IMG/VR virus record: IMGVR_UViG_3300043540_000087
Span: 1 to 33,852 of that record
Reading direction: 5' to 3' (one strand)
Length of the DNA stretch: 33,852 bases
DNA from: a virus
Positions 1-33,852 of the stretch are shown here, in pieces. The notes beneath the pieces were generated by a model that saw only the letters and a program-made list of their open reading frames with translations, had not been told where the DNA came from and did no database searches. Numbering within the stretch: position 1 is the first letter of the stretch; every line of letters starts with the position of its first letter. The position numbers were made by a program, and so were the translations under genes.

Positions 1-90
1 TGCAACTTGGCAACACCGAAGACCGTGAACAACGGCGACCCGGCGCCGAGCTTCGCGGCGGGTGCGCTGACGCTCCAGATCGACAACTGA
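1..90 (+). CDS. C-terminus of a tail tip or fibre protein (5' end outside window)
   Basis: An open frame from the first base ends in TGA at 88-90; 29 residues are visible, ending in ALTLQIDN. The frame has the same G/C third-position bias as the neighbours, and its stop overlaps the next ATG (ATGA), as throughout this operon. In siphoviruses of this type the tail tip gene is followed by small accessory genes and lysis genes, so this is probably the end of the same kind of gene that is cut at the right edge of the window. That identity is inferred from position; the visible piece is too short to recognise a domain. Confidence 0.6.
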   Translation, partial: CNLATPKTVNNGDPAPSFAAGALTLQIDN

Positions 91-338
91 TGAGCGCCAT
101 CGGCCAATGGGTGTCGAACGTGCTCTACGCGCTCGACGCCCTCGCCAATGCCGTCATTGCGGGCGACCCGCGCATGACGCTCAGCGCTCGCATGGGCCGC
201 GACATCGAGCGCGGCCTGTGCAAGGCATGCCGCGCCGTGTGCTGGGCGCTCTCGCTGATCCAGCGCGACCACTGCGCACGCGCATGGGCCGACGAGCAGC
301 GCGGCGCGGACGGCTCCAACCAGATTGCAGGAGATTGA
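90..338 (+). CDS. Small conserved phage protein downstream of the tail tip gene
   Basis: An 82-residue protein whose ATG overlaps the preceding stop (ATGA), so it is probably translationally coupled. The N-terminal 25 residues are hydrophobic/amphipathic (IGQWVSNVLYALDALANAV), followed by a charged helix with three Cys (CKACRAVC). I recognise the type: short proteins opening with a similar amphipathic helix are common just after tail tip genes in proteobacterial siphoviruses, but I know of no assigned function. The next gene starts two bases after the stop. Confidence 0.6.
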   Translation: MSAIGQWVSNVLYALDALANAVIAGDPRMTLSARMGRDIERGLCKACRAVCWALSLIQRDHCARAWADEQRGADGSNQIAGD

Positions 339-339
339 G

Positions 340-864
340 ATGATTCGCACAACCGGATTCCCGAAGCACGGGTCTCACGCGCTTGTGAAGGCGTGTCAGC
401 TATCCGGCGTCCCGTGCTCGGTCGAGCACTTGCCTTTCTCGACTGGTGTGATCCCGACCACTGACAAGCACATCTTCATCAAGCGCGACCCCCGCAATGC
501 GCTGCTGAGCTGGGTCCGCGCGCAGGGCCAGCCCGCCACCGCGGGGATGTTCATCACCTACTTGCAGGCATTCCAGAACGGCATTTCGCTGGTGGACTCA
601 ATGGCGCCCTACGAAGGGTGGCTCACGGACCAAAACACCCACGTCGTCAGGTTCGAGGATCTGGTGGCGAGCGAGGCTGCCTTACAGGCGGTAGTGGCAT
701 TCGTCGGGGTTCCGTACATCACCGGCGCGTGGGGCTATCTACCGGGCGGCACCGTCACATGGACCGGGGCGCTCTCGGACTACGCGACGATCTGGACGCC
801 TGAAGTCGATGCCGCCTGGAACGCAGCAGGCGGGCCGGCATTGCTGACGCGGTGGGGGTACTAG
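340..864 (+). CDS. Compact sulfotransferase-like protein
   Basis: 174 residues. The ATG at 340 is preferred over the in-frame TTG at 325 because AGGAGA lies at 329-334. The protein follows the sulfotransferase pattern. There is an N-terminal phosphosulfate loop TTGFPKHGSHAL (residues 4-15; K9, G11, S12, H13). IFIKRDPRNALLSW (45-58) matches the PAPS 3'-phosphate motif with R49 and S57. RFEDLV (104-109) matches the family's R-Y/F-E-D-L signature. The C-terminal WTGALSDY...WTPE resembles the G-dW...fT region. Family members transfer sulfonate from PAPS to a hydroxyl or amine. At 174 residues it is much shorter than the usual 250-300, and His replaces Thr in the loop. The substrate is unknown; its place among receptor-binding genes suggests a surface glycan or a tail protein (inference). 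It could also bind nucleotide without being active. Confidence 0.72.
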   Translation: MIRTTGFPKHGSHALVKACQLSGVPCSVEHLPFSTGVIPTTDKHIFIKRDPRNALLSWVRAQGQPATAGMFITYLQAFQNGISLVDSMAPYEGWLTDQNTHVVRFEDLVASEAALQAVVAFVGVPYITGAWGYLPGGTVTWTGALSDYATIWTPEVDAAWNAAGGPALLTRWGY

Positions 865-867
865 AGC

Positions 868-1185
868 GTGGAGATGCTCATCTGCCTCGTGGACCGGAGC
901 GCCGATTATGGCGATGTGCACGCCGGCGACGTGATCGCGGCTATGCCCGATGGGTGGCCGTGGTCTGCGCTGGAGCGGAGCAATCCGAACTGGTCGCTCA
1001 TCAGTTCTCCGATCACTCAAAGCGAGGCCGACGCATTGCAGGGCACAGACTTGCCAGTTCCCCCACCAGCCGCCTCGCCGCCATTGCGCTGGAGGCGCTA
1101 TAGGGTCGACACGACCGGGATGGTTGGTGCGTCCAGCATGGCAATGGACGCGGGGGCCTTCCGCTCTCGAATGGCGCTCAAGTGA
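868..1185 (+). CDS. Small phage protein of unknown function
   Basis: 105 residues from a GTG at 868, three bases after the preceding stop. The N-terminal half (MEMLICLVDRSADYGDV, then GDVIAAMPDGWPWS) resembles short proteins found near fibre genes of other proteobacterial phages; the C-terminal half is Pro/Ala-rich with the basic patch RWRRYR. No catalytic motif is visible. The stop overlaps the next start (GTGA). Base use here is less G/C-biased at third positions than in the head genes, as in the neighbouring sulfotransferase-like and beta-helix genes. Confidence 0.5.
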   Translation: MEMLICLVDRSADYGDVHAGDVIAAMPDGWPWSALERSNPNWSLISSPITQSEADALQGTDLPVPPPAASPPLRWRRYRVDTTGMVGASSMAMDAGAFRSRMALK

Positions 1186-2171
1186 CCACTACTGTCGTCC
1201 ATTCAGTCGGCACGGCCGGTCGAGACTACTCGACGCTCGCGGCCTGGGCTGCGGCGCTGCCCGCCAGCTTGGTGGCCGTTGACCAAATCTGGAAAGCGGA
1301 GCTGTACAACGACAGCCTGTTTACCACTGCCGCGACGATTTCCACGACGACCGACGCGACGCGGTATGCGTGGATCACCGCCGCTGCGGGCCAGTCATTT
1401 GCCGACAATGCGGGCAAGCTCACGAATGCGCTGTTCTTCAATCAGGCCAATGGCGTTGCCTTGCAGGCGAACTCGACCGCCAGTATTACCCTCTCTGCGG
1501 CGAATGTACTAGTCGAGCGGCTCCAAATCGACGGCGGGAGTGACCGTGCGATATCGCAGGGCACTGCCGGCACAGGGGTTACTGTAAAGCAATGCTTACT
1601 CACCAACTCATTCACCGGCACATCTAATGGGTGCGCCGATATGAGAGGCGGGGCGGTAGTAAACAGTATCGCCATCTCCCGAGGCGGCGGCGTAGGCTTT
1701 CTGTCGCTGTCAAGTAATTCGCAATTCAGAAACTGCACCGCCGTCACCAACGGCACTGCGGGAACGCGAGGCTTTCGGGGCAACTACGACAGTCCGCTGT
1801 ATCTCAACTGCGCGGCGTTTGGCTTTGCGATCGCATTCGCCAATACCGGCAACGCATCGAATGACTACAACGCATCGGACTTGGCTTCGACGCCGGGCGC
1901 GCACTCTCTGTCGAGTCTGACCTACGCAAATCAGTTCGTCAGCGTCACATCGGATTACCGGGTCAAGGCCGGCGCGAACCTCATCAATGCCGGTACGCCT
2001 GATGCAACCAACACGGGCGGCGTTGACATAGTCGGGCAGACGCGCAGCGCAACCACGCCGACCATTGGGGCGTGGGAGTACATCGCCAGCGCCCTCTACC
2101 CCACGCTGAGCAACATCCGCTTCTCCCCCGCCACATCGACGGGCGGCTATTTCGCGGTTGACCTGAGCTGA
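1182..2171 (+). CDS. Right-handed beta-helix-type tail or receptor-binding protein
   Basis: 329 residues from a GTG that overlaps the previous stop. The opening HSVGTAGRDYSTLAAWAAAL is typical of parallel beta-helix proteins, where a short helix caps the solenoid. The middle has repeated short hydrophobic strands and Asn/Gly/Ser turns (VLVERLQIDGG, VTVKQCLLTNS, AVVNSIAISRG, SQFRNCTAVTNG), the stacked-coil pattern. Near the end, INAGTPDA...GVDIVGQTR...IGAWEY resembles the usual terminus of secreted beta-helix domains (DIGAFEY-like). In phages such proteins form tailspikes that bind or cut surface polysaccharide; no catalytic pair can be assigned here. Third-position GC is lower than in the structural genes, suggesting recent acquisition. 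The next gene starts two bases after the stop. Confidence 0.65.
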   Translation: MTTTVVHSVGTAGRDYSTLAAWAAALPASLVAVDQIWKAELYNDSLFTTAATISTTTDATRYAWITAAAGQSFADNAGKLTNALFFNQANGVALQANSTASITLSAANVLVERLQIDGGSDRAISQGTAGTGVTVKQCLLTNSFTGTSNGCADMRGGAVVNSIAISRGGGVGFLSLSSNSQFRNCTAVTNGTAGTRGFRGNYDSPLYLNCAAFGFAIAFANTGNASNDYNASDLASTPGAHSLSSLTYANQFVSVTSDYRVKAGANLINAGTPDATNTGGVDIVGQTRSATTPTIGAWEYIASALYPTLSNIRFSPATSTGGYFAVDLS

Positions 2172-2173
2172 CC

Positions 2174-3217
2174 ATGGCAACGCTCTATTGGTGCGTCACT
2201 TCCGCAGGCGGCACAGTAACCTGGGCGCGCGCCAACGTCGGCACCACGGCGGGCTTCACGGCCACCAGCGGCACGATCCTCGACTACGGCAGCGGCACGC
2301 CCAGCGCAGCGCCGAGCACGTTCACCAGCTCGACGCCAGCGACGCACGAAGCGGCGAGCACGAGCTATCCAGGCTTTGCGGTTTGGGACGATGGGACCAA
2401 TGCGAGTCCGGTCGCTTCGGGTACGGTCACGACTGCGGCGGCTGCGATTGCACTCGTGGCGAGCGCAGCCGCTCAAGCCACCGCGACCGCAGCGCTGACC
2501 ACAAGTATCCCGCTTGCAGCATCGGCGTCCGGTGCGGCCATCTCGACGGCTGCGCTCTCGACATCGATTCCGCTGGCTGGCTCGGCGTCCGGCAGCGCGA
2601 CAGCTTCCGCAGCGCTGACGACCTCGATCCCGCTTAGCGCGAGCGCATCAGGCGCGGCGACTTCGACGGCAGCACTCACAACGTCGATCCAGCTCTCGGC
2701 ATCCGCAACGGCGCAAGCCACGGCCACGGCCAGCCTGACCACTGGCAGCGCCGGACTGGCAGCGGCTGCGATTGCCCAGGCTTCCGCCTCGGCCACTCTG
2801 ACGACCGCCATTGCACTGCAAGCCAGCGCAGCAGCTCAAGCGACTGCAACGGCTGCGCTGACGGCCCCAGGCTCTGGATTGAGCGCGAGCGCAACAGCGC
2901 AGGCCGCGGCGACAGCGAACCTCACAACGGCGATCCCGTTGCAAGCGGCCGCGACCGCTACCGCAACGGCAACAGCCGCTCTCACGGCGACCGCCGGGAC
3001 TCTTGCGGCTGCTGCCATCGCGCAGGCTCAAGCGTCGGCGAACCTGACGACGGCTATTGCACTGGTGGCGACGGCGCAGGCGCAGGCGACCGCGACGGCA
3101 TCGCTGGCCGGCGCAACGATTCCAGATCCGCCAGCAAGCCGCCTTCTCGTCCTCTCGGCCGAGCGCCGCGTGCTCGCGCTGCCCCCCGAAAACCGCATCC
3201 TGAGGCTTCCGACATGA
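2174..3217 (+). CDS. Ala/Ser/Thr repeat fibre protein
   Basis: 347 residues. Residues 1-85 form a non-repetitive N-terminal domain with aromatic residues. Residues ~88-310 are about eleven tandem units of 20-21 residues, each starting near LTT and running like LTTSIPLAASASGAAISTAA. The last ~35 residues carry SAERRVLALPPENRILRLPT, two copies of a short E-x-R-x-L-x-L motif that I associate with phage structural proteins. The repeats contain no Cys, Trp, Lys or Arg; alternating small residues suggest a beta-structured or fibrous rod (inference). It overlaps the next gene by ATGA and sits between the beta-helix gene and a fibre-tail adaptor-like gene, so a role in a side or tail fibre is likely. 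Confidence 0.62.
   Translation: MATLYWCVTSAGGTVTWARANVGTTAGFTATSGTILDYGSGTPSAAPSTFTSSTPATHEAASTSYPGFAVWDDGTNASPVASGTVTTAAAAIALVASAAAQATATAALTTSIPLAASASGAAISTAALSTSIPLAGSASGSATASAALTTSIPLSASASGAATSTAALTTSIQLSASATAQATATASLTTGSAGLAAAAIAQASASATLTTAIALQASAAAQATATAALTAPGSGLSASATAQAAATANLTTAIPLQAAATATATATAALTATAGTLAAAAIAQAQASANLTTAIALVATAQAQATATASLAGATIPDPPASRLLVLSAERRVLALPPENRILRLPT
2435..3103 (+). repeat. Tandem 60-63 bp coding repeats in the fibre gene
   Basis: About eleven degenerate in-frame units of 60 or 63 bp. Their LTT-type starts fall at residues 108, 128, 148, 168, 188, 209, 229, 250, 270 and 291 of the fibre protein. Units differ at many positions but keep register (20 or 21 codons), so length variation in whole codon units would not break the frame. 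There are no spacers, so this is not a CRISPR array. Confidence 0.8.
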
Positions 3218-3537
3218 GCGTCAACGACTCCAACTTCGTCCTCATCGAGGGCGGTCAGTGGCAGATCGACAAGCGGTTCGACTCCACCCTGATCTACGGC
3301 ATCGACGTGGCCGACGTGATCGAGCCTGGCGCCACGGTCACCGCCGCCACCGCGACGCTGGTGGACCCGGCGTCGGGCCTGACTATTGGCGCCTCGGCCA
3401 GCGTCAGCGGCACGTTCGTCAAGTTCAGGGTCGGCGCCGGCCCGGTCAACACCAAGCCGGGCGTCTTCGTGCAGTGGACCACCGACGCCGGCGACACCGA
3501 CGGCCGGACGCTGCAGATCAACCTGATCACGCGGTAG
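3214..3537 (+). CDS. Phage fibre-tail adaptor-like protein
   Basis: 107 residues; the ATG overlaps the preceding stop (ATGA). The layout is two beta-rich halves: an N-terminal DKRFDSTLIYGIDVADVIEP, a central VTAATATLVDPASGL, and an end containing FVQWTTDAGDTDGRTLQINL. It resembles small all-beta phage proteins whose pattern is a D-Y-x-I/V-D-W segment, a T-V-P segment and a terminal G-R-T-x-x-x-x-I strand, described as fibre-tail adaptors. Position directly after the repeat fibre gene agrees. The match is by eye and moderate; a generic small beta-sandwich structural protein is the alternative. Confidence 0.5.
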   Translation: MSVNDSNFVLIEGGQWQIDKRFDSTLIYGIDVADVIEPGATVTAATATLVDPASGLTIGASASVSGTFVKFRVGAGPVNTKPGVFVQWTTDAGDTDGRTLQINLITR

Positions 3538-3553
3538 CCCATGGGAGGCCACG

Positions 3554-3868
3554 ATGAGCGACGCCATGTACCCCACCAGGCTGCGGTGGGACGCGCACGC
3601 GCGGTGTGGGTGCGCTCGGCACGACGGCGTGTCTGTCGAGCTGCGCCGGGCGCCCCTCATCGAGGGCCTGGACCATGCCGTGGAGCTGGACTTCGTGCCG
3701 CACGTGTGCGCGATGGTGCGCGTGCAGCCGCACGAGGCGATGCGCGACATGAGTGCCGACGAGATGCACGACGCGCTCGCGCTGCTGCAGGCGATGGCCT
3801 GGCAGGCGCGCGACGCACTGGACAACGGATCGACCATCGTGGTTGTCGTCGAGGGAAGGGAGCGGTGA
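3554..3868 (+). CDS. Hypothetical protein upstream of the lysis genes
   Basis: 104 residues; start ATG at 3554 with GGGAGG at 3543-3548. It is soluble, with three Cys near the front (CGCARHDG plus C55 in VPHVCAMV) and an acidic, amphipathic C-terminal half (MSADEMHDALALLQAMAWQA). I do not recognise a family. It is neither a spanin (no lipobox, no N-terminal membrane anchor) nor a holin. Its TGA overlaps the ATG of the next gene, so it belongs to the same operon. Confidence 0.55.
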   Translation: MSDAMYPTRLRWDAHARCGCARHDGVSVELRRAPLIEGLDHAVELDFVPHVCAMVRVQPHEAMRDMSADEMHDALALLQAMAWQARDALDNGSTIVVVVEGRER

Positions 3869-4185
3869 TGCCGGATCAGGATGCAGATGCCCGCGTGCTG
3901 CTGGCGATCGCGGAGCTGCGCCGCACGCAGGCCGACGCGATGGCCGACGCGATCCGCAGCGTGCTGACCAATCCGGACGACATCAGCGCGTTCCTCGACC
4001 TGGTGGCCTCCAAGGCGCAGGAGCGCGCCACGCACGCCGCCGGCCGAGGCGTGTGGTGGCTCGTCAAGGCCGCGCTGTCGCGCTGGCTGGTGATCGCGGT
4101 GATCGTGCTCACCATGGCCAAGATCACCGGGTGGGAAGCCGCGGCGAAGGTAGGGAAGTGGCTCAGCTCATGGGGCGCGTCGTGA
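3868..4185 (+). CDS. Single-membrane-span protein of the lysis cassette
   Basis: 105 residues from the ATG at 3868 (ATGA overlap). Residues 1-60 are a soluble, mostly helical domain with many Asp and Arg. A hydrophobic span follows at about residues 63-86 (VWWLVKAALSRWLVIAVIVL), then a short C-terminal tail ending in KWLSSWGAS. It directly precedes a holin-like gene. A regulator of the holin or a pinholin-like protein is plausible, but nothing in the sequence proves this. Confidence 0.6.
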   Translation: MPDQDADARVLLAIAELRRTQADAMADAIRSVLTNPDDISAFLDLVASKAQERATHAAGRGVWWLVKAALSRWLVIAVIVLTMAKITGWEAAAKVGKWLSSWGAS

Positions 4186-4445
4186 CACCGCTGGACCTCA
4201 TCCGCGGCCGCGACGGCGCGATGAGCCTCACCAAACTGGCGGCGTCGACGGCGCACGCGCTCATGGCGGCCGGCTTCGGCCTGGTCACCGTCCGCCAGGG
4301 CTTCATTGCAGAGCTGTGGCTCATCTACGGCGGCTACGCCATCGGGCACGCGATCGCCGACAAGACCGCCAGCCAGGTGAAGGACTTCAAGGACCGCGCG
4401 CTCGATGCGCGCACTGACACGCCGGCCGCGCCGGCCAAGGAGTGA
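4182..4445 (+). CDS. Putative phage holin
   Basis: 87 residues from a GTG at 4182 that overlaps the previous stop (GTGA). An in-frame ATG at 4170 is possible, but the GTG start gives MTPLDLIRGRDGAMSLTKL, which matches how I remember related phage membrane proteins beginning (a short L-R-x-x-D-G segment then S-x-T-K-L). Two hydrophobic stretches at about residues 20-37 and 44-61 are separated by RQGFIAE, followed by a charged tail. Holins form holes in the inner membrane to release a cytoplasmic endolysin; one lies two genes downstream. Confidence 0.6.
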   Translation: MTPLDLIRGRDGAMSLTKLAASTAHALMAAGFGLVTVRQGFIAELWLIYGGYAIGHAIADKTASQVKDFKDRALDARTDTPAAPAKE

Positions 4446-4448
4446 CCG

Positions 4449-4928
4449 ATGTTGACCCTCTTGTCCATGCTCGGCGGCGGCCTGTTCCGGCTGATCCCGT
4501 TCATCGTCGACTTTTTCAAGCAGAAGCAGGACGCCGAGCACGAGTACCGCATGACCCAGCTGCAGCTCGAGATCGACAAGGCCCGCGCCACGCAGGCGAT
4601 CGACCTGGCCAACGCGCAGGCCGCGATCGCCACCAACGCCGGCGAGATGAGCGCCTGGGTCGAGGCGATCAAGGGCCAAAGCGGCAAGACCGGCATCAGT
4701 TGGGTGGACGCGGTGTCTGCCACGGTTCGGCCGTTCCTGACCTACTACTGGTGCGTCGGGCTGTACGGCGGCGCGAAGGCCATCCAGGTGGCCGTGGCGC
4801 TGCAGGCGCGCGTGCCGCTCGAGCAGCTGGTGCCGATCCTCGTGACCGAGTTCGACCAACGCGTGATCGGCTCGATGCTGGCCTTCTGGTTCGTCGACCG
4901 CGCGCTGAAGCACATGGCGGGCAAGTGA
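4449..4928 (+). CDS. Three-segment membrane protein, GTA-type holin-like
   Basis: 159 residues. A hydrophobic N-terminus (residues 1-24, MLTLLSMLGGGLFRLIPFIV) precedes a charged coiled-coil region (25-75, rich in Gln, Glu, Ala). Two further hydrophobic stretches lie at about 94-118 (RPFLTYYWCVGLYGGAKAIQ) and 137-152 (MLAFWFVDRAL). The order membrane-coil-membrane-membrane and the R-P-x-L-T-Y-Y motif fit the family called holin of 3TMs, known from gene transfer agents and many phages. It lies between the other holin-like gene and the endolysin. Its stop overlaps the endolysin ATG (TGATG). Confidence 0.65.
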   Translation: MLTLLSMLGGGLFRLIPFIVDFFKQKQDAEHEYRMTQLQLEIDKARATQAIDLANAQAAIATNAGEMSAWVEAIKGQSGKTGISWVDAVSATVRPFLTYYWCVGLYGGAKAIQVAVALQARVPLEQLVPILVTEFDQRVIGSMLAFWFVDRALKHMAGK

Positions 4929-5347
4929 TGGTGCCGCCACGCGCGCTCATCGCGCTGATCCAGCGCTTCGAGGGCCTGCGCCTGCGGGCCTACACCTGCC
5001 CTGCAGGCGTCTGGACGTGCGGCTGGGGGTCGACGGGCCCGGACGTGACGCCGGCCACCGAGTGGACCCGCGAGCAGGCCGACGCCCGGCTGATGCTGGA
5101 CGCCCAGGCGGCGACGATCGCAGCGAAGAAGCTCTGCCCGCTGGCCGACGGCGACGAGCTCGCCGCGCTGGCCGACTTCGCCTACAACCTGGGTGCCACG
5201 CGCCTGGCCGGCTCGACGCTGCGGCGCAAGTTCAACGCCGGCGACCTGGCCGGCGCGCGGCTCGAGATCCGGCGCTGGGTATACGCCGGCGGCCGCGTGC
5301 TGCCCGGGTTGGTGCTGCGGCGCGCGGCGGAGGCGGCGTTGCTGTAG
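4928..5347 (+). CDS. GH24 (T4-type) lysozyme endolysin
   Basis: 139 residues from the ATG at 4928, overlapping the preceding stop. It hydrolyses the beta-1,4 bond between MurNAc and GlcNAc in peptidoglycan. The family signature is at the front: RFEGLRLRAYTCPAGVWTCG, with E15, then C24, then T30. The spacing E-8-C-5-T equals that of the T4 E-D-T triad, with Cys in place of Asp, a variant I recall in other phage GH24 enzymes. ADFAYNLGATRLAGSTL (about residues 82-98) is the usual second conserved block. There is no N-terminal signal or signal-anchor segment, so release should depend on a holin. The last 14 codons are part of a 46 bp sequence repeated 574 bp downstream. Confidence 0.9.
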   Translation: MVPPRALIALIQRFEGLRLRAYTCPAGVWTCGWGSTGPDVTPATEWTREQADARLMLDAQAATIAAKKLCPLADGDELAALADFAYNLGATRLAGSTLRRKFNAGDLAGARLEIRRWVYAGGRVLPGLVLRRAAEAALL

Positions 5348-5348
5348 G
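5303..5348 (+). repeat. Direct repeat copy 1 (endolysin 3' end)
   Basis: 46 bp covering the last codons and stop of the endolysin gene. It matches 5877-5922 at 43 of 46 positions; the mismatches are at 5308, 5309 and 5329. Both copies encode PGLVLRRAAEAALL-stop or nearly so. The two copies bracket a complete minus-strand two-gene unit. Confidence 0.85.
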
Positions 5349-5358
5349 CAGCGACGCG

Positions 5359-5574
5359 CTAGGCGCTGCGCAGCCTGGGCGCCAGCGCTTCAAGCGCGGC
5401 GGCGCGCTCCTGCGTCAGGCGCAGCAGGTCCAGATAGAGGCCCGGGGGTACGTCATGCGTGCCAGCCACCCAGCGCCGCACGGTCCGATCCGACACGCCG
5501 AGGTCTCGCGCCAGGTCGGACTGCCAGCGAGGGCCGTACAGCGCCTCGCCAGCCTCGACGAGCAGCCGGCTCAA
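5359..5574 (-). CDS. Small helix-turn-helix DNA-binding protein
   Basis: 71 residues, using a TTG start at 5574 that overlaps the upstream gene's stop (TTGA). The open frame continues to 5691, but the extra N-terminus (about 39 residues) only shadows the upstream gene, and MSRLLVEAGEALYGPRWQ is how I expect such proteins to begin. Residues 16-37 (WQSDLARDLGVSDRTVRRWV) form a clear helix-turn-helix; the C-terminal helix LYLDLLRLTQERAAALEALA could dimerise. As second gene of a two-gene operon whose promoter carries a palindrome, it is a candidate autorepressor (inference). It could be the antitoxin-like partner of the upstream gene, but no toxin fold is recognised. Confidence 0.62.
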   Translation of the reverse strand: MSRLLVEAGEALYGPRWQSDLARDLGVSDRTVRRWVAGTHDVPPGLYLDLLRLTQERAAALEALAPRLRSA

Positions 5575-5792
5575 GCTGCGACGAACCGTGTGGGCTCGCT
5601 CTTGTCCCACAGCATCAGGCGTTGCGAGCGCCCATCGCGGAGATACTGACGGAGCTGCTTGTGCGTGATGGCCTCGACGCGCTGCGCGCATTGCGCCGGG
5701 AAGGCCGCGCGCGCTGATTGCGAGGTGAAGCTCAGGACGCTGGCGGTGCTGTCGAAGTTGCCGTCTTGCCAGGTGATCGAGTGGTAACGCAT
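5571..5792 (-). CDS. Unrecognised 73-residue protein, first gene of a reverse-strand cassette
   Basis: The start at 5792 is favoured because AAGGAGG stands just before the ATG. A longer frame from 5855 would begin upstream of the predicted transcription start. The protein is basic and soluble; it begins MRYHSITWQDGNFDS and has a predicted helical middle with the pattern FTSQSARAAFPAQ, THKQLRQYLRDGRSQRL, and an end rich in Trp/Asp/Glu. I do not recognise the family. It is coupled to the downstream HTH gene by a TTGA overlap. Its location between the endolysin and attP, its opposite orientation and its own promoter are typical of a moron expressed from the prophage. Confidence 0.6.
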   Translation of the reverse strand: MRYHSITWQDGNFDSTASVLSFTSQSARAAFPAQCAQRVEAITHKQLRQYLRDGRSQRLMLWDKSEPTRFVAA

Positions 5793-5832
5793 GGTGGCCT
5801 CCTTGCCATCTCGCGCGGGCCTGATTGCCCTG

Positions 5833-5872
5833 CGCATGTCCGAAGAATAGGACATGCGGCCGCCACTGTCAA
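5833..5872 (-). promoter_or_regulatory. Promoter with palindromic operator for the reverse cassette
   Basis: Read on the minus strand: -35 TTGACA (5867-5872), a 17 bp spacer, -10 TATTCT (5844-5849). The -10 is enclosed by a perfect 9 bp inverted repeat, CGCATGTCC (5833-5841) and GGACATGCG (5850-5858), with an 8 bp centre. A protein bound to the palindrome would block RNA polymerase. Transcription would start near 5837, about 45 bases before the ATG at 5792. This is a near-consensus sigma70 promoter, the strongest in the window by inspection. Confidence 0.75.
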
Positions 5873-5876
5873 GCGG

Positions 5877-5922
5877 CCCGGACTGGTGCTGCGGCGCGCG
5901 GCCGAGGCGGCGTTGCTGTAGG
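5877..5922 (+). repeat. Direct repeat copy 2 (duplicated endolysin 3' end)
   Basis: Second copy of the endolysin 3' end, 43/46 identical to 5303-5348, including the stop codon (5919-5921). It is not attached to an endolysin reading frame with a start of its own. It marks the outer edge of the reverse-strand cassette and lies 13 bp before the first attP arm repeat. Confidence 0.85.
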
Positions 5923-5934
5923 GGTGGCGCAACC

Positions 5935-5971
5935 GTGCCGGGCCCGTGCCGGCCTGTGCCACTTCTGTGCC
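5935..5971. promoter_or_regulatory. attP left arm: phased GTGCC repeats
   Basis: GTGCC occurs four times, at 5935, 5946, 5956 and 5967, with spacings of 11, 10 and 11 bp (one helical turn), so all copies face the same side of the DNA. The last pair lies in TGTGCCACTTCTGTGCCG (5955-5972), which recurs with one change to the right of the core (6145-6162). The arrangement fits arm-type binding sites for the N-terminal domain of a tyrosine integrase. Confidence 0.65.
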
Positions 5972-5975
5972 GTCG

Positions 5976-7253
5976 TCAGGCCGCTTTGGGCTTGCGGCGC
6001 ATCGGTAAGTGCTTGATTTTGCTGACGGCAGAGTCGCGAGAACCGGTTGTGATTCTGGTCGTCGTGGGTTCGAGTCCCATCAGCCACCCCACCTCGATAG
6101 ACGCCCCTTCCGGGGCGTTTTTCTTTGGTGCTCCCGGCGCGTGCTGTGCCACTTTTGTGCCGCCGGGTGACACGTTGCCGGCCCAGGCCGCGAGGTGGCT
6201 CTGGCCCAGGTGCGCGTAGCGCTGCACCATCGCCAGGCTGGCCCAGCCGCCCAGCTCTTGCAACGCATACAGCGGCGTGCCGGCCTGGACGTGCCAGCTC
6301 GCCCAGGTGTGGCGCAGGTCATGGAAGCGCAGCCAGGGCACGCCGGCGCGGATGCAGGCCTTGCGCCAGGCGTGGTTGCTGATCTTGCCGGTGGGCTCGT
6401 CGGAGACCTGGCGCGCCTGGCCGTCGGCGCCGGTCTCCCAGCGCGGCACCGGGAACACCCAGCGCTTGTGCTGCCCGCGCTGGCCAGCCAGCACCTGCAG
6501 CGCCGACTCGTTGAGCGGCACGGTGTGCGTCTTGCCGGCCTTCATCTGGTCGGCCTCGAACCAGGCGATGGCGCGGCGCACGTCGAGCTGCGACCACGTG
6601 AGCAGCCGGATGTTGGTTTCGCGCAACCCGGTGGCCAGGGCGAACTCGGCCATGGCGCGCAGGTGCGCCGGCAGTTCGTCGAGCAGCTGCTGCGCCTGGT
6701 CGTGGGTGAGCCACGCCACGCGCTTGGCCGGCTCCGGTGCCTTGGCGATCGGCGGCACGGCGGCCAGCCAGCCGCGGCCCTGGGCGTAGTGCAGCACGGC
6801 GCTGAGCTGCGCCAGGTGCCGGTTGACGGTGGCGCCGCTGGTGGCCTTGGGCGCCGGCGGCGTCTGATCGGCGGCGATCGCGCGCTCGATCGCGCGGCGG
6901 TTCACGGCCTCGGCGCGGCGCGCCTTGGCCAGCTCGCGCACGCGCGCGTCGGTGATGTCGACGAGTGCCACGCCGCGCAGGTGGCCGGTGAGCCAGCGCA
7001 GCACGCGCTTGATCTCCTCGATGCTGCGACGGTGCTGGTGGTCGGCCAGCCAGGCCAGGACGGCCTCGTCCCAGGTTACCCGGGGGACTTCTCCGAGCCG
7101 GCGGACGCGCCAGAGATCGCTCGCAAGCGTGGCGGCGTATTCCTTCGCCGCGGCGTGGTCCTCGGTGCCAGTGCTGCGTCGAGTGCGCTTGCCGGCGACC
7201 TTGCCAAGGTCAACCCACCAGACTCCTGAGCCTTCGCGCTGATAGATCCGCAT
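5976..7253 (-). CDS. int: Tyrosine-recombinase phage integrase
   Basis: 425 residues from the ATG at 7253 (GGAAGGAAG upstream). An N-terminal arm-binding domain (about 1-55, basic) precedes a SAM-like core-binding domain (about 60-165) and the catalytic domain. The active-site set is visible: R211 (ATGLRETN), a hairpin Lys near 241 (MKAGKTHTVPL), H311-x-x-R314 (HDLRHTW), W337 in the usual His/Trp position (GGWAS), and nucleophile Y346 (VQRYAHL). It integrates and excises the phage at attP just downstream. The last ~37 residues (from GWLMGLEP) are encoded by the tRNA-like core and the DNA beyond it, so the C-terminus should change on integration. It overlaps the excisionase gene by 178 bp. Confidence 0.93.
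   Translation of the reverse strand: MRIYQREGSGVWWVDLGKVAGKRTRRSTGTEDHAAAKEYAATLASDLWRVRRLGEVPRVTWDEAVLAWLADHQHRRSIEEIKRVLRWLTGHLRGVALVDITDARVRELAKARRAEAVNRRAIERAIAADQTPPAPKATSGATVNRHLAQLSAVLHYAQGRGWLAAVPPIAKAPEPAKRVAWLTHDQAQQLLDELPAHLRAMAEFALATGLRETNIRLLTWSQLDVRRAIAWFEADQMKAGKTHTVPLNESALQVLAGQRGQHKRWVFPVPRWETGADGQARQVSDEPTGKISNHAWRKACIRAGVPWLRFHDLRHTWASWHVQAGTPLYALQELGGWASLAMVQRYAHLGQSHLAAWAGNVSPGGTKVAQHAPGAPKKNAPEGASIEVGWLMGLEPTTTRITTGSRDSAVSKIKHLPMRRKPKAA
6047..6091 (+). other. attP core: 3' half of a tRNA-His gene
   Basis: The stretch reads as a tRNA-His from the anticodon loop to CCA. It contains the loop TTGTGAT (6047-6053, anticodon GTG at 6049-6051), the 3' anticodon stem TCTGG, a T arm GTGGG-TTCGAGT-CCCAT (6064-6080), the acceptor 3' strand, and encoded CCA (6089-6091). 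The 5' half is absent: upstream bases neither pair with the acceptor strand nor complete the anticodon stem (ACCGG against TCTGG). This is what a phage attachment site that recombines within a tRNA anticodon loop looks like. After integration the phage copy would restore the host tRNA's 3' half. Confidence 0.82.
6101..6123 (+). terminator. Intrinsic terminator beside the attP core
   Basis: Perfect 7 bp stem ACGCCCC (6101-6107) / GGGGCGT (6112-6118) with TTCC loop, followed by a T run (6118-6122). It acts on + strand transcripts, ten bases after the tRNA CCA end. In the integrated state it would lie just downstream of the restored tRNA-His gene and would terminate it; in the free phage it can stop late transcripts from the lysis genes. 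Confidence 0.8.
6146..6161. promoter_or_regulatory. attP right arm: GTGCC pair
   Basis: Two GTGCC copies at 6146 and 6157 (11 bp apart) lie within TGTGCCACTTTTGTGCCG (6145-6162), a 17/18 match in the same orientation to the left-arm sequence at 5955-5972. The site lies inside the 3' part of the integrase coding region. Together with the left arm it brackets the tRNA-like core. Confidence 0.6.
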
Positions 7254-7432
7254 GGTGCTTCCTTCCGTTGACCGTACTGGGTGCGCAGCCAGGCGATGAC
7301 GTCCTCGTCGACAAGCACATAGGCCCGGCCGACCCTTGCCGCCTGCAGCCCGCGATTGTGGATGCAGTCGCTGACCGTCTCTGCCGTGGTCTTCAGCAGC
7401 TCGGCGGCTTCGTCGAGGGTCAGCGTGCGCAT
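7076..7432 (-). CDS. xis: Excisionase-type helix-turn-helix protein
   Basis: 118 residues from the ATG at 7432. Residues 1-52 match the small winged-helix excisionase pattern: LTLDEAAELLKTTAETVSDC is the helix-turn-helix, ARVGRAYVLVDEDVIAWLR the wing and last helix. Such proteins bend attachment DNA and favour excision. The remaining ~60 residues, rich in Ser, Ala, Arg and Pro, overlap the start of int in another frame and look like a tail without a fold. The function rests on the domain and on position immediately upstream of int. Confidence 0.72.
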   Translation of the reverse strand: MRTLTLDEAAELLKTTAETVSDCIHNRGLQAARVGRAYVLVDEDVIAWLRTQYGQRKEAPCGSISAKAQESGGLTLARSPASALDAALAPRTTPRRRNTPPRLRAISGASAGSEKSPG

Positions 7433-7590
7433 GGTGGGGTGGCGGTGTAGGAGCTGAACCGCGTCGTCAGCGGCCGTTGGGGGTCAACGCCCGGGCTCTC
7501 GGGCGCCACGCGGTGGCGGGGAAAATCGAGCGCGCGCAACACGCGCCCCGTCTGAAATGCCGGGCTCCCCGCCATCCAGCGCAGCTTCAC
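7420..7590 (-). CDS. Possible small phage protein (56 residues)
   Basis: Starts with GTG at 7590, overlapping the upstream gene's stop (GTGA), and ends inside the first codons of the excisionase gene. It begins MKLRWMAGSPAFQTGRVLRA and is basic. The tight spacing on both sides and an N-terminus of the kind seen in other phage early operons favour a real gene; short length and high GC mean a chance frame cannot be excluded. Confidence 0.4.
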   Translation of the reverse strand: MKLRWMAGSPAFQTGRVLRALDFPRHRVAPESPGVDPQRPLTTRFSSYTATPPCAR

Positions 7591-8042
7591 GCCATCTCCC
7601 CGTTCCGCGCCCGATGCGCCGCCTCGAGCTGCTGCACCCGCGCCTCGGCGATGTCTGCCGCCGCGCTGGTCGTGGCGCGGTCGACGGTCTCGGCCAGCGC
7701 GTCCATCACCATCACGCCGGTCTTGGCCAGCTGGTACTCGGCGCCGGTGAACAGCACCTTTCCGGTGCTGCCGTGGCGCGCCACGACGCGCAGCATCAGG
7801 TCGTGCTGGGCCTGCATCTCGTCGACGCCGCGCCCGAGGTCCTGGGCCACGCGCAGCCAGGTCAGCACGCCGCCCACGGTCTGCCACATGACCTCTTCGT
7901 TCGCGCGTCCGTGGGCGATGTCGTCCAGGTTGACGACGTGTGCCATGGCCAGGTCGCGCACCTGGTCGGGCAGCAGCCGCGGCCGCAGGCCGCGCGGCGG
8001 CCGCGGCACGACGATCTTGCGGCGCGTGCGCTTTCGGGTCAT
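7587..8042 (-). CDS. Conserved phage early-operon protein of unknown function
   Basis: 151 residues; the ATG at 8042 overlaps the upstream stop (ATGA). A basic N-terminus (TRKRTRRKIVVPRPPRGLRP) precedes a mostly helical body with MAHVVNLDDIAHG, WQTVGGVLTWLRVAQ and FTGAEYQLAKTGVMVMDAL. I recognise the type as a frequent companion in early regions of Burkholderiales prophages, without a known role. The basic leader suggests nucleic acid binding (inference). Confidence 0.6.
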   Translation of the reverse strand: MTRKRTRRKIVVPRPPRGLRPRLLPDQVRDLAMAHVVNLDDIAHGRANEEVMWQTVGGVLTWLRVAQDLGRGVDEMQAQHDLMLRVVARHGSTGKVLFTGAEYQLAKTGVMVMDALAETVDRATTSAAADIAEARVQQLEAAHRARNGEMA

Positions 8043-8896
8043 GTTGGTCGAAAGCCGCCAGCTGCGTCCGAGGCAGACGATCGCGTGCGCCGTGTCGAAG
8101 GGTTCGTCTCGTCCCGCTGCAGGACCGGTCTTAGGATCTTGCGCACTCCTTCGATGACGGTGCTTATGTCATTGATTTGAATTCGCGATAGTTCGCTGTT
8201 ATCGCGGTCGAAGATCTTCAAGCATCGCGCAAATATGTCGTTCGCATCGACGGCACGCACTGTTCCGTTGATATAGGCGCGGAAAAGAGTTTGGACGCTG
8301 CGTGGCATTCGGTCGAAATCTTTCCGCACGAGCGTGGTGTAGACCAGCTTCACGTAATCGGAATCTCCGGTCTTCATGGATATCACCGCTGCCGCGCGGA
8401 CCGGTGCAGAACTCCAAGTTCTTGTGTTGCTCGCGCAAGCATCCATCAGCTGTTCGATTTCGGGTCTTATGAATTCGACGATCGGCTCCACGTAGGCTGC
8501 CGTGATGCCAGCAAAAGTTCCACTGTAGAGCCGCGCCAGGTAATGCGCAGGCTGCGTGATGTTGTTGCCGACACGCAGCACGTCAGAGATCGAGCGCTTT
8601 GCCATCGTCGAGTCGATGACTCGGAACGCATCCTCCCTTGTGAGCCCGCGACTCACAAGCATGGGCGCCGAGAAGTTTTCTGGCATTTCCGAGATGGCCT
8701 TCAACCGGTGTTGTCCATCAAGCAGATTGCCATCCGAGTCAAATGCAATGCCTTGATGGGTCATGACATATTCTCCGCGTCGGAAAGCTCGAATCATGGT
8801 TTCGACATGCCCGCGTCGAAGAGCTCTATTGTCGACATTCCTCTTTAAGTATTCCTTTGCCAAAGCAGGAGTCACGTCCTCTACCTGTGTCTTCAT
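8039..8896 (-). CDS. DGQHRL-motif (ParB-like) phage protein
   Basis: 285 residues from the ATG at 8896 (GGAGA upstream). An in-frame ATG at 8923 is a good alternative because it overlaps the stop of an upstream remnant frame. Residues 1-70 carry the family signature: VTPALAKEYL, NRALRRGHVETMI, GEYVMTHQGIAFDSDG, then DGQHRL. This motif resembles the ParB/sulfiredoxin nucleotide-binding loop, and phage and mobile-element proteins with it are common but poorly understood. The C-terminal part is helical. GC is clearly lower from about 8150 to 8900 than in flanking genes, indicating separate origin. The continuous frame upstream to 9043 adds 49 codons from a broken gene. Confidence 0.7.
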   Translation of the reverse strand: MKTQVEDVTPALAKEYLKRNVDNRALRRGHVETMIRAFRRGEYVMTHQGIAFDSDGNLLDGQHRLKAISEMPENFSAPMLVSRGLTREDAFRVIDSTMAKRSISDVLRVGNNITQPAHYLARLYSGTFAGITAAYVEPIVEFIRPEIEQLMDACASNTRTWSSAPVRAAAVISMKTGDSDYVKLVYTTLVRKDFDRMPRSVQTLFRAYINGTVRAVDANDIFARCLKIFDRDNSELSRIQINDISTVIEGVRKILRPVLQRDETNPSTRRTRSSASDAAGGFRPT

Positions 8897-8919
8897 GGTT
8901 TGTTCTCCAGTGATCAATT

Positions 8920-9043
8920 TCATAAAAAGCCCTTCGTGAAGCCGCTGTCGATGCAATGGCCCCGGTAGCGGACGGCGTTGCCGAACCGGGCGCGTCTCGT
9001 GCAGATGCTCGAGCGGGATCTGGGTGATGGTTTCCTGGCTCAT
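8920..9043 (-). pseudogene. Remnant of a ParB-like gene joined to another gene's end
   Basis: ATG at 9043, preceded by a purine-rich AGAGG, begins MSQETITQIPLEHLHETR, the usual opening of ParB-domain proteins. After 18 codons the expected continuation is lost. A second frame then reads RFGNAVRYRGHCIDSGFTKG and stops (TGA at 8920-8922) exactly across the next gene's ATG at 8923. This looks like an internal deletion that fused the start of one gene with the end of another. The first frame happens to stay open into the DGQHRL gene, so a fused 334-residue product is possible. Confidence 0.5.
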
Positions 9044-9058
9044 GGGGATGTGCCTCTT

Positions 9059-9118
9059 TCAGAGCGCCGCATTCGGCTCTTCGGTGAGGCCCGCAGCGCG
9101 GGCTTGCAATTCGGTCAT
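9059..9118 (-). CDS. Possible 19-residue leader or micro-ORF
   Basis: ATG at 9118 overlaps the stop of the DUF4406 gene (ATGA) and encodes MTELQARAAGLTEEPNAAL before a TGA at 9059-9061. It sits 15 bases before the ParB-like remnant and may only couple translation across the gap. There is no independent evidence of function. Confidence 0.25.
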   Translation of the reverse strand: MTELQARAAGLTEEPNAAL

Positions 9119-9426
9119 GGTGTCCTCGTGGTGTTGGTGGGGATGAAGGTGACCTGCATGCCCAGCCGGTGCGCCAGGTGCAGCTCCAGGTGCGCGCCGC
9201 GGCTGCGTTCCCAGCCGGGGAGCAGCGCGATCGCGTCGCAGTCGCACAGGGCCTTGATGTCCGCGCGCATGCAGGCTTCCCAGCTGGCGCTGCCGTCGGG
9301 GTTGATCTCTGCCGGGTTGACGACGTCCAGCCCCTGGGCGCGCAGCGTGGCCGCGGCGGCGTTGAAGGCGGGAAAGTTCAGATCCGGCAGCCCGGTCATC
9401 GGCCCGCTGATGTAGACGCGCTTCAC
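9115..9426 (-). CDS. DUF4406 protein (nucleoside 2-deoxyribosyltransferase-like)
   Basis: 103 residues from a GTG at 9426 that overlaps the upstream stop (GTGA). The N-terminus VYISGPMTGLPDLNFPAFN followed by LRAQGLDVVNPAEIN is the DUF4406 signature. Conserved WEACMRADIKALCDCDAIALLPGWERSRGAHLELHLAHRLG supplies the acidic/His region seen in the related deoxyribosyltransferase fold (motif quoted in parts: DIKALCDCDAIALLPGW, SRGAHLELHLAHRLG). These proteins are frequent in phage early operons and may act on nucleosides or nucleotides; the real substrate is unknown. Confidence 0.82.
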   Translation of the reverse strand: MKRVYISGPMTGLPDLNFPAFNAAAATLRAQGLDVVNPAEINPDGSASWEACMRADIKALCDCDAIALLPGWERSRGAHLELHLAHRLGMQVTFIPTNTTRTP

Positions 9427-9728
9427 GGCCGACGCAGCACGCGCACCAGGTGCGGGTGGCCGACCATGAACTCGATCAGGCCGCGGGCGCGGGCGTAGGC
9501 GAGCGACTCGCGCGCCATGTCGATGAGCGCCGGGTCGTGCTCGCGCGGGTCGAGCATCGGCCGCGTGTCCAGCCAGCGCCGGTTGCCGTCCTCATCGCGA
9601 TCGTGCATGACGCACTCGCACTCGATGTCGCAGACGGCTGCGCGGTCGGCGACGTTCAGCGCCAGGCGCAGCACTTCGGCCAGCTGCTGGGCGCCGGCGT
9701 TGGTGGCGTAGAGATCGGATGGGTTCAT
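9423..9728 (-). CDS. Hypothetical early-operon protein
   Basis: 101 residues from the ATG at 9728. The N-terminal third is a helix (YATNAGAQQLAEVLRLALNV). It is followed by a Cys/Asp/Arg-rich middle (CDIECECVMHDRDEDGNRRW) that could bind metal, and a helical end (LIDMARESLAYARARGLI). I do not recognise a family. The stop overlaps the DUF4406 start, so the two are coupled. Confidence 0.5.
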   Translation of the reverse strand: MNPSDLYATNAGAQQLAEVLRLALNVADRAAVCDIECECVMHDRDEDGNRRWLDTRPMLDPREHDPALIDMARESLAYARARGLIEFMVGHPHLVRVLRRP

Positions 9729-9735
9729 GGGGGTC

Positions 9736-10020
9736 TCAGGTTTCGTCGCGGTCGTTGGCGGCCGCGCGCTTGGCGTCGAAGGTCCAGTGGGTGGGGGCGC
9801 GGCGCACCGGGCCGGCGGCCGGGTGCGCGGGCTGCATGGCGGCGTGGCGTGCAGCCCAGGCCGGCCGGCTCAGGCTGCGGGCCAGGCCGCGCAGGCAGGG
9901 GCCGTAGAGCGGGTGCTCGAGGGCGTCCTCGAGCAGCTCGGGCCAGTGCGGCGGCCGGCGCAGGTGGCGCCACGCAAGGGCGAGTTGCTCTTCGGTGAGC
10001 GGCGGCGGGGGCGGCTTCAT
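9736..10020 (-). CDS. Hypothetical early-operon protein
   Basis: 94 residues from the ATG at 10020, which overlaps the upstream gene's stop (ATGA). A run of prolines opens the protein (MKPPPPPLTEEQLALAWRHL), followed by WPELLEDALEHPLYGPCLRG and a basic C-terminus ending FDAKRAAANDRDET. It resembles short 'LTEEQL...AWRHL...P..F..AL' proteins in other phage early operons; function unknown. It ends seven bases before the next start. Confidence 0.5.
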   Translation of the reverse strand: MKPPPPPLTEEQLALAWRHLRRPPHWPELLEDALEHPLYGPCLRGLARSLSRPAWAARHAAMQPAHPAAGPVRRAPTHWTFDAKRAAANDRDET

Positions 10021-10259
10021 GCGGCGCTCCTCGCGTACTGGCGGCCGCCGTGCAGTTCGATCGCGGGCCAATGCAGGTGGTCGGCATCGGGGCCGCAGCC
10101 GCCATTGCGGCGGCGGGCGCTGTTGCAGGGCACGCGCCGCGCGGGGCCGGCGACCAGGGCGTTGCCGCAGTGCAGCTCGCCGCCGACGCTCTCGTGGTGC
10201 AGGCACAGTTCGCAGGCGCGCAGGCTGGGCGCGTCGGCCCAGGCGGCGGGAGCGCTCAC
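10017..10259 (-). CDS. Small Cys-rich, zinc-ribbon-like protein
   Basis: 80 residues from a GTG at 10259 (GTGA overlap with the gene upstream). Four Cys, C16 and C19 (RACELCLHH), C31 (ELHCGN) and C45 (RRVPCNSAR), could hold one zinc ion; a fifth lies in GGCGPDA. This spacing, CxxC-x11-C-x13-C with a following G-x-D/E-A segment, recurs in small early proteins of Burkholderiales phages. No role is known; nucleic acid binding is a guess. The longer frame to 10334 only shadows the next gene. Confidence 0.55.
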   Translation of the reverse strand: MSAPAAWADAPSLRACELCLHHESVGGELHCGNALVAGPARRVPCNSARRRNGGCGPDADHLHWPAIELHGGRQYARSAA

Positions 10260-10504
10260 GATGCGAAGCCCCACGGAAAGATGGCCGACAGCGCGATCGC
10301 GCCGATGAGCAGCACCGCCGCGCCGAGCGGCCACCAGCCGGGCAGCGCGATCGCGGCGCGCGTGTCTTCATCGGCCGCGAGGCCTGTGTCCCACAGGTCG
10401 GCCAGTTGCCCGATGACGAAGAGCGCGATCATGGCGAGCACGGTGGCCACCAGCGTCGCGAGCGACAGCGGCAGGCACAGCAGACGCGCGGCGGCGCGCA
10501 TCAC
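10256..10504 (-). CDS. Small membrane protein with two spans
   Basis: 82 residues from GTG at 10504 (overlaps the upstream stop; an ATG follows as second codon). Hydrophobic segments lie at about residues 8-32 (LLCLPLSLATLVATVLAMIA) and 56-75 (WWPLGAAVLLIGAIALSAI), with an acidic loop between (DTGLAADEDT). Both ends are short. An early-expressed inner membrane protein could act in superinfection exclusion, but nothing specific is visible. Confidence 0.6.
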   Translation of the reverse strand: MMRAAARLLCLPLSLATLVATVLAMIALFVIGQLADLWDTGLAADEDTRAAIALPGWWPLGAAVLLIGAIALSAIFPWGFAS

Positions 10505-10986
10505 GCGGCCACCTGCATGTCTAGCGGGACGACGCGCACCACGCCGCCAAGGCCGGCGGCCTGCTGCGCCTCGAGCGCGTGGTCGATGCTGTTGCCGCCC
10601 TGGCGGTACCAGTAGCGCGCGCGGCCGTCACTGCGGACCGCGGTGACGTGGTAGCGCGGCAGCGCGGCGGCGCGGGCCTTGGCGATGGCCACGTCGGCCA
10701 CGGCCAGCGCCGCGCTGCCTTCGAGCGCGATGCAGCTGGCGTTGCGCAGCGCTTCCAGCGCCGCGAGCAGCTCGGGCGCCGCGGCGATCAGCGCGAGGTC
10801 GGCGTCGAGCTCGGCCTGCGTGGCGGCGCGATCGGCGCCGAGGAAGCCGCTGCCGCCGTCGTCGACGACGATGGTGTGGACGGCGTTGCGGGCCGGGTCC
10901 GGGTTGACCGGGACGAGTGCCCGGCCATCCCATTTCCAGGGGCCGGGCGTGTGGCGCGGGGTGAGGGCGGCCGGGAGAGTTGACAT
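10501..10986 (-). CDS. First gene of the early-left operon, unknown function
   Basis: 161 residues from the ATG at 10986, 30 bases downstream of a predicted promoter -10. The opening RHTPGPWKWDGRALVPVN and the segment ADLALIAAAPELLAALEALR are hallmarks of a widespread class of phage early proteins (Ead/Ea22-like N-terminal arrangement). The C-terminal half contains VTAVRSDGRARYWYRQGGN. Function is not established. It leads a minus-strand operon with overlapping or near-adjacent genes that runs to the integrase. Confidence 0.6.
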   Translation of the reverse strand: MSTLPAALTPRHTPGPWKWDGRALVPVNPDPARNAVHTIVVDDGGSGFLGADRAATQAELDADLALIAAAPELLAALEALRNASCIALEGSAALAVADVAIAKARAAALPRYHVTAVRSDGRARYWYRQGGNSIDHALEAQQAAGLGGVVRVVPLDMQVAA

Positions 10987-11015
10987 CGTGCGCTCCGTCG
11001 GGGTGGACGGGGCGC

Positions 11016-11044
11016 ATTACAGCAAATGGTTTAACTCACGTCAA
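11016..11044 (-). promoter_or_regulatory. Early-left promoter with repressor half-site
   Basis: Minus strand: -35 TTGACG (11039-11044), 17 bp spacer, -10 TGTAAT (11016-11021). The spacer contains, on the + strand, ATGGTTTAAC (11026-11035). Its ATGGTTTAA is identical to the right half of the immunity operator at 12111-12129, so the same repressor probably silences both promoters. It would transcribe the operon from 10986 to the integrase. Confidence 0.7.
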
Positions 11045-11055
11045 CACCATCTGAT

Positions 11056-11388
11056 TCAACGTCGGTTCAGAAAGCTTCCGAGCATGCGTCCGACTCCGTA
11101 AGAGAGCTTGCTTCGCCGGCGCGGTGGCGCAGGCGGCTTCGTGGGCAACTCGAGGCCGTGGGTCTTGGCGAAGTTGGCCGCCACCGGGCTGTCGAGCGGC
11201 AGCAGCGTGAGCGCGCCACACTTTCCGCAGGCCTCGTGCCGGCGATTGATGCGCCACAGGCTGTAGATCAGGCCTGGCACCAGAAAGCACAGCCACAGCA
11301 CGATCTCGATCAGGATCGAGCCGGGCGTGACGCTGGCCGGTTTGCCGACGTGTCCACAGGTGCTGCACAGCTTGCGCGGGTCGCTCAT
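11056..11388 (-). CDS. Zinc-ribbon membrane protein co-transcribed with the repressor
   Basis: 110 residues; the ATG at 11388 overlaps the repressor stop (TGATG), so it should be made in the lysogen. Two Cys pairs, C8/C11 (KLCSTCGHVG) and C54/C57 (EACGKCGAL), form a split zinc ribbon. Between them lies one membrane span at about 24-45 (ILIEIVLWLCFLVPGLIYSL). The rest is basic (PPRRRSKLSYG, FLNRR). I have seen this zinc ribbon-span-zinc ribbon layout in prophages and bacterial membrane proteins without a fixed function. Expression with the repressor suggests lysogenic conversion or superinfection exclusion (inference). Confidence 0.7.
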   Translation of the reverse strand: MSDPRKLCSTCGHVGKPASVTPGSILIEIVLWLCFLVPGLIYSLWRINRRHEACGKCGALTLLPLDSPVAANFAKTHGLELPTKPPAPPRRRSKLSYGVGRMLGSFLNRR

Positions 11389-12062
11389 CAGGATCTCCGG
11401 TAACGGCGGTGCTCGACCATAACGCCAACAACGGCGGCGTCGTCCTCGGCTGAGCTGAGCGGCAGGTAGGCGGGGTTGGCCGCGGCGGCCTCGAAGACCT
11501 TGGCAGTGCGCGGGCGGAAGTTGCGGACGAAATGTTCGCCCGATGGGACGCGGATCAAGACGACGTCGCCGGCGCGCGGGGCCTGCGTCGGATCGAAGAG
11601 CAGATGGTCGCCGGCGACGATGTCGGGAGCCATCGAGTCGTCCTGCTGCTGGATGAATTTCGCGCGAGCAGAGCAAACCGCATAGGTCTCAAGGCGTGGC
11701 GCCTTGGATTTGAGGGTGGAGTTCTCGACGCCCAACAGGCTGTTCAGGTCTTTCCAGGCCAGCACCGGCACCTCGTGAAGGCTTGTTGTGAGCCCCAATG
11801 TATCGGCGGCAGACGCGCGCTTCTTAGCCGAGGTTTCCCTACTGTCATCGAGCCCTTGGCGGTCATCCAGCGCGTACCGGTTCAGGCCCAGCCGGTCCTC
11901 AAGATCGCGCGCCAGTCGTTCGCCGATGTTCCGCTTGTTTTCGAACCAGCTGTGCACCTGCTGCGGTGTCCGACGGCACTGGCGCGCCAGTTCGGAGTCC
12001 GACCAGCCGTTGGCTTTCTGGATGGCTTTGAGGTGGCTCACGCGCACGAGGTGATCGCTCAT
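11388..12062 (-). CDS. cI: Phage repressor, LexA/CI-like (HTH plus S24 peptidase domain)
   Basis: 224 residues from the ATG at 12062. An in-frame ATG at 12119 is rejected because the predicted -10 lies on it. The N-terminal HTH spans about 9-60 (SDSELARQCRRTPQQVHSWF). The C-terminal S24 fold spans about 98-216: DDSMAPDI holds S143, followed by GDHLLFDPTQAPRAGDVVLI. In LexA the catalytic Lys lies 37 residues after the Ser; here that position is R180 (EHFVRNF), and no Ala-Gly cleavage site is visible about 35 residues before S143. Self-cleavage may be weak or absent. It would bind the 12111-12129 operator and shut off early genes. Confidence 0.88.
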   Translation of the reverse strand: MSDHLVRVSHLKAIQKANGWSDSELARQCRRTPQQVHSWFENKRNIGERLARDLEDRLGLNRYALDDRQGLDDSRETSAKKRASAADTLGLTTSLHEVPVLAWKDLNSLLGVENSTLKSKAPRLETYAVCSARAKFIQQQDDSMAPDIVAGDHLLFDPTQAPRAGDVVLIRVPSGEHFVRNFRPRTAKVFEAAAANPAYLPLSSAEDDAAVVGVMVEHRRYRRS

Positions 12063-12100
12063 GCGGCCCGATTGAGCCGACCCGATTGAACCTGAAGATG

Positions 12101-12129
12101 TTGAACGAGGATTAATCATATGGTTTAAT
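12101..12129 (+). promoter_or_regulatory. Divergent immunity promoters and operator
   Basis: Plus strand: -35 TTGAAC (12101-12106), 17 bp spacer, -10 TTTAAT (12124-12129). The Cro-like ATG at 12138 is only 8 bases further, so the mRNA is probably leaderless. Minus strand: -10 TATGAT (12115-12120) with no good -35 (CTTCAT at 12138-12143), like an activator-dependent repressor-maintenance promoter. Both -10 elements lie in one imperfect palindrome, ATTAATCATATGGTTTAAT (12111-12129), centred on CATATG, the likely operator. Confidence 0.72.
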
Positions 12130-12137
12130 CGTGCGCC

Positions 12138-12413
12138 ATGAAGCTAGCCGCCTTTCTGAAGCGATTCAGCCCCGACGAGCGCGCCGATTTTGCGCTCGCC
12201 GTCGGGACAACCATCGGGCACCTGAACAACGTCGCCTATGGCATGCGCACGGCCTCGGCAGCCCTCACGCGCAGCGTGGCCGGCAGGACGGGCCGCGAGG
12301 TCGCCGAGTGGGACCTCCGGCCTCACGACTGGCACCTGATCTGGCCCGAGCTGATCGGCGCCGAGGGCGCGCCGGCGGTCCCCGCGTCCCAGGAGCTGAC
12401 CGATGCCGCATGA
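12138..12413 (+). CDS. Cro/YdaS-like DNA-binding protein
   Basis: 91 residues. It begins MKLAAFLKRFSPDERADFAL and continues with an HTH in which GTTIGHLNNVAYGMRTASAA is the turn and recognition helix. The C-terminal WDLRPHDWHLIWPELIG is the block typical of YdaS-family phage Cro-like proteins. It is the first gene of the early-right operon, divergent from the repressor, and should compete for the same operator to favour lytic growth. The start is set by the promoter: the ATG lies at or just after the expected transcription start. Confidence 0.8.
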   Translation: MKLAAFLKRFSPDERADFALAVGTTIGHLNNVAYGMRTASAALTRSVAGRTGREVAEWDLRPHDWHLIWPELIGAEGAPAVPASQELTDAA

Positions 12414-12526
12414 ATCGCAGGCTACTGCGGCGTGCCGCTCGCCTTTTCGTTGCCATGCCGCATGGTCGCCGCGCGCGGCGGCGCCGGCAATGTCACCCGT
12501 TTTCCAGGTCTGCTAGGAGTTCCCCG

Positions 12527-12994
12527 ATGGACATCACCCTCGCCCTGCAGCGCGCCGTGCGCGGCTATGTGCACGGCACCGCCGCGCTGGCCGCGCAGAT
12601 GGGCATGAGCGCGACGAGCCTGTCGCACAAGGTCAGCCCGACGTACCTGACGGCGCATTGCAGCCCGGAAGAGATCGTCGAGATCATGGACATCACCGGC
12701 GACGACGGCCCGCTCGAGGCCATGGCCGCGGCGCGCGGCAAGCTGCTGCTCAACGCGCCGTCGCTGGGCGACGAGGGCGGCGAGGCCTCGCGCGTGCTGG
12801 CCGAGACGGTGCGCGAGTTCGGCGCCTTCGTCGGCGAGGTCGCGGGCGACCTGGCCGACGGCAAGATCACGCGCACCGAGCTCGAACGCATCGAGCGCGA
12901 GGGCGCTCTGGCGCTGGCGTCCATCCACGCGCTGCTGCGGCTCACCGAACGCATGCACCGGGCCGCGGCCCCGCACGGCGGCGCCCACCCGTGA
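12527..12994 (+). CDS. CII-type phage regulatory protein (CP76-like)
   Basis: 155 residues; ATG at 12527 with AGGAG at 12514-12518. The N-terminus MDITLALQRAVRGYVHGTAA followed by LAAQMGMSATSLSHKVSP and YLTAHCSPEEIVEIMDITGD matches the phage regulatory protein CII family (an HTH fold in which a variable C-terminal helix mediates oligomerisation). In related phages it activates transcription for establishing lysogeny or regulates replication genes. The long helical end (FGAFVGEVAGDLADG, RTELERIEREGALALASIHA) agrees. The 113 bases before it (12414-12526) hold no gene or clear promoter. Confidence 0.75.
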   Translation: MDITLALQRAVRGYVHGTAALAAQMGMSATSLSHKVSPTYLTAHCSPEEIVEIMDITGDDGPLEAMAAARGKLLLNAPSLGDEGGEASRVLAETVREFGAFVGEVAGDLADGKITRTELERIEREGALALASIHALLRLTERMHRAAAPHGGAHP

Positions 12995-13299
12995 GGCCGC
13001 CGGGCGAGATCCGCCAGGCGCTGGCCCAGGCGGCCGAGGCGCTGGTGCGCGAGGGCGGCGCCGCGTCGTGGCGCGACATGGCCGAGCGCGCCGGCGTGGG
13101 CTACCACGTCGCGAAGGTGACGGTGAACAACATGGTGCGCGCCGGCGTGTTGCAGCAGGCGGGCGTGGACAAGCGCGCCCATTCGAACCGCTGGGTTCGG
13201 CTGTACGAGCCGGGGCTGAACTGGGCCACCGAGTCGACGGGCTGCGACCTGGCCGAGGTCACGCGCAGCTGGGCGGCCGGCGCCGGCCGAAAGTCATGA
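12991..13299 (+). CDS. Winged-helix DNA-binding protein
   Basis: 102 residues from a GTG at 12991 (GTGA overlap). The segment SWRDMAERAGVGYHVAKVTV followed by NNMVRAGVLQQAG and WVRLYEP is a winged helix-turn-helix (helix, turn, recognition helix, wing). It sits immediately before the replicative primase/helicase, so origin binding or replication control is plausible (inference). It is linked to the next gene by a six-codon frame, MTRRRH, at 13296-13316, which overlaps both neighbours and may couple translation. Confidence 0.6.
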   Translation: MRPPGEIRQALAQAAEALVREGGAASWRDMAERAGVGYHVAKVTVNNMVRAGVLQQAGVDKRAHSNRWVRLYEPGLNWATESTGCDLAEVTRSWAAGAGRKS

Positions 13300-13315
13300 C
13301 GCGCCGCCGGCACTG

Positions 13316-15928
13316 ATGTCTCAACCCATCGACTTCGTCGGCCTGGCCGCGGCGCTGCTCGACCGCGCGCACGAGCTGGTGCCGCGCTGGCTGCCGGCCG
13401 GCGTGGAGCGCGCGGGGCGTTGGTACATCGGCGACTTCGACGGCCACGATGGCGAGAGCGCCAACGTCAACCTGCGCACCGGCCAGTGGATCGACAACGG
13501 CGCGCCCGACGAAGACGTCGGCGGCGACCTGATCAGCCTGTACGCGCGCATCCACGGCCTGGGCAATGGCGAGGCAGCGCGCGAGCTGATGCAGCAGCTC
13601 GGCTGGGAGCGGCCGGCGCCAGCGAAGCGTGCCTCGCAGGCGTCTGCACCGGCTGCGGAGCCGGCCGCGGACGATTCAACGCCGGCCGACCCGGCCGAGG
13701 TGCCGGCGCAGCGGGGCAAGGCGGGGCGGTGGCGCTCGGTGCTGCCGGTGCCGCCGCATGCGCCGGTGCCGCAGCGGTTCCGCATGTCGTTCAAAGACCG
13801 CAAGGCCGACGAGTGGGTCGAGCTCGAGGCGGTGCGCACCTGGGAGTACGTGTTCGACGGCGAGCGCTTCGGGTACGTGGCGCGCTTCGAGCGCGTGAAT
13901 TCGAAGGGCGAGCCGGTCAAGGACACGCTGCCCTACACCTGGTGCCAGGACACGCAGGACGCGCGCGGCAGCCAGCGCTGGCACTGGAAGCAGTGGGAGG
14001 CGCCGCGGCCGCTGTACGTGCCGGCCACGCTGCTCAGCGGCGAGCCGGGCCGGGTGCCGGTGGTGATCGTGGAGGGCGAGAAGTGCGCCGAGGCCGGGCA
14101 CCAGTTGCTCGGGCACGAGTTCGATTTCGTGAGCTGGCCAGGTGGCTGCAAGGCCTGGACGCTGGCGCGCTGGAGCTGGCTGATGGGCCGCACGGTGTAC
14201 CTGTGGCCCGACGCCGACGCCCAGCGGCAGCGGCTGACGAAGGACGAGCGCGAGCGCGGCGTCAGCCCCGACACCAAGCCGGTGATGCCGCTGGACCGGC
14301 AGCCGGGCTACCAGGCGATGGTGGGCATCGGGCAGCTGCTGCTGGCCGAGCATGGCTGCACGGTATACATGCTGCCGATGGACGCGCCTGGAGCGCGGCC
14401 CGACGGCTGGGACATCGCCGACGCGGTGGCCGACGGCTGGGACGCGGCGCGCGTGCGGGACCACATCCGCGCCGCGACGGCCTTCGTCGCGCCGAGCGAC
14501 GCCGCGCGCGCAAAGGCCGCACCGACCCCTTCGACCGCTGGCGCGAGCGATGACGACGCGGCGCTGCTGTGGCGCGACAAGCTGCTGATCAGCGGCACGG
14601 GCGCGATCCGCCCGGTGCGCGAGAACGTGGTGTTGGCGCTCGACGGGCTGCCGGCCGACGGCCTGCTAGGCATTCCGGACGCGCAGGGGCTGATCGCCTT
14701 CAACGACTTCACCAACGACGTGGTGAAGCTGCGCGAAGCGCCCTGGGGAACGCCGGCCGGGCCTTGGGGCGAAGAGGACGAGCTCGAGCTGGGCAATTGG
14801 CTGGTGCGCACGCACTGGCTGCCCAGCATGCCGCGCGGCACGCTCGAAGAAGCCGTGGCGATGGTGGCCAAGCGGCACCGCTTCCACCCGGTGCGCAAGT
14901 ACCTGGAGGGCGTGCGCGCCAGCTGGGATGGCGAGCCGCGGCTGCGCTCGTGGCTGCGCAGGGTATGCCTGGTGGAGGACGAGTGGGACGATGCCGACCC
15001 GCTGCAGCAGTACCTGGCGCGCGTGGGCACGTGGCTGGTGATGGCGCTGTGCGCGCGCGTGCTGACGCCGGGCTGCAAGTTTGACTACATGGTGATCTTC
15101 GAGGGCGCGCAGGGCGTGGGCAAGAGCACGCTGGCGCGCATCCTCGGCGGCGACTATTTCGCCGACACCGGCCTGGTGCTGGGCGACAAGGACAGCTACC
15201 AGAACCTGCAGGGCGTGCTGGTTTACGAGTGGGGTGAGCTGGATTCGCTGACCAAGGCGCAGGTGACGCAGGTCAAGCAGTTCATCAGCTCGGCGAAGGA
15301 CCGGTTTCGCGCGAGCTTCGACCGGCGGCCGCGCGACTACCCGCGCCAGGTGGTGTTCATCGGCACGACGAACGAAGACCACTATCTCACCGACCCGACA
15401 GGCAACCGCCGCTTCTGGCCGGTGCGCGTGACGCGCGCGATCGACCTGGACTGGGTGCGCGCGAACCGCGACCAGCTTTTCGCCGAGGCGATGCACCACG
15501 TCGACGCCGGCCAGCGCTTCCACCCGACGGCGCGCGAGCAGCGCGAGCTGTTCGAGCCGCAGCAGCAGCAGCGCCAGATCGAGAACGCGATCGCAGCGGC
15601 CGTGCTGCGCTACCTGTACGACGAACACCAGCGCGTGAGCATGCACGGCGAGAACGGCACGCTGGTCAAAGAGATCAGCGCGCCCGAGCTGCTGAACCGG
15701 CTGGGCATCAGTGTGGACAAGCAGACGCACGTGCTGCTGCGCCAGGTGACGGCCGCACTGCGCAGCGCCGGCTGGACGCGCTTCAGGTCCAGCCGCGGCG
15801 ACAGGCCGTGGATGTTCAGGCGACCCACCCATGAGCCGCTGCGTGCCGATGCCGGCGCCAGCGATGTTTCAACGCGCCCGACGCAGGGCGCTGCAACCCC
15901 GGAAACCGCAGATGCCTGCCCGTTCTGA
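13316..15928 (+). CDS. Primase-helicase with Toprim and VirE domains
   Basis: 870 residues. Residues 1-110 form an N-terminal domain with WYIGDFDGHDGESANVNLRT. A Pro/Ala linker follows. A Toprim-like region (about 245-300) has VVIVEGEKCAEAG (acidic Glu) and YLWPDADAQ (D-x-D). The VirE P-loop ATPase (about 480-745) shows Walker A EGAQGVGKST (residues 596-605), Walker B-like VYEWGELDSL, a sensor IGTTNEDHY and the arginine segment DPTGNRRFWPV. Such proteins prime and unwind DNA for phage replication, replacing separate primase and DnaB-like helicase. It is the only replication gene visible. The last ~45 residues are disordered. Confidence 0.88.
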   Translation: MSQPIDFVGLAAALLDRAHELVPRWLPAGVERAGRWYIGDFDGHDGESANVNLRTGQWIDNGAPDEDVGGDLISLYARIHGLGNGEAARELMQQLGWERPAPAKRASQASAPAAEPAADDSTPADPAEVPAQRGKAGRWRSVLPVPPHAPVPQRFRMSFKDRKADEWVELEAVRTWEYVFDGERFGYVARFERVNSKGEPVKDTLPYTWCQDTQDARGSQRWHWKQWEAPRPLYVPATLLSGEPGRVPVVIVEGEKCAEAGHQLLGHEFDFVSWPGGCKAWTLARWSWLMGRTVYLWPDADAQRQRLTKDERERGVSPDTKPVMPLDRQPGYQAMVGIGQLLLAEHGCTVYMLPMDAPGARPDGWDIADAVADGWDAARVRDHIRAATAFVAPSDAARAKAAPTPSTAGASDDDAALLWRDKLLISGTGAIRPVRENVVLALDGLPADGLLGIPDAQGLIAFNDFTNDVVKLREAPWGTPAGPWGEEDELELGNWLVRTHWLPSMPRGTLEEAVAMVAKRHRFHPVRKYLEGVRASWDGEPRLRSWLRRVCLVEDEWDDADPLQQYLARVGTWLVMALCARVLTPGCKFDYMVIFEGAQGVGKSTLARILGGDYFADTGLVLGDKDSYQNLQGVLVYEWGELDSLTKAQVTQVKQFISSAKDRFRASFDRRPRDYPRQVVFIGTTNEDHYLTDPTGNRRFWPVRVTRAIDLDWVRANRDQLFAEAMHHVDAGQRFHPTAREQRELFEPQQQQRQIENAIAAAVLRYLYDEHQRVSMHGENGTLVKEISAPELLNRLGISVDKQTHVLLRQVTAALRSAGWTRFRSSRGDRPWMFRRPTHEPLRADAGASDVSTRPTQGAATPETADACPF

Positions 15929-16214
15929 CCAGCGATCGCGATGCGCCGCGGAAAAGGTCGGGGCAGGAGCGGCTGCGCCTATGTGATCGGCAGCGACCTG
16001 GCGCACCAGGACTTCTGCGATGTCCACGTGTCCACGTGTTTGCAGTGAGCGCTCGGCGCTGTGCCAGTTGGCCAGCCGGGAGTTCCGGGCGGAGCCTTGG
16101 CCGTGATCGTCCAGATGTCTGCAAGGCAGCGCCGGCGGGCGGGGGTGCGAGCGCTCAGGCGCGTGCGCGCGAGGGTCTGTGTATCTCAGGTGTCAATGAA
16201 GGACGGTAGGACAG
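15929..16214 (+). other. 286-base gap between replication gene and accessory genes
   Basis: The gap has one candidate micro-ORF (15941-16048) and a short tandem repeat, GTCCACGT twice (16022-16037). The remaining ~165 bases (16049-16214) are GC-rich with no convincing promoter or hairpin; a GTAGGACAG ribosome site (16206-16214) belongs to the next gene. Longer frames through the region look like shadows. Confidence 0.5.
15941..16048 (+). CDS. Possible 35-residue protein
   Basis: ATG at 15941, 12 bases after the preceding stop, encodes a basic start (MRRGKGRGRSGCAYVIGSD) and a Cys/His end (HQDFCDVHVSTCLQ). Three Cys and two His could bind zinc. No ribosome site better than GATCGCG precedes it, and I know no family, so this is tentative. 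Confidence 0.3.
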   Translation: MRRGKGRGRSGCAYVIGSDLAHQDFCDVHVSTCLQ

Positions 16215-16505
16215 ATGGACAAGGCAACGAACCGATGGAGCTGGCTGCCGGCCATGATGCCGGGCGTGGCGCGGCTGATGGCCGAGAAGCGGACGCAGTT
16301 CGGTGCGGCGCACGTGGCCGAGTGCTGGCGGCGCGGCGTAGTGCTCGGCGAGCCCAACTGGTTCTATGCACGCGAAGGCGCGATCGCGGTCGGCACACCG
16401 TTCGAGGATGATCCAGCCCTGGCTGAGGCGGCGCTGCCGACCTATACCCGCGCCCAGGCGCTGCTGGTGATGCGCGACCCGGAGGCGATCCATGGCGCGC
16501 ATTGA
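16215..16505 (+). CDS. Conserved phage protein upstream of the antiterminator
   Basis: 96 residues; ATG at 16215 after AGGACAG. Sequence blocks NRWSWLPAMMPGVARLMAEK, FGAAHVAECWRRGVVLGEPN and WFYAREGAIAVGTPF recur in phages of this type directly before the Q-like gene. The Trp-rich pattern is distinctive but the role is unknown. It overlaps the next gene by 14 bases. Confidence 0.65.
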   Translation: MDKATNRWSWLPAMMPGVARLMAEKRTQFGAAHVAECWRRGVVLGEPNWFYAREGAIAVGTPFEDDPALAEAALPTYTRAQALLVMRDPEAIHGAH

Positions 16506-16920
16506 CTGGATCGAACAGCGGCTGCAGAACTGGGCGCGCTGGAAACTGGCGCGCGGTGGCGATGGCGAGCTTGGCTATGCCCAGGTCGACCTGCACGCGG
16601 CCGACGCCGGCCGAAGTGGCTATGTCACGGCGACGATCCCGATCAGCGACGTCGAGGCCAGCGACACCGACGAGGCGGTCGCACGCCTGTACCCTGGTGG
16701 TCTCAGGTTGACGGTGCTCGAGGTGTACGTCGGCCGCGGCGGCATCAAGGACAAGGCCAAGCGCCTGGCCTGCAGCGAGGCGACGATCCACGCGCGCATC
16801 GACCACGCGCACCGGCAGCTGGCCGACCACTTCCTGGCGCAGGCCGACAAGCGCCGGCGCGAGCGCGAGCGCGTCGAGGCGACGATTGCCGCCGGTCGCC
16901 CGGGTGGTTTTACTCCATAG
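16492..16920 (+). CDS. Q-like late antiterminator (putative)
   Basis: 142 residues. The order of elements fits phage antitermination proteins of the Q type: an N-terminal ARIDWIEQRLQNWARWKLAR, a central IPISDVEASDTDEAVARLYP, and a C-terminal HTH, GGIKDKAKRLACSEATIHAR, with a basic helical end. Q-type proteins load on RNA polymerase near the late promoter so that it passes terminators. Here a 12 bp stem-loop and the whole late operon follow directly, which supports the assignment. A sigma-like regulator is the alternative. Confidence 0.62.
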   Translation: MARIDWIEQRLQNWARWKLARGGDGELGYAQVDLHAADAGRSGYVTATIPISDVEASDTDEAVARLYPGGLRLTVLEVYVGRGGIKDKAKRLACSEATIHARIDHAHRQLADHFLAQADKRRRERERVEATIAAGRPGGFTP

Positions 16921-16963
16921 AGCAAACCGGTACATTTCAGGCACTCTGTGTGACGGTTTCCCA

Positions 16964-17000
16964 GCAGCGCCCCGGTCGATTCATTCGCCCGGGGCGCTGC
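16964..17000 (+). terminator. Strong stem-loop between the Q-like gene and the late operon
   Basis: Perfect 12 bp stem GCAGCGCCCCGG (16964-16975) / CCGGGGCGCTGC (16989-17000) with a 13-base loop, followed by GCATTT rather than a long T run. It could end early transcripts and be overridden by the Q-like protein encoded just upstream. The weak T tract means terminator strength is uncertain; it could also be a control hairpin. Confidence 0.55.
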
Positions 17001-17019
17001 GCATTTGGGTGTGGGCAAC

Positions 17020-17613
17020 GTGAAGATCGACGTCCGCGACAACATCGACGAGTTCCTGGCCGGCTTGAACCGCTACAGCCAGGACGCCGTCGAGCAGGCG
17101 ATCCCGCGTGCGCTGAACCGCACCGGCACGATGGCGATCACCGCCACGTCGCGCGAGATCCGCGCACAGGGCTACAACTTCAAGGCCGCAGAAATCAAGG
17201 CGGCAGTGAAGATGTCAAAGGCGAATCGCGCTCGATTGGTGACGACGCTGCGCGTGTCGAGGCAGACCAAGAGTTTGATGGCATTCGGCGCCACGCAGAC
17301 CAGCCAAGGCGTTCGCGTCAAGGTGCATGGCGCGGCGAAAGTCATCAGGCACGCGTTCATCGGGCAGTTGCGCAATGGCAGGCTCGGCGTGTACGTTGAG
17401 GACAAGACCGCCGGCAAGACCGTGTTGCGCACGATGCCGCATTCCAAAGGCGGCGGCAAGGGCGGCTGGCACGACTACCCGGTGCGCAAGCTGAACGGCC
17501 CGAGCGTAGGCGGGGTGTACGGCACCGATCGCATCCAGAGCACGGTGGTGCGGGTCGTCAAAGAGACCTTCGACGCGCGCCTGGCGCATGAACTCAGGCA
17601 TCTCTCCCGCTGA
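17020..17613 (+). CDS. Minor tail protein Z-like (tail completion)
   Basis: 197 residues using GTG at 17020; GTG 17011 and TTG 17005 are in-frame alternatives. It begins MKIDVRDNIDEFLAGLNRYS, then AIPRALNRTGTMAITATSRE with a basic mid-part (KMSKANRARLVTTLRVSRQ) and VRVKVHGAAKVIRHAFIG. This is the pattern of lambda gpZ-type prophage minor tail proteins, which act at the tail-head junction. In lambda-like maps this gene lies between head and tail genes; here it comes before the terminase, and no Z-like gene lies in the usual place. Confidence 0.68.
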   Translation: MKIDVRDNIDEFLAGLNRYSQDAVEQAIPRALNRTGTMAITATSREIRAQGYNFKAAEIKAAVKMSKANRARLVTTLRVSRQTKSLMAFGATQTSQGVRVKVHGAAKVIRHAFIGQLRNGRLGVYVEDKTAGKTVLRTMPHSKGGGKGGWHDYPVRKLNGPSVGGVYGTDRIQSTVVRVVKETFDARLAHELRHLSR

Positions 17614-17710
17614 AATCGGCGGGTCCTTTCCAGCCGCGGAAATCGCGCAGTCCATGACCCCGAAATTCGCCTAGTTTCGAGAGGTGCTGGGGGGGTATAG
17701 GTCCACCACG
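17614..17710 (+). other. Non-coding stretch before the terminase; possible cos region
   Basis: 97 bases between the Z-like gene and TerS. The stretch has several AAATCGCG / AAATTCGCC / TTTCGAGA-type short motifs and a seven-G run (17691-17697) just before TATAGG. In Nu1-type phages cos lies immediately upstream of TerS, so this is the place to expect it, but I cannot identify a cut site from sequence alone. Confidence 0.3.
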
Positions 17711-18328
17711 ATGCCCACCCAGCAACAGATCGCAGCCCATCTCGACCTGAGCCAGAAGGCGGTCAGCGAGCTGATGAGCGAGCTGGCGATCGACTGGAAG
17801 AAGGCGTCGATCGACGAGATCCGCGTGGCCTACGTGCGCCGGCTGCGCGCGGTGGCGGCGGGGCACAAGTCGAGCAGTGGCGACGACCTGGTGCGAGAAC
17901 GCGTCGAGAACGAGAAGCTCGACCGACAGATGAAAGAGCTGCAGCTGGCCGAGAAGAAGGGCCAGCTGGTGAACGTCGAGCAGCTCGAGCCGATGCTGGT
18001 GCAGATGGTCGTCGCCTTCCGCACCGAACTGATCACCCGCGACGACAAGCTGAAGGCAGCGCTGGACGCACTCCACGGCATCGACGTCGACCTGCAGATC
18101 CTGAACGAACACACCCATGACGCCCTCGAGCAGCTTGCCAGATACGACCCCGAGCGCGCTGGCGCTCGTGCGTCGGGTGGTGTCGAGGGTGGCTCCGGCG
18201 CGTCGGATGACGACGACGGCCTGGGCCAGGCAGTTCCGCCGGCTCAGCCCGAAGGCAACGGCGCTGCCGGGCCGCTACAACCCGGACCTGACGCCCTGGG
18301 TCCCGCTGATCCACAAGGCCCTCGATGA
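17711..18328 (+). CDS. Terminase small subunit (Nu1-like)
   Basis: 205 residues from ATG 17711; an in-frame GTG at 17684 would add nine residues. The N-terminal winged HTH (TQQQIAAHLDLSQKAVSELM) is followed by IDEIRVAYVRRLRAVAAG and a charged helix (LVRERVENEKLDRQMKELQL), the Nu1/DUF1441-type order. The protein recognises the packaging site and recruits the large subunit. The last ~55 residues are Gly/Pro/Asp-rich and overlap the start of TerL in another frame by 212 bases. Confidence 0.78.
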   Translation: MPTQQQIAAHLDLSQKAVSELMSELAIDWKKASIDEIRVAYVRRLRAVAAGHKSSSGDDLVRERVENEKLDRQMKELQLAEKKGQLVNVEQLEPMLVQMVVAFRTELITRDDKLKAALDALHGIDVDLQILNEHTHDALEQLARYDPERAGARASGGVEGGSGASDDDDGLGQAVPPAQPEGNGAAGPLQPGPDALGPADPQGPR

Positions 18329-20279
18329 CCCGCGCGTCTTCGAAGTCGTCTGCTGCAAGTCGGCCCAGGTGGCCTGGACGGACGGCGTCTTGCTGAACTA
18401 CCTCGGCCGGCGCATCGACATCGACCCGTGCCCAATCATCCTGATGTTCCCGAAGGAAGGTGACGCCAAAGCCTTCGACCGCGAGAAGTTCACGCCGATG
18501 GTCGAGGTGACGCCGTGCCTGGCCGAGAAGATCCCGGTGCACCGCACGCGGCACCGCGACAACAACTGGGACTACAAGGGCTTCCCCGGCGGCTTCCTCA
18601 AGTTCGTCGGCTCGAACAGCGCCGGCAGCGTGAAGAGCACGCCGGCGCCCGTGGTCGGCGTCGAGGAGCCCGACGACGCCAACACCAACGTCAAGCAGCA
18701 GGGCGACACCATCGCGCTGCTGCGCGAGCGGCTCAAGACCTACTCGCGGCGCAAGATGATCTTCGGCGGCACGCCCACGATCGACGGCTTCAGCCGGATC
18801 TGGTCGGCCTACCAAGGCAGCGACCAGCGCAAGTTCTGGGTGCCGTGCCCGAGCTGCAACGAGTACCAGGTGCTGACCTGGGACCGCGTCACCTGGACGC
18901 ATGACGCGGCCTTCCGTCACGAAGTCTTTGGCCACGCCCGCCCAGAGACCGCGCGCTACAGCTGCGCGCACTGCGGCGCCTTGTGGACCGACCTCGAGAA
19001 GAACCGCGCCGTGCGCAGGCTCGAAGAGCGTGCCGGCGCCGCCTTCTACGGCGTGGCGGGCTTCTGGATCAACGAGCTCTACAGCCCGTTCCCGGGCTCG
19101 CAGATGGCCAAGCTGGTCGAAAAGCGCCTGGCCGCCGAGCACGCGCTCGCCGCCGGCGACGACACCAAGCTGCGCAGCTTCCGCAACAACAGCGAGGGCT
19201 TGCCCTACGCCTACCGCAGCACCGTGCCCTCGGCCGACAAGCTGCGCGAGCGCGCCGAGGACTACGCCGAACTCACCGTGCCCTGGGGCGGCCTGGTCCT
19301 CACCTGCGGCGTCGACGTGCAGCACAACCGCCTGGCCGTGGTCATCCGCGCCTGGGGTCGCGGCGAGGAGAGCTGGCTCGTCTGGTGGGGCGAGATCCCC
19401 GGTCGCACGATGGTGCTGCAGTGGAACGACGACGGCAGCATCGACCGCCGCCAGTCCGGCGCCTGGGCCGAGCTCGACGACCTGCTGACGGGCTCCTTCC
19501 CGCATGCCAGCGGCGCCATGCTGCGCATCCGCGCCGGCACCGTCGACTCCGGCGACGGCCAGACCATGGACGCGGTCTACGGCTACGTGCGCCGCCGGCT
19601 GGACCGCGGCTTGATGCCCGGCAAGGGCGAGAGCCACGACCCGAAGAAGGACGTCTTCAGCCCGCCCAAGGTCAGCGTGGACTTCACCGGCCGCCACCGG
19701 CCACACCCGTCGGGCCTGCGCCCCTACATGGTCGGCACCCAGGTCGCGAAGGACCTGATCCTCGGCGTCGACGAGCAGGGCGGCCGCATCAAGCTCGAGG
19801 GAACGGGCCCTGGGCGCATGCACTGGTACCGTGGCGTGCGCCCCGACTACTGGGACCAGCTCACCGCCGAGGTCAAGGTCCCGCACAAGACGGTCAAGGG
19901 CCGCATGGTGTGGTCCTGCCAGGCCGGCCGGCGCAACGAGGCGCTGGACTGCGAGGTGATGGCGCTGCACGCCGCGCGCAGCGTGAAGCTGCAGCTCTGG
20001 CGCGATGACCGCTGGGCCGCCGAAGAGGCCGCGATCCAGCAGCCCGCGTTGTTCGGCAGCGAGCCCGCGGCGGTAACTCCGCCGCCGTCGTCCGCTGTCC
20101 AGACGTCTGAACTCGAAGGGGATAACCCGCCGCAGGCCGGCGCCAGCGATGGCGCGGAAGGGGGCACAAGGGACAAGCCGGCGGCTGGCCACCGCGAAAC
20201 CCCTCAGAAGGCCGCGGTGGTCGCCGCGCGGCCCGCAGCGCCCGCGCGTCGCGGCGGCTGGTCGGCAACGAAGTGGTGA
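18117..20279 (+). CDS. Terminase large subunit (GpA family)
   Basis: 720 residues from ATG 18117; ATG 18207 would give 690 and shorten the overlap with TerS. ATPase: CCKSAQVAWTDG (K81) is the GpA-type deviant Walker A, with Lys at the front as in lambda gpA KSARVGYS; PVVGVEEPDD is the Walker B region. Two Cys pairs, CPSC and CAHC (about 245 and 283), form the zinc site usual in this family. Nuclease acidic residues lie in LTCGVDVQHN and GTVDSGDGQ. It cuts concatemers and pumps DNA into the prohead. The final ~60 residues are disordered and Ala/Pro-rich. Confidence 0.92.
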   Translation: MTPSSSLPDTTPSALALVRRVVSRVAPARRMTTTAWARQFRRLSPKATALPGRYNPDLTPWVPLIHKALDDPRVFEVVCCKSAQVAWTDGVLLNYLGRRIDIDPCPIILMFPKEGDAKAFDREKFTPMVEVTPCLAEKIPVHRTRHRDNNWDYKGFPGGFLKFVGSNSAGSVKSTPAPVVGVEEPDDANTNVKQQGDTIALLRERLKTYSRRKMIFGGTPTIDGFSRIWSAYQGSDQRKFWVPCPSCNEYQVLTWDRVTWTHDAAFRHEVFGHARPETARYSCAHCGALWTDLEKNRAVRRLEERAGAAFYGVAGFWINELYSPFPGSQMAKLVEKRLAAEHALAAGDDTKLRSFRNNSEGLPYAYRSTVPSADKLRERAEDYAELTVPWGGLVLTCGVDVQHNRLAVVIRAWGRGEESWLVWWGEIPGRTMVLQWNDDGSIDRRQSGAWAELDDLLTGSFPHASGAMLRIRAGTVDSGDGQTMDAVYGYVRRRLDRGLMPGKGESHDPKKDVFSPPKVSVDFTGRHRPHPSGLRPYMVGTQVAKDLILGVDEQGGRIKLEGTGPGRMHWYRGVRPDYWDQLTAEVKVPHKTVKGRMVWSCQAGRRNEALDCEVMALHAARSVKLQLWRDDRWAAEEAAIQQPALFGSEPAAVTPPPSSAVQTSELEGDNPPQAGASDGAEGGTRDKPAAGHRETPQKAAVVAARPAAPARRGGWSATKW

Positions 20280-20283
20280 CCGC

Positions 20284-20859
20284 ATGAACATCTTTGCCAC
20301 CCTTGTGCAAGGCGACAGCGCCACCTGGCAGGACGACCCCGTCGAGCTGTCCGATGGCCGCCAGGCCGACATCGCCGGCGGCTGGACGCTGAAGTACGCG
20401 TTGCGCGGGCCGTCGTCGGCCGACGTGGTGGCCGTGGCGGGCGCCGGCGTCACCTGGAGCTCGACGCTCGCCGCCGCCGACAGCGCCAAGCTCACGCCCG
20501 GCACCTATGCCTGGGCGGCCTACGTGTCGAAGGGTGCCGAGCGGCTCACCGTCGGCGGCGGCCAGCTCGCCATCACGGCCGACGTATCGACGCTGTCGGC
20601 CGGCTACGACCCGCGCACCACCGCGCAGCAAGCTCTCGAAGCCTGCGAGGCGGCGATGGCCACCTTCAACGCCACCGGCGGCAAGGTCAAGAAGTACGAG
20701 ATCGCCGGCCGCACCATGGAGTTCCAGACCATCGGCGAGCTGATGCAGCTGCACACCTTCTGGAAACTCAAGGTCACCGCCGAGCAGACCGCCAGCCAGA
20801 TCGCGCAGGGCTTGGGCAACCCGCGCAACCTGTACGTGCGCCACGTGAGGGCCGACTGA
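20284..20859 (+). CDS. Connector/head protein between TerL and portal (gpW position)
   Basis: 191 residues from ATG 20284. A beta-rich N-terminal half (VQGDSATWQDDPVELSDGRQ, GWTLKYALRGP, YAWAAYVSKGAERLTVGGGQ) precedes a helical half with AQQALEACEAAMATFNATG and YEIAGRTMEFQTIGELMQLH. The latter matches C-terminal parts of head-region proteins I have seen in Burkholderiales phages. By position it replaces lambda gpW, but it is nearly three times longer and not obviously homologous. Its stop overlaps the portal start (TGATG). Confidence 0.6.
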   Translation: MNIFATLVQGDSATWQDDPVELSDGRQADIAGGWTLKYALRGPSSADVVAVAGAGVTWSSTLAAADSAKLTPGTYAWAAYVSKGAERLTVGGGQLAITADVSTLSAGYDPRTTAQQALEACEAAMATFNATGGKVKKYEIAGRTMEFQTIGELMQLHTFWKLKVTAEQTASQIAQGLGNPRNLYVRHVRAD

Positions 20860-22484
20860 TGAGCGCTGCCTGGCACGACCTCAACCGCGCGCCGCTGCGC
20901 CCCTCGCGCGTGCTCGCCGGCTGGCAGGGCCCGCAGGCAGCGCAGCGCATCGCCGCGCAGCGCGACCGCCTGCAACAGCAGCAGCGCGCCTACGAAGGTG
21001 CCTCCGTCGGCCGCCTCACGGCCGACTGGATGGCGCCCATCACCAGCGCCGACAGCGAGCTCCTCACCAGCCTGCGGCTCATGCGCGCCAGGTCGCGCGA
21101 GCTCGTGCGCGACAACCCCTTCGCCACGCAGGCCGTGCGCGTGATACGCAACAACGTCATCGGCGAAGGCGTGGGCATGCAAGCCCAGGTCAAGAGCGCC
21201 GGCGGCAATCTGCAGAAGGGCATCAACGACAGCATCGAAGACGCCTGGTGCGAGTGGGCCGACCGCAGCACCTGCCACACCGCCGGCCTGCTGGGCTTCG
21301 CCGACATCGAGCAGCTCGCCCTGGTGCAGCTCGTCACCGCCGGCGAGGTGATCGTGCGCAAGATCCGCCAGCCCATGGGCGGCGGCCGCATCCCGCTTGC
21401 GCTCGAGGTCATCGAGGCCGACCGTTTGCTCGACAACTGGCAGACCGCGCACGCGCCCAACGGCAACCTGATCCGCATGGGCGTCGAGATCGACAAGTGG
21501 CACCGCCCGGTCGCCTACTGGTTCAGCCCGCAGCACCCGGGCGACTACCAGTTCGCCACCTTCGAGCCTGCGCGATTCATGCGCGTGCCGGCCGAAGAAG
21601 TGTTGCACCTGTACATCATCGACCGCTGGCCGCAGACCCGCGGCGAGCCCTGGTTCCATGCCACGCTGCGCAGCCTGCGCGACGAAGGAGGCCTGGCCCA
21701 GGCCGAGATCACCAAGGCGCGTGCGGCGGCCAACATCGTCGGCTTCATCAAGAGCCCCGAACCGCTGGCGCCGAGCGCCACCGCGGACGGCCGCCAGCTG
21801 CTCGATACCGAGCCCGGCACCTGGCAGAAGCTGCTGCCCGGGGAAGACGTCGCCGGCATGGCCAGCTACGCGCCCAACCCGGCGCTCGACCCCTTCCTGC
21901 GCTACATGGTGCGCAAGATGGCCATCGGCGTGGGCATCAGCTACGAGAGCCTGAGCCGCGACTACACCAGCAGCAGCTACAGCGCCGCGCGCATGGCGCT
22001 GCTCGACGACCGCAGCCTGTACCGCGTGCTGCAGGGCTTCTTCGTGCGCAACTTCCGGCGCGCGCTGCACCGCGACTGGCTCGACGCCGCCGTCCTCGTC
22101 GGCGCGGTCAAGGTCGGCTCCGACTACTTCACCAACCCGCTCAAGTACCAGGCGGTGCGCTTCAAGCCGCGCGGCTGGAGCTGGATCGACCCGGCCAAGG
22201 AAGTGCTGGCCTACAAGATGGCGGTGCGCAGCGGCTTCATGACCCAGGGCGACGTCATCGCGCAGACCAGCCAGGACAGCGACTTCGAGGACACGCTCGA
22301 CCGCCGCCAGGCCGAGCTGCAGATGGCCGACGACCGCGGCCTCATCTTCGACAGCGACGCGCGCGTCGTCAACGACAAGGGCCAGACCCAGCCGCTGCCG
22401 CCCACCGACGACGCCACCGCCGCGAACGCTGCCGCCGAGACCGACCCCGCCGCCGACGACGTGGCGCCCACCGACGACGCCTGA
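20859..22484 (+). CDS. Portal protein (lambda family)
   Basis: 541 residues. Blocks of the lambda-type portal are visible: LMRARSRELVRDNPFATQAV, RVIRNNVIGEGVGMQAQ, an AGEVIVRKI strand, LEVIEADRLLDNW, VLHLYIIDRWPQTRGEPWFH, and FLRYMVRKMAIGVGISYESL with SRDYTSSSYSAARMALLDD. It forms the dodecameric ring at one capsid vertex through which DNA enters and leaves. The acidic tail (last ~50 residues, Asp/Ala/Pro-rich) is typical. Confidence 0.93.
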   Translation: MSAAWHDLNRAPLRPSRVLAGWQGPQAAQRIAAQRDRLQQQQRAYEGASVGRLTADWMAPITSADSELLTSLRLMRARSRELVRDNPFATQAVRVIRNNVIGEGVGMQAQVKSAGGNLQKGINDSIEDAWCEWADRSTCHTAGLLGFADIEQLALVQLVTAGEVIVRKIRQPMGGGRIPLALEVIEADRLLDNWQTAHAPNGNLIRMGVEIDKWHRPVAYWFSPQHPGDYQFATFEPARFMRVPAEEVLHLYIIDRWPQTRGEPWFHATLRSLRDEGGLAQAEITKARAAANIVGFIKSPEPLAPSATADGRQLLDTEPGTWQKLLPGEDVAGMASYAPNPALDPFLRYMVRKMAIGVGISYESLSRDYTSSSYSAARMALLDDRSLYRVLQGFFVRNFRRALHRDWLDAAVLVGAVKVGSDYFTNPLKYQAVRFKPRGWSWIDPAKEVLAYKMAVRSGFMTQGDVIAQTSQDSDFEDTLDRRQAELQMADDRGLIFDSDARVVNDKGQTQPLPPTDDATAANAAAETDPAADDVAPTDDA

Positions 22485-22506
22485 CGCGTCCCGAATCAAC
22501 CCCCGC

Positions 22507-22538
22507 AGGCCGCCCGTGGCAACACCGGCGGCCTTCTT
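22507..22538 (+). terminator. Weak stem-loop before the protease-capsid gene
   Basis: AGGCCGCC (22507-22514) pairs with GGCGGCCT (22527-22534) across a 12-base loop, followed by TCTTC. It lies between the portal stop and the next start. It could partly terminate or process the late mRNA to set gene dosage; the T tract is poor. Confidence 0.4.
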
Positions 22539-22554
22539 CATGGCCGAGGCCCGC

Positions 22555-24627
22555 ATGACCATCAAGAAGCGCCCCGACACGCTGGCGCCGCAGGTGCGCA
22601 CCGTCGCGCTGCGGATGCTGCGCGCCGACCCCGACGCCGACGGCGACACCGACGCCCCCGGCGCCGTCGACCTGGACAGCCGCACCGTGACCCTCGCCTT
22701 CGCCAGCGAAACGCCGGTCGACATGTGGTACGGCACCGAGATCCTCAGCATGGCCCCGGGCGCCATGCGCACCGGCGTGCGCCAGCAGGCGCTGCCGCTG
22801 CTGTTCAACCACGACGCCGACGACCTGCTCGGCCGCGTCGAAGGCATCCAGATCGGCCCCGACCGCATCGCGCGCGCCAGCGTGCGCTTCGGCAAGGACG
22901 AGCGCGGCGAGTGGGCGATGCAGCAGGTGGCCGATGGGGTGCTCGTGAACGTCTCGTTCATGTACCGCGTCTTCAAGTTCATCGAAGACACCGAGGCCGA
23001 GACCCTCACGGCGATCGACTGGGAGCCCTTCGAGATCTCCCTGGTCACCGTGCCGGCCGACCCGAGCGTCGGCGTCGGCCGCAGTGCAGACGCCCGCACC
23101 GAAAACGGCGTGCAGATCGAGCCCCGGTCTGCTGCCGCTCCCACCCCGTCGCCAGCAGCGCCGGGCGTGCCCTCCGCGCCCACCGCGCATTTCAACCCCG
23201 TCCACCAGGAGAACCGCATGGACAAGACGACCGAGCCCGGCCCCGCCGGCACCGGCACTGCGCTGCCGGCCACCACCATCGAGCCCGGCACCCCGGCCGC
23301 TCGCGCGCTCGAGCAGCAGGGCGCGCAGAACGAGCGCGCCCGCGTTGCCGAGATCGAGGCCCTGTGCCGCAAGTACAGCCTGCCGGCCGAGCTGCGCAGC
23401 GAGATGATCCAGAAGGGCACCACCGTCGAGCAGGCCCGCCTGACCGCGGCCGACGCCGTGATGGAACGCGCGCGCGCCGAGAACAAGCCCGCGGCCGACT
23501 TCGGCGACAGCCCGAACCCCGACCTCACCGCGCGCGAGAAGGCCCGCTACAGCATGATCCGCGCGGTCAACGCCGCGCTGACCGGCAACTGGGAGAAGGC
23601 CGGCTTCGAGCTGGAGTGCAACAACCACATCAGCAAGATGGCCGGCCGGGGCCCGAGCGACAAGCTCGGCTTCTTCATCCCAACCAACGTGCCGTTCGCA
23701 CAGCGTGCCGCCTACACCGTCGGCACGCCGGGCTCCGGCACCACCGGCGGCACCCTGGTGGCGACGAACCTGCTGGCGGCCAGCTTCATCGAGGTCCTGC
23801 GCAACAAGGCCCGCGTGCTGCAGCTCGGCGCCACCATGCTCACCGGCCTGGTGGGCAGCGTCGACATCCCGCGCCAGACCGGCCAGTCGGCCACCTTCTG
23901 GACGGCCGAAGGCTCGAACACCAGCGAAGGCGAGGCGACCTTCGACAAGGTGAGCCTGAGCATGAAGACGATCGGCACCTACAGCCAGATCACGCGCAAC
24001 ATGCTGATGCAGGCCACGCCCGACATCGACATGATCGCCCGCGCCGACATGATGGCGTCGCTCGCTCTGGGCGTCGACCTGGCGGCCCTGTCGGGTGCCG
24101 GCTCGGGCGGCGTGCCGCTGGGCATCGCCAACCAGTCGGGCATCGGCTCGGTGATCGGTGGCACCAACGGCGCGGCGGTGACGATCGACAACCTGATCGA
24201 CCTCGAGACCCAGCTCATGCAGAGCAACGCGCCCGAAGACTCGCTGGCCTACCTCAGCAATGCCAAGGTCGTCGGCGCGCTGAAGAAGCTCAAGAGCACC
24301 ACCGGCCAGTATTTGTGGACGAACTCGCCGATGGGCCAGCGCAGCGGCACGCCGGGCGAGATCAACGGCTACACCTTCGCGCGCACGAACCAGGCTCGCA
24401 GCAACCTCACCAAGGGCACCAGCACCAGCGTGTGCAGCGAGATCTTCTTCGGCGCCTGGTCCGAGCTGCTGATCGGCGAGTGGGGTGTGCTCGAGATCGT
24501 CCCGAACCCCTATGACGCGGCGGTCTACAAGAACGGCGGCGTGCTGCTGCGCGCGCTGCAGAGCCTGGACATCGCCGTGCGCCACGCGGCCTCGTTCGCG
24601 ACCATGAGCGACGCGCTCACCCAGTAA
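22555..24627 (+). CDS. Prohead protease fused to HK97-type major capsid protein
   Basis: 690 residues from ATG 22555 (GAGG seven bases upstream; ATG 22540 and GTG 22516 also in frame). Residues 1-175 are a U35 prohead protease: H86 (LLFNHDADD), S134 (VNVSFMYRV) and the EPFEISLVTVPADP block. Residues ~176-290 are a Pro/Ala linker and a helical delta/scaffold-like region. From ~375 the HK97 capsid fold follows (FFIPTNVPFAQRAAY, VDIPRQTGQSATFWTAEG, YSQITRNMLMQ, GVPLGIANQSG). Usually protease and capsid are separate genes. A strong in-frame ribosome site at 23207-23217 suggests that capsid (469 residues) is also made alone from ATG 23218. Confidence 0.9.
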   Translation: MTIKKRPDTLAPQVRTVALRMLRADPDADGDTDAPGAVDLDSRTVTLAFASETPVDMWYGTEILSMAPGAMRTGVRQQALPLLFNHDADDLLGRVEGIQIGPDRIARASVRFGKDERGEWAMQQVADGVLVNVSFMYRVFKFIEDTEAETLTAIDWEPFEISLVTVPADPSVGVGRSADARTENGVQIEPRSAAAPTPSPAAPGVPSAPTAHFNPVHQENRMDKTTEPGPAGTGTALPATTIEPGTPAARALEQQGAQNERARVAEIEALCRKYSLPAELRSEMIQKGTTVEQARLTAADAVMERARAENKPAADFGDSPNPDLTAREKARYSMIRAVNAALTGNWEKAGFELECNNHISKMAGRGPSDKLGFFIPTNVPFAQRAAYTVGTPGSGTTGGTLVATNLLAASFIEVLRNKARVLQLGATMLTGLVGSVDIPRQTGQSATFWTAEGSNTSEGEATFDKVSLSMKTIGTYSQITRNMLMQATPDIDMIARADMMASLALGVDLAALSGAGSGGVPLGIANQSGIGSVIGGTNGAAVTIDNLIDLETQLMQSNAPEDSLAYLSNAKVVGALKKLKSTTGQYLWTNSPMGQRSGTPGEINGYTFARTNQARSNLTKGTSTSVCSEIFFGAWSELLIGEWGVLEIVPNPYDAAVYKNGGVLLRALQSLDIAVRHAASFATMSDALTQ
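23207..23220 (+). promoter_or_regulatory. Internal ribosome-binding site and start in the protease-capsid gene
   Basis: AGGAGA (23207-23212), five bases, then ATG (23218), in frame with the long ORF (codon 222). The product would begin MDKTTEPGPAGTG and contain the delta and capsid domains without the protease. This is the best-placed ribosome site in the gene and recalls lambda C/Nu3, where an internal in-frame start makes a second product. Confidence 0.62.
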
Positions 24628-24647
24628 TCGGGCATCGGTCGGCCCTT

Positions 24648-24682
24648 AGCGCCGGCGCCATCAAAGGCGCCGGCGCTCTTCT
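24648..24682 (+). terminator. Strong terminator after the capsid gene
   Basis: Perfect 12 bp stem AGCGCCGGCGCC (24648-24659) / GGCGCCGGCGCT (24666-24677) with ATCAAA loop, then CTTCTT. A terminator directly after the major capsid gene may reduce transcription of the downstream tail genes or protect the capsid mRNA's 3' end. Confidence 0.68.
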
Positions 24683-24709
24683 TCCCCCATCCCTTCCAGG
24701 AGCGCCACC

Positions 24710-25018
24710 ATGGCCAAGAAATACATCGTTCGCGACGGCTTCGTCGTCGTGCTCAAGATCAACAAGCCCGACGGCACCTCTTACGAGCGTACGACCCAGG
24801 GCGGCGAGGAAATCTCGCTCGAGGACGACGACGCCGCGCTGCACCAGCACAAGCTCGAGCTCGCGAGCCAGAAGGAGCGCGACGCCGCCCTCGAGGCCGA
24901 GCGCAAGGCCACCGTCGCCGCGGCCGCCAGGCAGAACCCGGTCGATCTGGTGACGACACTCGTCGCCGCGCTCGGCCAGCAGCAGGCCGCCGCTTCCGCC
25001 CCGGCGCCCGCGGCCTGA
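24710..25018 (+). CDS. Small head-region protein of unknown function
   Basis: 102 residues; ATG 24710 with AGGAG upstream (24699-24703). It opens AKKYIVRDGFVVVLKINKPD and continues GTSYERTTQGGEEISLEDDD, then a charged helix (HQHKLELASQKERDAALEAE) and an Ala/Pro tail. Similar small proteins follow capsid genes in related phages. Position suggests capsid decoration or head completion, but no fold is recognised. Confidence 0.55.
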   Translation: MAKKYIVRDGFVVVLKINKPDGTSYERTTQGGEEISLEDDDAALHQHKLELASQKERDAALEAERKATVAAAARQNPVDLVTTLVAALGQQQAAASAPAPAA

Positions 25019-25033
25019 CCAGGCGCGCCTGAC

Positions 25034-25342
25034 GTGTTCGCCGCCGACGCTGCCACGTTCCTCGCCGACGCCGGCGAGACCGTGGGCTGGACACCCAGCG
25101 CCGGCGGCGCCAGTTTCGGCGGCCTGATGCTCTTCGACCAGCCCGAGGAAGCGATCGAGGGCGGTGACGTGCAGAGCAGGCAGTACCTGGTCACCTTCGA
25201 GACCGCGGCGTGGCCCGGTCTCAAGCGCGGCGAGATCCTGGTCGTCGGCGGCGCCGGCGGCAATGCGTCCTACAAGCTGCGCACCGACCCGCGCGCGGCC
25301 GACGACGGCGTCTTCAGCACTGTGCTGCTGAGCAAGGTCTGA
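25034..25342 (+). CDS. Head-tail joining protein (gpFII-like)
   Basis: 102 residues from a GTG at 25034. FAADAATFLADAGETVGWTP, then GLMLFDQPEEAIEGGDVQSR, a strand YLVTFETAAWPGLKRGEILV and a terminal FSTVLLSKV fit the small beta-barrel head-tail attachment proteins of lambda FII type, which sit below the portal and dock the tail. Gene order (after capsid, before the U-like gene) agrees. Confidence 0.65.
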   Translation: MFAADAATFLADAGETVGWTPSAGGASFGGLMLFDQPEEAIEGGDVQSRQYLVTFETAAWPGLKRGEILVVGGAGGNASYKLRTDPRAADDGVFSTVLLSKV

Positions 25343-25345
25343 CGC

Positions 25346-25762
25346 ATGGCCACCGTCCTGCAGCAGGTGCTCGACCGGCTCGACGCGGTCCTCAAGGCCA
25401 ACGTGCCAGCCGGCACGCAGGTCTTCCGCGACCGAGCGGATGCCGAGAGCCGCGCCGACGCGCCCAGCGTCAACGTGCTGGCGCAGGACGCCGGCGTCGA
25501 CGCGTTCAGCGCCGAGTTCGACCGCCACGAGGTGCTCGTCGACGTGCTGTTCTACGTCCGCGTCGACCCCGGCACGCCGGCCGCCGAGACCCTGCACGCG
25601 GCGGTGCACGCCGCGATCGTCAACGACGCAACGCTGGCCACACTCTGCGAAAGCCGCCGCCTCGTCGAGTACGCGTTCGATCGGGCCGAGGCCGACCAGA
25701 CCGCCACGCACAAGAAGACGCGCTACCGATTCACCTACCTGATCCCGAGCGACTCTCTCTAG
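25346..25762 (+). CDS. Tail terminator (minor tail protein U-like)
   Basis: 138 residues. ATVLQQVLDRLDAVLKANVP at the front, VFRDRADAESRADAPSVNVL, and a central strand EFDRHEVLVDVLFYVRVDPG are the gpU-type alpha/beta arrangement. TKKTRYRFTYLIPSDSL-like end (KKTRYRFTYLIPSD) matches the last strand. These proteins cap the tail tube and stop its growth. It lies 9 bases before the tail tube gene. Confidence 0.7.
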   Translation: MATVLQQVLDRLDAVLKANVPAGTQVFRDRADAESRADAPSVNVLAQDAGVDAFSAEFDRHEVLVDVLFYVRVDPGTPAAETLHAAVHAAIVNDATLATLCESRRLVEYAFDRAEADQTATHKKTRYRFTYLIPSDSL

Positions 25763-25771
25763 GAGCAAACG

Positions 25772-26524
25772 ATGAGCAAACAAAAATTCGGCGTGGGCGT
25801 GCTGATCGCCACCACGCGCACCGACGCGCAGGGCAACCTGCTGGCCGTGCCCGCCAGTTACCGGCTGGGCATCCTGCAGGATGTATCCACCGACTTCAGC
25901 TTCGAGAGCAAGCCGCTGTACGGCAGCAACTCGCTGCCGGTGGACCAGGGCCGTGGAAAGGCCAAGCTGACCTTCAGCGCCAAGACGGCCGACATCAAGG
26001 CCGCAGCGCTGGCCGCGCTGCACTTCGGCATCACGCCCAGCGCGGGCTACAAGGCTGCGGCCCTCGACGTCGCGGGCACCATTCCGTCGACGCCCTTCGA
26101 GATCACGCCCCTCGTCCCCGGCACCGGCACCTGGCTGTCGGACCTGGGCGTGCGCGACACCTCGGGCAACGACCTCACGCGCGTGGCCAGCGCGCCGGCC
26201 GCGGGGCAGTACAGCGTCGCCGCAGGCATGTACACCTTCGCGGCCGCCGACACCGGCACCTCGGTGCTCATCTCGTTCGAATACAGCGCCGCCGGTTCGG
26301 GAATCACCGTGCCGCTGACCAACCAGCTCATGGGCTACGCGCCGAGCTTCCAGTGCATGCTGTTCAACGACACCAAGGGCAGCAAGCTCGCGCTCAAGCT
26401 CACCAACTGCCAGAGCGACAAGCTCAGCATCCCGTTCAAGAACGAAGACTTCGCGATCGCGGACTTCGGCTTCGCGGCGCTGGACGACGGCACGGGCTCG
26501 GCGGGCTACTGGAGCCAGGTGTGA
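25772..26524 (+). CDS. Major tail tube protein
   Basis: 250 residues; AGGAGCAA precedes ATG 25772. The N-terminal domain has the tube pattern (GILQDVSTDFSFESKPLYGS, GKAKLTFSAKTADIKAAALA). A central insertion, with TSGNDLTRVASAPAAGQYSV and TGTSVLISFEYSAAGSG, resembles an added beta-sandwich domain facing outward. The C-terminus returns to tube-type strands (LALKLTNCQSDKLSIPFKNE, ADFGFAALDDG). It polymerises around the tape measure to form the tail. Confidence 0.8.
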   Translation: MSKQKFGVGVLIATTRTDAQGNLLAVPASYRLGILQDVSTDFSFESKPLYGSNSLPVDQGRGKAKLTFSAKTADIKAAALAALHFGITPSAGYKAAALDVAGTIPSTPFEITPLVPGTGTWLSDLGVRDTSGNDLTRVASAPAAGQYSVAAGMYTFAAADTGTSVLISFEYSAAGSGITVPLTNQLMGYAPSFQCMLFNDTKGSKLALKLTNCQSDKLSIPFKNEDFAIADFGFAALDDGTGSAGYWSQV

Positions 26525-26847
26525 AGGAGTTCGTCACCCTGAGCCTGCGCGACAAGGACTACACCTTCCGCGCGCTCGACCTCGACCAGCTCGAGGAGCT
26601 GGAGCCGCAGTTCGCCGCCGCCTCGGCGCTGTCGGCGGGCACCGCCGCCGGCCCCGAGGCGCAGCGGGCGTCGTTCCAGGCCGTGGCCGAGATCGCCACG
26701 GCCAGCCTGCAATACAAGCATGCCGGCATCACGGTGTCCGAGGTCCGCAAGCTGCTCACGATTGCCACCGTCTCGGACGTGATGCTGGCCATCCGCGGCG
26801 TCAGCGAGGTGGCCGCGCCGGGGGAAGGGCAGGCGGGGGGCCAGTAG
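26521..26847 (+). CDS. Tail assembly chaperone G
   Basis: 108 residues from a GTG that overlaps the tail tube stop (GTGA). Helical, with VTLSLRDKDYTFRALDLDQL, FAAASALSAG and VRKLLTIATVSDVMLAIRGV. Position between the tail tube and tape measure genes and a G GGG GGC slip site five codons before the stop identify it as the G-type chaperone that coats the tape measure during tail assembly. A fraction of ribosomes should shift to make the longer GT protein. Confidence 0.78.
   Translation: MKEFVTLSLRDKDYTFRALDLDQLEELEPQFAAASALSAGTAAGPEAQRASFQAVAEIATASLQYKHAGITVSEVRKLLTIATVSDVMLAIRGVSEVAAPGEGQAGGQ
26835..26841 (+). promoter_or_regulatory. Programmed -1 frameshift site (G/GT)
   Basis: G GGG GGC in the G frame (codons GGG 26836-26838 and GGC 26839-26841), two codons before TAG (26845-26847). 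A one-base slip back lets translation resume at 26841 (CCA GTA GAT TGG), opening the T frame to 27179. It corresponds to the lambda G/GT heptamer GGGAAAG in function. Confidence 0.78.
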
Positions 26848-27179
26848 ATTGGGGCGGCCTGCGCGCCCACGTCATCACCTGCACCGGCTGGAGCTGGGAC
26901 GAGGCCGGCAGGTTGACGGTCCCCCGCCTGAACGCGCTCACCCGCTATTGGGCCCGCAACCCGCCGCTGCACAAGCTGGTGGCGGCCTACCTGGGCTTCG
27001 AGGCGCCCCCGCAAGCCACCCGCGCGCCTGCGCCTGACCAGGACGTCGACGACGACTTCGGCTGGTTAGGCGGCATGGGCCAGTTCCCGGCCAATGCGGC
27101 CGCCGCGGCGGCGACCACCCGTGAAGAGGCGATCGCCGCCTTCGAGCGCCAGTTTTTTGGAGACGTCATTGAGCTCTAG
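26841..27179 (+). CDS. T extension of the GT tail chaperone (made by -1 frameshift)
   Basis: From 26841 the frame reads PVDWGGLRAHVITCTGWSWD, then EAGRLTVPRLNALTRYWARN, PPLHKLVAAYLGF and a flexible Pro/Asp/Ala part. This V-D-W..L..H...T-G-W-W-x-E..LTVPRL...YW..PP pattern is the T domain of tail chaperones, which contacts the tape measure or tail tube. There is no ribosome site or start before it, so expression depends on the slip at 26835-26841. The full GT product would be about 219 residues (26521-26841 joined to 26841-27179). Confidence 0.75.
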   Translation, partial: PVDWGGLRAHVITCTGWSWDEAGRLTVPRLNALTRYWARNPPLHKLVAAYLGFEAPPQATRAPAPDQDVDDDFGWLGGMGQFPANAAAAAATTREEAIAAFERQFFGDVIEL

Positions 27180-29493
27180 CACCTACGACACCAGCATCAG
27201 CGCGGACCCGTCCGACTTCCTGGCCGGCTTTCGCCGGGCCGCGGCTGGCGCGAAGGAATCTTCGGCCCAGATCAAGGAATCGGTCGGCGGCATCCGCGAG
27301 ACCGTCGAAGGCCTGCAGGGCCTGATCGCCGGCTTCGGCACGCTGCTCGCCGGCGGCCTGGCGGGCGAGTTCATCAAGTTCAACGCCGAGCTGCAGGACC
27401 AGTTTCGCAAGAGCGCGCAGGCCGCCGGCGTGACGACCGAGCAGTTCAGCGGCATGGCCTACGCGGCCAAGCTGGCCGACGTCGACACCGAGAACCTCAG
27501 CAAGGCCTACGTCAAGCTCGGCGCGGCGCTCACGAACGCGCAGCAGGGCCAGAAACTGCAGGTGCAGCTTTTCAAGCAGCTCAGGCTCGACCCCGCGCAG
27601 TTCAAGGACGCCGACGAGCTGCTCGGCGCCGTCGCCGACCGCTTCGCCAGCATGGCCGACGGTGCGGCCAAGAGCTCGCTCGCGGTGGACCTGTTCGGCG
27701 AGCGCATCGGGCCGCAGCTGATCCCGATGCTCAACGAAGGCCGCGACGGCCTCGAAGAGCTCAAGCAGGAGGCCGCCGACCTCGGTGTCGTGGTGTCCAC
27801 CGAAGCCGGCGAACGCGCCGAGAAGTTCAACGACACGCTCACCCGGCTCGGCCAGGCCGCGCGCGGCGCAAGCCTGCAGGTGAGCGACCAGCTCATCCCG
27901 GTGCTGCAGCGCGTCGCGGAAGAGGTTGCCAAGGTCAAGGGCGTGGGCGAGACCGTCGGGACGGCGCTGCGCACCGTCATCGAGACCATCACGGTGCTCG
28001 GCGCCAACGTCTACTACGTGCTCGAGCGCGTGGGCAACACCATCGGCGCTGTGGCGGCGCAGTTGAATGCGCTGGCGCACCTTGACATCAAGGGCTTCCA
28101 CGCGATCGAGGACGCCGTCGAGGCCGACGACAAGGCCGCCCGAGCCAAGCTCGACGCCTTCAGCGCGCACGTGCTCGGCCTGGCATCGGACGCCGGCGGC
28201 GGCCGCGGCCAGGTCAACCCGCCCAAGGTGCGGCCCGACGAGTTCGTCCCCGGCGCAAAGCCCTCCGAGGTCCATCACAAGGCGATCGACAAGTCGCAGA
28301 TGCCGGTCTTCGAGGCCGCGCTGGAGGCCGAGAAGGCCGGCTACGCCGAGATGGACGCCCTGCACGGCATGAGCAAGCAGGCCGAGCTCGACTTCTGGAA
28401 CGGCATCCTCGGCACCGCCAAGCTCAGCGAGGCGGACCGCGTGGCGGTGGCCAAGCAGGCCGCGCAGGCGCGCGTGCGGGTGCTGCAGGACGAAGCGCAG
28501 AAGGCGCAGCAGATCCAGGGCATCAGCCTGCAGGACTGGCAGGCCGCCGAGCTCGCCAGGGTGACGCAGGACGAAGACGCCGCCAAGACCCGCGTCGCCC
28601 TCGGCCAGGAAACCCAGGCCCAGCTGCTCGCGCAGCAGCAGCAGTTCGAGGACCGGCGCCACGCCATCCAGCTCGCCGCGCTACGCGCCGACCTGGCCAC
28701 GCTGGACCCGCAGCGCGACCCGGTCAAGGTGGCGCAGGCCAATTCCAAGATCGAGGCGCTCGAGCAGACGCACCAGCTCAAGCTGGCGCAGATCCGCGGC
28801 CAGATCGCCGTGCAGTCGGCCGCGCAGCAGAAGATCATCTGGGAGAACCTGGGCCAGAGCATCAACACGCTGTGGAACAACGGCGTGCAGGCGCTGATGA
28901 ACGGCACGCTCACCTGGGCCAACGCCATGAAGGCCATCGGCACCGAGCTGGTGGGCTGGTTCGCCAACAGCGTCGTCCAGCCGATGGTGGTGAAGGCCAT
29001 CTTCGGCGAGCAGGCCAAGACGGCCGCCACCGCCGCCGGCACCGCCGAGCGTTGGGCGCTGGAGAGCGCCGCCGCCGCCAAGAGCGTCGCGCTGTGGGCG
29101 GCCACGGCCATCAGGAACATCATGACCAGCGCCTGGGAGGCGATGGCCGCGGCCTGGAAGGCCATCGTCGGCATCCCCTACGTGGGCCCGGTGCTCGCGC
29201 CGATCGCCGCCGGCGCCGCCTTCGCAGGCGTGGCCGCCATCGCCGGCAACGTCGCCAGCGCCGAGGGCGGCTACGACATCCCGGCCACCATCAACCCGCT
29301 CGTGCAGGCGCATGCGCGGGAGATGGTCCTGCCGGCCAAGCATGCCGACGTGATCCGCAACCTGGCCGACGGCGGTGGTGGTGGCGGCGGCGGCACGACC
29401 GTGCACCTCCACGGCTCGCCGGATGACACCGTGAAGCTGCGCGACCTGCCGAAAGTGCTGAAGTCGCTCAACGCGCGATTCGCTTTCGTCTGA
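27169..29493 (+). CDS. Tail tape measure protein
   Basis: 774 residues from a TTG at 27169, chosen because GGAGA stands at 27159-27163 and the start overlaps the T frame. Features: coiled-coil and Ala/Gln/Glu-rich helices throughout (AQQQQFEDRRHAIQLAALRA), a TMP domain near residues 60-260 (AGFGTLLAGGLAGEFIKFNA, GMAYAAKLADVDTENLSKAY), hydrophobic segments near 640-700 (VPYVGPVLAPIAAGAAF-like), and a Gly run (GGGGGGGGTTVHLHG) near the end. It sets tail length; by lambda's ratio (853 residues, about 135 nm), 774 residues suggests roughly 120 nm. Confidence 0.9.
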   Translation: MSSSTYDTSISADPSDFLAGFRRAAAGAKESSAQIKESVGGIRETVEGLQGLIAGFGTLLAGGLAGEFIKFNAELQDQFRKSAQAAGVTTEQFSGMAYAAKLADVDTENLSKAYVKLGAALTNAQQGQKLQVQLFKQLRLDPAQFKDADELLGAVADRFASMADGAAKSSLAVDLFGERIGPQLIPMLNEGRDGLEELKQEAADLGVVVSTEAGERAEKFNDTLTRLGQAARGASLQVSDQLIPVLQRVAEEVAKVKGVGETVGTALRTVIETITVLGANVYYVLERVGNTIGAVAAQLNALAHLDIKGFHAIEDAVEADDKAARAKLDAFSAHVLGLASDAGGGRGQVNPPKVRPDEFVPGAKPSEVHHKAIDKSQMPVFEAALEAEKAGYAEMDALHGMSKQAELDFWNGILGTAKLSEADRVAVAKQAAQARVRVLQDEAQKAQQIQGISLQDWQAAELARVTQDEDAAKTRVALGQETQAQLLAQQQQFEDRRHAIQLAALRADLATLDPQRDPVKVAQANSKIEALEQTHQLKLAQIRGQIAVQSAAQQKIIWENLGQSINTLWNNGVQALMNGTLTWANAMKAIGTELVGWFANSVVQPMVVKAIFGEQAKTAATAAGTAERWALESAAAAKSVALWAATAIRNIMTSAWEAMAAAWKAIVGIPYVGPVLAPIAAGAAFAGVAAIAGNVASAEGGYDIPATINPLVQAHAREMVLPAKHADVIRNLADGGGGGGGGTTVHLHGSPDDTVKLRDLPKVLKSLNARFAFV

Positions 29494-30092
29494 TGAGCAA
29501 CGCCGTCTATCCCAGTCTGCCGGGGCTCACGTTCCCGATCGAGCGCACCCCGGAATGGGCTACCGACGTGCAGACCAGCGCCAGCGGCCGGGACTTCACG
29601 CGCACGCTCTACACCGCGCCGAGGTACCGCTACAAGCTCAGCTACGAGTTCCTGCGAGACAGCGTCGCGGCGCAGGAGTTCCGCACGCTGCTGGGTGCGT
29701 TCAACGCCCGCATGGGGCAGTGGGACACCTGGCTTTTCAGCGACCCGGACGACTCCAGCGTGACCGCGCAGGTCTTCGGAACCGGCAACGGCTCGAACAA
29801 GGTTTTCCAGCTCGAACGCGTGCTGGGCGGCTTCGCCGAGGCCGTGTACGACCTGAACGGCGCCCCGTCGATCTACGTCGGCGGAGTCCTCAAGACCGCG
29901 GGCACAGACTACACCATCAGCAGCACCGGCCTGGTGACGTTCACCTCGGCGCCGGCCGCCGCAGCGTCGCTCACCTGGACCGGCAGCTACTACTGGCGCT
30001 GCCGCTTCCTCAGCGACACGCTCGACTTCAGAAAGATGATGGCCGGCTTCTGGGAGCTGGCAAGCGTCGAGTTCATCACCTGTAAGGCATGA
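29493..30092 (+). CDS. Distal tail protein, DUF2460 family
   Basis: 199 residues; ATG overlaps the tape measure stop (TGATG). AVYPSLPGLTFPIERTPEWA, then TDVQTSASGRDFTRTLYTAP, WDTWLFSDPDD and TYTISS/VTFTSAPAAAASLTW-type strands are the DUF2460 pattern, which also occurs in gene transfer agents as the distal tail (Dit-like) ring. The C-terminal RFLSDTLDFRKMMAGFWELA agrees. It attaches the tail tip hub to the tube. Confidence 0.82.
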   Translation: MSNAVYPSLPGLTFPIERTPEWATDVQTSASGRDFTRTLYTAPRYRYKLSYEFLRDSVAAQEFRTLLGAFNARMGQWDTWLFSDPDDSSVTAQVFGTGNGSNKVFQLERVLGGFAEAVYDLNGAPSIYVGGVLKTAGTDYTISSTGLVTFTSAPAAAASLTWTGSYYWRCRFLSDTLDFRKMMAGFWELASVEFITCKA

Positions 30093-30970
30093 AGACGCCG
30101 ACCTGGGAACCGTCAGCCGGCGCGCTGCTCGCGTTCCTCAACGCGGCGCGATCGGTGCGCGTGGCCGAGCTGTACACCTTCACCACGTCCGGCGGCACCA
30201 GCTACCGCTTCACCGATGCCGATCAGGCGATCACGGTCAACGGCCTGACCTTCGCCGTTGGGCCGCTGCTCAAGCGCACCAAGACCAAGCTCATCGTCGG
30301 CGTGCAAGTCGACCACATGACCGTCGACCTGGTGGCCGACTCGACCGTCATGATGGGCTCGCAGCCCATGATCGCCGCGCTCGCCGCGCGCGCCCTCGAC
30401 AACGGCACGCTGAAGGTCGAGACGCTGTACATGGACGCCTCGGGCGCGCAGCAGGGCACGCTGCTGAAGTTCGGCGGCCGCGTCGGGCAGGTGACGTGCT
30501 ACGGCATGCAGGCCAGCATCGAGGTCGATTCGCAGGCGATCCTGCTCGACGTGATGATCCCGAGCGGCGTTTACCAGCCCGGCTGCCGCAACACGCTTTT
30601 CGACGGCTTCTGCACACTGTCCAAGGCGGCCTACAAGATCAGCACGGCGGCCATCGGCGTTACATACGCCGCGCGCACCGGTTTCGCGGCCAACTTCACC
30701 GGCACCGCGGCGGCGACGAGTGGCTACCTCACCCTGGGCGTGGCCACGTGCACCGCGGGCGCGAACGCCGGCTACAGCCGCACGATCAAGCTGCACAGCG
30801 GCAGCACGGTGCAGGCCATCTCGCCGTGGCCGGCGGACGTCTCCATCGGCGACACCTTCGACTTCTATCCCGGCTGCGACAAGAGCATGAGCACGTGCTC
30901 GGGCAAGTTCGCCAACCTGGCGCACTTTGCCGGCGAGCCCTTCATCCCGGTCCCGGAGACGGCGGCATGA
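30089..30970 (+). CDS. Tail hub protein (DUF2163 / BR0599 type) with Cys cluster
   Basis: 293 residues from ATG 30089. The N-terminal DUF2163 domain has VRVAELYTFTTSGGTSYRFT and VDHMTVDLVADSTVMM. The C-terminal part has VYQPGCRNTLFDGFCTLSK and FYPGCDKSMSTCSGKFANLA, followed by HFAGEPFIP. Four Cys, C166, C175, C263 and C270, match the iron-sulfur ligands known in the gene transfer agent hub and analogous to lambda gpL. It forms the hub at the tail tip. It overlaps DUF2460 and the NlpC gene by a few bases each. Confidence 0.82.
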   Translation: MKTPTWEPSAGALLAFLNAARSVRVAELYTFTTSGGTSYRFTDADQAITVNGLTFAVGPLLKRTKTKLIVGVQVDHMTVDLVADSTVMMGSQPMIAALAARALDNGTLKVETLYMDASGAQQGTLLKFGGRVGQVTCYGMQASIEVDSQAILLDVMIPSGVYQPGCRNTLFDGFCTLSKAAYKISTAAIGVTYAARTGFAANFTGTAAATSGYLTLGVATCTAGANAGYSRTIKLHSGSTVQAISPWPADVSIGDTFDFYPGCDKSMSTCSGKFANLAHFAGEPFIPVPETAA

Positions 30971-31383
30971 GCGCGCGCGAGGCCGTCGTCGCCGAGGCGC
31001 TGTCCTGGCTCGGCACGCCGTACCACCACCACGGCCGCGTCAAGGGCGTGGGCGTCGATTGCGCCATGCTGCTGGCCGAGGTGTACGAGCGCTGCGGCCT
31101 GATCGAGCGCGTCGAGCCTGGCTTCTATCCCGTCGACTGGCATTTCCACCGCGATGAGGAGGCGTTCGTCGGGTGGCTCGCGCGTGTCGGCGCGCGCCAG
31201 GTCGACGCCCCCCAGCTCGGCGACGTGGCGGTCTTCAAGTACGGCCGCGCCTACAGCCACGGCGGCATCGTCGTGCCCGGCGGGTGCGCGCACGCCTTCA
31301 TGCGCGCCGGGCGGGTCATGACCACGCGCCTGGACGAAGAGCCGCTGCTGGGCCGGCCGACCCAGTTCTGGAGCCTGCTGTGA
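30967..31383 (+). CDS. NlpC/P60 tail peptidase (gpK-like)
   Basis: 138 residues from ATG 30967 (ATGA overlap). Cys nucleophile C32 (GVGVDCAMLLAEVY) and H98 (AYSHGGIVV) give the NlpC/P60 dyad; H109 could be the third residue. The family cuts peptide cross-links in peptidoglycan. On the tail tip it would help the tube penetrate the cell wall at infection. It corresponds to the C-terminal domain of lambda gpK; there is no JAB domain here. Confidence 0.88.
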   Translation: MSAREAVVAEALSWLGTPYHHHGRVKGVGVDCAMLLAEVYERCGLIERVEPGFYPVDWHFHRDEEAFVGWLARVGARQVDAPQLGDVAVFKYGRAYSHGGIVVPGGCAHAFMRAGRVMTTRLDEEPLLGRPTQFWSLL

Positions 31384-33852
31384 GCGGCCCGAGGAACACG
31401 CTCGCCACGAGCCAGACCCGGCTCGAAGCGATCCCGATCCAGAGCAGCGCCTACGGCCTGCCGATCCCAATCCTTGGTGGCGTCACGCGCGTGGCGGCCA
31501 ACCTGCTGTACTACAACGACTTCAAGTCGATCGAGCAGCACCAGAGCGGCGGCAAGGGCGGCAGCCCGTCCCGGGTGACCTACACCTACACGGCGTCGAT
31601 CATCATGGCGCTGTGCCACGGCAAGATTGCCGGCGTTCCGAGGGTGTGGGTGGGCAAGACGGTCTACTCGGACCTCGACGCCGGCACGCCGGCCAGCTAC
31701 GCCATAGCCAGCGAGAGCTACACCGTGCCGGGCGGCGGCGGCAGCTACACCACGGCGCACGCGGCAGCCTACTCGGCGAATTCCAGCGTCACTGCGTCCA
31801 CCGGCTCGGGAGACGCGCTCAACCAGTGGACGCTGGCCGAGGGCATCGACTACACGGTCAGTGCAGGCGTCTACAACTTCCCGGCGACGAGTTCGGCCGT
31901 GGGCGCGTCGCTCACCATCATCTACACCTACCTGTCCGCGGCAGCGGCGAACTCGGCGCTGGCCAAGGTTGGCATGACGCTGATGTCGGGCGACATGAAC
32001 CAGTCCGCGCCGAGCTGGGTGACGAGCCTGCACCCGGGCGACGCGCTGGGCTACGCCGGCATGGCCTCACTGAGCGCGCAGGACTACCCGCTTGGCACCT
32101 CGGCCAGCGTGCCGAACCACATCTTCGAGGTCGTCGGACCAGGCGCCTACAGCCTCGGCTCTTCTGTGCCGGACATCGACCCTGCGCCGTTTGTCGCCCG
32201 AATCCTGCAGGACGCGCGCTACGGCGCCCGGCTGCCGTCCGAGTTTCTGAGCGCGACGACGCAGTGGAGCAACTACTGCCGCGCGAACGGCATCCTCGTC
32301 TCGCCGCTGATCGAGACGCAGATGAAGGCGGCCGACTTCCTGAAGCTCGCCGCGGACATTACCAACTGTGGCGTCGTGTGGAGCGCGAACACCCTCAAGT
32401 TCATCCCCTACGGTGACACCGGCGCCACGGGCAACGGCGCCACCTTCACGCCGAACACGACCCCGATCTACGACCTCAGTGCAGATGTCTTCATCGTGCA
32501 GGGCGCGGCGCCGCCGGTAAAGGTCATCAACAAGGCCGCCAGCGAGGCATACAACCACATCCGCGTCGAGTTCAAGAACCGCGCGAACGGCTACGCGAAG
32601 GAGATCGCCGAAGCCAAGGACGACGCCGACATCGCCGGCAGCACGCAGCGCTCGGCGCCCATCTTCAACGCGGACTGGATCTGCGACGCCACCATCGCGC
32701 GCAACGTCGCGCAGATCATGCTGCAGCGCTCGGTCTACGTGCGCACGACTTACCAGTTCAGCCTGCCCTGGACCTTCGACTTCCTCGAGCCGATGGATCT
32801 GGTGACGCTCACCGACGCGGCAACCGGGCTGCAGCAGCACGCGGTGCGCATCATCGAGATCGACGAGAGCGACAAGGGCCAGGACTACACGGCCGAGGAG
32901 TTCGCCCTTGGGGTGGCGAGCACGGCGACCTACAGCACGCAGGTCGGCGCCGGGTTTTCGGCAAACTGGGGCGCGAGCCCTGGCTCGGCGCTGGCGCCGA
33001 TGATCTTCGAGGCGCCTGGCGCGCTCACGGTCAACGGCCTCGAGCTGTACGTGGCGGCGATCGGGACCGGCGCGAACTGGGGAGGCTGCAACGTCTGGGT
33101 GAGCCTGGACGGCACGAACTACAAGCAGATCGGCGTCATCACGCAGGGCAGCCGCTACGGCACCGTCACGGCCGACGGCGGCACGGCGCTGGGCGTGGCG
33201 CTCAACGGTGGCACGCTGCTCAGCGGGAGTGCGGCGGACGCCGCGGCGCTGACCACGCTGTGCTATGTCGGCGGCGCGACGCCGGAGTACATGGCGTTCC
33301 AGACTGCCACGCTCACCGGGACTGAGGCCTACACCCTGGGAGGCCTCAACCGCGCTGCCTACGGCACCACGGTGACCGCGCACGCCCCCGGGACGCCTTT
33401 TGCGCGCGTGGACAGCAGCGTGGCGAAGAGCGGCGCGCTCGACCAGTCGCTAGTCGGCAAGACCGTGCATGTGAAGCTCACCAGCTTCAACCTGTTCGGC
33501 GCGGCCGAGGAAAGCCTCGCGGCTGTCGCCGACTACACCTACACCATCACCGGCTCCCAGGTGCTCGGCAATGCCGGCGCCGCGGCCTACGCAGGCATCC
33601 AGGCGGCCAGCAGCGACAACATCCTGACGGCCGGCGAGAAGCCCCCGATCATCCAGGACTACGCCGTCATCACCGCCGAGCAAGCCGGCATCGACGCCCA
33701 GGCCACCGCCTACGGCATCACCACCGAGAAGACCGCCTACGACAGCGCGATCGCAGCGCTCACCAGCTACCTCGGCACGCTGACCAGCCCGACCGCGTGG
33801 AACAGCACGACGGGCGACACGACCATCGTCGGCTCGACGTTCCGCAGCAACT
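31380..33852 (+). CDS. Tail tip / host specificity protein (cut by window end)
   Basis: 824 codons from a GTG at 31380 (GTGA overlap with the NlpC gene) are open to the last base. The N-terminal region (IPIQSSAYGLPIPILGGVTR, YTYTASIIMALCHGKIAGVP, RVWVGKTVY) and the mid part (ARILQDARYGARLPSEFLS, YCRANGILVSPLIETQMKAA) are those of phage tail tip proteins with a Phage-tail_3 domain, central baseplate components. The last visible part (LTSPTAWNSTTGDTTIVGST) is where J-type proteins continue to a helical region and fibronectin-like or receptor-binding domains, here missing. It determines host binding. Confidence 0.88.
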   Translation, partial: MSGPRNTLATSQTRLEAIPIQSSAYGLPIPILGGVTRVAANLLYYNDFKSIEQHQSGGKGGSPSRVTYTYTASIIMALCHGKIAGVPRVWVGKTVYSDLDAGTPASYAIASESYTVPGGGGSYTTAHAAAYSANSSVTASTGSGDALNQWTLAEGIDYTVSAGVYNFPATSSAVGASLTIIYTYLSAAAANSALAKVGMTLMSGDMNQSAPSWVTSLHPGDALGYAGMASLSAQDYPLGTSASVPNHIFEVVGPGAYSLGSSVPDIDPAPFVARILQDARYGARLPSEFLSATTQWSNYCRANGILVSPLIETQMKAADFLKLAADITNCGVVWSANTLKFIPYGDTGATGNGATFTPNTTPIYDLSADVFIVQGAAPPVKVINKAASEAYNHIRVEFKNRANGYAKEIAEAKDDADIAGSTQRSAPIFNADWICDATIARNVAQIMLQRSVYVRTTYQFSLPWTFDFLEPMDLVTLTDAATGLQQHAVRIIEIDESDKGQDYTAEEFALGVASTATYSTQVGAGFSANWGASPGSALAPMIFEAPGALTVNGLELYVAAIGTGANWGGCNVWVSLDGTNYKQIGVITQGSRYGTVTADGGTALGVALNGGTLLSGSAADAAALTTLCYVGGATPEYMAFQTATLTGTEAYTLGGLNRAAYGTTVTAHAPGTPFARVDSSVAKSGALDQSLVGKTVHVKLTSFNLFGAAEESLAAVADYTYTITGSQVLGNAGAAAYAGIQAASSDNILTAGEKPPIIQDYAVITAEQAGIDAQATAYGITTEKTAYDSAIAALTSYLGTLTSPTAWNSTTGDTTIVGSTFRSN

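Follow-up and report, generated by a model that had tools for sequence, protein, structure and literature searches.

Homology and a predicted fold identify the 174-residue protein P0001 as a genuine homologue of the PAPS sulfotransferases, whose activity seems likely from its conserved residues and whose gene is the first of a conserved cassette that continues with a gene for a partner protein of about 105 residues and a gene for a beta-helix protein. The window, that is the whole stretch of DNA that was analysed, is a virus record of 33,852 bases. The PHROG matches spread across it include an integrase, a ParB-like protein, a repressor, a CII-like activator and a primase/helicase, together with a terminase, a portal, a major head protein, a tape measure, tail proteins and an endolysin. 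As this set combines an integrase and a repressor with head and tail genes, the virus is probably a temperate tailed phage; among cultured phages, the terminase closest to its own is that of Marinobacter phage PS3 (51%). The ParB-like protein, encoded on the minus strand at 8039-9043 in a phage that also carries an integrase, matches phrog_5931 strongly and phrog_1033 weakly. From the gene order, the genome appears to be circularly arranged and opened within the tail region, at the two ends of the window (1-90 and 31173-33852); each end seems to interrupt a tail protein, and as the two broken proteins do not connect in frame, some intervening sequence is probably missing. The P0001 reading frame (Table 1) starts with ATG, has AGGAG a few bases upstream and is separated by a single base from the stop of the gene before it, and the neighbouring genes abut or overlap.

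Table 1. Features of the window around the sulfotransferase gene and within it
Feature	Positions	Strand	Basis or remark
C-terminus of a probable tail protein, ending ...TPKTVNNGDPAPSFAAGALTLQIDN	1-90	+	Very similar ending in a protein of L027
phrog_3342 protein, 82 aa	90-338	+	Stop one base before the sulfotransferase start; outside the conserved cassette
Minimal PAPS sulfotransferase homologue P0001, 174 aa	340-864	+	tblastn relatives, profile, predicted fold, invariant residues
Partner protein, about 105 aa	868-1185	+	Seems to be co-inherited with the sulfotransferase; L010 and L015 have it fused to the beta-helix protein
Beta-helix protein	1182-2171	+	Weak PF13229; 4-base overlap with the partner gene; likely receptor-binding or tail component
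Putative 5'-phosphosulfate-binding loop PKHGSHAL, residues 8-15	361-384	+	Lys9, Gly11 and His13 do not vary among 15 phage members
His30 codon in VEHLP, candidate catalytic base	427-429	+	Invariant in 15 phage members; present in 3/4 cellular relatives
Putative 3'-phosphate-binding segment RDPRNALLS	484-510	+	Arg49 and Ser57 invariant, with a spacing of eight residues
C-terminal TWTGALSDYATIWTPE block, residues 140-155	757-804	+	Position of the SULT RKGxxGDW region; Trp152 invariant

A sequence-only reading had called P0001 sulfotransferase-like on the basis of short motifs, all of which are present in the order proposed: PKHGSHAL (residues 8-15), RDPRN...S (49-57), RFEDL (104-108), TWTG..SDY (140-148) and WTPE (152-155). 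The call is borne out by relatives recovered with tblastn, by a family profile and by the predicted fold. Taken alone, P0001 stays below the Pfam cut-offs (PF13469, 16.5 bits, E 0.01; PF00685, 15.1 bits for a cut-off of 22, E 0.015) and has no significant match in PHROG, and exact-peptide scans with it gave nothing in viral or genome contigs. Using tblastn of P0001 against plasmid records, we found two proteins annotated as "sulfotransferase domain-containing" (E 5e-10 and 6e-7), both of which exceed the PF00685 cut-off. An alignment that included the first of these plasmid relatives led to five phage relatives and a second round to eight phage members, to which the MAG contig L016 and then L017 were later added; in a five-sequence alignment (A1), no stretch was conserved well enough for a scan. 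The phage relatives are 34-56% identical to P0001 over nearly its full length. PF00685 is matched by all six phage members of alignment A3 (best E 3.2e-7), the L040 enzyme scores 34.3 bits against it, which is above the cut-off, and the profile of the A3 family reaches SULT structures (E 2.8e-5), the best 18 matches being all sulfotransferases.

An AF2 model from the single P0001 sequence was useless (pLDDT 35) and was discarded. Run on the ten-sequence alignment A4, AF2 gave a model with a pLDDT of 88.8 and a pTM of 0.85, and the 50 PDB matches listed by Foldseek for this model are all sulfotransferases, many of them PAP-bound (best E 5.6e-7, prob 1.0, TMq 0.72). The predicted fold is thus that of the cytosolic SULTs of PF00685, such as SULT2B1b (PDB 1q1z; prob 1.0, TMq 0.72), with which P0001 also shares the phosphosulfate-binding (PSB) loop with its lysine, the R...S segment for the 3'-phosphate with a spacing of eight, and a conserved histidine after the loop. 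Lys9, Gly11, His13, His30, Arg49, Ser57, Glu106 and Trp152 are invariant in 15/15 phage members; Lys9 and Gly11 are kept in the four cellular relatives as well, and Arg49 and Ser57, with the same spacing, are present in all 19 proteins when phage members and cellular relatives are taken together. The KxHLP motif of SULTs, which the VEHLP around His30 resembles, holds the catalytic base, and His30 would be its equivalent by motif and order rather than by superposition. By contrast with the SULTs, which have 270-300 residues, P0001 has little of the region that leads from the PSB-loop helix to the catalytic histidine, and its RKGxxGDW block is degenerate, TWTGALSDY standing in the right place with neither the R nor the K (Gly143 is found in 6/15 members and Asp147 in 12/15).

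Shortness and His13 had earlier been given as reasons to doubt activity, and both doubts can be set aside. Shortness is common to the whole phage family (about 166-201 residues), all members of which keep the same catalytic and PAPS-contact residues, and it mainly reflects the near-loss of the stretch between the PSB-loop helix and His30, where the cellular relatives have tens more residues; His13, being invariant in 15 phage members, is a feature of the family and not damage. For the closest pair, L011 and L014, dN is 0.05 and dS 0.49, and the enzyme is apparently intact. A catalytically dead sulfotransferase fold that serves the tail in a structural, chaperone or binding role could account for so short an enzyme, for His10, a loop residue peculiar to P0001 (the other members have Ser, Ala, Thr or Met), and for a cupin-like alternative in the same gene position (see below) that could also be a binding protein; we nevertheless consider it very improbable, as the catalytic and PAPS-contact positions examined do not vary among members down to about 34% identity and as L011 and L014 give a dN/dS of about 0.1.

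The same reading had placed the gene between a tail tip gene and a beta-helix gene, with a short sulfotransferase fixed there. Linkage to the beta-helix gene is real and recurs across phages, so that the position is not the accident of one genome, but the gene directly upstream is the 82-aa phrog_3342 gene and the 105-aa gene intervenes on the other side. The order sulfotransferase, ~105-aa protein, beta-helix protein was found in 14 distinct phages (the window included and near-identical copies removed), in which the flanks of the cassette mostly differ. The 82-aa upstream gene was considered as a member of the module and rejected, as no sulfotransferase lies near its relatives in L002 and L003. 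The partner and beta-helix proteins are fused in two cases, and in these in-frame fusions (L010:8518-9891 and L015:8465-10009) a twin-arginine-like SRR..(L/I)K stretch and a hydrophobic run lie between the two parts. The beta-helix protein would be the one that binds the receptor. A 1221-aa protein of L018 (4237-7902) carries two tandem beta-helix domains of the cassette family, and no gene of the sulfotransferase position was found in L018. In the window, the beta-helix gene is followed at 2174-3217 by a gene for a 347-aa protein rich in Ala, Thr and Ser, with degenerate repeats (..ATAALTTSIPLxASAS..), for which we found no family match and no tandem repeat unit of more than 6 bases at the DNA level. 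From sequence reading, a short nucleotidyltransferase-like ORF (GRWQPFHEGH) lies upstream of the sulfotransferase in L035 (3264-3605).

Only one member of the family, 33-39% identical to the other phage members, lies outside the beta-helix cassette (L012:7175-7729), directly before what reads as a terminase-like gene. Its different location would suit an enzyme that sulfates a small molecule during infection, be it a metabolite, a lipid or a defence signal, and for which the place among tail genes is only a tolerated insertion site; the fold matches listed are also mostly small-molecule SULTs, and sulfotransferases of marine phages have been described, with a role called unclear (PMC10580990). 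This is improbable in our view, because a fixed order in 14 phages and an apparent co-inheritance with the partner are not expected of free insertion, and because hardly anything is left of the stretch from the PSB-loop helix to His30, a stretch that in SULTs would contribute to the acceptor pocket.

Scanning from the beta-helix side, with a query alignment built from sulfotransferase-linked beta-helix proteins, we found that the place of the sulfotransferase can be occupied by other genes. A cupin-like gene (profile matches, with weak Pfam support) stands in this slot before the 105-aa gene in 17 distinct contigs. The 35 contigs found from the beta-helix side hold a sulfotransferase in 9 cases, a cupin in 17 and neither in 9 (one-sided p 0.0007), proportions that are not frequencies since the query came from sulfotransferase-linked proteins, and none of the 35 holds both. 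The 105-aa gene was undetected between the cupin and beta-helix genes in a few of the cupin contigs. Proteins of the cupin-like family are mostly of 110-150 aa, carry the motif GH.HNFDHTT...H and have little or no Pfam support (L022:4151-4588, L027:4217-4585, L029:4185-4520 and about 14 further loci). In a single case, L023:3974-4597, the same slot is occupied by a SAM methyltransferase (PF08241, above the cut-off).

According to sequence comparisons, the slot gene seems to be co-inherited with the ~105-aa partner. On the tree of the beta-helix proteins, those linked to a sulfotransferase and those linked to a cupin are mixed, which takes at least six changes between the two, and a single sulfotransferase clade is rejected (AU p 5e-51), whereas the tree of the partner proteins, short and weakly resolved (2 starred branches of 25), needs three such changes and does not reject a single clade (AU p 0.30). 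Columns of the partner alignment differ by slot type (p to 2e-5), and those of the beta-helix alignment hardly do (best 1.3e-3 over 302 columns, not clearly beyond expectation). From the contrast between the trees and from the column tests, we infer that the slot gene is inherited with the partner and that beta-helix proteins are exchanged. As the link is tighter to the partner than to the beta-helix protein, some weight moves from a host receptor sugar to a protein of the cassette as the acceptor. At position Ser33 of the partner, Ser or Thr is found in 11 of the 14 proteins that accompany a sulfotransferase and in 2 of the 13 that accompany a cupin, a difference confounded by kinship, for which reason Ser33 is a possible acceptor site to be taken as a lead only.

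A scan for sigma-70-like consensus sequences, weak evidence in itself, found no promoter-like site on the plus strand in positions 1-5900; with the gene packed between tail genes, we infer that the sulfotransferase is expressed late, together with them. The best explanation, which we put forward tentatively and which is slightly more likely to be wrong than right, is that of an active, late and PAPS-fed sulfotransferase whose gene supplies the modifying enzyme of a receptor-binding cassette of three genes. The compact cytosolic enzyme would be expressed from a tightly packed operon that also holds the tail genes, and would take sulfate from PAPS made by the host. Its acceptor would most likely be a protein of the cassette, an option that we prefer with similar reserve, the ~105-aa partner or the beta-helix protein coming first, and new virions would then carry a sulfated tail component, presumably to the benefit of the phage. 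A late enzyme, paired with a partner that also occurs in fusion with the beta-helix protein, fits modification of a cassette protein, and such an acceptor is not far-fetched, since protein sulfation has a bacterial precedent in RaxST/RaxX of Xanthomonas (PMC6637879).

The nearest cellular relatives found, the alphaproteobacterial WP_114294770.1 and WP_215507032.1 (31% identity), share with the phage enzymes the C-terminal F/W-x-G-x-x-S...W and GG...GY blocks; they differ in their length of 216-252 aa and in their location in plasmid capsule/LPS clusters, and no beta-helix or partner gene was found near either locus. This location favours a sugar acceptor and keeps glycan sulfation alive: the enzyme would sulfate the host capsule, O-antigen or a lipid-linked precursor, and so alter or hide the receptor of the beta-helix protein, with superinfection exclusion, release of progeny without recapture and the keeping out of rivals as the benefits. 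Beta-helix folds often bind or cut polysaccharides, and O-antigen-modifying genes lie beside tailspike genes in P22-like and Shigella phages. Sulfation of a surface glycan also agrees with the KDO, gmd, GDP-fucose and glycosyltransferase genes that adjoin the cellular relatives, with the integrase and repressor of a window phage that is probably temperate, and with the O-antigen-modifying genes of serotype-converting phages (PMC3851460). We hold it to be a realistic possibility rather than a probability, because the consensus scan of 1-5900 found no independent promoter for a gene that abuts its neighbours, because neither the tree nor the alignment columns of the beta-helix protein track the slot type, though that protein would be the one to read the sugar, and because modification late in infection would leave the existing surface polymer unchanged.

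The P22 gtr and Sf6 oac genes, found near tailspike genes, encode enzymes of lysogenic conversion, which are produced in the lysogen and modify the O-antigen, often with membrane partners. The cassette resembles them in that a modifying enzyme is adjacent to a gene, here only presumed to be receptor-binding, in 14 phages; it differs in its chemistry and in that the sulfotransferase is packed among tail genes with a one-base gap upstream. The sulfotransferases of cyanophages and other marine phages (Sulfotransfer_3, PF13469) are likewise phage-borne proteins of this fold, some of about 200 aa, but are distant fold matches only (7-18% identical in BFVD), and the available text describes no tail cassette for them (PMC10580990). 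The "PAPS reductase/sulfotransferase" morons of Burkholderia phages (PMC2920897, PMC10269572) have a PAPS-linked name, and the CSP3 copy lies downstream of tail fibre genes; we rejected them as the same thing, since they are described as CysH-type PAPS reductases, which belong to a different family.

Using tblastn with P0001, P0002, the L012 and L040 enzymes and two beta-helix proteins, we found no significant relative in 50,697 cultured-phage records. About 800 genomes of the order and phylum of L016 gave only the L016 contig itself, which makes a widespread host gene unlikely. Our literature search found no account of a phage sulfotransferase by name, or of one together with a cupin and a tail fiber. 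Phage sulfotransferases as such are already known; what is new is a compact clade, apparently restricted to phages, in a modular and exchangeable cassette.

A broader proposal, which on present evidence is rather unlikely in its full form, is that an exchangeable modifier slot heads the receptor-binding cassette, that this slot is filled by a sulfotransferase, a metal-binding cupin or a methyltransferase, each co-inherited with a matched ~105-aa adaptor, and that its product modifies the adaptor or the beta-helix protein, giving virions with sulfated tail proteins where the sulfotransferase is present. If this were true, a swap in the slot would change how the tail works. The discovery of a phage with sulfated virion proteins would, to our knowledge, be a first. 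The fixed cassette and the natural replacement in its slot narrow the acceptor to a few candidates and make the question of what the enzyme sulfates a testable one.
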